Assembly (NCBI GenBank): GCA_001557505.1
Contig: LSAX01000002.1
Span: 4,774,001 to 4,838,000 of the forward strand
DNA: 64,000 bases
DNA from: Reticulascus tulasneorum
Taxonomy: Eukaryota > Ascomycota > Sordariomycetes > Glomerellales > Reticulascaceae
Direction: 5' to 3'
Shown here: piece by piece, positions 1 through 64,000 of the stretch
Layout of the letters: the number at the start of each line of letters is the position of its first letter
How positions within the stretch are numbered: position 1 is the stretch's first letter
The notes under the pieces: generated by a model
Told to the model about the DNA's origin: nothing
Databases searched by the model: none
The model's input: only the letters and a program-made list of their open reading frames with translations
Program-made: the position numbers and the translations under genes

Positions 1-267
1 GCAGAAGTTGTAGCGGTTGGAGGGGATGCCGTAGCTGCACTAATATGGGGTGTTCGGAGTCTTGGGTTGGAGGAGATGTATGAAAACTCGCAAGGTGGAT
101 TCTACTCGAGGGAGAACACAGAGACGGAAAATAAAGATAGCATCGGAATAGCCGAGCAGTATTCCGTATGTGGTTGTTACAAGCGATTCGACAGAATCAC
201 ATCAAAGGCTGCCTGCTGGTTGGCGCGGGTTTCCCGCCCGGGTGTCCCCGAGCTTCAGAGTTGCTGA
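1..267 (+). other. Open frame entering from the left edge, unassigned
   Basis: Frame 1 is open from the first base of the window to a TGA at 265-267, giving 88 residues with no family signature I recognise. It could be the 3' end of a gene outside the window or chance. The rest of 268-690 shows only short overlapping frames and nothing I can assign. Confidence 0.2.
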
Positions 268-692
268 TTCAGTAGGTCCGGGAGCAAACAGACCTTGCCC
301 AAGAATATTGATATATGGAGCCAAGAACTGCGAGATACTTATTGGAATCTGCTGCTTTAGACATGCACGATGCCAATTCGGTCACTTCGTCACATAAAGC
401 CCCCAAATTAGGATGGATGGGCGGCAGGCCGACGACAAATCACGAACCTCAAATCTTTGCCGGCATAACGTGTTGGTGATGCCGCTGGTAACTGGGGTTC
501 ACCGCCCAATAGTGACGCTGATAGATGATGCAAGCCATCGGTCCATCACACCTTGTGTTGGTGGACATGTCCGAGCGTCATGTACGGAGAGGAAGGGGAC
601 CTAAGAGGCCAAGAAGCCAGCCTGTAATGGATTCGATCCGATGCTTACATTTTTCAATGCTTTCAGCCAAGCCTATCAGCTCTTCCATCAAA

Positions 693-700
693 CTATATAG
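693..700 (+). promoter_or_regulatory. TATA-like box of the repeat-precursor gene
   Basis: The sequence CTATATAG lies about 100 nt upstream of the ATG at 802, a usual distance for a fungal TATA element with a short leader. It is called by position and motif only. Confidence 0.45.
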
Positions 701-801
701 AGCACAACTACTCCAGCTGCGTTTCCTTTCTTGTAAGTATTGCACACTAGGTACTCAGATATTGAAATCACACTCTACCGAAATAGCCATAAGTACAGAA
801 G

Positions 802-1411
802 ATGAAGAACTTGTCCAAAATTGCCTTTTTGCTGCTGACTGCCGCTACGGCTATCGCGGCGGTGCCAGTCAGTGAGTAGTTCGCCATATTCGCTTGGGCA
901 GCGATGCTTTTGCTCGAGGGAGTTCAGCGAAAACTAACTATCCCAACCAGGTACTCATCCCATGAGTGATGATGTCGCCTTCGGCAGCCATAAGGATGGC
1001 TATGAGGGAGAGACAAAGAGATCCGAATCTTGTAATTCCGAGTTAAGTCTTTCAGATATGAAGTTGTTCTGACTTCGTTAGATACACATACTATGAGTGA
1101 CGACGTCGCCTTCGGCAGCCACAAGGATGGCTATGAGGGGGAGACAAAGAGATCCGAATCTTGTAATTCCGAGTTAAGTCTTTCAGATATGAAGTTGTTC
1201 TGACTTCGTTAGATACACATACTATGAGTGACGACGTCGCCTTCGGCAGCCACAAGGATGGCTATGAGGGGGAGACAAAGAGATCCGAATCTTGTAATTC
1301 CGATTTAAGTCTTTCAGATATGAGTTTGTTCTGACTTCCTTAGATACGCATACTATGAGTGATGACGTCGCCTTCGGCAGCCACAAGGATGGCTATGAGG
1401 GGGAGTCTTAG
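802..1411 (+). CDS. Secreted tandem-repeat peptide precursor (Kex2-processed, RiPP/dikaritin-like candidate)
   Basis: Five exons (802-871, 951-1031, 1082-1162, 1213-1293, 1344-1411) join in one frame to give 126 residues. Residues 1-20 form a signal peptide (MKNLSKIAFLLLTAATAIA). Four repeats of 27 residues follow, each carrying MSDDVAFGSHKDGYEGE. Repeats 1-3 end in ETKR and repeat 4 ends ES-stop. The KR sites are classical Kex2 targets, so processing in the Golgi would release near-identical peptides of about 27 residues, each with one or two Tyr and no Cys. Introns are 79, 50, 50 and 50 nt. All have GT donors and AG acceptors, with CTAAC in the first and CTGAC in the other three. Every repeat exon starts and ends in the same phase, so cassettes can be added or lost without a frame change. 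Known families with this plan are fungal KEP peptides, including the ustiloxin, epichloecyclin and asperipin precursors. The actual product and any cyclisation are unknown. An alternative is an unmodified secreted signalling peptide. Confidence 0.8.
951..1411 (+). repeat. 131-bp exon-plus-intron tandem repeat, four copies
   Basis: Copies start at 951, 1082, 1213 and 1344, an exact 131-bp period. Each full copy is an 81-nt exon plus a 50-nt intron; the last copy ends at the stop codon. The exons of copies 2 and 3 are identical, and the introns at 1032 and 1163 are identical. The intron at 1294 differs at a few bases. The first copy carries CCC where the others carry ACT. This pattern indicates recent segmental duplication of a whole exon-intron unit. 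Confidence 0.95.
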
Positions 1412-1812
1412 CTATCAAGCGCTGAGCAACTTGTTTAGCTGCCTGAACAAGACGCATCAACGTACAACGATAAGGCATGGGCTCAAGTCGATCAAGCGAA
1501 AGCAGGATTCTAGAATTTATCTACATCCACCACGTTCATTTTAAAGCAACTATTACCTCCAAATTGAAGTTCTAATCAGAAGTAATACTTAAGATTGCAA
1601 ATGTATCCTTGCTAGCACAACAACGACCGCAGGTTTCAACTGGTGAAGTTTGAACTTGGGCCTTTAGAGCAAAGCAAGACACAGTGTGGGTGTCACTGAG
1701 GTCGCTAGTGTTGTATTGCTGAGCTTCCTGACACCTGTCTTTACTTTGTGTACGTAGCACTCGAATGTCCAGTCCCGACAAATCTCTAATTGAAATGAAA
1801 TCACCGTCGCCA
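1412..1812. other. Intergenic region between convergent genes
   Basis: This should hold the two 3' ends of the precursor gene and the HET gene. The short frames present here overlap the HET gene end and look like shadows. I see no other element. Confidence 0.5.
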
Positions 1813-4672
1813 TCAATCGACAAACCAAATCTGGCCCAATGGTGTACCATGAGCAAATCTGTCATGGGAGAACCAAAATGGCACCGATGTCCAGAAGTAA
1901 TCCTCCAGCCCTGACTTAACGGTTTGGTCCACTGCTTCCACAAAATCCGGCTGTGACAGCCATATCTGTGTCATGGCCGCCTTCAGGCTTTGTTTTGCAC
2001 TTTCCGTTGCCGCTTTATGCTCCTCACTATTCGGGGCAGATTGACTGAGCCGAACATACTCCTTCGTGGCCTCTTCGGAGGCAACTCGCTGAGCAATCTG
2101 TCTCACGGTTTGTGCTACAAGGAAATACCGTTCATGCGTGTCGATCTCCGACACAATGACCTTCGTAATCATTCTGACGCGACGCCCTTCCAGCCCTGTC
2201 TGAGTATCAGTTACATTATTTTCATCAATGAGCTCAACTAAAAGCCATGCATTGTGCTGTTCGCTATCTTGGCCTTTAATAAATGCAGTTCGTCCGGAAT
2301 CGATGGCGCTACACAAGGGACGAGCTTCTTCGAAGGCGCGATTAGTCGCTGACATGGGCCAACTGCATTGGTAACCAGTGGATTCAACGGATTTCGCCAG
2401 CCGATACCATCGGCTCGTGCTTAGATCCTGGAAGTGAACAATTTGTTCGGGTGTTGGAAAAAGCAATCCATCCCAAGGATGCAAAGGTAAGCCCGGGTAC
2501 AGAGGACGAGCCTCGAGAACTAGACCAGGCAGGTCCACAGCAAGGCCATATCCGGTGGGAACCCCTCTAGGAATCTTGTGTTCTGATATACTTTTAGTCC
2601 CGTCAATGAACTCGAGCCCTCTGTAGCGAGCTCCGCCCCCTACAGTTCGAGATGCCAGAAAGCTGCGTGGTGCCCACCGCCAGCCGGGAGTCTTCAAGGG
2701 TGGGCATAAAGTATCGACGAAAAAGATTATGCGGGCCGGAATTCCATTATCGGTTTTTGCAATGAGTTCCCATAAAAGAATCATACGCTCCTCGGATCCG
2801 GTTGTGCTTAAAATGGGTATAAGGTCTAGGTCAAAGAGTGTCGCGATACACACAGCCTCGTCCGATGCAAAGGATACTGCCCGGAACTCCAGTAGGTTCT
2901 GTATTGTTGTATACAGCTTATACTTTGTGCCTGGGATTTTGTCGTGGGTTGGATCTGCACTGAGTCGATCCCACTGTTCAGTCATGGGTTAATCCAAAAT
3001 TTGTAGCAAGCTTAGAGATAGAGAGTTCTCACTTCTGAGCGTAGGTCTTTCGCCAAGACCTGATGTCTGAGATCGGAACTTTCTTCAAGTTTCAATAACA
3101 GTGAGAGCCCGTGGACCGGTTTATCTCGAAATTGAAAATAGAGCGATTTGGCTAACACCCCCTCTGCACGGCAGTTAGCAAGCAGAAAAGCAATTGGGGA
3201 TGAAGCTGCGCGCCTTGAAGAGTCCACAACCGTCTCATCCACATTGAGGATGCAAATATTCTTAATAGTAGCGTTGCAATATGAACGTTCTCAGAGTCAA
3301 AAGTCGTCAAGGTTAGATCAAGCACCAGGACATGGGCAGCTTTCTCGTAGACAGATCTCATCCGTGTTAGCGAAATCTTGTTGCACTCTGGTTCTAGCAT
3401 TGCCACCGGACAGCACAGGGTATCAATCCACAAGCAATACTCGGATGATGGCTTGGAGAGATCTCTTGCAGCATCTTCTATCTCAACCGCTCTGATCAAG
3501 TGACGGAGTCTCTCAATCTGGCATTGTTGTAATGTGTTTCCGTGGGTGTTCCCAAGGCCATCAGCCCATACCTAATCTGATAAGTAGGCCTGTATATTTC
3601 TTTGAACTGGACTGCGATAACTAACATGGGAGATTGCGATATATTGAATCCCTGGCTCGAACTTAATAGGCGTTAAGATCGGCTTGCCTGATTGGAAACG
3701 CAACACTGGGAATGTTTCAGACTCCTGCAAAATATTCTTGATACTCTCGATATCAATGGCCATTTCTTCGCATTCGCATTCGGCAACCACATGGGACAGT
3801 TTGTATGTATCGTTGTCTATCTGCGCAGCAATACAATGCATGTCAGAACAATCTGTATGGTTACGACCAGGGATCGTTCTGTCAATGCGACTGAGATAAT
3901 GCACTGTGGAAAGATTGACGTAAACCGCGTTTGCTCTTCTCAAGTCGCTCTCACACCATCCAGCACCACGCATCTTTTGTCTGACCACGGTGTCAGCATG
4001 GAGATAGTTTTTCGTCCATGAAACAAACATGCCAAGAGCATTACTGGCACGAAGGGGGTTTCTCTGATACGCAGTAGCAACATAAGTGATGATAGATCGG
4101 GTTAAAATCTCACCAAGACCACAGATCGCGAACTTGATTGAGTGGTCAAAATCCTTCCGGGCGGCATCGATCATTGTGCCCGTAATTCGAATACATTTGG
4201 CGAGGTGATCCAACCTCGACTGATATGGTTGCTGGTTCCCGCGTGTGATAGAATCTACAACAGATGGGATAAACTCGAGCACATTTGCTGCACTGAGATA
4301 GCGCTTTCCGTCTTCTGTGACGATACAAGCTTTGTAGATGCTTTCAATGCTGATGCCTGGACGGCGGGTACTGTGAGATCTGACGCCATTCTGATCCAGA
4401 TTCTCCCCCAAGAATTCTGCCAACAATCCGAAGAAAAACCAGGTCGTGTAGACGCGATGCTGCTCGTCCAAGTCGGGAGGGTGTACTAATCCCGTATACG
4501 GAATATCACTTCGGCCGCCGAGGCGTCCATCGAGCGGGACCATTCGCAGTAAACCTTTACGGTGGGCAAAGGTCAAAAATTGTTCCCCATCCCAACGCTC
4601 TTTGAGGCCGCATACGTAAGGAGTGTTGGCGACTGGATGGGAGGGTTCTTCTGGGACACAGAGCAAGTCCAT
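1813..4672 (-). CDS. HET-domain protein (heterokaryon incompatibility type)
   Basis: Four exons (4672-3626, 3571-3214, 3163-3033, 2973-1813) give 898 residues. The HET signature spans the junctions: QYIAISH-VWADGLGN at about 343-357, LWIDTLCCP at 396-404, and RRLWTLQ-EGVLAK at about 462-474. A 340-residue N-terminal part precedes the domain, as in many HET proteins. The start is the first ATG after an in-frame stop. Introns 1 and 3 are GT-AG (54 and 59 nt). Intron 2 (3213-3164, 50 nt) has a GC donor and CTAAC branch site. Without its removal the frame ends right after the WTLQ motif, so it is either a GC-AG intron or a disabling frameshift. HET domains trigger cell death on allorecognition in fungi, and the specificity of this one cannot be read from sequence. 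It is convergent with the repeat precursor. Confidence 0.85.
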
Positions 4673-6011
4673 AGCCCCTTGTTTGTGACAATCTGGCTGT
4701 ATCGCACGGATAGGAAGTTCGCTCTAAAGTTAAGTGAAGGAGGGTCTCCATGCGGCTGAAGAGGTATTTAATGTTTCTTATGTATGCGGGCTGCATGTTC
4801 CTGGATCCGGTTAGCTGAGATGCTAATCCCCCAGCTCACACATATTGGATTGAGGCTTAGGGGGCCCGGTAACGAAGCCGGCTGGTTGCCTTTCGCCATG
4901 GCCCATTGCCCAATACTGCCGAACTAAAAGGTCGATCTAGCCCTCTATAAGACAAACAAGGCCTCGGGACGTTTAAAATCCTTCGATAATATTGAGCAAC
5001 TTCGGATTCAGCAGTGCATCTGCTTGCGCTATAGTTTGTCTGCAAGTTCTTGATTCACAATTGACCACAATCACCACTGAATTGAGTATCAGCATCTTCC
5101 ATCAATAGGAGGCCGACTTAAGCGAACTATGCGGGAATATTTCATTACTACTTCTTATGGGATGTCTCGATGTAAAAGGTTCACGTCAGCGACGAGGGCT
5201 CAGATATGCTCGAATGATTCAGCGGGAGAGCACGAGAAATTCTGCAGCTGCTTCCATCCAGGCGATTGAAGCGCAAAGACAAGCCTTCAGCGACGTGAAG
5301 TAATCATGTGGGCCAATCTTAAATCAGGTACTGGGATGCCTCCGGTATGTGCGGACGGAAATCAAAAGAAAATCAATGTTTCACACGAAGATATCGCTGG
5401 GGTCTGCAGCTGGTGGTCATGTTCTGAGGTAGTACTGATGGTTTAGCCGCCTGGCATTCGGTCTGCAGCCAAAATCGGCATTAGAGATCAAGCGAAGAAG
5501 CCTATCGCTACCTCATCACCTCAACGCCATGATCGCAATGCGTCCGTCTGTCTTTAGATGGGACTTGATGATGAAGAGGCGAGAAATGGGAGAATCGTTG
5601 CCTGGGCTTCCACACATTCCAAGAGATCAGAGGAATGGCCACCTACTAATACATATTGGGCAGGCCATCTTGGCCAAGCCTTTACCCGTCGATTTGCACC
5701 TTGGCAGCATCAAGGCGATACCACTCTGCTCTCGCTCTTCCGGCAATACAGCCCATTGTAAGTACTCTCTCCGGCTCAATTGACGGACAATAAAAAAGTC
5801 GAAATCGCGACCTTCCCCATCCGACCGCCCTCACATCCCTCAATGCCAAAAGTACCTGCAGCCAACGGCAGAGGGGTTGGATCCTTAAAGATGAGGACGT
5901 CGCATCGCATCCCCATTCCTCGACTGTTATAAATTTTGCAACTTTTATTCGGCGTCTTTACCCCTCCGGATCACTGTCGCACCGAACGGGACCATACTCC
6001 GGCAGCCCAAC
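4673..6011. other. Divergent intergenic region between HET and M28 genes
   Basis: Apart from the TATA element near its right end I see no conserved structure. Frames around 5529-5783 encode short proteins without a recognisable domain and overlap each other, so I do not call them. Confidence 0.5.
5928..5934 (+). promoter_or_regulatory. TATA box of the M28 peptidase gene
   Basis: TATAAAT lies about 80 nt upstream of the ATG at 6012, in the position expected for a core promoter. Confidence 0.5.
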
Positions 6012-7687
6012 ATGAAGCTCACAGACTCGAGCCCACTGTTGGCAATGCTGATGCCTATTGTGGCAGCCAGCACCTGCAAGCCGCCAGTGGACTCGCAAAC
6101 ATACCAGGATGGGATTACATCAAACAAGTACGCAATCTGATTTATCTATGCTGGACTTGACGTCGCTAATATGCTCGATAGCCTGATGGCCAATCTCCAG
6201 GCCCTGAATGATATCGCGTACGCCAATGGCGGGAACCGCGCGTTCGGGTATCCAGGCTACGAGGCGTCGGTAGATTGGATCTACGGAGAAATTTCAAAGC
6301 TGAGAGGCTTCAAAACTTGGATCCAAGATTTTCCTGCCCTGTATTATCAGACCGTCTCTACCAGCTTCATTGTCGGCGACGTCTCGTACAATGTCCTTGC
6401 CCCCACATTTTCGCCCAGCACCTCAGAGGAGGGCCTGACTGTAGAGCTTGTACACGGTCCTGCGGGGGAGGCTGGCTGCGCCTACGAGAGCTACGACGGT
6501 CTCGATGTCGCGGGTAAGATTGTGCTCATTGACCGGTTTCGATGCCCGGATGCGACGACCTTTGCTGGTCGAATAAAGCCTGCAGCGGCCGCAGGTGCCG
6601 CGGCTGTCGTAATTTACAACTTCGATGCGACGCACTTGACCGGCGGAACGCTTACCGCTCCAAACCCTAAGGAGTATGTTCCAGCTGGTCTGATTGATCA
6701 ACCTGAGGGATTAGCACTAAAGGCACGACTTGACGCGGGCGAGACCATCGAGGCCTACTTCCAGTTGACCCAGATCATCGAGGAAAGGATCACCCAAAAC
6801 GTATTTGCCGAAACCAAGGGAGGCGATGCCGCAAATGTCGTCATGGTATGCCATCCTTCCATGGCCTAGCACTTGCATCGATAGCTAACCAGTACATCTT
6901 CAGCTCGGTGCTCATCTAGACTCTGTCCCAGCCGGGCCTGGAATCAACGACGATGGCTCTGGCACGTCGTTAATTCTCGAATTAACCAAGGGTCTCTCCC
7001 ACTTCTCCACTAAGAACAAGGTGCGCTTCGCCTGGTGGGGCGCTGAGGAGAACGGGAAGCTTGGGTCTCTGTGGTATTGTAGGAACCTCACAGCCGAGGA
7101 GGGCGACAACATCCTTGCGTATCTCAACTTTGATATGGTGGCCAAAGGCTACTTCGGCGTCTTTGATGGTGATGGAAGCACCCATGGTCTAGCGGCGCCT
7201 CCTGGGTCCGGCGTCATCGAGAAGATCTTTGTTGAGGATATGGTTTCCAAAGGCGTCAACGTCACGCCGGCCGTCTTCACGAATGGTTCGGACTACGCTT
7301 CATTCTGGCAGGTACTCTCGACTCCTATCGGTGGACTGCACACTGGAACTGGTGTTGCCCAGGACCCGTGCTAGTAGGTCTCTCCGCTCCAGACTCTATT
7401 CGTGGTTCAGGGTCGAATCCAAACCTCGATATATAATACTAACGTTGGATTGTCTCAGCCACCAAGCATGCGATAATATTACCAACCCTGTGCCGGAGAC
7501 GATCACTGTAAATGCCAAGGCCGCTGCTCACGTCCTGTCCGTCCTCGCCACAGATGGCGTCGACCTGCTTCCCAAGACTGCCCGTCTCGGTAGAATTAGG
7601 AGAGACCCTAGCCCGGCTATTCTTGACTACTCGGCGTTTGAGGCGATGGGCGAGAGGCACTTGCCGGGCTGTAGCCATGAGATTTAG
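6012..7687 (+). CDS. Secreted M28 zinc aminopeptidase with PA domain
   Basis: Exons 6012-6127, 6182-6845, 6904-7373 and 7459-7687 give 492 residues. A hydrophobic N-terminus (LLAMLMPIVAAS) indicates secretion. A PA insert follows at about residues 110-230, then the M28 catalytic part. Zinc ligands expected for the family are all visible: His264 in GAHLDS, Asp276 in INDDGSG, Glu308/309 in WWGAEE, Asp337 in NFDM, and His418 in CYHQACD. The family removes N-terminal residues from peptides using two zinc ions. The loop between GGLHTG and DPCYH is only a few residues, whereas related fungal enzymes usually carry about twenty more (GIKT...FGGTAG type). That loop lies near the active site, so specificity may differ. 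Introns are 54, 58 and 85 nt with good branch sites. Confidence 0.88.
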
Positions 7688-8698
7688 GCTGGGCTCGGTT
7701 GGTACGGGATAGACGAAGGCTTTGGATCCACGACCGAGGTCCTCCCACGATGATCAAGATCAAGTTCCCAAAGAGGCAGAACTTTCAATCGGATATGCCA
7801 ACTAATTCATATACCATATTAGCTAGAGCATTGCTATTCAGTTTTGTGCTGGCCCATTGATTTCTATCGCCACCCCGGGCATCACTCGTTAACATGTTCA
7901 GCTATTCCAGCGCTAAGCTAATGGTTAAATGCAACTACTTTGGCGGCAAGTTGGAGAAACCGTGAATGTGCCTTTTTGAAAGCCTGGCAATTCACAGGAA
8001 TGTCAAGTGTAGTAAGGATTGATCTGATTCAAACACACCTATGGATTCATTTTGAAGGACGTCATGATCATCTAAGCTGAACATCCCCCCCTCTTGACAT
8101 CACGATATCATTTTCTGTCAATATGGAAATTCATGCGTTGGGCTAGATTTTGTTGACAAGAACACGTCCGAGTCGCGTGTAACGCGTGCTAAGATCGCCA
8201 TTATCAATATCCGGTTGCCTGGGATTGACGTATGTCATCCAGCACTGGGCGACCACGATAACAAATGCCAAGCCCCACCAAACCGGGATGATGCAGGTTG
8301 GGCGGCAAATGGGCCAAGCTCCAGGAAGATCCCACCACCAAGCGGCTGTTGAACAAACAATAATGCCTGGTGCCAGGTGTTTCTGTTTGGATGGCAATGC
8401 GGTCATTTACCGGAGATTTGTTGCTCTGACGTTATGTGTGGCAAGACCTGTTTTTCCATCTTGAGGACTGCCCGCGCGGACTGTGTTGGGACAAACGTCA
8501 TATGGCTAACTTTGGACAGCTATATCCAGACCCGAAGCTAATTCATGAAAATATATCTCATGCCTGTTTTGTTCACTTACCACATTTTGACTTGATTTCT
8601 ATTCCCCATTTTCAGCTCTCGACCGAACCGCCTAAGCCCAAACTCTATCACAAGTCACCACCAACATAAGCAAACTCCCGATCCGAATATCACAAATC
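7688..8698. other. Intergenic region, no element recognised
   Basis: The region has short AT-rich and mixed sequence. A minus-strand frame at 8143-8406 has a hydrophobic middle but no start context or homology I know. I consider it non-coding. Confidence 0.45.
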
Positions 8699-9018
8699 AT
8701 GTCTTCTGCAGGGGCCAAGTCAGTCATATCTCGGGACATGGAGGAGCTCACGCAGGGCAAGGAGGATATTTCCCACCAGATTCAAGGCCACAAGGCAAAT
8801 CTATCCAACCCAAGTATGTCGGCTTATCTTCCCGTCGTCTCGGTCTCTTGTCGCCTTGAGATGTACTGACATCCCTTGCAGACACGAGTGCCGCCTCTAA
8901 AAAGAACAGTGAGGCAATGATTGCTGAGCTTGGGGGCGCGGAAAACACCTATGGCAAGCAGGACAACCCGCACAGTAAGAGTGCTGCGGAGAATCTTACG
9001 GGGAGTCGGGTAATGTAA
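8699..9018 (+). CDS. Conidiation-specific Con-6 family protein
   Basis: Exons 8699-8813 and 8882-9018 (68-nt intron with TACTGAC branch) give 83 residues. The Con-6 signature GHKANLSNPNTSAASKKNS crosses the splice junction, and it is followed by EAMIAELGG. Neurospora CON-6 is a small hydrophilic protein abundant in conidia; its biochemical role is not established. This copy has one full motif and an N-terminal extension of about 30 residues. The second, shorter motif of CON-6 is not evident, although the C-terminal DNPHSKSAAENL may be its remnant. Confidence 0.88.
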
Positions 9019-9485
9019 GACGAGGTGGGTCGCGACTAGGAGATGAGAGCACACGGTCTTCTGCACTTAAAAGTTGACGACAAGAATGTGTTGGAAGAGC
9101 TGTTGTGTTGTAGGGCACAATAAATCTTGGTATTTTCAATCCCTTGACATGTTGAACTCTTTGGTTCAAGTCCAACAACGCTACTAGGGATCTATACAGA
9201 CTTGGTGTGCTGTGATAACAATGATACGTTCCCTCCATTCCCGATGAATCTTGCTATAATTGCCTAGATTTCGTACACTTTGCAATAGTATCAGCCTCTA
9301 CGGGTGAGAGTCTGCCTGGATAAACATGGTGGATTGATTGACTAAGGTACCCAAGCGAGTTTGCCCTATGGGGGAACTTGATGCAGTCCAGCACAAGCGT
9401 CCGACGTATAAACATTGGCTTCCACCGATTGATTGAGACTTTTAGATAGCGGACCAATTACAATGGGCTCGATCTAACCTATCCG
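9019..9485. other. Intergenic region between convergent genes
   Basis: This lies between the 3' ends of the Con-6 gene and the Zn2Cys6 regulator. A B-box-like string near 9161 has no tRNA fold around it. Nothing else was seen. Confidence 0.45.
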
Positions 9486-11769
9486 CTATTGCACATTGTC
9501 GAACTTATAAGCATTCATATTGATAGCCAAATAGGGCACGAATGCCGAAGAGTCGAGGTCCAACCAGTTTGTGGTCTTCCATTCATCTAGAACGGTAGGA
9601 ATAAAGCCACCTGGGTTCGTGTCCTCGGGCAGTTCATACTCCATCGACGACGAGTTTGAGCCATACGCAAAAGTGTTGGAACTTGCGTCAGTCATCCGAG
9701 GGTCCACCGGCACGATATTTCGATTGCCTTCTTTTAATGAGGGATTTTTTGCCGTGGTCGTCATCTGGCCCAATGATTCTTTACGAAATTCTTCAAGAAT
9801 GACAGCATACCGCCGGCTCGGAGAGTTTGTCGCTGTCGCCGTTGCGAGGTGGGTCTGGCACTTCTCGGCCAGCTCGATCAGCTTCGATGAATTGCCGCTT
9901 CCATACAAACCAACAAATCCACCTCTGCGCTTCAGTTGTACCTCCGAGAAGTACACAACGAGAACAGCACAGAATGTCACATACTGAGTCCACCAGAAAG
10001 CTTGGAAAGTGGGACCGTCCCGAGCTAGGCTATCAGCGATTTCAAGCACCGCTTTGGCTGCGCTTATGGACTCGTTGGCTTGAGCCTCGCTCCTTATGTT
10101 GGGCTGATCGAGCAGAAATATTCGGTTTGCGTGCATTATGGCATGGGAGTATGCAAGCTTTAGCACTGTAGCCTGACGGCGGAAGCTAGGAATAAGACTC
10201 GATGGCCGAATAGATCCAAGATGGGGAGGTAAACTGGCCCGCCATTCGTGGAGCTTGGCTCCGAACTTGTGGGCGGCTGCAACTCTTTCTTGTTCGGAAA
10301 TAGGCTTGATAGAGTAAACTTCGCGAGCTAGAGATACAGTGATCTGAGCGATCCTGGCATTCTGTCAATTTAGCTATCACGATTGCAGTGACTTGAACCC
10401 ACTTGGCATGAAAAATCAGAGCATCAACGTGACAATCATCGCCAGTCTCGTCCTCAACTCGATCTAGCGGCCCTTGCGCCGTCATGTCATCATCTTTGAC
10501 CCTGTCTGGAAAATCTTGGTCAATATCTTCATCGTGCAAGTGCTTCATGCGCCCCAAACTGATGCCCAGGTACTTGTCAAGAATGTATGCCGTCCAAAAG
10601 GTTCGTATTCGGCTTTGTGACTCTATGTAGTCAATGGCTACCGCCGGCTGTCTCTTCCGATCTGCTCTGCGGTGCAGCCCAAGGGCGGATATAATCCGAA
10701 GCGCATTCCCGAACACGTACCATGCACGATTCATGCGGGATGTTGTTAGAAGATACAGAACCTGAATGATACGCGCCTGAGCGGATTCCAACACCGGAAA
10801 GCCGGTTTCCGTGTCAGTTAGTCGAATAGCCACGCAAAAAAGCTCTTCGCTGCTGCTCACAGAAGTCGATTCCTCTTCTGAGTCGTGGAAGCCATTCGAT
10901 TTCACATGATGTGCCGTTGCAATTGCTAGTGCGACAAGGACGATGGCTGCCCGTGCACGTCCAAGCTCATGCCAGAATGGACGCCCTTCCAAGAGATTGA
11001 CCTCGAGAGTTCCGCACCATTCCTCCATTGCAGGCCTGTGGAGGAAGCGGTATGTGGAGATGCACACATCAAAATAGAGTGCCAGCAGCTGCCGCACTTT
11101 GCTTGGCTTTGGGAGCATCACATTTCTGATATCATCACTAAAGTGAGGCAGTGGTTTATCCCCAGCAAACATTAACAGTTGGTCGGTAGTGGACTCGTGT
11201 GCCTCGTCTAAGACATTGCTGCTTTGGTATTTGGACAATCGTCTCCAGGCACGATCTAGGAAGAAGATGGGGGCAGTAGGTTCGAATACATGATCGCGTA
11301 TCTCAGGCATCCTCGGGCCGGTCGACGTGCTTGGGTCAGTCTGATTCTCTTGGACTGGGCTCGCAGTTTCGTATTCCTGATTGAGATCTCTGCTGGGTTG
11401 AGCAGGGGTTTGGATGGTATTGGTTGCCATCGCGCCGTATGATGCTGACGGGGGAGGGGTTGGGGGCCGGCCTCTCGAGTAAGTTGCATTGTATACGCAA
11501 GCCAAACCCTTCCGGCCACACTTATCACATGGTATGGTGCCGCTGCATTTTGCCTTCCTCGACTTACAGAGGTCGCAGGCTCGGCTAACCTTGTGTGCTT
11601 TTCGTCCATTACCACTAAAACCGAAGCTTGTATCGGGAGAAGACTGGGTCATTAATCCGAAGCTGCGCTTGGGCGGATCTCTCGGACTTGCAACCCAGGG
11701 TAACATCTGCTGGATGGCTGGGTTGGTAGCTCGTGGGCTGATTGATGAGTGGGGCAGCGAAACATCCAT
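9486..11769 (-). CDS. Zn2Cys6 transcription factor with fungal_trans domain
   Basis: Exons 11769-10403 and 10353-9486 (49-nt intron) give 744 residues. The binuclear zinc cluster is Cys65-x2-Cys68-x6-Cys75-x5-Cys81-x2-Cys84-x6-Cys91, followed by a Pro-rich linker. The middle region carries the fungal-specific regulatory domain (PF04082 type), including ALYFDVCISTYRFLHRP and GLHRRADRKR. After the splice the frame continues IAQITVSLAREVYS and KLAYSHAIMHANRIFLLDQ, both typical of the domain's C-terminal helices. Without the splice the first exon reads on to a stop at 10186-10188. The protein acts in the nucleus as a pathway regulator. Its target is unknown; the DAL5-type transporter gene upstream (12784-14547) is one candidate by position only. 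Confidence 0.88.
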
Positions 11770-12783
11770 TCTTGACTGGCCACCTCCACCTAGGCAGCTA
11801 GACAGACCTTCGCACGAGGCGGAAAAGTAGACGGAAAAGGGACACGAGATGCCCGGGTTGGATTATGATGGTGTCGAAAGGAAGGGTAATGGAAGCTCAA
11901 TGCGGGGGTCATCTCGCTTGTGGGGGGGAAGTATGGCCTAACCACCAGATACGAGTCATGACAAGATTCAGGGCTTTTGCCAGCCACTATTTTGGGGTTT
12001 GACAGCCAGAATACACAAGCCCGAAAATATCAAAAGCCATCATTTTCCGTTTTGGGAACTGAGGTGGTGCCGCCTTAAGCTGAGCACCCACTGAGCGCTG
12101 ACTAAGCAAATCGGACCATAATTAGCAGGGCTAAGCCACCACTGAGCAGCCAACCGAAGCACGGGCGGAGTCTACCCGGACGACCCACTGCTTTCAGCGT
12201 CATGTCCTCGCAACACCCAAGCCCTGACAAGTCTGTTGCTGGTTCAGCCTTGCATAGAAAGATACACCAATTGAACTCCAAGGCCCGGGAACAGATCGCC
12301 TGCTACACACTACATACGTATAACTTACGTACTTACACCTGTTTATTTGGAGCTGGGTTTCCTTACTTCAGCTCAGCCGCGAGCGACAACCAACAACGAA
12401 ACAGGGACGGCAATGCATGGTATGATATCGCAAACATGCTAGCTGCGAACTCCCCAGGGACGAGGATTAGGTAGTCATCGCTTTGGACATAATTAATAAG
12501 ATAAAGGCCGGGATGGTTCGTGCATGAGTGTTTTGGATTCAGACAGACCACCTGCCTGCTTGCCTAAACTACGTATGTAGAGAGCAATTTGATACCATGC
12601 TTGGTCCACTGTCTCTCAAGGCTGCCTAAAGCAGAAACGTGTTGAAGTCTATAACATTGAACTTGATTTATAGTTTCTCTAAAATGTATAAAATCCGAAA
12701 ACTTGTTCAAGGCCGCCCACCAGGTATACTGCATGGTTCTGTTTAACCAAACTGAGAATGATCTACCGGTAGCACTACTAGAT
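11770..12783. other. Upstream region of the Zn2Cys6 regulator
   Basis: This 1-kb stretch separates two minus-strand genes and should hold the regulator's promoter. The scattered frames at 12202-12551 have no recognisable product. Confidence 0.45.
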
Positions 12784-14547
12784 TTAGTAGACATATTCAA
12801 AGTTTGGGTTCTCCTTATCCGTCATATCTGTGAAGGCCGTAGCGTTATCGCTGTTGATATCTGGCAGCTGCCCGTTAGCCCTCATTTCTGCCCGCCGTCG
12901 CTCCTTGAGCTTGTTTTCACGCTTGAAGGCGAAGCGGAGGACAAAAAACAGGCCGAGTTCGAGGAAGTTGGCAACTAGCAGCGACCCAATTCCGAGTGGA
13001 TATTTCGGTGCCTGCTCCGTTCTGTAGAAGAACGGGGAGGCAATGTTGCCTATGCATGCTCCGAACCAAATCATTCCCGAAACAATCATCTTCTTGGATT
13101 GTCCACCCGTGTTGGATGTAATGAGCGACAAGCTAAGAACGAAGGAGGCTTGGTACGACCCGGTGAGGTAGCTGGCAGTTGTCAGTGCGAGTCTCTGATA
13201 AATGGACATTCAGCTTACAAGCAGATCAGCCGGCCGACATATGCGTCCGTCGGAGCCAACAGGAAGCCGAGCGCGCCGGCAATGGTTGGGAGCATGAACA
13301 TGGCGCAAATGATAGTGCGACTGTTCTTTGGCATATATTGGTTGCAGACGGCACCCAATCCGATCCAAATCACAACTATAACTCCTTGGGGGATTCCAAG
13401 CAGAGCTGTATTCAAGGTATTGAAACCGAGCCCTCTGATGACAAGGGTCGAGAAGTTCGAGATGCCTCCATTGGGAATGTTGCCAACAAAACCAAGGAAG
13501 GTGAAAAGCCAAGTCTTGTAGTCCATATAGGCCTCTTTGATCTGTGCCCAGTTAATGCTTCGCTGTTCGATTCCGGTCTGGTTCTTCCTCAGGCGAGCGA
13601 TCATCAACAATTTCTCGTCATGAGAGAATCCCCGAAAGGTGACGGGCGAGTTGGGCAACAGAAGGCATAAAATGATGGCCCAGAACGAGCAGAAGGCTCC
13701 CACGACGAGAAACTCGTATCTCCAAGATTGTAGAGCGCCATCTATGTTTCCGATACCATAGCCTACGAAGGGTCAGCGGCGTTTGCAGTGTGCAGGACTC
13801 GGAACTTACCAATCAGTCCGCCTCCAGCCACTCCGACACCATTCCATACATACCATGCTGCGATGCGTGAGGGCTGCTCTGCTCTCGTGTAGTACATCGA
13901 CGTTATCAGCATGAATGCAGGATCGGCGATGGCTTCGAAAGCTCCCGACAATATTCTGAGTGCAGCTAGGGCACCAAAGTTATTGGCACCCGCCTGGGCC
14001 ATCAACAAAGCTCCCCACATGAAAATGTTGAATGATAGATAATAGCCTGGTGGACACTTCTGCATAATCAGGTTCGACGGAATAGCCCATACGAGCCAGC
14101 CAAAGTAAAAGAGAGATGAAAGCCACGAGTATTCGTCGCCTTTCAAGGGAAGATCCTCTCTAATTCCGAAAATCGCTGCATATGATAGAGTCGTCTTGTC
14201 GACATACTGTAAGTTGCGGCATGCATGTCAGATACTGTCTTTCATTCCGCCCGGTTATGATGATAATGATGGGTGCTTACGTAAAAGAAGTAGCATATTC
14301 CTAGCAGAGGGAGGATGCGTCGGTCAAGCTTGCGTTTCAGCCTCTTTTCGTCAGCCTGGTCAATGGACTCATCGTTGGGATATCTGGCGAGAGCTTCTGC
14401 GTAAATCTCGTTATTTGGCTGATTGATGTTGTGCCTAAGCTCGTCTACAGCCTTCGAGTTGGTCCTATCTTCGAAAATGCTCCCATTCTCAGCGTCGGGC
14501 TGGGCTGCGTCATGTTCTGGACTTTTTTCGTTTGAAAGAGAAGCCAT
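12784..14547 (-). CDS. MFS transporter, DAL5/allantoate permease type (anion:cation symporter)
   Basis: Exons 14547-14281, 14206-13810, 13762-13219 and 13171-12784 give 531 residues. After an 80-residue hydrophilic N-terminus the first membrane span begins at RRILPLLGICYFFYYVDKTTLS, with the D-K-T-T-L-S motif of this family. Later landmarks are SLFYFGWLVWAIPSNLIMQK, the RILSGAFEAIADPAFMLI segment and GRLICFYLTGSYQ-SLITSNTGGQSKK, which reads correctly only across intron 3 (13218-13172). About 12 spans are expected. The family imports allantoate, nicotinate, vitamins and related organic anions across the plasma membrane by proton symport; the substrate here cannot be told. Introns are 74, 47 and 47 nt. 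Confidence 0.88.
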
Positions 14548-14665
14548 TTCGACGTGTGGATGTAACTATGATTGATATATACCCAGACCTCGACGCAAGC
14601 GCTTGTCAGAAGTTGTTAGGCAAGATGCCAAATTGTAGGTGTCCTGATAATGCAAAAGGGTTGCG

Positions 14666-14673
14666 TATATATA
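14666..14673 (-). promoter_or_regulatory. TATA box of the DAL5-type transporter gene
   Basis: TATATATA on the minus strand, about 120 nt upstream of the ATG at 14547. Confidence 0.5.
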
Positions 14674-15640
14674 GAAAACTCAAGTATCGCCAAGCCTATG
14701 TTAAGATGCGGTCGCCATAAGGTTCTGATGAGCCGATATCGTACTTTCACGTGAGAATAGTCCCGGTTCTCCAGTTTCTCGAGTCATGTTCAAGCATAAA
14801 CCCACCCCTTAGCCTCGCGCTTACATACTCTCCCCATGGAGATTGTGGACAAGCGTTGTGGGGGATCCCAAAAAAACGCTATTTCCTTGCAGAAGCGTAA
14901 ACAACTAAGAGCATTGCCATTTCCACAGGGTTGGCATGCTAATCAGACCCATCTGTATTTACGCACCTATCAAAACACCGAATTCTGGTGGACTACCAAC
15001 TTGCTAGAGAGAGTCAGTTAGCCCCAATCGTGTTAATCCTCCATTTAGGCCAATTGACAGGCTTTCACCAGCAATCGCCAAGCATACGCGGTCATTAATG
15101 AATCAACAGTGTCATCCTAAAGGCCGTCCTGATGTCTACACGCCGCACGAAGCCAAAAGTGAATATACAACGAAACGAAAATACACGAGTGACTGCGTGT
15201 GACCGGCATCTTGCTCTTTCGCCCTTGCTTTCCCTAGATGCTCCTTGGTAGTGAAGATAAAGACAACTAGGAGGCTTGGCGGCCAATTCCGGCCCGGGGA
15301 ATAAGTGTTTGGCTGGAGTAGTCCCCTAAAAACCAAGTACTATGTGTATGTGTGAGATGACCGTCTGGCCCACGCAGCGGACGGAGGTTCTAGCTAATCT
15401 TCCACGAATGAGATGTCGTTTGCCTGAGAGAGACTAAGACCGGGCCCAGAAGTAGCCCCAGAATTGTCTTTGTGCGAGAGTGTGGGTGCGAGTGTGTGCG
15501 GAGATTGCACTGTACGTAGGTACTTTAGTTGCCCCTGCAGAGGGGGCTGATGTGGCTGATGCAAAAGGTGAGCCGGAGTTGAGCCGTGTTGAAAATGGAC
15601 CTAAAAGCGGCCATGACGCTAACCCAAAACTCGCTGTGTT

Positions 15641-15702
15641 TTAGGGACATAATACCAGAGTGTAATGAGGAAAAGGACGTCTGGTACTTGTCCGTGCCCT
15701 AA
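15641..15702. repeat. Imperfect inverted repeat with TTAGGG/CCCTAA ends
   Basis: The left arm starts TTAGGGACATAATACCAGA and the right arm, reverse-complemented, starts TTAGGGCACGGACAAG and ends TACCAGA. The arms differ mainly by a short insertion in the right arm, with a 20-base spacer. It may be a hairpin or a short remnant of a MITE; no protein is associated. Confidence 0.55.
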
Positions 15703-15715
15703 TCTGTATCTCTAG

Positions 15716-15735
15716 AAACTTTAAATTTAAAGTTT
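15716..15735. repeat. Perfect 20-bp AT-rich palindrome
   Basis: AAACTTTAAATTTAAAGTTT is its own reverse complement. It lies 13 bases beyond the inverted repeat, so both may belong to one element. Confidence 0.7.
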
Positions 15736-16080
15736 ATCGTTTACTAGACAAACGAATCAAACATCAAGTCCTGATAGCCCACAGCTGGGAGGGAACTTTG
15801 CGTGTATCTGATGTAGCTTTCGTTACGTGCGTTATCAGCGCGTAATTAATCGTATTCATCGTTTGCCTTCTGGTCAGGGCATCTACAATATCTTCCCTAG
15901 CAGCATGATGAAGGACATAATGTTGGCAGGTGATTGCCCAACCTCCAGCAGCACGAGGGAGCGAGTGTGGTAATTGAAGGCGGTGGACCGATTTGTGCAA
16001 CGCGAACTAAGGCTAGGTTGTGCGTGGTTAGTGACGACAGGCTACATGTATCCCACTAGATACTGACACCCTAGATATTG

Positions 16081-16152
16081 CTCTGAATGCTGCTCTGAAT
16101 ATTGCCCTGGATATTGCCCTGGATATTGCCCTGAATATTGCCCTGAATATTG
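16081..16152 (+). repeat. 12-bp minisatellite, six units
   Basis: Six consecutive units of the form CYCTGRATATTG start at 16081, 16093, 16105, 16117, 16129 and 16141. Units 3 and 4 are identical and so are units 5 and 6; unit 1 has one extra change. It lies just downstream of the sugar-porter gene's stop codon and could fall within its 3' region. Confidence 0.85.
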
Positions 16153-16259
16153 CGCCCTGAACATTCGCCGGAATCTTGTCCGGATTACCTACATTAAAAA
16201 ATCATCAACTGGGCTGAAACCAGACCATCCATTCTTCGGGACGTAGATCCCCAGTCTCA

Positions 16260-18138
16260 TTACGCTGTCGTGAGTTTTTCATTATGGGTCACTTCAATCT
16301 GCTTGTGATACTCTCTAATCACAGCCTCCCCAACATCCTCATCAAACACATCAACGACCGTACTCTCAAACTTCCTCGCGCTTACTCGATGCTCAAACAA
16401 CACGTCCAGTTCTGCGAAGGTACGACCCCGAGGTTCCGGCAGTCTGAAATACGTATATATGATACAGAGAAAGCAGATACCGCCCTGCCATCCAGTTAGC
16501 AGCACGAAACTTGGTAGATAAACGAGACAAGGGGCTCACCCAGAAGAAGCCGGCATAGTTACCCCAGTTCCAAGCTGTGGGGTTGAGCATATACGGTGTC
16601 AGGACATTGTTGATAATACCAACAACGTTGCTGGAATAGTTAGATTTTGTGTTTCCCCAACAAAGACAGCTATTGAAATAGAGTACTTACTAGAGATTCC
16701 GTCCAAGCACAACCGTCTTTATCTGCAATCGTCGAGATGGTAATTCGCTGACGAGAGAGTAGCAAACCGTGCCGACAGTGAGTTGGTAAAAGAGCGCCCA
16801 GACTAACATGATGCTGCCGGTCGCAAGGGCCCCTTGGTCTCTGTTCCGAGCCGGAACGAGTCCCAGAAAGCCGAGAATAAAGAGCATGGCACACAGTCCA
16901 GTCAACCCGTACAGATATAGTGTCCTCCGTCCGATGCCACGCGACATTAAAAACCACGAGCCAAAGACACCGGCCATGTTGATTGCGTACTGTCCGAGAG
17001 CGAACTTGTAAGAGTTCTCTGTGGAGAGCCCGGCTTGTTTGAGGAAGTAACTGCGAAGGTGAGTTTTGATATCACTTCGCATCCAGTGTGGGAGTACTTA
17101 CGTGGAGTAATTGGAGAATGAGTTTCCACTCAAATTTTGTATGGCCCAAACCATGCAAACAATCTCCGTCCTGCGCAGATTGACGCCCCTGAAGCAATCC
17201 AGATACGAAGCGCCAGCAGTGGCTTTCTCTTCCAAGGCCGCGGTATGAACCATCATTGCAATGGTCTCATCGGCATCAAACTGCGTCTCACGGTCCAGAC
17301 TTGTCAAACGTAGAAGGGACTTCTTTGCTGCATCGATCTTGCCTTTTCTGATAAGCCACCATGGCGACTCCGGCGCAAAAAAAAGACCGGCAATCAGCGG
17401 AACAGGCCACATCCACTGAAGGGCATACGGAATACGATATGACCACTCATCATCGCGATTCAGCATTGACATGATCACTCCAATACCGATCAGCTGTCCG
17501 TATCCCCAGCAAAGGTTTACATAAGTCGTCAGGTATCCTCGTAGGGCGACGGGGCAAACCTCAGATGCGTAGGTTATGCATAGGACCTGGAACACCCCCC
17601 ATGGTATACCACACAGGATCTCCGCTACTAGAAGAGTCTCGACGTTCGGCGCCGTGAAAAAGATCGCTGTGAATGCGGCTACAAGTGTCAGGCTCCCGAT
17701 AACGGTGTATCTGTAGCCGAATCGCTCCGACACCCAGCCGTTGATGAAGAGTCCGATGATTTCTCCCACAGTCGCACCGTTGCTCAGCCCGGCTTGCCAC
17801 GGCGCAGGTACTTGATACTCCCCATTGCTGCCTAGGACGCCGTATTTCCGGTTGAACTGCGGAAAGGCGAAGAAGTTGCTCACGAGCGAGACATCATAGC
17901 CTTCCATGGCGATGACTGTCGAAATCAGAATACTCCACCCGATGGCCTTCGGATACAGTTTGATGCCTTGCAGAAGGGTCATTTTCTGTTCCTTATCAGA
18001 CGCGTTTCTGGCGTTCTGGACGAAGGTGAGCGTGGGCTTTGTGGTTCCGTGGTTGTCCGCCGTGGCCGGGCGACCGTCGGAACGGGAATGCCGAAGGCCC
18101 GGGGCAACAACGTCCTCGGCGTTTGCTGGAGATGTCAT
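16260..18138 (-). CDS. MFS sugar porter, alpha-glucoside/maltose permease type
   Basis: Exons 18138-17102, 17050-16691, 16630-16540 and 16484-16260 give 570 residues. Family landmarks in order: GYDVSLVSNFFAFPQF in the first span, SERFGYRYT after span 2, PESPWWLIRKGK before the central loop, and PEPRGRTFAELDVLFE after the last span. The spliced C-terminal half (GRNLYNVVGIINNVLTPYML, then GNYAGFFWGGICFL) matches the family exactly at all three junctions. The overall sequence resembles MAL/MPH alpha-glucoside permeases more than hexose carriers, so disaccharide or polyol uptake at the plasma membrane is expected. It is divergent from the Zn2Cys6 gene at 18683, a common layout for a transporter and its regulator. 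Confidence 0.88.
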
Positions 18139-18682
18139 CGTGAGAAAGCTGGCTCAGCAGCAAACGGCTCCTTTGCAATTGATTAAGTCGGAAGTCGCGT
18201 GAAGAAATGCGCTTCACTGACAAAGAGCGGAGTGAAGGTCGGTGAAAAGATGATGAAGTGGAGAACTGGGGATGAACTCCATAGAAGCCCACATTTAACG
18301 TCCTGTCGAATGGGACACAGGCTCGCATTTAAGTTTGTCCCCCGGGTCAGACTCGGTAATACTGAAGCGGAACGTTCACGAGATCGTCGCCATTCAATCG
18401 CACGACTGGCAATTAGGAATCAGGCCGAAGGTGGGGTATGTAGCATGGATTCGACTTTCCAGCAAGTTCTGCATGCTCAACGCTCGCCACGGTCAGTTCC
18501 ATCCCCGCAGACGTCATCCTGCACGAGTCAGCAAGTTGTGCAATGGCTGCTTCGGCAGTCACACGCGGGCGCGGCGACCCCGAACCAAGACCACGACACC
18601 AGTTCTCTTCCCCGTGTTCTGCCCCAGATCTTTCACACTATCTTGTGGCTGGACCGTTCCCTGAAACTGGGGGGGACAGGTC
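18139..18682. promoter_or_regulatory. Divergent promoter region between sugar porter and Zn2Cys6 gene
   Basis: The 544 bases separate two start codons on opposite strands, so both promoters should lie here. Frames such as 18199-18705 run through but have no domain and overlap the regulator's first exon in another frame. I cannot identify specific operator sites. Confidence 0.5.
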
Positions 18683-20933
18683 ATGTCGCCTTCGGACAAA
18701 TCTGATTCGCTAAGTGCAACCGCATGGTGAGTCTGAGAAGCTTATTGATCCCCCATCTCCGTCCATCCGCGTCCTGCTTCCCGATGACCCCGCAATTTGC
18801 GAATTTTCACATTTTCGGCGAAAAGCCCCAAGGCTTCTGGAAATGGCAAAGATTCGCGATGAAGAATTTCCGTGTCACTAAGTCGATTGTAGCGTACAAT
18901 GTCGAGAACTGCATTTGAGATGTGAGCGTCGTGCTACCTTGGAGCCTCTGCCTCGCTAACGCTGGGTCATGCAGGCGACCGAGCGCTTCCCATCTGCGGC
19001 CGATGTGTCGTGGGCGGGCACGATTGTAAGAAATGCTACAAATTCAAGGGCCTCAAACACGGTATGATGGATCAAACAGTTGGTCTTCTAAGCTTCGAAG
19101 GACTGACAATAAGATTAGCTCCGTTCACCGAGAACAAGAAATGGCCAAGAACTCCTAAACGGGGTAAGTCTTGCTTCCGTGATGACGTTGGATGAACTAA
19201 CGGCCCAATTACAGTAAAGTTCATTCACGAAACCAGATATTTCGAGGAAAATGAGGAAGATCTTCCTCGAGATATTACACCATCCGCTGTGAGTTCCAGT
19301 GAGAACTTTCGGAGAGATGGAGAGACCGAAAGTATATCAGAAAGGACATACGGCAAGGAGGCCGGGATGCCCACGGTTGATGGTCCCTATACCGGCCGCT
19401 CTGCAAGCTGGCCGAACTACCAAAACCAGGTCACCAATCGGTTTCCGGCCCCGAGACCAGATTTTGACAACAGCGTCACCGTATTTCGGGCCACAGAAAC
19501 AACACAAGCTAACATCTACCTCGACCGACCTGTGTGGCCGATCAAAGCCCCCGAAGAAGCGACACTCTATCGACATTACGTGCAGAGGCTTGCCATTTGG
19601 GTAGGTTTGCATTCCTCAGTTCGTTAATCCAAAGGTTCTGCGCTGATGACAACTACAGCTTGATCTATGCGACCCGGTAAGACACTTTGAGACCGTTGTT
19701 CCGCAGCGAGCAGGCTCCTGCCCGATATTGCTAAACGCTATCTTTGCACTTGCTGCGAGACATTTGAGCCAGACTAGTGATTATGATGCGTTGGCATCAA
19801 ATCGATATCATGAGCAATGTTTGAGCTATCTGATTCCTCTATTGGATCACGCGGCGACGGTGTCCGACGAGAATCTTTTTGCAGCAACGATCATCCTCAG
19901 GGTACTTGAGGAAATGGATGGTGCGTCTTCTCCTCGCTCTCAGAGTTCCAGTACTTGTCTCTCCAGTTCTTATTGTATTTTCAAATGCCTACATACGTCC
20001 TTCGCATTCACGCCATAGGCGTCCTCAGGCAGCTACAGATTTCCCTGGATTCGCGATGGGGGGTCTAACCCTGAAGTATTTGTCTAATTCGGGCTTCTAG
20101 TTCAGACGCTTGGTCAAGACACTCATGGTCACTTGCTAGGCATTCATGCCTTCGTTAATGCCGGCGATCGGTACCTAGTCCCAGGTTCCTTGACTGCAGC
20201 TTGCTACTGGGTGGGACTGCGACAGGAGATATACAGCGCTGTCATCAATCAGGAATCGGTGAAGATGAATCTTGCACACGCCATCGTCGACAGATCTACT
20301 GAGCCTGGAGATGACGAAACGTGGGCAAACCGAGCGGTTGTGCACTGTGCAGATGTGCTCAACTTCTGCTTCGGCAACGACACGACCTCTTGGTCGCGGT
20401 GGAGTCAGTTAGAGCTGGCGAACAAACAGTGGAAGGAGGCACTCCCTGCGTCATACACACCCATCTTCTTTCGCGACAGTGCCGAGCAAGGAGCTTTCCC
20501 GGAAGTGTGGTATCATCTAAGCTGTCATAGTAAGTTAAGGGCCCGCAACCAAGCATTCATGGGTCCGATTTGACTGAGAGAGTTAGTAATTGCGGTGCAG
20601 CATCACATTTTGGCTGAAATGTTTCTCGTTCTCTTCAATCCCAAGACGCCACGAGTCGGCGGCCAGCGACTAGCGGCCGAGAAGCGCATGACTGGGCAGA
20701 TTCAACTGCTGTTGCGAAGTCTCTGCGGGATCGGGCTCTGCAATCAATGGTCACCGCCAGCCATGTTTACAGCGTGCATGGGCATTGCAGTCGCTGGCGA
20801 CCGATTCGAGAACCGTGCGGACCAGGAAGCACTGATGGAAGTGCTCAGAGTCACTGAAAGAGATCACGCGCGCCCGACAACTGCGGTACGTGATCAGCTG
20901 ATGAAATCATGGGGGTGGATTTCCGATGTCTAA
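18683..20933 (+). CDS. Zn2Cys6 transcription factor (fungal_trans_2-like)
   Basis: Eight exons (18683-18726, 18893-18921, 18975-19061, 19119-19163, 19215-19600, 19659-19920, 20101-20529, 20587-20933) give 542 residues. The zinc cluster appears only when exons 1-3 are joined: Cys15-x2-Cys18-x6-Cys25-x6-Cys32-x2-Cys35-x6-Cys42, read as CVQCRELHLRC then DRALPICGRCVVGGHDC. Exon 2 is only 29 nt. The body contains RALAR-type helices such as LLNAIFALAARHLSQTSDY and CHIIAVQHHILAEMFLVLFNP, typical of the ARCA-like fungal regulators. Divergence from the sugar porter and the tail-to-head position before myo-inositol oxygenase suggest it regulates one or both. The exon 1-2 model rests on reading frame and ligand spacing and should be checked by RNA. 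Confidence 0.82.
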
Positions 20934-21870
20934 TTTGCGGTGCCGGAGGTGTGTGCATGCGCTCGGTCTGCCATTATGGGGATACAGGGGCACATAACAT
21001 AGCCAGCCCTGTAATTGTCCTGTAAATCAGTAAGAACAGTTGGGGAATCTATGCACGGTATACGCTCGGATTGAACTTGATGGGCAAAAAACACTTACCG
21101 GGTGGGACGAAAAGAGGGTAGATTTAGTTTCGCCAGTTGTAAGTAACTTTGGTTTGGGGGGAATGTAAAATAAAAATTACATAAGATGTTATCTGTAGGT
21201 AATCTTTATTCATGATAATATTCCTATGAATAGCTACTTGAATATCTTTTACGATATATTCACTACAATATTCCCATGAATACGTAGGCACTACTTGAAT
21301 ATCCAGATGACATCGCGGCACTGTGTTTTACGACCCCCTCGGTGGGTAAATGACGTGCTGGAGCTCGTCGAGAAATCCTCGTGCCCTGTGCTGAGATCCG
21401 GATTCGACAAAATCTCTGTCTGTGGCTTGAATTCTGGATCTCGTGATGTTGCCCGATTGACCAGTTAGGCCAAAATCCCCGAGAAGCGTGGAGAATGCCC
21501 CAACGAGGTCAAGCCAAAATCGCCGCCAAGTACGCTTTTCAGTGGCCTCCACGTCCGTAGTGTCAAGAACTACCCCATCGTTCGGGAATTATCACCAAAA
21601 TTTGTTCCAAAGTTTCACGCGGGTCGTGCTTCAAGCTAGCTTGCTCGTGCTCCACACTGGGCTCCAGTATGACAGAAGAAACCTGCGCTTTTTCTTGAAA
21701 ACTGTCAAGTTTGCGGTATAAGATGGCGTCCGGAAAACTGATTTTATTTCTTTTTGTGTTCTGCATGCAACGATACACCAAACTTCATGAATTTCTAACT
21801 CCCCTTTCGAAACGGCTGTTGATACTTGCATCAATCTCATCCACCACTCTACGCACACAGCCTTTTCAAC
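20934..21870. other. Upstream region of the inositol oxygenase gene
   Basis: It contains an imperfect direct repeat near 21217-21303 and an inverted repeat near 21391-21440 with GAGATCC/GGATCTC ends. I see no tRNA or coding gene. Confidence 0.45.
21217..21303 (+). repeat. Imperfect direct repeat, two copies
   Basis: Copy 1 (21217-21246) and copy 2 (21267-21303) share AATATTCCYATGAATA and CTACTTGAATATC, with a few extra bases in copy 2. The repeat is AT-rich and of unknown role. Confidence 0.6.
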
Positions 21871-22894
21871 ATGGCCATATCAGCAACCACAACGTTTGCT
21901 CGGAAGAAGCCCATGAACGGCCAAGCGCTGGAAGAAGTTTCTGATCTTGTAGACGAAGTAAACGTCTTGAAAGGGCAACCCCCTGTTTCCGAGGACACAA
22001 CATACGACGTCAAATCCAAGTTCGATGCTTCCAAACACAAGGACACATTCCGCCAGTATGAGAATGCATGCGAACGTGTCAAGTCTTTCTACCGGGAACA
22101 GCACGAGAAGCAGACCTTTGACTACAACCAACAAGTCCGAACGAAGTTTGCCATCGACCTCTCTGGGCAGTCTCCTAACCGAGACGTGATGACTGTTTGG
22201 GAAGCTATGGAAAAGCTAAATAGCCTAATCGACGACTCCGATCCCGACACCGAGCTATCCCAGATTCAGCATCTGCTACAGACAGCCGAAGCTATGCGGC
22301 GGGATGGCAAGCCGCGGTGGATGCAGGTTACCGGACTCATCCATGATCTCGGGAAGTTGCTGTACTTCTATGGGGCTTCCGGCCAGTGGGATGTCGTCGG
22401 TGACACATTTCCAGTTGGATGCGCCTTTGATGAGCGAATCATCCTGCACTCTAGCTTCGAGCACAACCCAGATACCAAGCACGAGGTTTTCAGTACCAGA
22501 AATGGTATCTACGAACCAGAATGTGGTATCGAAAACCTCATCATGTCCTGGGGACACGACGAGTATCTATATCAGGTCGTCAAAGGCCAATCGCTGATAC
22601 CCCGAGAAGGGCTCGCCATGATTCGATACCATTCCTTCTATCCATGGCATCGTGAGGGCGCATATGAGCAGTTCATGAAGGACGGTGACGAGGATTTGCT
22701 GAAAGCAGTGCGCGCTTTCAACCCTTACGATTTGTATAGCAAGAGTGACGAGGCACCAACTGTGGAGGAATTGAAGGTCAGCCGCACTAATCCCAGTATT
22801 TTCCAAGTATATTGGACGAGTACTGACCTGCAGCTAGCCGTACTACATGGACCTGATTGACGAGTTCTTCCCACAAAGGGCTATTCAATGGTAG
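21871..22894 (+). CDS. myo-Inositol oxygenase
   Basis: Exons 21871-22776 and 22838-22894 give 320 residues. The enzyme oxidises myo-inositol to D-glucuronate with O2 at a di-iron site (EC 1.13.99.1) in the cytosol. The iron ligands expected from the mammalian enzyme are all present: His134 in IQHLLQTAE, His158-Asp159 in LIHDLGK, His229 in GHDEYLY, His254 in IRYHSFYPWH and Asp287 in NPYDLYSK. The C-terminus PYYMDLIDEFFP plus a final Trp comes from the second exon. The start at 21871 has a good context (ACATGGCC); the frame is open further upstream without an ATG that fits better. The length is slightly above the roughly 285 residues of animal enzymes, owing to the N-terminus. A sugar porter and a regulator lie immediately upstream. 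Confidence 0.93.
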
Positions 22895-23885
22895 TGTTTC
22901 ACCCTTTCATTCTTCAAAATTTTATTGCTTGGCGCAATGGCATTGGAACATTTTGGATACGGAATCCATGAACCAAAGAGGTAAAGATGTGCGCATTTCT
23001 CTCGGCATTTTTAAAGTCAGCGGCAATTCTATCGAGTTCGTTGTGTGACTGGTTTACGTTAGCTCGGCTCGATCAGACTAGGCGCCCGCAGATGAAACCA
23101 TACAGCAGGATTCAACAGACTGTGGGTGGCAAGCCTAATGTATGGGGTGTAGTTCTGATATCAATAGAAAGTCTGTAACATCGTGAAGTTGCACAGTTGA
23201 TCAGCGACCCCTCACCACCATCTTCATAGAACTTTTATAGACGTTTGATGAGAGATAGACCGGCAAGGGTAGACCATGCAAATACCAGCCGCCCGTCTTA
23301 GAGAGTTGGGTAAAGCAGATAGATAGCCTTGGATACAAGCATTGGTATCACAATGCCAAAGGCAGATGATCTGTGCCTGGGAAAAGCGTAATATAAAAGA
23401 AAGAACAATGATCTCTAAAATTATTGTCACTGTGTTCTCATGGGCAACACGGTATGTTGCATCGTGTAACCATCCTTAGAACGTCAATGCGTACACGGAA
23501 TGGGACCAACTGCATATGACACGAACCAACAACACATAGTGCCAACCACCCAATCGACATCTTAGAACAGGCAGTTGCGACTTTTTCACATGGATTAGTG
23601 TCCCAACCAAATGCCCTCTTATCCCCCATGTCCCAACTCGACTGCAGGAGCGCTAATTGAGCAAATGTTGTCGATCCTCTTTTTGTCACCCCACGTATCA
23701 GGATGATAGGTGAATTTGCTATATTATCGGCGATGGTCTGCCATTGACGATAGTTTGAGCGCAGATGGTTGCATACTGATACTGAACAGACCTGTGAGCC
23801 TGAAATCAGAGATCAGCACTAGTGCCTCGGTTTTCAATCGGACAGAAATCTGGACGAGCTTTTACTTCACCTCAAATTCTGAACA
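22895..23885. other. Intergenic region, no element recognised
   Basis: It lies between the inositol oxygenase stop and the P450 start. Minus-strand frames at 23224-23689 lack any signature. Confidence 0.45.
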
Positions 23886-25634
23886 ATGAACACCTTTTCC
23901 TGGAGAGAGTCGATGAGTGTTCGCACTTTGGCAGAAGTTGTTGCTCTTTCGGTGAATACCAGGCCAAAAGTCGATTCTCTCGCATTACCTTCAATACTGA
24001 CATCGGCTAGTTGGTTCTCTATTCTACATACAAAACAATCTACAACATCTACTTTCACCCCCTCCGCAACTATCCTGGTCCATTCCTCAATCGAGCAACA
24101 AGGTGGGCATGGGCAATTAGCTTCGTCTCGGGGACGATGCCCTTCGCTGTTCTGGCTATGCACGAGAAGTACGGCCCGGTTGTACGTATCGCTCCGAACG
24201 AATTAGCTTTTGTGGATCCAGACGCCTGGAAGGAAATATACGGTTATAGGCCCGATGTTGTAGAAGGTGGGACAGAAATTCCGAAGTGGAAACGTTTCTA
24301 CAAGATTTGGGATAGACAACCCACTTCCATAGCCAACGCTGACAAGGAACTGCACACCGTTCTTCGGCGATCTTTGGCGTACGGCTTCTCCGACAAGGCG
24401 ATGCGAAACCAAGAGCCGATCATTGGCAAATATGTAGATTTTCTGCTTTCGAGATTGAAGGATAGGTGCGAAACCGGACCGCTAGACATGGCGAAGTGGT
24501 ACAACTGGACGACATTTGATATCATCGGTGACTTGGCATTTGGAGAGTCATTCAACTGTCTTGAGGCAGCGGCCGACCATCCCTGGGTTAGCGCCGTCTT
24601 AAGCCTGCCTGCTGAGAACGCGAAAGTTATGTCAGCACGAATCCTGGGATTCACCAAACTTGCCCTTGTCGTGCAATTACTGGTTGCTCGGAGTGCACTG
24701 AAACACTTTGCGAGGACGCGGACCGTCTTGAAGAAGCGGATGGAAACCGGCGTGGGACGGCCGGACCTCATTGAAGGACTGCTGCGTCAAAAAGACGGAG
24801 AGGTACATTATCAACGCGATTTCTAGTTGGTAAGAAGACGTGTTAGCTGACAGTCATGCAGAAGCTGGATATGGGCACTCTGCACATGACAGCCACAACT
24901 CTGGTCATAGCTGGGTCCGAGACTATGGCCACCGTTCTTTGCGGAGTTACGTACTTACTCTGCGCACATCCTGAGGCCCTTGCGAGAGTGACCGCCGAGG
25001 TTCGCTCATCGTTCAAGTCTGTGCATGAGATCACACTCATGTCAGTGGGCAGATTGACGTACATGCTAGCTTGTTTAAACGAAGCCCTTCGTCTATATCC
25101 ACCCATTGCAATTGGATTTCCCCGTTGCGTGCCGGCGGGAAGTAACGGCGTGGTCGTGCTTGGACACTTTGTCCCTGAAGGGGTGCGTGAGATCTGTTAC
25201 ATTTCATCAGTTCGCTTTCAAACGTTTTTGCTGACGTTCTCTAGACTGTTGTTGCCGTCAACCAGTGGTCTGCAAACCACTTCAGTCAGAACTGGGTCAA
25301 GCCATTCGAATTCCATCCTGAACGATTTCTCGGAGATACGAGCTTCGCATCCGACAAGCTGGATGCAATGCAGCCGTTTTCAGTAGGGTCGAGGAACTGC
25401 ATTGGGAGAAAGTAAGTCCAGACGAGATTTCCGTTGCTTCTTGTATCTGGGAGCGTAGGAGGCCTAACCGCTTGTGATAGTCTTGCCTATTCGGAAATGC
25501 GGCTTGTTCTTGCCCGTATACTGTTTAGTTTTGACCTAAAGTTAGCCAACAACAGCAAGGACTGGCTTGATGGACAGAGAGTTTATGTGTTTTGGAAGAA
25601 ACCAACACTTGATGTGCATTTGATACCAGTGTAA
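23886..25634 (+). CDS. Cytochrome P450 monooxygenase
   Basis: Exons 23886-23951, 24011-24802, 24862-25182, 25245-25411 and 25481-25634 give 499 residues. A membrane anchor (LAEVVALSLVLYSTYKTIY) is completed by joining exons 1 and 2, and is followed by the proline-rich hinge FHPLRNYPGP. Catalytic landmarks are AGSET at 303-307 in helix I, Glu360-x2-Arg363 in helix K, FHPERF at 416-421, and the heme loop FSVGSRNCIGR with ligand Cys445. All key residues are intact. The N-terminal hinge and helix K region resemble the fungal CYP58/CYP65 type often found in secondary metabolism, but the substrate is unknown. It is bound to the ER membrane and needs a reductase partner. A monocarboxylate-type transporter follows on the same strand after about 480 bases. 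Confidence 0.9.
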
Positions 25635-26116
25635 AGATGGTAAGGAGAAATGGAGGATCGATTGCCACGATGAGGTTAGATTGATAGTGAGAGATGCAGA
25701 TGAGTGATTGACAGGTCGCATGTTCAGGCATTTGCCAGAGTTTGGTGTCTTTGAAAGATTGGTTGTAGACGTTTTTCCCTCTTACTAGCAAGAATGTGTC
25801 ATAATTCGATCACCTGTCAAGTCAAATAGATCAGCCAATATGATTGCCGTCCTGGAACCTGGACATGCGCACTCAACTGAAGGGCGCACGCCTGACGAGT
25901 TAGCTACTAGTCCTAACTAGGCGAGAGTGGACAAAAGAAATTCACATCATTGGCGAGCAAGTTGGCGGACCGGCCCACTAAATCCTTCTCAGAATCATAT
26001 ATAGAGTCTCAACCACGTCAATTCTTATACTTCCGACCCTAGATGATTGATATGCCTTCTCGATTGTTCTATTCTTACTTGGGAACCCAAAGACACATCT
26101 GAAATAGCCCCGAAAC
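25635..26116. promoter_or_regulatory. Intergenic region and promoter of the MCT-like transporter
   Basis: TATATAG at 25998-26004 lies about 115 nt upstream of the ATG at 26117. Otherwise nothing specific is seen. Confidence 0.5.
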
Positions 26117-27647
26117 ATGACTCAGTCGACAACCGAGCTTGATGTTCTCCCCACCAGCCTCGCAACCAGAGAGGTTGGACAGCTTATAACAGAAGATGCT
26201 AGTAATGAGATCATCCCGAGACAAGAGTTCTCTTTGCCACCTGTCGATAGCGGCAAAGATGCATGGCTATTCCTGGCGGCCTGCTGGGCCGTTGAAGCTC
26301 TAGTCGTACGTATCTCCTGAGGCCAAGAGAGTGAGCGCCTGCTGACTCTGGTTGTTCCAGTGGGGTTAGTTTGCTTAGATATTGTCAATGGCCGGCAACT
26401 AAAGAGATGTTAGGTTTCGGTTATTCATTCGGAGTTTTCCAGGATTATTATGCCAGTCATCCGCCATTTGCGGGTTCTGGAAATATCGCCGTGATTGGCA
26501 CTTCGACCTTGGTGAGATTCTTCAACCAATCACGCCATTCAATCTCGGGACACGGATGGCTAATTGTCCTGTGTAGGGAGCCATGTACATATGCACACCT
26601 GCTGTGCTAGCTCTGTGTCGTCTGTTCCCACGCTGGGCCCGCTGGTTTACACTTGGCGGGCTTATCTCGGCATCGTTGACGATGGCTCTAAGCTCGTTCT
26701 GCACGACGGTTAGCCAGCTGATCATCACGCAAGGCATTCTCTTCGGCATTAGCGGCTGTTTTGCATATTGTCCATGTGTGCTGTACATCGATGAGTGGTT
26801 TGTACAGCGTAAAGGACTGGCATATGGCATTATGTGGAGTGCCGCGGGCTTCGGGGGTGTAGTCTTGCCTCTGCTTCTTGAAATGCTCCTCTCCCGCTTC
26901 GGATTTCATACAGCTCTCCGCGTATGGGCTGCCATCCTATTCACTTTATCAATGCCGGTATCCTTTTACGTTCGGCCGAGATTGCCGGCGTCGACAATAA
27001 CGAGCATGCGGCCATTCCAAATCCGTTACCTGAAGTCCAAACCGTTTCTTTTGCATCAGCTGGCCAATATCATTCAAGCGACAGGATATTTCCTACCTGG
27101 AGTCTACCTCCCTACATATGCCAAGGCAACCTTCGGCGCGTCGACGTTCATGTCGGCACTAACTGTATTGGTAGTAAACCTATCCACTACAATTGGCTCG
27201 GTAATTATGGGATCAATGACGGACAAGTTACAAGTCACAACTTGTATTATAATCTCGACTATTGGTTCTAGTATCAGCGTTCTTCTTTTATGGGGATTTT
27301 CATCATCTTTAGGATCCTTGTTCGCATTCTGCGTAGCTTACGGCCTCTTTGCAGGTTGCTACTCGTCGATATGGCCTGGAATAATGCGAGATATTACTCG
27401 CCGCGGAGAGTCTGATGGCCTGAGCTACGTCGATCCAACAATGGTGCTTGGATGGTTGTGTGCTGGACGAGGAGTCGGAAATGTAGTCTCCGGGCCTCTC
27501 AGTGAAACACTCATTCGAGGCATGCCCTGGCGTGGTCAAGCGAGTAGCGGCTATGGCAGTGGGTTTGGTACTCTGATCGTTTACACTGGTATCACTGCGG
27601 TTCTGGGTGGCAGTAGTTTCCTTTGGAGGCAACTGGGTTTACTATGA
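26117..27647 (+). CDS. MFS transporter, monocarboxylate porter type
   Basis: The model is exons 26117-26305, 26361-26364, 26414-26511 and 26577-27647, giving 453 residues. A 50-residue hydrophilic N-terminus leads to span 1, read as WLFLAACWAVEALVWGFGYSFGVFQDYY once joined. The WG pair is strongly conserved in this family and is supplied here by a 4-nt exon (TGGG) between two introns that each have good branch and splice sites. Later segments include YCPCVLYIDEWFVQRKGLAYGIMW, a loop typical of fungal MCH/MCT-like proteins, and about 12 spans. Yeast Mch proteins do not carry classical monocarboxylates, so the substrate is open. Its place after the P450 may mean export or uptake of a related compound. 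Confidence 0.85.
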
Positions 27648-27842
27648 GGTCAACCGCTTCATCGGTTCAAATATTGACCAGACAAGGGGCATTAGCGATA
27701 CTCTTGTGGCTTCTTGAGAAAAGTTCTAACAGATCATATGGAGAGGTATGGAATGCGACTTTGTAAAACTGACCCATCCAAATCGAGTTATAACACTCTA
27801 AGTCCAGAATCTAGGGTTTGAATCTAACACTGCCTGGCCATA

Positions 27843-28574
27843 TCAAGAAGAGTCCAACTCAAACTCCCCCACGCCCTGGGTTACAAACTGGTTGGTCGCC
27901 GCGTCCAGCTTCCCAATGGTAACTTGAGCAGGGTCAACCGCCAATTTTGTAGCCTTAGTAAAGATGTAGTCTACTTTCATCGTATCGCCCGTGGCGGGGG
28001 GATTCGACGTTGATATTAGGAACGTGAGAGGATCGACGTACACCATGCCGGCGGGTGGGGGTATAGACGCCATTTTGGGAACAACAGTGATGCTGTTAGC
28101 AGCAGAGCCATTATATTCTGGTTCGATAAGGCCAACAACCTAGGTAGCTGAGAGTTAGTGACATCATTCTTTCTGAGGAATTCCATTCTCTGCGGCAGGC
28201 AAGTTTACATTCGTGGGTAGCAGAACTTTAGTGAAGACAAATCCTCCCAGGACGCCATTAGGAGTACCGAAAAACCCATTGGTTTTGATCTTTTGACTGT
28301 CTTCTTCTCCGATTGCGACGACTTTGATGGCTGCAGAGTCGTTGGCCGCGGGAGCCGGAGTTGCGGTAGCTGGAGCCGCGGTGGTGGCAATGGCCGATTT
28401 TGCCACCTTCTTGTTGTGTCTTGCCATGATAGGGGCAAAGTGCCTGCTGTGTAAGGAGGCATCCTTGGCTGCTGGACTCCTTGCTTGGAGATCTCCAACG
28501 ACGGGCGCTGGGAAAGAGAACGAAGGGGCTACCCCGAAAACTAGTGCAACGATAGCACCGAATATAACACGCAT
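27843..28574 (-). CDS. Secreted cysteine-free protein, function unknown
   Basis: Exons 28574-28209 and 28139-27843 (69-nt intron) give 220 residues. The start at 28574 opens directly into a signal peptide (MRVIFGAIVALVFGVAPSFS); a longer reading frame upstream would bury it. A short His/Lys/Arg-rich part with a KK site (about 43-60), an Ala/Thr/Pro-rich linker (about 61-77) and a Val/Thr-rich C-terminal part follow. There is no Cys. I do not recognise the family; the pattern suggests a cell-wall or extracellular protein. The tail (TKATKLAVDPAQVTIGKLD) looks beta-rich. Confidence 0.75.
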
Positions 28575-28718
28575 ACTGGATAGCTGTCTTACGGAAATAA
28601 GTAGAGAGTAGATTGGATAGAAAGAACAGAATACCAAGAGGTGTTAAAAAGGTCGAGAGAAATGAATGTAGTGCGGCCTGCCTGTGCGAATCAAAAAAGT
28701 AGGAGTGGTGGTACATCG

Positions 28719-28725
28719 TTATATA
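28719..28725 (-). promoter_or_regulatory. TATA box of the secreted-protein gene
   Basis: TATATAA on the minus strand, about 145 nt upstream of the ATG at 28574. Confidence 0.5.
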
Positions 28726-29561
28726 CTCAGAATCTTAGAAACGATTGATCAGTCCTTAGGAGGTCGACGGTACTACACTTTGGAAAACAAACCCGCCTTA
28801 AAGCCGTTGATGCGTACATACCTCATCTTCTCAAGTAGATCTTATGCTCTGCATACGCGATAGTCAACTGTAGACTTGTTTCTACCTTATCCACCCATGT
28901 CCCTGCTAGCGACAGTCCGTTACATGTGTGCCTCGCGCAAAGAACGGTGGCACAGTCCTGCTGGTTATTTTTAAATGCTACTACAGTTGTAAAATACCCC
29001 TTGCTGAACCGGCGAATTATTACGAATAGAGACTTATGAACTATCTGCGACATACATAGTACCCTTGCAGTCCTAAATATTCTTGTAGAAAGCGACACGT
29101 CACTCTAAGATGTACTGACAGGAAGAATTTGCACATATCCCATATTGAGTAGCAGTAAATAGCCAGACAAATAGACCAGGAGGATCAAATAGTATTAGTG
29201 TATTTTTCTGCTAACTAATTGATTAATCTGGTATTTTAATCCTCACTGAAGTACTGTGGCTTCTATTCACAGTAGTGATCCAAACTCATGTAGTACCATG
29301 CTACGATTGCATCATATCAAAACGCACTCCTTTATGTTAGACTCACTATCCATATTAAGCCAACAGCCCCGAAGTCCCAAAAAAAAACAAAAGATAGACT
29401 TAGTACGAATTTCCCAAGCAGCCTCCGACCTTCACCATATCAAGAGCAGCTCCCTTGGAGTGACAGCCAAATGGTATAGTACAGTACCTAGGTGGTCTAG
29501 GGGGACACCCAATTCGCACGCCACATGAACCGAGGGGGGGGGACATGAACCCCGTGTACTA
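28726..29561. other. AT-rich intergenic region next to the transposon
   Basis: No gene was seen. It holds an A-run near 29379 and a run of nine or more G near 29534, both close to the transposon insertion. Confidence 0.45.
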
Positions 29562-29569
29562 CAGTCGGG

Positions 29570-29595
29570 GTTCAAAAGTCTCCGGTCCACCCCAC
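29570..29595 (+). repeat. Left terminal inverted repeat of the Tc1/mariner element
   Basis: Twenty-six bases that are the exact reverse complement of 30940-30965. Confidence 0.9.
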
Positions 29596-29663
29596 CACTT
29601 TACGCGCTTTTTCCAATCCACCACCAACCCTTACAAATCTTCCAACATATAGAACTAAGCCAA

Positions 29664-30803
29664 ATGTTAGTCAATTTGAATGATCTCGGTCGTATTTTGA
29701 CCGCTGGACGTCAAAAAAGCCAGGAGTTAAGTCCTCTTGCCCGTGCGGCGATTTGTGGAGCGTTGGCTGCCGGGGCTAGCCAACGCGTCGTGGCGAACGC
29801 GTTTGGCGTTTCGCGTTCTGTAATCTAAGATACACTTTAACGGCTCATAACTTTAGTATCTCTTGAGTCAAGGCCTCGAAGTGGACGTCCTAGGGCTCTT
29901 ACTTGTCGGGAAAGACGGTATATGGTTCAATTGGCCAAGCGGGACCCCCGACTTACATATATATAGCTCGCCAAGGTTCTAAGTCGAAAAACATCACGCT
30001 CAACAGTTCGTCGAGCATTACGCGAGCAAAAGTACCGTAAATAGAGAGCACTTAAGCGGATACTATTCACAGTTGACTATGCTAGAGACCGGTATAACTT
30101 TTCATGTTTTTAGTTAGAATCTATTGACGATTTGGTTTGTGTAAGTGGTAGCAAAGATTCTGTTGCAAACGGCGATTTTTGACCACCATCACCTTTAGGC
30201 TATATTCACCGATGAATCTTCATGCTAAAATAATACGAGTAGCCTAACGGCTTAGGTCTTTCGAATATCCTCTTAGAAATGGAACCGAGGTTTTGTAAAC
30301 CTTATAGATCATGTCAAAGCGAATATATCGGTTATGGTCTGGGGGGGGTATGGTAAGGTAGAAGAACCGAACTTATCGTGATGGAACGTGACTATAACCC
30401 TCCCCAAAAAGGCGGCTATAGCTCTTGGAGTTATCAGAAGGCTTTTAAGGATGGTCTATTACCAATATATGACGGGACACGGCATTTCCAGCAAGATAAT
30501 GCAAAGATTTATAAGTCGAATTCTACGATGGAGTGGCTATTAAACCATGTAATCGAGCTCTTTGAAGACTAGCCAGCCCACAGCCCAGATCTTAACCCAA
30601 TTGAGTATGTTTGGGCTTCAATGAAACGTTGGATTAGTAAGAATTACCCTGATATTTGGGAAATGAAGAAAAACCAGCTTGATATCGAGGAATTCAAGCG
30701 TGTTCTCAAGGAGGCGTGGTGGGCAGTTGACCAAGGCTTGATTGACCGCCTGATTGACTCTCTGCCCCGTAGGCTCGCAGCCGTGAAAAAAGCTAGGGGG
30801 TAG
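29664..30803 (+). pseudogene. Tc1/mariner transposase, inactivated
   Basis: The N-terminal DNA-binding part starts at 29664 and reads 54 codons (LARAAICGALAAGASQRVV, a helix-turn-helix type segment) before a TAA. The middle is broken by several stops and frame changes. The catalytic C-terminal part is readable from 30378: HFQQDNAKIY holds the second acidic residue and SPDLNPIEYVW the third. An in-frame TAG at 30570-30572 interrupts ELFED-PAHSPDLN where related elements have Trp. TGG to TAG and similar changes are compatible with RIP, the C-to-T mutation of repeats in ascomycetes, though I did not compute RIP indices. No intact product is possible. Confidence 0.85.
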
Positions 30804-30939
30804 TATACGAAATATTAAGATCAGGAACTTAGCTACTATCTATAGTAATCTCTAATTGCCTCGCATTTTTCTAGATTTAATTATGATTTGTTAAAATTTA
30901 AGTCTTCAATCTAGAGAAATGCAGGTGGCTGGGTAAAAA

Positions 30940-30965
30940 GTGGGGTGGACCGGAGACTTTTGAAC
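30940..30965 (-). repeat. Right terminal inverted repeat of the Tc1/mariner element
   Basis: Exact reverse complement of 29570-29595. Confidence 0.9.
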
Positions 30966-30975
30966 AGTGACATTA

Positions 30976-31296
30976 GGTAATAGTGTCCGTGGCCAAGCAC
31001 GCTAATTACAAGCTCCCCAATGGACCCCTGTGTTCCTGGAAATGGAGCGATCGCTAGAAAGGGCAAGATGGCACACGACATCCGGACTCATTGAAACAAA
31101 CTTCCCCAGATAGTGTCATCACTCCCAAAATAATACTACGCAACCGAAACTCTTGGCAGTGTCAGTTAAAAATGATATCATGCCATTCCCAAAACTGGAA
31201 ACTCTTAGCGGCTTCAGAGAGAGCATGAATGGAGAAATCCACAGGTGTCTCTGTCTTGTTTAATTTAGTGCCTTACGATAGCAGGTCACGCCCCAT
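30976..31296. other. Intergenic region right of the transposon
   Basis: No element is recognised. Confidence 0.4.
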
Positions 31297-31731
31297 TCAT
31301 TCTATTCTCGTCTGATAAACATGGGCATTATCGCAGTCAAGATTTCCGGCATAGTCCCCAAGACCCCATGCCATACCAATTCTTCGGCTTGCCGGCGTCA
31401 GGCATATTCCCAGTGTTAAGATATGACTTGGCTGCCCCGCCATTATACTGAAGATGTACTCGTCCCGACCATCTCCCGTGATATGTGCGAACCTAACCTT
31501 GCTCTCGGGCTGGCCAACGCCTGTTGCCATGACAAAGTGTTTGGAGCTATCTGAGTCAGACTTACCCGTCATTCTGTCTCTATCTAAGTCTTGCATCCGA
31601 ACGCTATTTTTGGGGTTATAGTATCTCGATACTTCAGGGTTCGGCAGTATGCTGCATGTGGGCTCTGTTAGTCCACTTACCAATCTCCATGGGCAAGGCA
31701 GTTCCTGTCGTGTCAGACAAGATGTCTTCAT
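31297..31731 (-). pseudogene. Remnant of an FG-GAP/VCBS-repeat secreted protein
   Basis: The frame of 144 residues contains MATGVGQPESKVRFAHITGD and GRDEYIF, which closely resemble the repeated VRFADI(T/N)GDGRDDYI units of secreted fungal proteins that often carry an SGNH hydrolase domain. Only one repeat is clear, there is no signal peptide, and the frame ends abruptly. I read it as a broken copy near a transposon, not a complete gene. A second, weaker possibility is an exon of a gene whose other exons I failed to join. Confidence 0.45.
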
Positions 31732-32421
31732 TCTGCGGCCCTGTTAATGCTTTCAACTGCTGGAGAGTTCAAGTGATCGGGTTGATCGGAGCTGCTAATT
31801 GTTTAGGGCGTCCTATCGTCCAGGTTGTGAGATTCTAGGTCCCGCGACGTCACTCTGGATCCTGAGCTTTGCCCTCTGACGTGGCGTGGTGTGCCCGGGC
31901 TTGTTTCCAGTATCTTCGCTATTAGTTGGAATCTAATGTCGGAGAAGGAGAGAAATGAAAGAAAATCGATGAAAACTGAGGGTGAGGGCATGGTGTATAT
32001 CAAGAACAATTGACCACGTAGTCAAGGCTCTGGAACACATTCAGCCAGAAAAGCCCGGGGTCTGATGTGTGGATGGTATAGGGCAACCGCACAGGCCAAG
32101 TCAGGGAGTCAAAAACGGCATCCCGGACAGCGAGACAGATATTACTATGAATTATTGCTTTGTGTCATTCGGCAGCATACTTGGAGCACGAGTTGTTATG
32201 GCGCCTCTCTCTCTGGCTGTAACGGGATAGAAGGCTCGGGCGGCAATCGTGGCAGACGCGCTTGGCTTGGCGTCTTGGTTTCATGATGGGTGGTGGTGGT
32301 AGTGGTGGCGGTGCAGCGTCACCTGCAGCAGCTGGGCTGAACTCGCCAATTCAAACAGGTATATAGAGAGCCTTGCCCTCCTCTCTCAAAACAATTGAAG
32401 TCATCGAAATCCACATCTTCC
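31732..32421. other. Upstream region of the CorA-like gene
   Basis: It contains a GGT/GGTGGC-rich stretch near 32287-32313 and TATATAG at 32360-32366, about 56 nt before the ATG at 32422. No gene is recognised. Confidence 0.45.
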
Positions 32422-34161
32422 ATGTTGCCAACTAAAAGAATGGGCGAGAAGGTAGTAGTCCACGAGGCGACGGTTGAGATTTCGGCCACTCCTCACGATC
32501 TTGCCGTGGACAACATTGATAAGGCGGAGTTCCCGCATCTTTCAAGGTTTATGTTCGGAGAGGGTTCAACCTGTAAACGTGAGTTACTGTCTTAAAATCG
32601 TCGGCGCACCACAAGACAGTTCCAGACTGATAGTTCTCGGGCAGCCAAAATAGATGTGGTTCAGTTCTCTAAACATGAGAAACCGGACTACCAGTTCAAT
32701 AAATCCGTCGGCAATCTTTCTGGAGACTCATCAATTCAGCCAGTCGCAGCTTTGAGTCCCATAAGAGTCAAGGATGCTGCCTCAATCCTCTTCATCATAG
32801 AGGACATAAATATTGATGTTATTCGCTACATACAAACGCTCATTAGTAGGCAAAAGCTAGCATCCTTCCGTTGCTTCCTGGACGATTTCCTCAACGATTC
32901 CCCGTCATTCAACTTCGGATCTATCCAGCAGCACCTGCCCCATCTCCCTTCAACAACTGCTCAACAGGATCATGTCAGATTTCGTTTCAATTCCGGGAGG
33001 GAATTACTGCACAAGATGCCGGTAGATGACCGTGTCATTCAACAAGCGGCGACGAGGCATTCTTGGAGAGACAGGAAGAATTACGGAGTCATGCGGGCGT
33101 GCCAGCGCAAGGAGCTTACGGGAGATATGACGAGCTTTCCGCCTGTATTCGTGTCTCGCAGCCACTTTGCTGCGTGGTTCGACACGGACTCCAATGGGGC
33201 ATGGCAGACTGGTACGTTAATGGATAACTAGCCACATAGAAGCTTCACTGACATTTATCAAGGCATCTTCCTCGTCAATAGTACCCTCCAATGCGGACTA
33301 CCGAGCATTCAGTTGGCCCCTTCCCTCTATCCTAGGCTCGTACGCGGTGGCGTTCTAACCAGGCTGACAAATCAAGAGTCATATCGAACATCATTGTCGC
33401 TGTTGATGAAGCATGACCTGGATCCTGAATCTTGTGGTGTCCCCGCACCGTTCATTCTCCTCCAAGGCATGTATGGCATCATGGCGTCGGAATGGGTTGT
33501 CATGAACACGTATTTCACTCGTGACTTAAATAATGTTGACTGGGCTCTGCAAGGTCACCAGGGCACTGGTCTGACAACAGTAGAGCAGCATGAGGAGGTA
33601 ATCCGTAGCTTGCACGGCATGCGGCGGCGGTTGAATAGATACCGTACCTTGATTCAGGAGCAGTTAACCTCCTGTCAGTTGCGAGGTAGCAGATCTTGGG
33701 ACACAAGAAGCGATTGCGACTCTACTCCTGGATTCGACGCGGCTCGCATCTCAGAAAAACTCGTCGACGACTACAATCATATCCTCGCACTGCTGTCCCA
33801 AAGTTTCTCACGCGTAGAGCAAAGCATTAACCACGTCACCACACTCGCTTCCATACTGCACAGCAAAATCGGCATCAAAGAGGCCGAGAGAGCGGTGGAA
33901 CAGAACAAGTTGCTTATGGCACTCGCTTTTGTGGCGACGGTATTCCTTCCGATTGGCACAGTTTCTACCATTTTGAACATGACCGGCGACTGGGCACCGC
34001 ACGGTTCTAAGTTTGGATTGTTCTGGGCCATTTCAATTCCCATATCTGTCTTTCTGTTGTCCATTGTGGTAGTATTAAGATTCTGGCCGTCAATTGCTAT
34101 TCGCACGGGCTATTTCAGAAATAAAGGTTCTCAAAAGGATGGGCTACGCAATATAGTATAG
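32422..34161 (+). CDS. CorA-like (Mg2+ transporter fold) membrane protein
   Basis: Exons 32422-32578, 32645-33211 and 33263-34161 give 540 residues. The long soluble N-terminal part is followed by a helical region (RISEKLVDDYNHILALLSQ, then HSKIGIKEAERAVEQNKLL) and two C-terminal spans, LLMALAFVATVFLPIGTVST and FWAISIPISVFLLSIVVVL. This order, a large cytosolic part then two spans at the end, is that of CorA transporters. The GMN motif that forms the pore entrance in CorA is not present; the equivalent position reads ILNMTGDWAP near residue 480. Many fungal CorA-like proteins lack GMN, and their transport activity is untested. The ATG at 32422 is the first in frame. Confidence 0.78.
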
Positions 34162-34607
34162 TCTACATTTGATGAATGATGAGTTTGGCCCAGGGGATCA
34201 TATAAACAGAAGATCTGCTCAAGAGCGTTGTCTGCTACACGCCATTCACAGCCGAGGAACCAGTACCAGGTGACGGCTCATTCTAAATGGGACCACTCTC
34301 CATTAGGTATTCTTACATCAATCTAATTAGTTTGTTCGTTTTACAGACGCTCTTCAAGAGATCATCCATACCGCGTAACTTGAAGCACACGGAGGTGATA
34401 CATTTGGACGCCATGGAATACTCGAGTCCAGATCCACGTCAGGATTCAGGCAGAGCCTCCCAGGCAGCTTTATTTGCCACCTCGAGCCCGATTCCACGGC
34501 GCAGAGTAAAGAGAGTAGCGAATCGGAGTGCTCTCACCCTGCTGTCCCTTATCAAAGCATAGTCATATAGCAATGCCTGCAACGCGGCTCTCTTCTGATA
34601 ATAGCCA
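34162..34607. other. Intergenic region between convergent genes
   Basis: Short frames at 34287-34651 have no recognisable product. Confidence 0.45.
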
Positions 34608-35423
34608 TCAAGACAGTCCATAGAGCCTCCTGAACCCGCTGTTCTCAACAACCCTCAAACCTCCGCTCAGAGTAAAGATTCCCGGTCCCTCTAGCCTGCC
34701 GTCATATTTCCCCATGGCCATCTCAGTCAGAAACTTCCCCAAAGGCTGCGTTGGACTGTGTCGACTTGGCATCATCCTAGCCAACGGGATAAGCACCATT
34801 TTCGCCGCACCAATCACAAATCCATCAGCCGGCAAATACGCTTTGATTGCATCATGGCTCGCCGAATCCACGAAGGCCGGCCTTACGGATTCTGCGAGCA
34901 GCCGCGGGTTGGCGGCGCGCATTTCGGACAGGAGAACCTCTGTCTCGCCCTTGACGCGGGCAAAAATGGGTGTGAAGCGGCCGGGGTTCTGAGTTGTCCC
35001 GTCGCCTGAGACAAAGATGAAGCGGAATGGGGATGAGCCAGGTAGAGTGGAGAAGGCTTTCCCTGCTTCAAGAGCGAAGTTTTTTGTGATTTTCACGTAT
35101 TCCCTGTCCGAATCAGTCAGCCTCCAAGGTAACTCAATGTTCCGGCAAAGAACATATGCCTACTCTGCTCCGACTTTGGACTGGCTGATTCCGAGTGCCC
35201 ACACGCAGCCATCGGCACCTTCAAGCTTGCTAAGGACTTCCGGATCGTATCTTTCGAAATCCTTGTGGATGATGACATTTATTCGGGGGTCCTTCGCATC
35301 CTCGGCCATTTTCACCGGGTTTCGTGTGAGGATTGAGATCTTGGTCACGTCTTTCATCTTGATCATAGCATCTAAAACGCCGGAGCCGACCAGGCCGGTG
35401 GCGCCGGTGAGAATGAGATGCAT
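34608..35423 (-). CDS. Atypical SDR, NAD(P)-binding epimerase-like protein
   Basis: Exons 35423-35164 and 35103-34608 (60-nt intron) give 251 residues. The protein starts directly with the nucleotide-binding loop MHLILTGATGLVGSG, followed by RNP at the end of strand 2 and VWALGISQSK. The second exon continues YVKITKNFALEAGKAF and RFIFVSGDGTTQ. Length and order fit small atypical SDR proteins related to NmrA/HTATIP2 types, which bind NAD(P)H and act as reductases or redox sensors. No Tyr-x3-Lys pair is obvious. The ORF is open 13 codons further upstream, but the Met at 35423 sits right at the Rossmann strand and is preferred. Confidence 0.78.
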
Positions 35424-36259
35424 CTTGGACTTGAAGTTCGAATATTTCGTGGGAAATTGCAAGTGTTCCGTGCCTCGTTGGTGTTTGGTCCAGGGCTCCC
35501 TGCGATGTGTTGCGCAGTCTGCGCTTGACTCGGTGTGTGCGGGTGCTGCGCGGCGACGAATTGATGCGACAAAGTCAAGGAATCACGAGATGAGTTTATA
35601 AAATACAGCAAGATGAACAGTCAAAGATTGTCATGGTCGAAGCCGCCAGCGAGGAAGTTAAATACCGTGGGATCCGAAGGTGACTACCGGGTTAGTGCTA
35701 GTCAGTAATTAGGTACCGGATGAAGGATGTGCATATGCAAAGGGATGACGGACGCTAAAACGAAAGCATGGAGCTGTACGCTACTCCGCCTGAAGAAGCA
35801 CTGAAGACCCATTATATGGATCAAACCTTGATTCAGCTCCGGCATCCCCAAAGCGTTGTGGTGGATGCGGGCGTCGAATTGCTCCCGACCGATGGCGCGG
35901 AATTAGTGCTAAATCCTCCGTGGGATGTCCACTTGCATCTGGACTTAACTTGATTCCCGACCCCGAGTCCAAGGTCCTTAACCCGCGGAGCAAGTACATA
36001 ATACCAACATGAATATCATGCGGATGTTGCCGGCCTTGGATGTTACCAAATGCAAAGGATTTTCTGGTCAATCATCGCCTAAATTGCTACGTAGTACCTT
36101 CGGCTCTTGTACATTAATTAAACTCTCTGGCTGACGTTCCTGTTTATTTCTACCGAATTATTTTCCATTCTGGGCTGGCTGACGTCAGCCTCGTCCCGGT
36201 TCACGCAATTCTTGACGACTTTCTTCCCATTCCGACGCATCTATGGCGTGGTCCTGAGA
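35424..36259. other. Intergenic region, no element recognised
   Basis: It holds the promoter of the SDR gene; TTTATAAA around 35594-35602 is a possible TATA. The rest shows nothing specific. Confidence 0.4.
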
Positions 36260-38321
36260 TCATTTCGCATCCTCCAGGACGGACTCCGATGCCTTCTCGC
36301 TTATGATGTACGTTGCAATGACGGGGAACGACCCCGGGATACGCGGAAAAACACTGGCGTCCACCACGCGCAAGCCATCGACGCCTCGAACGCGGAACTT
36401 GGAATCAAGGACTGCGAACTTGTTGTCGTCCCCGCCAATAGCGCACGTGCTGGTGACATGATGGCCAAATGTATCGCTCTTGATCCATTCCTCATCTGCA
36501 TCAGGGTCGGAGCAGGTGCCGTCGGCGTTGATCCCGGTTGGGCATGGGGGGTGGGTGACATTGACTGGGCCAGTCGGTGCATCAACACGCTTGAATGCGC
36601 GACGACCCCAGGCAATGGCATCTTTCATGGCTCCAATATCAACGTCGGCCCCCTCACTGAAGAGTCGGAAGTTAATCTCTGGCATATCGGTCGGGTCCGC
36701 CGATCTCAGCTTGACGTAGCCTTGACGATTCTGCGGGTGCATCTTGACGCTGTGCATTCCCCACGTGTTGGGCGGCTCGAACCAAGTTTGATTCGGCGTG
36801 GCCGGCCAGAATCCACGGAATGCGAATGGCCCTGCAAACAAGGTCATGTCACGCTCGCCATCGACCGAGTGGTTCGTCTTAAGCAAGAAGATATCGCTGT
36901 TTGGTCCGGCTTGAGCGTAGGGCCCTTGACCTTTAACCCATAGATCGATGCACGGGTCGCCTGGCTGGCCGAAGGTGCATTGGGGAGCGACTTGTCCATC
37001 AGGCAGTTTTGAAGTGAAGTCTTCGGCTGTGAGGCCAATGACTGCGATCTCTTGGTTGTCTTGCATGTTTGTGCCAACGCCCGGAAGGTCGACCACGACA
37101 TCGATGTCGAGCTTCTTCAGGTCACTGGCTGGGCCGATGCCGGACAGCAGAAGAATCTGAGGCGAGTTGAAGGCGCCACCAGAAATGATGACTTCCTTCT
37201 TGGCCGAGACTCGGCGCGTGATGCCCTTCTTCTTGGGATCATGGCGAGGGTCACCCTTGTACGCGCTTTTGCCCTCCAGGAACTCAACACCGACAGCCTT
37301 TGGTTTCTTCGATCCATCAGCTGGTGCAAACACAACGCGGGTGACGAGCGAGTTGAGCTGGAGAGAAAGAGGAAACTTCTTCCCTCCTCCCTCCTTGGCG
37401 GCATTCACAGTCTCCAGTATACGGTTTCTGGCCGAGTACCGACCCCAGGTGGAATTGGCGTGGAATGGCAGCGCCCAAAGACCGGCAGTGGTGTCGCGGT
37501 TCGGATCCAAGTAATTGGCATCCGCCGTGATCAACGACTTCAGGTCCTTGGGGTCTTTGCCCAGCTCCTCGACCATCGCCTCGAGAATATTGACTGACTG
37601 TGGGGACTGAAGGTACTGAGAGCCGTCGCCAGTGTTGACGTCAAGATATCCATTAAACCCATGCCCTGCTGTGCCGTTCGGGAGGTAATTGTTCTTCTCA
37701 AGCTTGATGAACAGCGATCGCATATGTTCCGCACTGGTAGATCAATGTTAAGCCTCGCTTCTAACAGGAAACTGACGCGTTGACTCACTTCCAGGTCTTG
37801 TCTCCTGTGATGTCTCCAACATAATCCCAGTCGCTGTCGCTTGGAAGGAATACAGCGCCAGCATTGATGATTGATGATCCTCCGAGCGTCGCACCACGGG
37901 GATAGTTGACACCCAACAACTCAGCATCCTTCGGTGCCTTGCTCCCGGGTCCAACCCAGAGGTTGCCATTCGACAGTCTCCAGACGAGATGCTCAAATTT
38001 CAACGTCGTCTCAAGATCATCATAATGTCGAACCCAGAAGTCCCAGTGAAGTGGGTCGGGAATGCCCGTCGAAGCAAACAAAGCGGCAACATTGGTGGTT
38101 GGGAGTGCGCTTTCGTCGTCGCCTGCCTCGATCAACAATGTACTGTATCCTGCCCGAGCTAGGTTGCTTGCCAATGGGCCACCGCCAGGTCCACTGCCAA
38201 CGACTACGTAGTCATACTCGTCCTCAGTCACAGGCGCTGCGACTGACAGTGTTGAGCCAGCAAGCAACAGAAGCCCCAGGCGCTGGACTGCACCAAGAAT
38301 CGGGTTCGCGGAACGCGTCAT
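36260..38321 (-). CDS. Secreted GMC-family FAD oxidoreductase
   Basis: Exons 38321-37789 and 37733-36260 (55-nt intron) give 668 residues. A signal peptide (about residues 1-29, LGLLLLAGSTLSVAA) precedes the FAD-binding Rossmann loop VVVGSGPGGGPLASNLARAG. The GMC signatures follow: NYPRGATLGGSSIINAG and, later, GGAFNSPQILLLSGIGP. The C-terminal active-site region reads TFGHHVTSTCAIGGD and later VVDASVFPRIPG. Family members oxidise alcohols or sugars with O2 or quinones outside the cell (aryl-alcohol oxidase, glucose oxidase, pyranose and alcohol dehydrogenases). The substrate cannot be assigned. There is a minus-strand TATAAAG about 95 nt upstream of the start (38413-38419). Confidence 0.9.
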
Positions 38322-39856
38322 ATTAGAGGTGTGCGCGAAATGGTCGAGCTCTGTTCCTGGTACGACGCAAAACCAGGACCAAGGATGTGGATTCTGGTGC
38401 CAGAACCTATAGCTTTATATTACGGCATATCAGTCAACAAACCAATGTCGGTCCATAGAAATGTATACCGGTGGCTTTTATCCATATGTGATCCAGCAGG
38501 CCGATCCTTCGTGAAGGTTACTCTGAGGGGTCCAGAATCCCAATGGAAGATTCAATCGCCGCTCTACATATTGAGCATCTTTGGTTTTGATGCTACCTAA
38601 TCTGACGGTCGGGAAAACTTCACATCCATTGGCGAATAGCATCATTCTCCATATAGTTCGCGGCTGCAAGATGCAGCTAGATGGGCGGGGCTGCCGGCTG
38701 AGATCTGGAAAGAGGAGTGCCGTCGGGGTAAATGAGTCCAGCCGTGCTGCGGTAATTTGGACACAGTTTGTAAATTTTGGAACTGCAGCATAAGAGTTCG
38801 TTGTGTGATTCGCCTAAACTGGGAAATGTCCAGGTCAGCCAAAACGCAAGATGGAGTAGGAAGACGTTTACGAAGGATTCGGAATGTTGCATGATCTAGT
38901 ATGGAATCTCCTGGCCTGATGGTGCAGGTAGGACCACGGCTCACTGATGAGAGCGAGGAGGCTGAGAAGAGAGCTATTCCGGACAAGGAGTTCTTCCAAA
39001 ATCTTCGGCCCATTCTAAACCTGCCCCAGCCTATTATCGGGACTCGGGCTCGAAGCGTTGTTGCCAGCCAATGCAGCGTGATCAGTAACCTACCTATGAG
39101 CTGCAATGGCTGCAGACGGCGGGCAATGTCAATGTGGCCTTCCAACAGCCATTTGCCATCGCCAACCGAGTCGCCGGCACAACCGGCCGTCAAAAAACTC
39201 CGACGCTGTTAAAGGCGCTCCTCAAGACATGGCCAAAGTACCGGCTACGGGATTTTAGAATACTGCCGTAGTTTTAAAGGCTCCAAAATGGCCGGTTGTT
39301 CACCAGACTATGACGAAATATATGGAGGTTCTGGGGAAGTCCCCGGGAAACCCCCACTTCCCCCCAAAGCTTGATTAGCAATCCACTATCCACACCTCCA
39401 GCCATTCTAGGAGTAGCTTCAAGATGATCTGTTTGATAATTAATAAGTATTCCCAGTACCCGTATTCTACCCCACTATTGTTGACAGCTCCAGGCCGCAA
39501 GTCAAGCTAGGTACATCTTGCTCGGACCACTCGTGAGCCAGAGTATCAAGTCTGCCGGGTACAACGGCTTAATAAGGGACACCATACTGTATGTATTACT
39601 AACTAGGTAGTACGGACTCACGGGAAGCATTTTGTCACGGTCGTCCAGGAATGGGGATGACCAATCCCTCTCCTTTGCGCTCCTTGAACGACCAAGAGGA
39701 GCTAACTAGGATATATAAGTCTCTCTTGTGCAATATCCCGCACTGCTGGCTAATAGCAAGATCATCATATAAGACTCATATCATTCTCAGTTATCATTAG
39801 ACTTATCATAGACACCCTTTCTGTCACGCTATTACAAAAACTCAACGATCCTCAAT
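38322..39856. other. 1.5-kb intergenic region
   Basis: This is the divergent space between the GMC and SDR genes. Frames on both strands at 38642-39212 overlap and none shows a known domain. TATATAA at 39712-39718 is the likely core promoter element of the SDR gene starting at 39857. Confidence 0.45.
39712..39718 (+). promoter_or_regulatory. TATA box of the SDR gene
   Basis: TATATAA, about 140 nt upstream of the ATG at 39857. Confidence 0.5.
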
Positions 39857-40677
39857 ATGCCCTCTGCACTCATCATAGGAGCCGGCCCCAATATCGGGAA
39901 GAGCCTGGCAGCCAGATTTGCGAAAGGAGGCTACAAAGTCGCCATTGCGTCACGGTCTGTTCCCACAGACAGCACATACAAGCATTTCGTCTTCGATGCT
40001 GCTGAGCCGACGACAGTCCCAGATCTTTTTGCTAAGTTCTCGGCCGAACTTGGACCACCCAGTGTCGTCGTATACAATGGTAAGTAAAATACATCATGAT
40101 AGAGGTTCAGGTGCGCCAGTGCAATTGCTAATAAGTCGCTTCTCAATCCAGCTTCATCCCGATCCCCTTCTCCGCCAGCGGATCCTCTCAACGTAGAAAT
40201 AGATAGCTACATTCGGGACATGAATGTCAACGCCACCAGCGCGTTTGTTGCTGCCCGCGAAGCGGTGAGGAGCTTCGACAAACTTGGCGCCAACGGTGCC
40301 GGGGGTACCTTCATCTTTACTGGTAATAAGTTGAACGTAATTGACATTCCGGGAACTCTTGTCTTTGGCACTGGTAAGACCGCGGCTGCAAGAATCATAC
40401 AAAGTGCCAGTCATGCCTATTCGGATAAAGGATATAAGTGAGTGATTCGGAGCTGCCTTTGGCCACTCTCATTTTCGTGCGAGTCTAACGGGTTGCCAGA
40501 TTTTACTACGCGGATGAGCGCACGTCTGAGGGAAAACCTGCATTTATGGCCATAGATGGCGAGGCGCATTCCGAGCTTTATTTTGAGTTGGCTACAGATG
40601 GGAAGCAGAGGCCTTGGCAGCAGACTTTTGTGAAAGGGAAGGGCTACGTGGATTTTGGAGAGAAACACGGACAGTAG
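39857..40677 (+). CDS. Short-chain dehydrogenase-like protein lacking the catalytic Tyr
   Basis: Exons 39857-40079, 40152-40437 and 40500-40677 give 228 residues. The nucleotide-binding segment is ALIIGAGPNIGKSLAARFAK near the N-terminus, followed by DAAEPTTVPDLF and VVYNG where classical SDRs have NNAG. The strand holding the catalytic Ser reads FIFTGNKLN, and the active-site helix reads VFGTGKTAAARI: Phe146 stands where the catalytic Tyr of the Tyr-x3-Lys motif should be, while Lys150 is kept. The protein may bind NAD(P)H without normal SDR chemistry. Its C-terminal part (FYYADER) is shorter than in most SDRs. Confidence 0.78.
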
Positions 40678-41619
40678 AACCGAAATCCGTCTGCAAGTTC
40701 AAGAGAACTAGTATTAATATACTTGTGTAAGAGCGACTGGACGGATCCACAACTGAGCACACCTTGTACTCGATGGATGGATGTCAGGATGGTAGGAGTC
40801 CTTGTAGTTTCCAGTGTTTACACTGCAGCAGAAACAACTTATAATGCACTTTTCGGAGAATCCAATCCTTATGGTTGTTGAGATACCTGGCAACTTTGCC
40901 CCTTTGCGACCAGGCGAAACCCTGAGCAGCTCAACCCGCTTCGATGTCTGTGGAGATGACCTGCAACTGCAGCAGTTGACCGACGCCGACTTACAAGTTC
41001 CTTGATTACCTTCGCTATTTGCTCTTAGTAAAACAGGTCTTGGGCGTACATCATGCGTGGTGCCTGTTTGCGAGGGGGTTATATTATCCTATGTACGAAA
41101 CCATTGCCGACGCAGCGGGAACAATTATCGGCTACATCGTACCATTGATCGGATATGGATGCGTATTGTCACCCGTGCATGAGCAAGGGGGTGGGCGTCG
41201 TGTCCTGAGCTGAATGATTTGGCTGCCGCCGAGGCTGAGACTGGGAACGTGCATAGAGTCGAACTGAGATTGTAGTGATTACCATGAACGCTAAGCAGAA
41301 CTTCAGTGATATTTGGATTGAGCAGGCCCGCAGGCTGCCTACCTACCTTAGATACACAACAGCAGATGACGGCGTTGCATGATCACGAATGATAATAAAC
41401 GCATTAGAAGCAGGCGGCGTTAGACATGATAGCTTTTATAAACTAGATTAGGGTATCTAGACATGGATCGCAGTAAGCAGTCAAACTCGTCAATGAGCAT
41501 TATCACACCATACATCCCGTGGTATAACCCTGGTTCTGAGACAAACCCTCTATGATTCCCAAACACCATCATTACATTTTGCACCCAGGGGCCCCCGCGG
41601 CCGTAAGATATTGTCATGA
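40678..41619. other. Intergenic region between convergent genes
   Basis: Small frames at 40814-41213 have no recognisable product; nothing else was seen. Confidence 0.45.
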
Positions 41620-42608
41620 TTAATGGATGAGTGCCAATCCCGCGACAAAACTCCCCACAAGGGACGCAAGCCAGACACTGACTGCCGTACTTCGCGGCGC
41701 ACCGTTGACGAGACCGGCATTCACGCCAGCCGTGCTTGAGAAGACGGGCTTGCTCGCCTGAACCCGAATGTTATTCGCCTCGGCGTCCTTGCCAGGAGAA
41801 TAAGTTGTCTCCGTGAAGTTGCACTGCCCCATGATGAATATCATCGCTGCAAAAAGTTAGCCTATCGTCCCTTCCCTCTCGGAGTAGAGGCATGCTTACG
41901 GCTATCAAAAACCCCAGCCTGCTGTATACAACTCGAACATAACGCTGCCACCTTGGCTACGTCAAAGCTCTTGTTCGGGCAGACGCAGTCTCGTTCAAGC
42001 CACTCCGCGTCGTCTATCGCCTTCTGCTCGGGCCATGCCGCCGCCGTTGTCTCGGCGCCGACACCGTCCCCATCGCCATCTGCTGCGCCGACCTGCATGC
42101 CGGGAATCGGACTGGTTTGTGCAGCCGCTGTGGTACTCGCTGGTGCATCGACACCATCAATCCCCTTTGTCAGGTCAATGATTACCGTCGTCGGAGCTAT
42201 GGGCGCCGGAATTGCTGAGGAGAAAACCGGTAATATTCTTGTGGGCGTTGCCGTGGGCCTGAGATTGAGCGTTGTTGTAGCCTGGACAGGGCTCACAACT
42301 TCTGCCGTTGGTATTCGTCCGAATGTGAGAACTGTCACCACCGAGAATTGGGCTACGCGACTCGCCGCATTTCCGATGGCTGGCGTGATGGTCCGGAACT
42401 GGCGCTTCTCTACCCTTCCACCGGAGAGCTTCCTCCTCTTAACCGTGCCCAAGGCATCATTGAGATTGACTTTGCAAATTCCCGTAAGCTCGACCATAGG
42501 ACCGCAGATGGTCGCACACTCCACCGGCACATCGTCCGGTCGCAGCTCCTCAGCGTGCGCAACGGCCGCCAGGCCAGCGAGGACGAGCAGCGTCGATTGC
42601 CGCCTCAT
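41620..42608 (-). CDS. Probable GPI-anchored cysteine-containing cell-surface protein
   Basis: Exons 42608-41900 and 41846-41620 (53-nt intron) give 311 residues. The signal peptide is MRRQSTLLVLAGLAAVAHA. An N-terminal Cys group (VECATICGPMVELTGIC) is followed by a VEKRQ Kex2 site and a long Ser/Thr/Pro/Ala-rich linker. A second Cys group (ERDCVCPNKSFDVAKVAALC, then SSCIQ) continues across the splice to GQCNFTETTY. The C-terminus ends in a hydrophobic tail (VSVWLASLVGSFVAGLAL) after a small-residue segment, as in GPI attachment signals. Spaced Cys pairs recall CFEM-like surface proteins, but the eight-Cys CFEM spacing is not met. The role is unknown; a cell-wall location is likely. Confidence 0.75.
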
Positions 42609-43842
42609 GATCGGCCGTTACCAGAGATCGTGGTCGGAGATGGATGGAATGAACACCAGGGAATTCGGCGCGGGATTCGATATCTTGTAGAAACGAGAGC
42701 AAGTTGGGAAGCGAGGAAGATCAGCAGGAAATCACCCGTGAATCCACGAAAGCCCAGACCGAGAAGATGGATTCATGCGCTGCGGGCATTATACATATGC
42801 AACTTGGTCTGTCCGCCGTCGATCGTTGGAGCTGCGCAGCAGCACTGAAACAAGCACGGGAGAGGCGTGTTGGCGCAGCGAATGACAAATTGAGGCTCCG
42901 TCAGAAACGCACTGTCTTCAGCATTCCCTGTTGCGATGGACGTGTGTTTGGTTCTCGAACAATACCAGAAGAAAGGTATGCAGCCGTATTGAAAGAAGAA
43001 GAAAAAATAACCCAGCAGCCCTCTCCCAATGATGCAGCGATTCTCGAGAGACATCACTCCACAAGAAGGGGCGAAGCTCTGCAACATTTTTCATTAATGT
43101 GAGGAGAGTCTAGTGAGATGGACCGTCCAGGCCCGTCCCCTCGATTGGGGGGGGACGACGTGGGGCTCCGTGGTGAGACTTAGTGCCGCCGAAAAGACGT
43201 GCATTTGAAACGCGAACAGATCAAGCCGCTTCACCAATCGCATCCATGAATCGGGTACGGTACTCGCAGGCAGCTAGCCAGGGGAATATTGAAGATTAGC
43301 CGTTTGAGTTCTTAAAAATCCCAAGCTATGGCGCAGCGATCCAGGTTCCTCGATTGACAGGGACGAGGCCTATCGAAGATCTCCGCCAGTGATAGCTCGG
43401 CGTTGTGGTCACCACGGTTTCATAGAGGCAGCCCGCACTTCAGACTTTGACCGACGAATGGGTCTTGGTCAGAATTAAGTTGTCTATTCACGGGTTTCAT
43501 TCCCCGGAGCTGTTCGATAAGCTGGGAATACCAGATGAAGAGGCTGGGCCACCATCACCAATGACTGGTAGGCACAGGCAGAATGTTTGCTCAGCACCGT
43601 GAAACAGACACCCGGGTCCCATCCGTGTGATTATCACAAATACCACATATTGAGTCTCCGGAAATCAGTAGACCGACAGATGCATGTTCGTTGACATCCG
43701 AGGTCAAAAAGAAAAGTTATGTGTGATATGCCAATGCTACCGCAGCCCATAAGCATTCTAGTCCTCCATGTGCCTCGCCACCGATACGTCGCCCGGACAA
43801 GAGAGTTGTGAACATGGCAGACTACCGAGTGGCAACGTCTGT
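42609..43842. other. 1.2-kb intergenic region
   Basis: It follows the 3' end of the UDP-glucose dehydrogenase gene and holds the upstream region of the GPI-protein gene. Plus-strand frames at 42348-43102 run over the GPI gene's 5' end and carry no domain. Confidence 0.45.
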
Positions 43843-46106
43843 CTAATAGCTCCGACCTTGCCGTCCCACGCTCTCTACTCTGATACCTAGCTTGGCCATC
43901 TCTCGTGGGTCAATGACTCCTCTTCCATCAAAAACCCACTTGGGCTTCCTCATATGATACGATATCTTCGCCCAATCCACCCGCTCCTTTGTCTTGTACT
44001 CCTCCGTCCCCATTCCAGTAGCAAAGCCAGACACTTTACTATCCATCTCCACCTTGCAGTCGGGACAGTCCTCAGAGCAGTGTGGCTCCCGAACATACCG
44101 ACCAAGTGGGTCATCCGAAGTATTCGATGAACTGGGTGGGCTGTAGCGGACGAGATATTTATGGAGGGCCAAGAGATCAGACTCGTTTGGTTCCAGACCC
44201 TCTAGTGGTCTCGGGTCATGGTCCGTCTTGGGTTTTGCGAGCGAAGGTCGACTATGTGCGCTGGGCTGTCTTGCGTGAGTCGGCGTACTCGGGCTGGCGT
44301 TGCGAAACTCGTCGAATTCCGTCACGATCAACACTGCGTTACTCCCGTCACAGGCATCATAGGCATTGGAACAGACCACTAACGGGCCACCATCCTCCTT
44401 GAGCGGCTTTAGTGAGCCGCACAGTCTTCGAATCTCGTCCTGGATCACCAATGGATTGCAGCATGGATCGAAGATGGCGATTTCTCGGGGACCCTCGTCA
44501 AGCAGTGTCCTGATAATCTCTAGAGCCGGAGATTCCCTCGTATCGGAAGTGTTCTTTTTGAAGGCGTATCCCAGGACTGTGATTTTCTTCCCAACCAATG
44601 TGTTGTTGAGGCACTTGATCACTCGTTTGGTGAATCGGTCACGTTGGTAGTCGTTCATCTTGACCACTTGCCGCCAGTACTCGCCCACTTCATCCAAGTC
44701 CAGCGCCTCAGCCAAGTAAACCAAGCTTAGGATGTCCTTTTTAAAACAACTCCCGCCAAAGCCGATGCCTGCTTTCAGGAACTTATCGCCGATTCTTGGG
44801 TCTTTCCCAACGGTGATTGCAACCTCGTCGACATCTGCACCGGTTCTTTCACATATGGCGCTGATGGAATTGATGCTGCTGATGCGCTGGGCGAGCATTG
44901 AGTTGGCAACCAACTTTGCGAGTTCTGATGACCAGACGTTGGTAGTAAGAATTCGCGAACGAGGTACCCAGGCTGCGTAGACACCAGCCAAAGCTTCTGC
45001 AGCACGTCGTCCAGATGCACTCATTGACGATCCAATCAAAACACGATCGGGATATACGAGATCGTTAACGGCTGTCCCAGCTGCAAGGAACTCGGGATTG
45101 GATAAGATTTCAAAGTGTACTCCAGGTCGGTGGACGGCGAGCTGAAGCAGGATGAGATACATTAGTGACCCTGCTTGGTAGACCTAGACTGGCACGAGGG
45201 AGCGGGGCCCAACTCACAGTCTCCAACACTAGTTGCGCCGTCCGGCACGGGACAGTGGACTTCTCGACAATTATTGCGCCAGGTCGTGCATGCTGGGCCA
45301 CTTCGGCCGTGACGGCTTCGAATGCTGTCATGTCCGTCGCGCTGCCGGCGCCAGCACCGCGGATCTTGGTGGGGGTATTGACGGCAATCAATACGACATC
45401 TGCCTCCGAGATGCACTTGGAGACCTCCGTTGAAAAGAAGAGATTGGGCTCTCGAGAAGGAACGGCTGTTGGGCCGCGGTTAGTCTCCCCGGATTGGCTT
45501 TCACATTCCGAGGAAGCGCCAGATTTCTCCTCAGAGTCCCCTCGCACGACTGGCGCATTGACAAAGGTGCACTCGCGTGAACCGTCTCTGGCGATTCGTA
45601 TAATATCACGAAGCCCAGGCTCATAGATTGGAGGGTGTTGAGAGTTCCATCGTCGGATTCGGCCTTCATCCTTATCCACGATCGTGACTCGGATGTGAGG
45701 GTTCTGAAAGGCAATGACGGCCGCAGTTGGCCCACCTTCATAAATGTCAGAACAGGTCGCTCAATCCGAAAATAATAATGTCGACACGGGAGATGCGGCT
45801 CGATTCGCAGAGGAGGGAGTGTGTAGACATACCGACATAACCTGCACCGACGCAGCATATATTCCGGATAGGCACAGACCTCGCAGCGAGGTCCAACACA
45901 GTTGACGAAAGAGATCTTCGAGTCTTAGTCGTCAATCCGCTCAAGGAATCTTCCTCGACGCCATCAACGTCACGTGCTGCTCGAAGGACGGGACTGAAGG
46001 ACAAGCTCCCTTCTGGAGTTGTTGGCGCGGTTGAGGTCTCAAATGGAACTCCATCTTCGTAGTCAACAATGGCGATAGGCGGGTTGCTCATCTTGATCCC
46101 TGCCAT
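43843..46106 (-). CDS. UDP-glucose 6-dehydrogenase
   Basis: Exons 46106-45833, 45735-45218 and 45141-43843 give 696 residues. The enzyme oxidises UDP-glucose to UDP-glucuronate with two NAD+ in the cytosol (EC 1.1.1.22). The NAD-binding loop ICCVGAGYVGGPTAA is completed by splicing exons 1 and 2. It is followed by VNTPTK, EKSTVPCRTAQ, LSNPEFLAAGTAVND and the active-site segment GIGFGGSCFKKD with Cys396. The end WVFDGRGVIDPREMAKLGIRV is the usual C-terminal motif. It is much longer than the roughly 400-470 residues of animal, plant and many other enzymes. The excess lies in an N-terminal extension of about 80 residues, an insert near residues 155-187 and an insert of about 110 residues before the last motif, the latter with a Cys-rich HCSEDCPDC patch. 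It is divergent from a GT4 glycosyltransferase. Confidence 0.93.
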
Positions 46107-48832
46107 CCCGGTGTGGCTTTGCTGAAAGGTGGAGGAGAAGAAACACGATTGTGCGCAGCTATTCTGACTCTGACGGACGTTGGTTCACAGCAGATAGAGT
46201 ACAGTAGTCGATTCTTTCCAATTTATCTTGATCAAGAGCCCCAGAAATTTCCCCAGTATGGAGCAATGGCGTGTTTCTTCTGGAATGGGGTTGAAGGAGG
46301 AGGTTAATGGAGGGGCAGAGGCTCATACGCAGGTCGCGAGGCTGAAGATTGAAAAAGGCCAAGGCTGTAATATGGCACGCAGGCGGATGATCAGGTCATC
46401 CAGGTATAACGATTGACTATACACGTCGCCGGAGAACTCTCGTATATGGAAGCTCAGCTCTGAAAGTAGAACTCGCAATGACACGGAACCTTGAGACGCG
46501 TTGTCGATGAGGTTCGATGGAACATGTGAGTTTCAGTGAGGTGGAGGGGTTCGTTCGATAAGGACGGAATTATCTCCAAAGTAGGTAGGGATGGAGGGGT
46601 AGATGGGACTAAAGTCGAGGCAAGAAGAGATGACACGGCTAGAAGGGCAATTCTATGGGGTAGAGGCACGACCTACATTCCTAGTACGCACTAAAGTACC
46701 TTACATCTTTTACTTGCTGGGGTGGTGGTGGTGGTGGATGTAAGATGGCCAAAATTACCAAACAGGGACGCGTACCTGATGACATGTGCGTACAGACTAG
46801 CACCGCCCAGGCTACTTTGCGTGACAGTTTTGGAGCTGGAGTGATCTGCGATACCGACCACCATGGCAGAGAGACGTCGTGAGCGACTGTATGCGACAGG
46901 CGGGCAGACAGGCTCGAATTGTTCCTAGTCCCAGTGTGTCAAGGCTGACGCTGCTGCGGATTCAGATGGATGGGGCACAACAGCCGATCCTGCCCACATC
47001 CATGCCGATGCCCCGAGCTCAGAGGGAATCCGGACCGTTCTTGGTGCTTATCGTGGGGAAGGAAGATCATCATGGCAGGGCAATCCGAGCCTCTCTCCCT
47101 TTAGACGGGAGTCATTGCCACCTTTTTGACACAAGGAATTCGTTGGTCGTTTCGGAGATGACCATCCACTGCTGCCACGCCAGCTGCACACTCAAGCACT
47201 CAAGCACTCTAAGCTGGCAACAGCGGTGTGGCCAGCTTGGCAATGTTGACCATTAAGAATGACAGCAGCAGTCATAAATACGGATAGCCGCGAGATGAGC
47301 ATCGATAACGGCTTTCCGCTGCCAGCCTTTCCTGTGCCGAGCGATGCTGCCGATAATAATTAGGAGCGGCAAGCAGGAGGCGCAAGAATCCAAGGAAACA
47401 TCCGGGTGGTGTAGCAGCCAGGCAGGCTTTCTTGGGTTTCTGGGCAGCCCGCCGCTTTATTATCGCCAATGGCCCCTTCAATCTCGAAGCTGAGAGCCGA
47501 GAAACAGAGATACGAGCAAGCACGGAAAGGAGAGGTGCAGAAATGACGACACCCAACGGGCTAGCCCACGAGGGTCTGGCGGCTGCAGCTAATTCGTAGA
47601 TAAGGCCCTGCATGACACCCCGAATGGAAGCTCGGCCAACCCCATCCCATCACTGGACTCCATGCAGCTGCGGAACAGACGAGAGAAGCTCTCATCTATC
47701 CTAGGGCACCGCTAGAGCTTATCGATTGGCCGTCCGGCCCCAAACAAGGAGCAATGTGCAGCGGCCAGCTCACCCCATTGGCTGGTGTCTGGCGCAGCCT
47801 CATAGAGCATGCGTTCCCCCGGAGCTTTGATGCTGCTGTGATGGAACCGCATCGGATGAGGACTGGTGGAAGTTGCTTTACTACGTAGAACGATGCTTTC
47901 GGTAATGGATGGAATCGCTTGGTCGGATGAAATCAAACCACGGGGCGGGAGAATGCAAGACCCCTTGGAGACGAGGACAAAGAGTAAGTGAGAGTCGCCG
48001 ATTGCCCATGTGAGAAATCAGTCAGGCATGCCCCCCTCCAGTCATGAGATCGAGTCCTTCGCCGCAGCTGTCCTCACCGAGGTCAGAGGGCTCTCTGGTC
48101 TACCAGCCTAAAAGGCTCCGCGAGCAGGGGAACCGAGAACCAAAGAGGTGTTGCATGATCACGACCAAATGGACAGCGGCTTTAGGCCACCACACAAACT
48201 TGAATTCCCGTCCTGCGATGAAGTTATCGCGAATGCGCCGTGGACGAAACAGCGAGACATGCGCTGGAATAGAGAGCTCATTGGGCCCAAACCAGCCGAC
48301 TTTTCAGGACCCTTACAGTAGTCGGACCCTTGCTTAGCGCACCATGTGCCCTGGCGAACCAAATCAACAGGCCCGCCGCCCAAGATGGAATGGGGGGGCC
48401 TATGCATGATGCCCCTCCATTCGTTAATCTAGGGTGTCACTCTACCATGGCCGACTGGAGAATGCGATTCTCTCGTCTGCGTGGAAATCTGGGATCTCAA
48501 TATATTCTCGATACCTAGGCACATTGTTTAAAATCGCCCGCCATGGTCCTGCACAGTCACCGCCAACCCGCTCCCTTCTCCTGCGCCTCCCACCGCTCCA
48601 TCCATCCCGTCCCTATCGAGGACACATAGAGACGTGTCGTCACTGCTCGAATTCCTTATCTACCCACCCCAGTCCCAAGCCTTGGCTCATATTGGCTTAT
48701 CTACCTACCTCTCTCGTCGCGTCCAACAAATCCTTCGGTGCGGAAGTGTGTCCTGGATCTTCTTCCGTCCTTCTCTAGCAACCATACTGACAGAATTTCG
48801 CAAAAAGAACCCCGAGAGTGAGGAATCTCGAG
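46107..48832. promoter_or_regulatory. 2.7-kb divergent intergenic region
   Basis: It separates the starts of the UDP-glucose dehydrogenase and GT4 genes. A (GGT)6 microsatellite lies at 46719-46737. Just before the GT4 start the plus strand is pyrimidine-rich (about 48560-48720), as in many fungal promoters. None of the scattered frames has a recognisable product. Confidence 0.45.
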
Positions 48833-50398
48833 ATGTCGACGTTGCCCCTCCTCCCAAAGACCACCGCGTCCTCGCCCTCCCGCTATCCGAGTCATGACAC
48901 CTCCGTCTTCCCCTCCTCTCTCGCTGGCAAGCGCATCCTCCTCTGCACCGAGTCCTTCGGGCCTGTCAACGGCGTCAGTCGCACGACGCTGATGCTCGTA
49001 GACCATCTGCGATCCCACGGCGCACTGGTGGCGGTCGTTGCGCCGCACAACCATACGAAGCACAACACCTTCACCCCCGCCGCCGACCACGATAGCCAGG
49101 TCGAGGTGCGAATACATGGTTATCCCCTTCCATTCAACCCTGAACTCTCTGTCGTATATCCCGTTCGTGTGTCGAGTCTATTTGCGCGGACATTTGGCTC
49201 CGATGCACCGCCAGACCTCATATACCTCGCGTCGCCCGCGTCGCTGGGATTCCAAGTAATGCTGCAGATGCGGCAGCAGCCAAAGGAGAAGCGCGTGCCG
49301 GTCATCTGTAACTTCCAGACGGATCTCGCAGGCTACTGTGCCATTCTATTCCCCCATCCCTTCAGCAGCTTCGCCGTCTTTGCCTTTGCGACGGTGCAGA
49401 GCTATCTGTTCCGCCACGAGTCGGTGAAGACGGTCTTTTACCCCTCCAGGTTCGTGCGCCGCTATCTCGACGCACAAGGCGTGCAGGGATCCAAGATGGA
49501 GGTTTTGAGAAGGGGGGTGAACACCGAACTCTTTCGGCCAGAAAGAAGGAGCGAGCAGCTGCGAAAACAAATTGCGCCGAACGGGGAGATCATATTGATT
49601 TGCGTCGCGAGGGTGGCAGGTGAGAAGGGCTTCGATTTCCTCTCGCGAGTCGCCAAGGAGCTGGATGCCAAAGGGCTGGACTTCAAGCTCTACATTGTGG
49701 GTGGGAATCGCAATGCCGATGTCGAGCGCCAAGTTCACGAGATGTTCGATCCTCTGCGCGAGAAAGGCAAGGTCATCTTCGCCGGATTTCAAGTCGGCGA
49801 GACCCTGGCAACGTCGTACGCATCAGGCGACATCTTCCTCCACTGCTCCATCACCGAGACCTTCGGCCTCGTGGTCCTCGAGTCCATGGCCAGCGGCGTT
49901 CCCGTCATAGCCCGAGACGAAGGCGGCCCCAGCGACATTATAGAGGATGGGCGATGCGGCTACCTCGTCCCACCCAACGACCTCTCCTTCTTCGTATCTA
50001 AAATCCTTCTCTTATCCAAGAATCGTGCGTTGCGGCAGAAAATGAGCATCGAGTCTCGCACCATGGCTACCGATGCCACTTGGGAGAAGATCAACAACCA
50101 GGTCGCATGGCGTATGGCCGACACGATCAAGGAACGCGAGCAGGAGCTGGGTCAGCCAGCCGAGGTGCACACGGAGCCCCCCATGATGACGAATCAACTC
50201 GTACCGATGTATAGCTGGCTATTGATGAACAGCGCCATGCGGGAGGTTATCACGTCCCGCATCGTGGATGCGCGATTGGCTGGCGGGTTCGGAGTGGTCA
50301 TGGGCTTCTGGTTCTTTACCGGGTTGTATCTGGCGTTCACGGAGATGGCGCTGTGGGTAAAGAGCAAGGTGCCAAGGGTCTCCGGGCGAGTTTACTGA
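48833..50398 (+). CDS. GT4-family glycosyltransferase with C-terminal membrane span
   Basis: A single exon encodes 521 residues from the ATG at 48833. The GT-B fold is visible: N-terminal ILLCTESFGPVNGVSRTT, the linker VLRRGVNTELFRP, strand ICVARVAGEKGFDFL, and the donor-site motif SITETFGLVVLESMASGVPV with the Glu-x7-Glu pair. The closest general types are GT4 enzymes such as SQD2-like and other mannosyl/glucosyl/glucuronosyl transferases acting on lipid acceptors. A hydrophobic segment (FGVVMGFWFFTGLYLAF) near the C-terminus suggests membrane attachment. Because its divergent neighbour makes UDP-glucuronate, transfer of glucuronic acid to a lipid or glycan is an attractive guess but not shown by sequence. 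Confidence 0.88.
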   Translation: MSTLPLLPKTTASSPSRYPSHDTSVFPSSLAGKRILLCTESFGPVNGVSRTTLMLVDHLRSHGALVAVVAPHNHTKHNTFTPAADHDSQVEVRIHGYPLPFNPELSVVYPVRVSSLFARTFGSDAPPDLIYLASPASLGFQVMLQMRQQPKEKRVPVICNFQTDLAGYCAILFPHPFSSFAVFAFATVQSYLFRHESVKTVFYPSRFVRRYLDAQGVQGSKMEVLRRGVNTELFRPERRSEQLRKQIAPNGEIILICVARVAGEKGFDFLSRVAKELDAKGLDFKLYIVGGNRNADVERQVHEMFDPLREKGKVIFAGFQVGETLATSYASGDIFLHCSITETFGLVVLESMASGVPVIARDEGGPSDIIEDGRCGYLVPPNDLSFFVSKILLLSKNRALRQKMSIESRTMATDATWEKINNQVAWRMADTIKEREQELGQPAEVHTEPPMMTNQLVPMYSWLLMNSAMREVITSRIVDARLAGGFGVVMGFWFFTGLYLAFTEMALWVKSKVPRVSGRVY

Positions 50399-51187
50399 AT
50401 GATATGCATAAATACGGACTGGAATGCAGGGAAATCGGGTTAGGGCGATTGGGTGCATGGGTTGGAAATCGACGACTTGTTTATGATGGCTCGTGCCGCA
50501 TCGATGCATGGACGATGTGGCTCGGGGCGCGGCTTAGAGATCGATGGAGTTTGATGAGGCAACGGCCTGTTCCCTTACGAGCATTTTTCACTTCTGATCT
50601 GGTGGAGATACCTTTACAATGCCTGGTTTTTGTCATTTACATAGAGAGCATAGCAGAGCGTTAGTGTCATCAGAATACCAATCACGTCACCCAATCCAGC
50701 GTCCGGTTCGGCATCTCCTAGGTCGTCAGGTGCATTCCCGTGCTTCTCACATCCACAAAATACAATGATTCTAGCGAATAACACTCTTTGCGTGAGCCGA
50801 TAACGGATATAAGGTAAGTAATAAGACACCAAAGCAAAGGGAGTTCGCGAGGGAAGAAGGCCAGAAAGCCCCCAAAATCCAGCCACAGTGGCTGAAGCCG
50901 GAGGAGTTCAAAGTACCACATCATCAAACCTGAAACCATTTCCATACGACCCGCCCGGCGTGAGAACAGAGAACCCGACTAGGCACATTAATAAATGTCA
51001 GTTGATAAAGAAGAGGAATTTAACTGTGATTTATTTCACTCTATGTGTTGATAAATGATATGGAACAAGACATCTGGCTATGTACGGATTGATAGTCCCT
51101 AACCAAAAAAAGATGAATAGAAGATGTGCTAAATGCAGACCGTGATCTCGCCGTCTGCTCCTCCCCGGATGTCCTTCTTCAACGACC
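50399..51187. other. Intergenic region between convergent genes
   Basis: It should hold the 3' ends of the GT4 and membrane-protein genes. No other element was seen. Confidence 0.45.
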
Positions 51188-52231
51188 TCATATCCGCTTG
51201 GTCGTAGCCCCTGCCATAGCCTTCCTTCTCCGATAACTCTCGGCATAGCTGATCCTCTCGTATGTGCCGTATCCATATGCAATGAAGCCAAGTACCATCC
51301 ATACAGAGGTGATGACCAAGCCAACGGGGAATACCATGATCTGCACGCCAGGGAGGACGAAGGCGACGGTTCCGTTGGTCAAGCCGGTGGTGACATCGTC
51401 AACAAAAGCTGAGGCAATGGCGAAGTCGGAGCGTATGACCTCCTTGGAGAAGACGCCTGTTACAAACGCAGCCTCGTTTGAGGAGACATTGGTGCTAATT
51501 GTTTGGCCTGTGGCATTGACACCGGTAAGGGTGAGAATCGGCATGACGAGCGCCTCGAGTTGTGCCCTGCAAGATGACGTTAGCAGCCGTGGGGGGTTAG
51601 GTGGATGGCGATTTGCTCACATGGACATGTCTCTTGTCATCTGAGTCTGGTCAATCTGGCCGACGAAGAGGTACGTTTGTAGCAATACCGGCTCAACGTT
51701 CCGTCTATCGATTTCCGACAAAGCCCGACTGTCGACTCCCGCAATCCTGCCGGCGCTGACGGGCGAAACGGATGCGCCGGTATACATCAATCCAACCTGG
51801 ATGTTTTGTGGGGGGATACCAGCAAAAGCGCCGTTCGGTTCAGAGACTTTGAACACTCGAAGGTCGGCCTGAAAGACACCAGTGGCAGTGTCCAGTGACG
51901 GCAAGTTGTAGCAGATGCAAGTTCCCGACGGATTCGACGCGATATCCAAATGCGAGAGCGCCTTTGTGCATGCAATCGAAGTCTCCTCCTCCCAGGCCGT
52001 CATGTTGAGAGTTCCATCGGGGTTGAGCGTCACCTCGGACTGCGGATTCACTGGCGCGGCGGGATTCTGTCGCTTCTCTATGTACCGGTTCGCGATGTCC
52101 TCGTATCTTCGATTCAGCACGTCCGCAGATCCAATTTCTATCATGTCATCCACCGCCAGTGCGCGTATTTCAGCAGCACATGCCCGGGAGGCCCCGAGCA
52201 TTGCCGCTGTGATTGCCACTTTCCAGAACAT
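51188..52231 (-). CDS. Secretory-pathway membrane protein, function unknown
   Basis: Exons 52231-51621 and 51566-51188 (54-nt intron) give 329 residues. The signal peptide is MFWKVAITAAMLGASRACA. A Kex2-like IEKRQ site lies near residue 55. The lumenal part has a few Cys (SIACTKALSH and GTCICYNLP) and several N-x-T/S sites (LNMTAW, VNATG, TNVSS, LTNGT). One strong span near the C-terminus (VFPVGLVITSVWMVLGFIAYGYG) ends in a basic tail with RRRK. The layout suggests a type I plasma-membrane or vacuolar protein. I do not recognise the family. Confidence 0.75.
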
Positions 52232-55200
52232 GTTGAAAGATTAATCGTTTGAAAGGAACAGTGATTTCGTAAGTCTAATTAGAATTGGGTCCGTCCGGCG
52301 GCGAAGCGAAAGAAAAGAATGGCGAAAGAGCGTGAGTGTAACCTCCTCCCACTCCAAGTCGTGGTCACTGATGAGAAACGTTTGTCGATCGAAGGTTGGC
52401 AGAAGTAAGAATAAGAAGAGAAGGGGACCTGCCCGAAGAAGGGGAGGATGGAGGCGCGGGCTGTGCTGGGTTTGCAAGACTTGGCGAAATATGCAAGTAG
52501 AAGAGAATGAAGGGTAGGAGAAGCGTGGCAGGAATAGCACTGCAGATTAAACAACCATAAACAATGGAACAGGGCCAGCCACGAGAAAGGATATGAAGGT
52601 AGGAATAAGGGAGAGAAGGGAAGGGATATCGTATCATGCAACGTCAGTCATGGTGGTCCCAGGCGGGTGACAATGGCGTGACTCTGGTTCCAGGACAGGG
52701 CAGATGGAGACAGAATGTGAAGAGAAGTGAAGTCGGAAGCCAGGAGCAAGGGGAGGAGATGTCAGTGACACAGCTGACAACGGGCATATCTCTTAGCCTC
52801 GCTGTACTAGCCTACCTTAGATCCCGAGATGGCCATGGGGAGGGGGGGTCCTCGTCATGATACAGGCTTGCGACGGGAGGTACGAAAGCGCCCGAGATTG
52901 TGGTCGAGGCAACGCGAGAGGTGGCACTTGAGCCCCATCGCGGCACTCGCTCCCCTTGTTCCTCACGTCTGGGGGAGCTAGGACGACGCTAGAATGGGGG
53001 AAAGCGACTTCAAGGCATTGTCGGATCGCCCGTCGATGGAACAGGCGTCGTTGGAAAGTGGTCAGGGTTTGAGGCAGCTTCTGTCTCGGCCGTGGCTGTG
53101 ATTGGTCTCGCTTGAGAGGCGCTTTGTCACCCGTCCCCCTTGATTGCGCCAAGGGGTAATTAGTGGGTGTCGCAGTGGGTTGGCCCACTAGCTTTTTGAG
53201 TTTGAAGCCGCATTTTGTGCGTCTTGCCCGCTGGAGGGCGACCTCCAATTGACCTATTAACAAGGAGCGTATTAGGTACTACGAAGTCAGATATGAGTTG
53301 TTCGATTTCACACCCGTGATCTTTGTTCATTGCTCTCTGTCTTTCTTAGGGATTGGCTGCCAGCAACTGGTTGCTAGACGCTGGCCGCCCGACGCAAACG
53401 GTGAACAAAGCCAGAGAGCGAGGAGACTCCTTTTCGCGACTACGTAATCTGTACTCGTACCCCCATAGTGCTGCTCTTGTTCATGATGAAACCGAGGACG
53501 AGCACTGCCAGTCGCAGATTTTGCAAGGCGCTACCAGGGCGCTGTCGCAGATCATTTGCGCCACACCCGCCCCTCCATAAAACGAGTAATCTCAAAAATA
53601 AAGCCACATAATTGCACGTGCCTGGGAGCTACTCGCGCGCAAGCCACATATTCCCTTCAGTGCCTCCTAACATACTGTAACTCCTGGCCTCGGCCATCTC
53701 GACGTGTTTCACCAATTCCCTTCCCCTGTTTCTTCAGTTCCTGTCACGACGCCTTCGTTCCAGGCTTGAATGGCTAGAAATGTTTAGAGGATCTCCCTGT
53801 GGCGCTTAGAAACATTCCGTTAGTACGGACGTAGAGCCCACGTTACTGAATTTATCAGGTTAAAGTTATTTCATAGGGCGCTGAACTCAGCTGCGAGTGA
53901 GTGTCACCCCTTCCAGACCCCTAAGGTCAGCACCTTGGCAGCGCATCCTTCATGTATCAGCCCCCCACCACCTGCATTTGCACTGGCGAGTCCCTAATAA
54001 AAGACAGCCCCATGTCGTGCATATGAGCGACCAACAGGTGTTCGCCAAGGCTCGAGATTTATCCCGGTCATGGTCATGACTGACATACATTAATTGTTGG
54101 CATTTGAAGCATGCCTATACAAAGGCCCATGGCCGCGTGCCTTGCTCGGACTTCGTATCGTAGGCTTAAAGATCTCTAGAATGATCTGCTGGTACACTTA
54201 GCCTTCCTTCACGTGGCTTTGAGATTGACTTGTCGTGACTGCCAAGCCTCGACATCCTCTACATGGCTTCATACTTGAGAGCAGGCTTGTCCGCAGGTCT
54301 CGCCGAGAATCTGATCTCAATCCTGGAGAGCTGCCCACGTGCGGTATGACGCAGATCGAGGCTACAACACGCTCAAACCATCAGGCATGCCTTCGTTAGG
54401 TCACCGGTATCTTGATCTAGGAACGGTCATCCATCCAGCCTGTCATGATCCGTCTTGCTTCAGAGTGGAGGGGTAGAACCCGTGGATCACAGGTAGTTCG
54501 ACGATGCAATGCTGAACGTAGGGGTCCAAAAGTACCTCAACGAATAGAATAATCCATGGATCGGCACGTATCATCTGTATGAGAGAAGCTATATCACAGG
54601 CGATGTACCCCATGTGAAAGAATCGAGTAAACCAAACTGGTTTTATCTTCACCACAGTTCAGCGTCACGTTTGGCTATTCAATGCCCCCTGTCCTAGCGT
54701 TGGAAGTATTTCTCCAAGGCACCAACTTCGGTTTGCTGCGGCTAGAGACCACAGACGTATCTGGCAGTATCTTCTTTCGAGGTTGAGACATGATGGGCTT
54801 GACCAACCACTTTACAACACGGAAATGACATCGCCATCGAAGTCGCCATGCTGGTGAGTTTAGATGGTACCTCGTCTACTGGCTTAGTACCAATGTATAT
54901 AAGGACTGTAAGATGGTCATGGTGAAGCGTGATTGTAACATAATGGACCAGATGTTTGTTTGTATACACTATAAAGATCCATGGCATCCAGAATATCTGG
55001 GTGTGCAACAGCCCATATGCCTCCATCTCTCGCTATCCCTGCCCTCAGAACGCTCAAGGCCGGCCCGAAACTTTTCAAGGCGTAGGGCCACGTACCATAG
55101 AACAGCCAAGATCCACACTCTCAGCAGGCTCAAGTGCTGAGGCAGTCTTGCACCACGTGGGGGACTATAGGTTGATGTAGGTATATCAAATACGTATCAT

Positions 55201-55810
55201 CTGATTCGATGAATTGCCTCGTAATGGCACGGTTGCATGTATTCTAGACTATTCTGTATATTACTACTACCAACATGCTAGCTTCATCACGACATTGTCT
55301 TCCGGGAGGCGGAAGAGGATCTAGCGGACCTTACCCCATTTTATCCATTTGACTATGTGGACGTGGCGTCTTTAAGGTAGATCCTTTCCCGAGTATTTCG
55401 GTGTAATATTAAGGCTTCCGAAAAAGAGTTTGGCCTTTTCGCTGCTAAAAGAAATATTTAGCCCTGGTTCTATGGCTTCACTTTAGCCGTGATGTCGCTC
55501 GGCACCAATAATCTAAATTATATCAAGGAGCCAGCATCATTTACAAAGTCGCTTCCAATCTACGACCCCAATAATCACCCCGCACTCTCATCCTTTTGCT
55601 GAACCGTTATCTTCGAGTATTGCCGGTTGAGCCAGTTGGTGTCGCGATGCGGATCCACGACGCCGGTACTGAGAGAGGAAAGCTGAGTCTTCACTTTAAA
55701 GACATTCTTCCAGCCATCCCTCAAACATGAGTTGGTTTTGAACCTGGGACAACTTCGTGGGCATAATTCACGCTGATTCGGTACATTGCAGCTGGAGCAT
55801 CAAGTTGAAG
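52232..55810. other. 3.6-kb gene-poor region
   Basis: The first 400 bases are polypyrimidine on the minus strand, fitting the promoter and leader of the membrane-protein gene. From about 52650 to 55810 I find only short overlapping frames, no repeat array and no RNA gene. It may contain a long promoter for the AA8 gene or an unannotated non-coding RNA. Confidence 0.4.
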
Positions 55811-57009
55811 ATGCGGAGCCTTCTCGTGGCCGGTTGCGCAATAGCGCTGGCAAGCATTGGTGAGTATTCTGTAAGCCATCGTGATACAAATCTTTAACAT
55901 TCCATCCAGCTTCCGCGCAATGTACGTGCCCTTGTGAGACGACTCCAGAAGACCCGACCCCCGAAGTGCCACCAGAAGAAGACCCATGCCTTGGACCCGA
56001 GCCGAAACCGTGGTTCTGTGTCGGCGAACCGACTGGCGAGCCTGTCCCGGACCCGTGCGAGCTGCCCGACGGCGACCCTGGGAAGCCATGGTACTGCGTC
56101 GGCGAACCTAGCGGCGAACCTGTCCCCGACCCGTGCGACTTGCCTGATGGCGACCCCGGAAAGCCATGGTACTGCACTATTCCTACAGGTAATCCAGAAG
56201 GCGAAGCGCCGTTGTTTGAAGTGTACGTCGACGACATGACTGGGTTTACCTTTGCACAGTTCAGTGCAAAATATTATATAGACGATCGGGCAATCAAAAT
56301 TCGCATCGCCAACCCCCCCAGTACCGCTGAAGATGGATCGTGGGATACTGTCCTCCAGATGATTGCGCCGAACGAAGTGGGATGGGCTGCAATTGCGTGG
56401 GGAGGCGCCATGACAGGCAATCCTCTCACTGTTGGCTGGGCAAACTGTAGCAATGTGGTTGTGTCGTCTCGTTGGTCAGAGTAAGTATCTGGCGCAAGAA
56501 TGAGGTTGCTTTGACGCCTACTAATAACTGCTAGTGTCCGTGTCCAGCCTGAGGCCTACGCAGGCGCCACCTACGAAACGATTGAAGCTGGCACTTTTAT
56601 AAACGGGACGCACTGGCAGTTCACCTCGAAGTGCACGGGATGTACATCCTGGACTGACATTCGCGGAGTCCATACCTCTCTCGACCCGGCGGGCACGCAT
56701 CCTCTGGCCTGGGCGATGGCAGACTTCGTGCCTACCAATCCCGCATCCAATACCTCGACCTTCATGTACCACGATGTCCACGGAAACTGGGATCATGACT
56801 TCTCGGTTGGCTCGAATGCAGAGTTTGCTTCTATTCTATCGGCGGTGACGACTGTTGCCGGGGCACCTACACCGACGGCGGCGGGAGAATGTCTCTACAC
56901 GCAACCACCACCAGACGACGGAAAGGTTACTGTGACGGTGACGGCTACGGTCACCGAGGCTGCTGTCACTGTGACCGAGACAGCCACTCTAACTGCAGCC
57001 TGCAGCTAG
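55811..57009 (+). CDS. Secreted AA8-type cytochrome (CDH heme domain) with N-terminal Cys/Pro repeats
   Basis: Exons 55811-55859, 55910-56480 and 56535-57009 give 364 residues. A signal peptide (MRSLLVAGCAIALASIGASA) is completed across intron 1. Residues about 21-120 are Pro/Asp/Cys-rich with repeats (see the repeat entry). From about residue 130 the sequence matches the cytochrome domain of cellobiose dehydrogenase: MIAPNEVGWAAIAWGGAMTG with a Met in the position of the axial heme ligand, later CTGCTSW, and STFMYHDVHGNWDHDF, where a His of the other axial ligand is plausible. There is no flavin domain. Stand-alone AA8 proteins may pass electrons to copper oxygenases in the secretome. The C-terminus is Val/Thr-rich and likely O-glycosylated. 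Confidence 0.8.
56020..56175 (+). repeat. 78-bp in-frame tandem repeat, two units
   Basis: Units 56020-56097 and 56098-56175 each encode VGEPxGEPVPDPCxLP plus DGDPGKPWYC. They differ at several third positions, so the duplication is not very recent. A further partial copy (PCLGPEPKPWFC) precedes them. Confidence 0.85.
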
Positions 57010-58333
57010 ACTTGTTGAAGGATGCTTGTCGGATCAAACTTCCAGGAGACCAGGCGGGTCTACGAAGTTGCATTCGTTTCCTTCCAAACAGCCATGGCTT
57101 TGGACCTGTACATCCTTGCATCACCGACCTCATATATGCATATAGACATCCGTCAGTAATACTAAAACATACCTTGAAGACGTGCAGGTGGGAATGTTTA
57201 TGACCATGTGGTAAACCTCAGCGTTCTTATTGTCTTTGGAGGACTCTACCATCTAAGTGCCGACCCGACCTTGGGAGCCTATTTGCCAATCCTGATGCTT
57301 CCACGTTCGTTCTGATCTCCCCCGCTTTCCGATTTGACGCTCCCGTATATCTATTCTTTACCATGCTATGCACAGGTTAAGTCCATTCTCAGTGCACGGC
57401 GGCTGGGACCATTTAGCCACACTGTGGCGTGCTTATTATCCCTGAGGCATCAATCTCCCCCACCCACGGTATTTCTGAAACACTTGTCCTGCATCACATC
57501 ATCACCTCTCATTCCAGAACTTCATGCGTTAACGCCGAACTTAACAGCACTTGTACTGCGTCATGGTAATGCTGTCGGGAAGTACTTTGGCCTGGGGTTA
57601 TGCATGAAATGGATCTGTTTCCAAGGAAGGGCCTGTCCAGTTAGCGCCGCCAACACAGGGCATGGAAAACACGTCGATGGCCGGTGCCAGAAGCATCGGC
57701 TGTTCTTGATCACCATTCGCCATCCTGTGTGTCTAGACAAGGAAAATGCCAGCTGGGTTTTCTCAGTGTCCAATTAATTCGCCGAATTCCATCTTATTCC
57801 CTGATTGAGGGGAGGTTTGGCGGAATGAGGAGGTGGTTTGTTGCTGTTCTTTGGACCTAAATGCCATGTTTCCTGGCCAATATTACAGCGGTGAATGATG
57901 TAGTGCCATGCAGGATACGCTTCACTTATTGGCGCTTGCTGACATCGGACGAGGGGCTTCCGCCAGTCGCCAATCGTGGATCACATTGCATTGAGGATCC
58001 TCTCATGAGTCTGATCCGGCGGAGGAGCAAGACCTTACACCCTGGATTGCATGACAGCTGGCACGTGTATCACACCAAGCTCATCCCCTCATCTTCCTTG
58101 GCTGGAACCGAGCTCCTACTCCGGTTAAGAGAGCTATATATCGAACATGCGACCACCACGCCGCGGGGCTTGCTCCCTCAAACATTATGGCGTCTGATAA
58201 GGTCGCAATCAATCAAGAAATCGTTTCCAGAAGTATCTAGGCTGTGATCCAAGCTGTCTTTGCCTCGTTCTCTTTGATTTGGCCATAGTGTGTCTTGTTT
58301 CCTCTCGGGTTCTTTGTCGACCAGCCAGCCAAC
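57010..58333. other. 1.3-kb intergenic region
   Basis: Frames at 57334-57777 and 57861-58247 have composition unlike neighbouring genes and no domain. Nothing else was seen. Confidence 0.45.
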
Positions 58334-61300
58334 ATGGATGTCGCGGCGCTTGTGTCGCAGATGAATGAGAACCTCGCGACGATACACAATACCATCGCGG
58401 GGTTGTCAACTGCAGAACACGATTCCAGGCTGGATGAGCTCGAACAGAAGCGGGATGGTACTCTTGCTGCTCTGAAGGCGAACTTTGAGCGTGAGCAGGA
58501 AGAACTCACTGCGCAAAGGAGTAAGGAGCAACGCGAGATTGCCGAGCGTCGACGAATAGAAGACGAAGAGAGGGAAGCTCGAAGAGGGAAGGAGGACGAG
58601 GAGATTGCTGTCCGCAATGTATCGGAGGATGACGAAAGACAAGGAAGATTCACTGGCGAGACGAGAGAGGTGGAAGATGAGATAGATGACCAGATGGAGT
58701 CCATCGAAGAGGAAGCAAGGAAGATGATCGATGCGGGTCAAAGGAAGTTGGCTGAACTGGAGGAGAGGAGAAGAGTAAGCCTCGCAGTCCGCTCGCTTTC
58801 TTGGCTTTCCGACATGCTAACATCTATAGGAACTCAACCGCTTGATTGACGAACAGCTCAAAACATCATTGCCAACAGTGCCGACTCGGAAGAGAGCCCG
58901 GACTCAAAGGTTCCCAGACACGGCAATAACAAGTAAGCCGACGGATTCTCTCCTAAAAGCGGCCGAGGAACCAGCTGGTAACAATGTGAAGGCCATTAAT
59001 GGCGATTCGACTGTCTCGCCAGAATTTGCGACGAGGGAGGCGACTGCAACGGATTCCCAGGACACCGACTTGCTCTCAAGCAGTGGTTCGATAAGAGGGG
59101 AGCACCGGAGTCCCCAAACGCTTTCAAATATTTTGCACGACCTACCAGAAAATCCAGAAGGAAAGCAGATGCTGGATATTGTGGAAAAGGAGGAACGAAA
59201 GGACAATACAGTCACCGACATCAGTCTTCACAATAAGCCGCCCAATCATGAGGAGAGCGAAGAATCGAGTAGTCAAGCATACTATCCTCCCGACTCCCTG
59301 GATAATATCGAAGAAGAGGGCTTTGCCGAAGAAGAAGAAGGCGACGAAGCGCCTCAGGAAATTGAGGAACAAGCATTTGGACAGAGGTCTATGACACCAG
59401 ACATTGAAGAACAGGGCCCGTCAACATATGAGAAAGACACCAACACCAATCAAGTCGACCTGCCACAAAATGAATATGACACTCAGCTCAATCACATACA
59501 TGAGGGAGAGAAAATAGTGTCCAGTCAACAGACTCATCCAGAGCAACAAGACGACCTGACCGAAGGCGCCCGGGATACGACGCCTCGAGCTGAACCTGCG
59601 TCAAGTCATTATATCGATCACAATGACGATATGATTTCCGAGAGTATACCTCACCAACAGGCAACCGCGGACAGGGAAGAGTCAGATGACACATCAAGTG
59701 TTGTTGATTCCCTTGGAGATCCGGATGAAGAACATACCGTCAGTCAACCATCTCTCAATGATGTTGGGGAAAAGGAGTTTTTGCCAACCACAGCCAGCGA
59801 AGATCCTGAAACTAGATATTCCGAACACGGGGATCCTCGAGATCTCCCAGAAAGACGGATTTCTAGTAGTGTCCTTGACACGACTGAAATCTCAGCCGGT
59901 TTTGAGCATGACCCCACTACCGATGATGAACCTCGTCCACCAAGGACTCATGAAGCTTGGTGGGAGCTGAACCAGGCCGAGCATACTCCGGAAAGCTTCG
60001 GCAACCACGCTGAAAACCTCCCATATGGGCTCGATGAAGATCACGCTGAAGATCAACACCTCACAAATAGCTCTGATCTGGCTGGCCAAGCATATCTTCC
60101 ATTTCAGCATGAGAATCACGTTGATGATCAAGATATATCCGAAGATGATGATCCTGAGATACAAATCAACGGGCCCGACCCGGAGAATGAAGTTCGAAAA
60201 GACTTGTCAGAGGAACACTCCGTCCCCAGTACAGCAGAGGCAAGCTCAGTCGATGTAGATGAGGTTGAAGAAGCGACAGACACTGAGCTGGAGCATCCGT
60301 CCCAGTCAAGCGTCGATGGTTTTGTGGATGACGTGGAAGATAGCCATGATCAAGCTCAACCATCAATTTCTCAACAGGATGATGTCGGACACGAACTGCC
60401 ACTAGAATCAGACAGCAATGACACCACGGCCCAGCTCGAGGAGCAGAACGAAGCAGATGAACCAAAATCGGTATTAAAATCCTTTCGGAATCTCATGGCC
60501 ACGATTCTTCCAACTCAAACCGCTGAAGACGATGATACGGCCCAACGCGATGATGAGCAGTCAGGATCAACCCATCAGTTTAAGCCCATCAAACGGGAGT
60601 CAGAGCGCGGAGAGCATTCGTTCGACACCGAAACATCCCGTGCCGATGAGGCGGAGCTCACCGGTGAGGACAGTGGAGACTACCGAGAGACCAACGAGCT
60701 GGTTACAGCCAGAATGGAATCGATCGCGGGGCAGGTAATCGAAGCAGATAAATCAAGGACCTCCGAGGCCACCGTGGATACTGAGTTTGGCCACGAGCAC
60801 TCAGATCTGGACCTTGTTATCGAGAACAGTATCGGTACAAGCCCGACAATACAGTCGGACCTGAATACGCATTTAGAGTCCGAGAAGACACCGGAACAAG
60901 CTGCAACGGACAATGACCCGCATGCAGTCCCAAATGTGCTCGCGGATCTTGAATCCACGCCGCATCAGCATGTTGATGACCTTCAGCAGAACTGGGAATC
61001 GGGTAAGATTGTACCTTCGTATCTTGCAGACCCAGACAGCGAGGAACATGACTCTCTGGCGCTGTCTCCGAATCGGCTTGTTCCTGCTGGGGATACAGAC
61101 ACGGAATCACAGGAGTTCATGACACCTATGCAATCCGCTGGATTTGAGTCCCCTCTCAAGTGGGATGAAGACGCAAGTGGCGAAGATGAAGATTTTGCGC
61201 TCGAACGAATAATACCCCACAAACCAATGCGACCAGTTGCCGAAGAGAATGTTACCACGGTTCATGGTCAAGACGATTTGTTCGATGATGACAACGACGA

Positions 61301-62396
61301 TGATGTCGATGATGTCGATGATGTCGATGATGTCGAATACGAAAGCAGTGACTACGGTGCTGATGCTGCTGAGAACACTGTCGTTCCTCAATTGCCCGAG
61401 TCACAGGAAGAGGGACCCAGCACACCAATCAGGGAACAGATTGTTGAGTCCTACGTTGGTGAAGATGACGATGCTCCGAGGACGGCAGTTCTGACCCCCA
61501 AAATATCGGCAGGTATCCTCAGCTTTGAACCTAAACTGGACAATGACCAGCAAGTAGCCATCTCTGCCGAGCCAGAGATTGATGACAATGCTGAATACAA
61601 CCACTCTACGCCGCAGGTAGTCCCACAAAAGATCACTGAGACCCCTGAGATAAGCCCGCTATCACTACGACGCGACACTCCAAAGACTCCAGTGCGTGGT
61701 CTTGCTTATAGTCGGCATAACCCTGATCGTCCGCAGACACCACCTTCCTCTCAAATGGGGGAATCATATCAAAGTGCAAATGATGATTTCATGCCACGAG
61801 ATATTACCAATGTTCCTTGGCACGCACGAAATGATTCGGTGCCTCACTCATTACATAGCCAGAGTACATTATCATCTGCTCCTTCATCACCTATCCATTC
61901 GTCGCTTCCTGTCGACAACCATGAGCCTGTTATCCGGGACTCCTGGCCTGTCCCCGCCGATCATATGACTCGTCCTCGAAACGACTCACAGTTGACTGAC
62001 CGTACAACGGGCGATGACTATGATCCATTCAAGTTTGACGGTCGCCCTAAGGCTATGCAGCATCAAGGACAGTCCCTCCCCACTGGTCCCAATAGCCAAC
62101 CTCACAGAAACTCAGTATCAAGCGGTTCCCCAGGCAGCATTTTCCAGAAAATGCGCAGCATCTTCGAGAACTCACAAGGAGCTGCACAAACCTCCGCTGC
62201 TTCCAGTCCTGTCAGATCACGTCCAGTATCTGGCATCTTCCACCCAGTGCGGCGAGCCAGAAACGCTGAACAGGAGGAAGATGACGATATTGGGCCAGGC
62301 TACCGTAAAGGTGGATACCTGAACGAAGCGGATGACGATATTGACGAGCAAAGCGCATTATTAGGCAGTTCAATTGGCGGTCTAGGTGCGAATTGA
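58334..62396 (+). CDS. Large coiled-coil and acidic low-complexity protein, function unknown
   Basis: Exons 58334-58774 and 58830-62396 (55-nt intron) give 1335 residues. Residues about 25-155 are a charged coiled coil rich in Glu, Arg and Lys. The following part is highly acidic and disordered, with Glu/Asp runs (EEEGFAEEEEGDE) and a VDD triplet run near 61300-61340. Several SP/TP sites (for example RDTPKTPVR, and PQTPPSSQ) suggest phosphorylation. The C-terminal 120 residues hold SIFQKMRSIFENSQ and PVSGIFHPVRRAR, possibly a short folded or binding motif. I do not recognise the family; a cytoskeletal, nuclear or septum role would be speculation. The stop is followed in frame by a further coding-looking stretch (next entry). 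Confidence 0.75.
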
Positions 62397-62777
62397 CCAC
62401 GCTCGGTGGGAGCGAGGCTCAATGTCACGATGATAAGGGACGAAGTGCCTTACGACCACGCCGGCGAGATACCGCAAGGGAAGTATGTTGAGGACAGCGC
62501 TGAGGGCGGATATGTCCTTACGAAGACCGCCGATGCTGTCGAACCAGCTAGTGACAGCGAGTTTCGCTTGGCGTGGTTGTTTGTCGAGGGCTGGCGCGGC
62601 CGTCTTCAAAAGTCGGGTGATATCGTGGAGAAGTGCCGGTGGGAGTGGAGAGCGGAGGATATCAGTACACGGAGTAGGCGGTCGAGCTTGAGTTCTGCAA
62701 TGATATTGCGTGATGCAAGGGCTGTCGTACCAAAGCCGAAGAAACAAGGGAGGAAGAAATCTGTACATTGGGCCTGA
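62397..62777 (+). other. In-frame open stretch after the stop of the coiled-coil gene
   Basis: After the TGA at 62394-62396 the same frame stays open for 126 codons to the next TGA at 62775. Codon use resembles that of the gene upstream. The peptide is hydrophilic with Trp-rich segments (LAWLFVEGWRGRL) and ends in a basic tail (KPKKQGRKKSVHWA). It may be the true C-terminus reached by an intron that removes the stop, for example GT at 62386 to AG at 62478, or by readthrough. It could also be a separate small frame. Confidence 0.4.
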
Positions 62778-63185
62778 TACTACCAGGGCAGAAACATGTT
62801 AAAATTTTATTTCAATTCATTACAAGTAGTCTTGAAAGTCTTGTGAACTCATAAAATTCCTGAAGTCGGAACCCATGAGGATTACGATCGTGTGATGAAC
62901 CGGCCTAGCAAAAGCTTAGTCCACTACTCGTATGGTGATTTCGGACTGGCAATACAACATTAAGCGACTAGTACATCTTTATCATACGTGTGACCTTGTG
63001 AACTGTTATAGATGTGATAGTATTATCGTGATATGTACAAGAGCGCGGTTCTGTGCGAAGGGCGAAAACTATATACAGGCTGGCCATCTCGGCCAAGATC
63101 CATCAATCTGCCCACCAGTTACAAAAGCTATCCTATCATCTTGGATACGAATCTCCGATAAAGCTCTGATTGGAAGACTCGATGC
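62778..63185. other. Intergenic region between convergent genes
   Basis: This is AT-rich sequence with no recognised element, expected to hold the 3' ends of both neighbours. Confidence 0.45.
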
Positions 63186-64000
63186 CTATTGCAGAGCCTG
63201 GACAACGGCGTTGTAGGCAGCCTTGGGGTTGAAGCTGGCATCGAAGAGAAGCGGGTTGTTCTGGGCTCTCCAGCTGTCTGGGTCGCGAACACCCCATACA
63301 GTAATGCCAGCGCACTTCGGAACCTGAAGACAGGCCTTTGTGACGGCTGTGTAGTCGTTGTTACTGGCGCCAACGATGTCGAGCTCGGTAATAGCTACTT
63401 CCTTGACGCCAGTCGCTGCCAGGGCTTGCAATGCACCGAGAGCATTGGCGCCTTGGCCAGACTGCAAGTGCGCTTGCGAGCCTACGTATGATTGTTAGCC
63501 AATTCGAATAACACTGAGAATGGTACGCTTGACTCAGCAGGGAGCTTACCAATGCCATCAATGGGAATCCCTTGGCCGAGCCACTTCTTGACGTGATCTA
63601 CCATGCCCCTAGTGACCTTTGCATAACTAGCTTGGTCCAGGTTGTAGTCATTGATATAGAGTTTCGCATCTGGATCAGCCTTTCGCGCAGCTCTGAATGC
63701 AATCCCGACAAAGTCCTCTCCAAGGACTTGAGAGAAAACGGAGGGTCGGAGCGAGCCGTCCTCATTGAACATCTCGTTGATGACATCCTAGGTCAACCAG
63801 GTCAGTTCCATCTTCGTTTGTAGCTCTTCTCGATACTTCAAGGGCATGTTGAGCTTACCCAATGGAGGATCTTGCCCTTGTAACGACCCATCACAGTAGC
63901 AATATGCTCCTCAATGACTTTCGTCAGCGCAGCCTTGTCCCGGATATTGCTCACCCAGCCGGCCAGCTGGGAGTGCCACACGAGGGTGTGTCCACGGATT
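63186..64000 (-). CDS. GH10 endo-beta-1,4-xylanase, 5' part outside the window
   Basis: Visible exons are 64000-63859 (partial), 63787-63550 and 63481-63186, separated by introns of 71 and 68 nt. The protein enters at [16 protein letters not shown], the usual GH10 segment with the HTLVWH substrate-binding motif. DVINEMF, completed by splicing, holds the acid/base Glu. ITELDI holds the nucleophile Glu, followed by [15 protein letters not shown]. It ends right after the catalytic domain (NAVVQALQ), so no C-terminal carbohydrate-binding module is present. The enzyme cuts xylan chains outside the cell. The signal peptide and N-terminal barrel strands lie beyond base 64000. Confidence 0.93.

Follow-up and report, generated by a model that had tools for sequence, protein, structure and literature searches.

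Does the short repeat gene at the left end of the window encode a secreted peptide precursor, and to which known kind of system would such a precursor belong? The window is the whole 64-kb stretch of Reticulascus tulasneorum DNA analyzed here (C2:4774001-4838000 of a 42.8-Mb genome in 35 contigs). A first-pass annotation had proposed that positions 802-1411 encode a Kex2-processed peptide or RiPP. Our analysis supports the gene as a RiPP candidate, through an UstYa neighbour and a core shared with a homologue. The reported repeat arrangement is confirmed in the sequence, its splicing and product are predicted, and its unusual architecture recurs in the same genome. We consider it highly probable that the precursor is a KEP for a dikaritin-type RiPP whose core would be modified by one UstYa oxidase, an asperipin-like minimal make-up.

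Gene structure of the repeat precursor

As the first-pass annotation had claimed for its exon cassettes, a five-exon model on the plus strand reads through 802-1411, and the starts of the four cassettes are exactly 131 bp apart. Exon 1 (802..871) encodes the predicted signal peptide MKNLSKIAFLLLTAATAIAAVPV and supplies the first base of the next codon. Exon 2 (951..1031) is unit 1, THPMSDDVAFGSHKDGYEGETKR followed by SES, and exon 3 (1082..1162) is unit 2, YTHTMSDDVAFGSHKDGYEGETKR followed by SES. Exon 4 (1213..1293) is unit 3 and has the same letters as exon 3, and exon 5 (1344..1411) encodes the final unit YTHTMSDDVAFGSHKDGYEGES and the stop codon. The exons of 70, 81, 81, 81 and 68 nt join into a spliced frame of 381 nt, which encodes 126 amino acids with a single terminal stop. 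Intron 1 (872..950) is 79 nt long; introns 2 (1032..1081), 3 (1163..1212) and 4 (1294..1343) are each 50 nt long. Intron 2 contains a CTGAC branch-like site, intron 3 has the same letters, and intron 4 differs from intron 2 at 4 positions. All four introns have GT..AG ends and, as calculated from the exon lengths, all are in phase 1. Therefore, the cassette exons are symmetric. Computed retention of each intron brings in an in-frame stop (4/4). The donor of introns 2-4, GTAATT, is not of the strongest type, which we count against the model. An alternative in-frame donor seen by eye 15 nt downstream in introns 2-4 would only lengthen the spacer and leave the core untouched. Tandem Repeats Finder reports this array with a period of 131, 3.4 copies, 96% matches and a score of 818, the top of its 6 rows for the window.

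The product begins with a hydrophobic leader, continues with four units that each contain the core GYEGE, and has KR at three sites. A hydropathy peak of 2.23 over 11 residues in the leader, together with inspection, supports the signal peptide proposed earlier. The cassettes had also been described as four identical ones with KR sites, each repeat in its own 81-nt exon. This description needs correction: identity at the DNA level is limited to units 2 and 3, the Y and T of the other units are replaced by S and P in unit 1, and unit 4 has a shorter exon (68 nt), ends in ES-stop and has no KR. The 81-nt length holds for units 1-3. No Pfam family matched the precursor up to E 0.1, and the Rfam and tRNA scans of the 64-kb window returned 0 and 0.

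Conservation of the core

We compared the codons of the 17-codon core block MSDDVAFGSHKDGYEGE among the four copies. Four codon columns are variable, and all four changes are synonymous; outside the block, two residues differ (S/Y and P/T). Under a single-base-change model, the probability that all core changes are synonymous is 0.0008-0.005, depending on the transition bias, a value to be read with the non-independence of the copies and the choice of the test after the data had been seen. The synonymous-only changes are supportive of, and not proof of, selection on the core. In a search of the genome itself, the core occurs in 4 copies only, and the 5 matching stretches all lie inside the precursor gene.

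A search of a 5.77 billion-protein database (2713 candidates) gave a sole protein at E <= 10, the 84-aa P0001 (E 8.7e-13). P0001 contains three units of SVGLDVAFGSHK[N/D]GYEGE, which are followed by NKR, NKG and A-stop, respectively. Across the block DVAFGSHK[D/N]GYEGE, 13 or 14 of the 14 positions are identical between the two proteins; the spacers are unlike (SESYTHTMSD in the precursor versus SVGL in P0001). The tyrosine of GYEGE is present in all four units of the precursor and in all three units of P0001. The first-pass annotation had named homologues with unconserved repeats and KR sites as evidence against its proposal. The core is kept in every unit of P0001, and its internal sites are divided, one of two being KR and the other KG. 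We count this KG site against our interpretation, together with the annotated start of P0001, which has no visible signal peptide, and the recovery of a single homologue across all protein searches. Of two further protein searches, with a shorter and a longer precursor query, one yielded no candidate, and in the other none of 7992 scored candidates reached E <= 10. Pattern scans for the precursor in contigs from prokaryote genomes and from viruses gave 17 and 2 matches, none of which was confirmed, as expected for a fungal gene.

An UstYa gene adjoins the precursor gene

A PF11807 search of the genome gave 33 matching stretches, which we grouped by hand into 21 UstYa loci. One of them (C2:4773053-4773849) lies directly left of the window. 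The gene model at this locus runs on the minus strand from C2:4773945 down to 4772961 (L006:9945-8961), with exons at L006 9945-9735, 9683-9279, 9219-9050 and 8999-8961, and encodes 274 amino acids. The protein matches the UstYa (DUF3328) profile with 146.6 bits (cut-off 25; profile 11-220/220) and contains both HXXHC motifs, HQLHC and HIAHC. By eye, it has a single N-terminal hydrophobic segment. A solved-structure search with this protein gave 0 matches up to E 1. Just downstream of its stop codon, we observed a 62-bp tandem duplication (L006:8759-8884).

The UstYa and precursor genes are divergent, immediate neighbours with 856 bp between them and start codons 857 bp apart. The chance that an UstYa start lies within 857 bp of a random position is about 0.0009 when 22 genes are assumed. 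Positions 1..801 of the window make up most of the intergenic region and are probably a shared promoter region.

The first-pass annotation had suggested looking to the left for DUF3328, tyrosinase and peptidase genes. The full-length UstYa gene answers the first of these. None of the 20 tyrosinase matches in the genome is on contig C2, which weighs against our reading, and among the frames tested, Pfam recognized no peptidase within 10 kb on the left side. Pfam on chosen frames identified two genes on the left, a carboxylesterase and a GH47. On the right are a HET-domain stretch, a PA/M28 peptidase (6141-7374), a Zn2Cys6 factor (10186-11862) and MFS stretches (13215-14227), and farther right a sugar transporter and MIOX, and then a P450, another MFS and a GMC oxidoreductase. 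The HET-domain, Zn2Cys6 and UstYa-family genes are in keeping with a fungal genome, most likely that of a filamentous ascomycete. We do not claim neighbours such as the carboxylesterase or the PA/M28 peptidase as cluster members. The evidence for a cluster is limited to the precursor and UstYa genes, and this too counts against our reading. Two minor features were observed in the surroundings. The stretch 40-50 kb left of the precursor gene (C2:4724001-4734000) contains many short A+T-rich tandem repeats and is perhaps a decayed repeat island. At 56004-56175 (+) of the window, a 78-bp repeat of 2.2 copies encodes KPW[F/Y]CVGEPxGEPVPDPC units that open a longer frame.

Proposed pathway and alternative explanations

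The dikaritin-type reading is based on the UstYa neighbour, the stops on intron retention, the core of P0001, the synonymous core changes and dibasic arrays at five other UstYa loci (see below). What can be read from the sequence itself is the leader with four units, the three KR sites, the UstYa neighbour and the shared block. In the parts of the literature available to us, KEPs are described as entering the ER by a signal peptide and being cleaved by Kex2 and Kex1 in the Golgi, and oxidative ring closure at tyrosine as requiring DUF3328 proteins (PMC7329392, PMC6514808, PMC12048977, PMC9769878). By analogy, the precursor protein would enter the ER, Kex2 would cut after each KR, and Kex1 would strip the basic residues, leaving peptides of about 21-25 residues. 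Kex2 cleavage is a prediction, and the genome has one kexin-type locus, on C17, identified by two P-domain matches. The membrane-anchored UstYa oxidase would then cross-link the core via the tyrosine of GYEGE, peptidases would trim the variable N-terminal spacer part of the units, and a cyclic peptide would be secreted as the end product. Cyclization itself is a prediction, and the gene probably specifies a secreted peptide, possibly cyclic, that has yet to be isolated. The computed [M+2H]2+ values of the linear peptides are 1375.5616 for SESYTHTMSDDVAFGSHKDGYEGET, 1140.4791 for THPMSDDVAFGSHKDGYEGET, 1368.5537 for SESYTHTMSDDVAFGSHKDGYEGES and 755.8259 for DVAFGSHKDGYEGE, and one cross-link would lower each of these values by about 1.008.

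The ustiloxin and asperipin-2a cores are four and six residues long, as given in passages of PMC6514808. At 14 residues, the conserved block exceeds the known cores in length, which we count against our reading; therefore, either the product would use the block partially or the product would be larger. In an alternative reading, the gene is a KEP whose secreted peptide stays linear and unmodified and acts in signalling or as an effector, and the UstYa neighbour belongs to another pathway or has no role. The length of the block, long for a ring product, speaks for this alternative. According to the passages available, 6120 of 7878 KEPs lack a DUF3328 gene in a range of 15 genes (PMC7329392), and agaricomycetes have yielded linear KEP peptides (PMC9769878). 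However, the UstYa gene here, which encodes both HXXHC motifs, lies directly beside the precursor gene in divergent orientation, and the core tyrosine is kept in every unit of the precursor and P0001. In the same survey, DUF3328 genes are commonest right beside KEP genes, and 65.6% of the repeats in the 1758 KEPs with a DUF3328 gene within 15 genes contain tyrosine (PMC7329392, in part). We therefore regard a linear product as unlikely, although it is the most serious of the alternatives.

We also rejected, as very improbable, the reading of the array as a chance repeat or as a decayed, unexpressed gene. Tandem arrays are common and the transcript is a prediction, but the spliced frame is open with all splice sites present, the core changes are synonymous only, the core is conserved in P0001 and an open UstYa gene adjoins. 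The weakest candidate, an alpha-type mating pheromone precursor, has the same layout of a signal peptide and Kex2-spaced repeats and is rejected as barely conceivable because the product has no Trp or Cys, SES rather than the XA/XP dipeptides of the STE13 signature comes after KR, no Pfam family is matched, and DUF3328 genes almost never accompany pheromone KEPs in the passages of PMC7329392 available.

Comparison with known systems

For a dikaritin-type KEP, the comparison with described systems is as follows. KEPs are defined by a predicted N-terminal ER signal peptide and at least three repeats at KR, RR or KK; the precursor has such a signal peptide, four units and three KR sites. Dikaritin loci have a DUF3328/UstYa gene near the precursor, two HXXHC motifs in the DUF3328 protein (as described in part of PMC12048977) and a tyrosine in the repeated core, and all of these are found here. 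The testable defining features of KEPs and dikaritin loci are thus present, and those specific to ustiloxin and phomopsin are absent.

The asperipin-2a pathway (aprA and aprY), a dikaritin system, is closest in plan, with one precursor and one DUF3328 oxidase. The shared features are the signal peptide, the Kex2-spaced repeats and the single DUF3328 oxidase; the pathway has four genes, one of them for DUF3328, and no tyrosinase, and none is on C2 here (PMC7329392 and PMC6514808, both in part). The asperipin-2a core is FYYTGY (passages of PMC6514808), whereas that of the precursor is DVAFGSHKDGYEGE. Moreover, the asperipin-2a cluster has a transporter and a reductase, counterparts of which were not identified at this locus.

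The precursor also resembles UstA and PhomA, the precursors of ustiloxin and phomopsin, in its signal peptide, KR-spaced cores and DUF3328 gene. A further similarity is that UstA has an acidic ED and KR after its cores (PMC6514808, in part) where the precursor has GE-T-KR. However, the UstA/PhomA cores are YAIG, YVIG or YVIP (passages of PMC7329392 and PMC6514808), none of which occurs in the product. The number of DUF3328 genes is two or five in the ustiloxin and phomopsin clusters, which also contain a tyrosinase (PMC7329392, in part), whereas the locus here has a single DUF3328 gene and its contig has no tyrosinase match. We rejected membership of the ustiloxin/phomopsin group on the missing tyrosinase and the different core. 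A further system to compare is epichloecyclin. The repeats of its precursor, GigA, are 27 residues long. Like the precursor, GigA has a signal sequence, four repeats with KR sites and one clustered UstYa-like gene (PMC6514808 and PMC8982410, in part).

The statement that the core matches no named product agrees with our search: none of the papers in the literature searched contains any of six strings taken from the core and its variant. The precursor type may be listed among the 838 types in the supplements of Umemura 2020, which lie outside this literature check. With one precursor and one oxidase, the locus is a compact candidate for making a new fungal cyclic peptide, and its conserved core is unusually long. 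It could help to establish what one UstYa enzyme can do in a setting without a clustered tyrosinase.

Repeat arrays at other UstYa loci and a second cassette gene

We scanned 20 of the 21 UstYa loci and 11 background tiles for dibasic-anchored repeats in any frame. Fifteen loci were scanned as 8-kb stretches and five, the precursor locus among them, as stretches of about 3-3.6 kb; the tiles comprised seven 8-kb stretches of the window and four 10-kb stretches of the left flank. Six of the 20 loci, including the precursor locus, contained arrays, versus 0 of the 11 tiles. At the other 14 loci the scan found no dibasic array, a point against our reading, and therefore the presence of a KEP does not follow from that of an UstYa gene.

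Two of the six arrays, with unrelated cores, have one unit per exon: the precursor gene and a gene at L048:1752-2311 (+), on C35:965001-973000. The L048 gene model has an 88-nt leader exon and cassettes of 54, 54, 51 and 44 nt, separated by phase-1 introns of 63, 71, 73 and 62 nt. The product consists of the leader MKFFSIISIACLVALGAAAPVAGDNAAVA and the units DKRYLQYKTAPGIPPPPK with a KR site per unit, and an UstYa match starts about 1.6 kb downstream of the gene. The third cassette has a different donor, and thus the L048 model is less certain. Acceptor-like, cassette-like sites are also present beyond the stop, at L048:2369 and 2472. The two genes are alike in their leader exon followed by four cassette exons, phase-1 introns, KR per unit and a nearby UstYa gene. 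In contrast, the L048 core YLQYKTAPGIPPPP is unrelated to that of the window precursor, and the L048 exons open with the KR site whereas the window precursor exons end just after KR.

The contiguous-frame scan did not report the window precursor gene. The scan anchored upstream of the dibasic site did not report the L048 gene, which only a DNA repeat finder showed. Because each scan missed a cassette gene, genome mining in unspliced frames can miss such genes. In the main texts, intron, exon or splic occurs 0 times in Umemura 2020, and intron or exon 0 times in Le Marquer 2019. In the passages of PMC9769878 available, introns are mentioned once, in the cloning of KEP genes from cDNA. The one-core-per-exon plan is undescribed in the literature passages on DUF3328 and introns, a scope that has the original gigA and Aspergillus survey papers and the supplements outside it; that the architecture is unreported before is not established.

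We tentatively propose, as a possibility that we hold at less than even chance, that UstYa-dependent RiPP precursors repeatedly adopt a gene plan with one core per exon, in which a leader exon precedes symmetric phase-1 cassettes carrying one Kex2 site each. On this view, the plan, seen in a single genome with two cores that are unrelated, probably had more than one origin. With one core per symmetric phase-1 exon, the copy number can change by duplication, loss or skipping of whole exons without a frameshift. If the proposal is true, whole exons could be the units in which cores are duplicated, lost, skipped or exchanged, and splicing could set which cores, and how many, a precursor carries. 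With two such genes in a single genome, it becomes possible to test whether exon duplication and splicing serve fungi to diversify peptides of this kind.

The arrays at the remaining four loci are in-frame and unsplit by introns, with periods of 75 bp (L041), 54-111 bp (L043), 69-105 bp (L045) and 42 bp (L049). At L043:5440-5804 (+), on C34:2243001-2251000, intron-free Kex2-spaced repeats AEAYGPPLNPHIVTKDKR lie beside an UstYa gene. Near the UstYa genes of the other three loci, we observed 25-residue repeats EALYKGDGLYVLRTLAKK at L041:6617-6908 (+), on C32:2614001-2622000, di-histidine motif repeats ETREPHHKGKKTKKNKR at L045:924-1539 (-), on C35:1170001-1178000, and short 14-residue repeats AETSADESYLPMKR at L049:1941-2168 (-), on C15:4209501-4217500.
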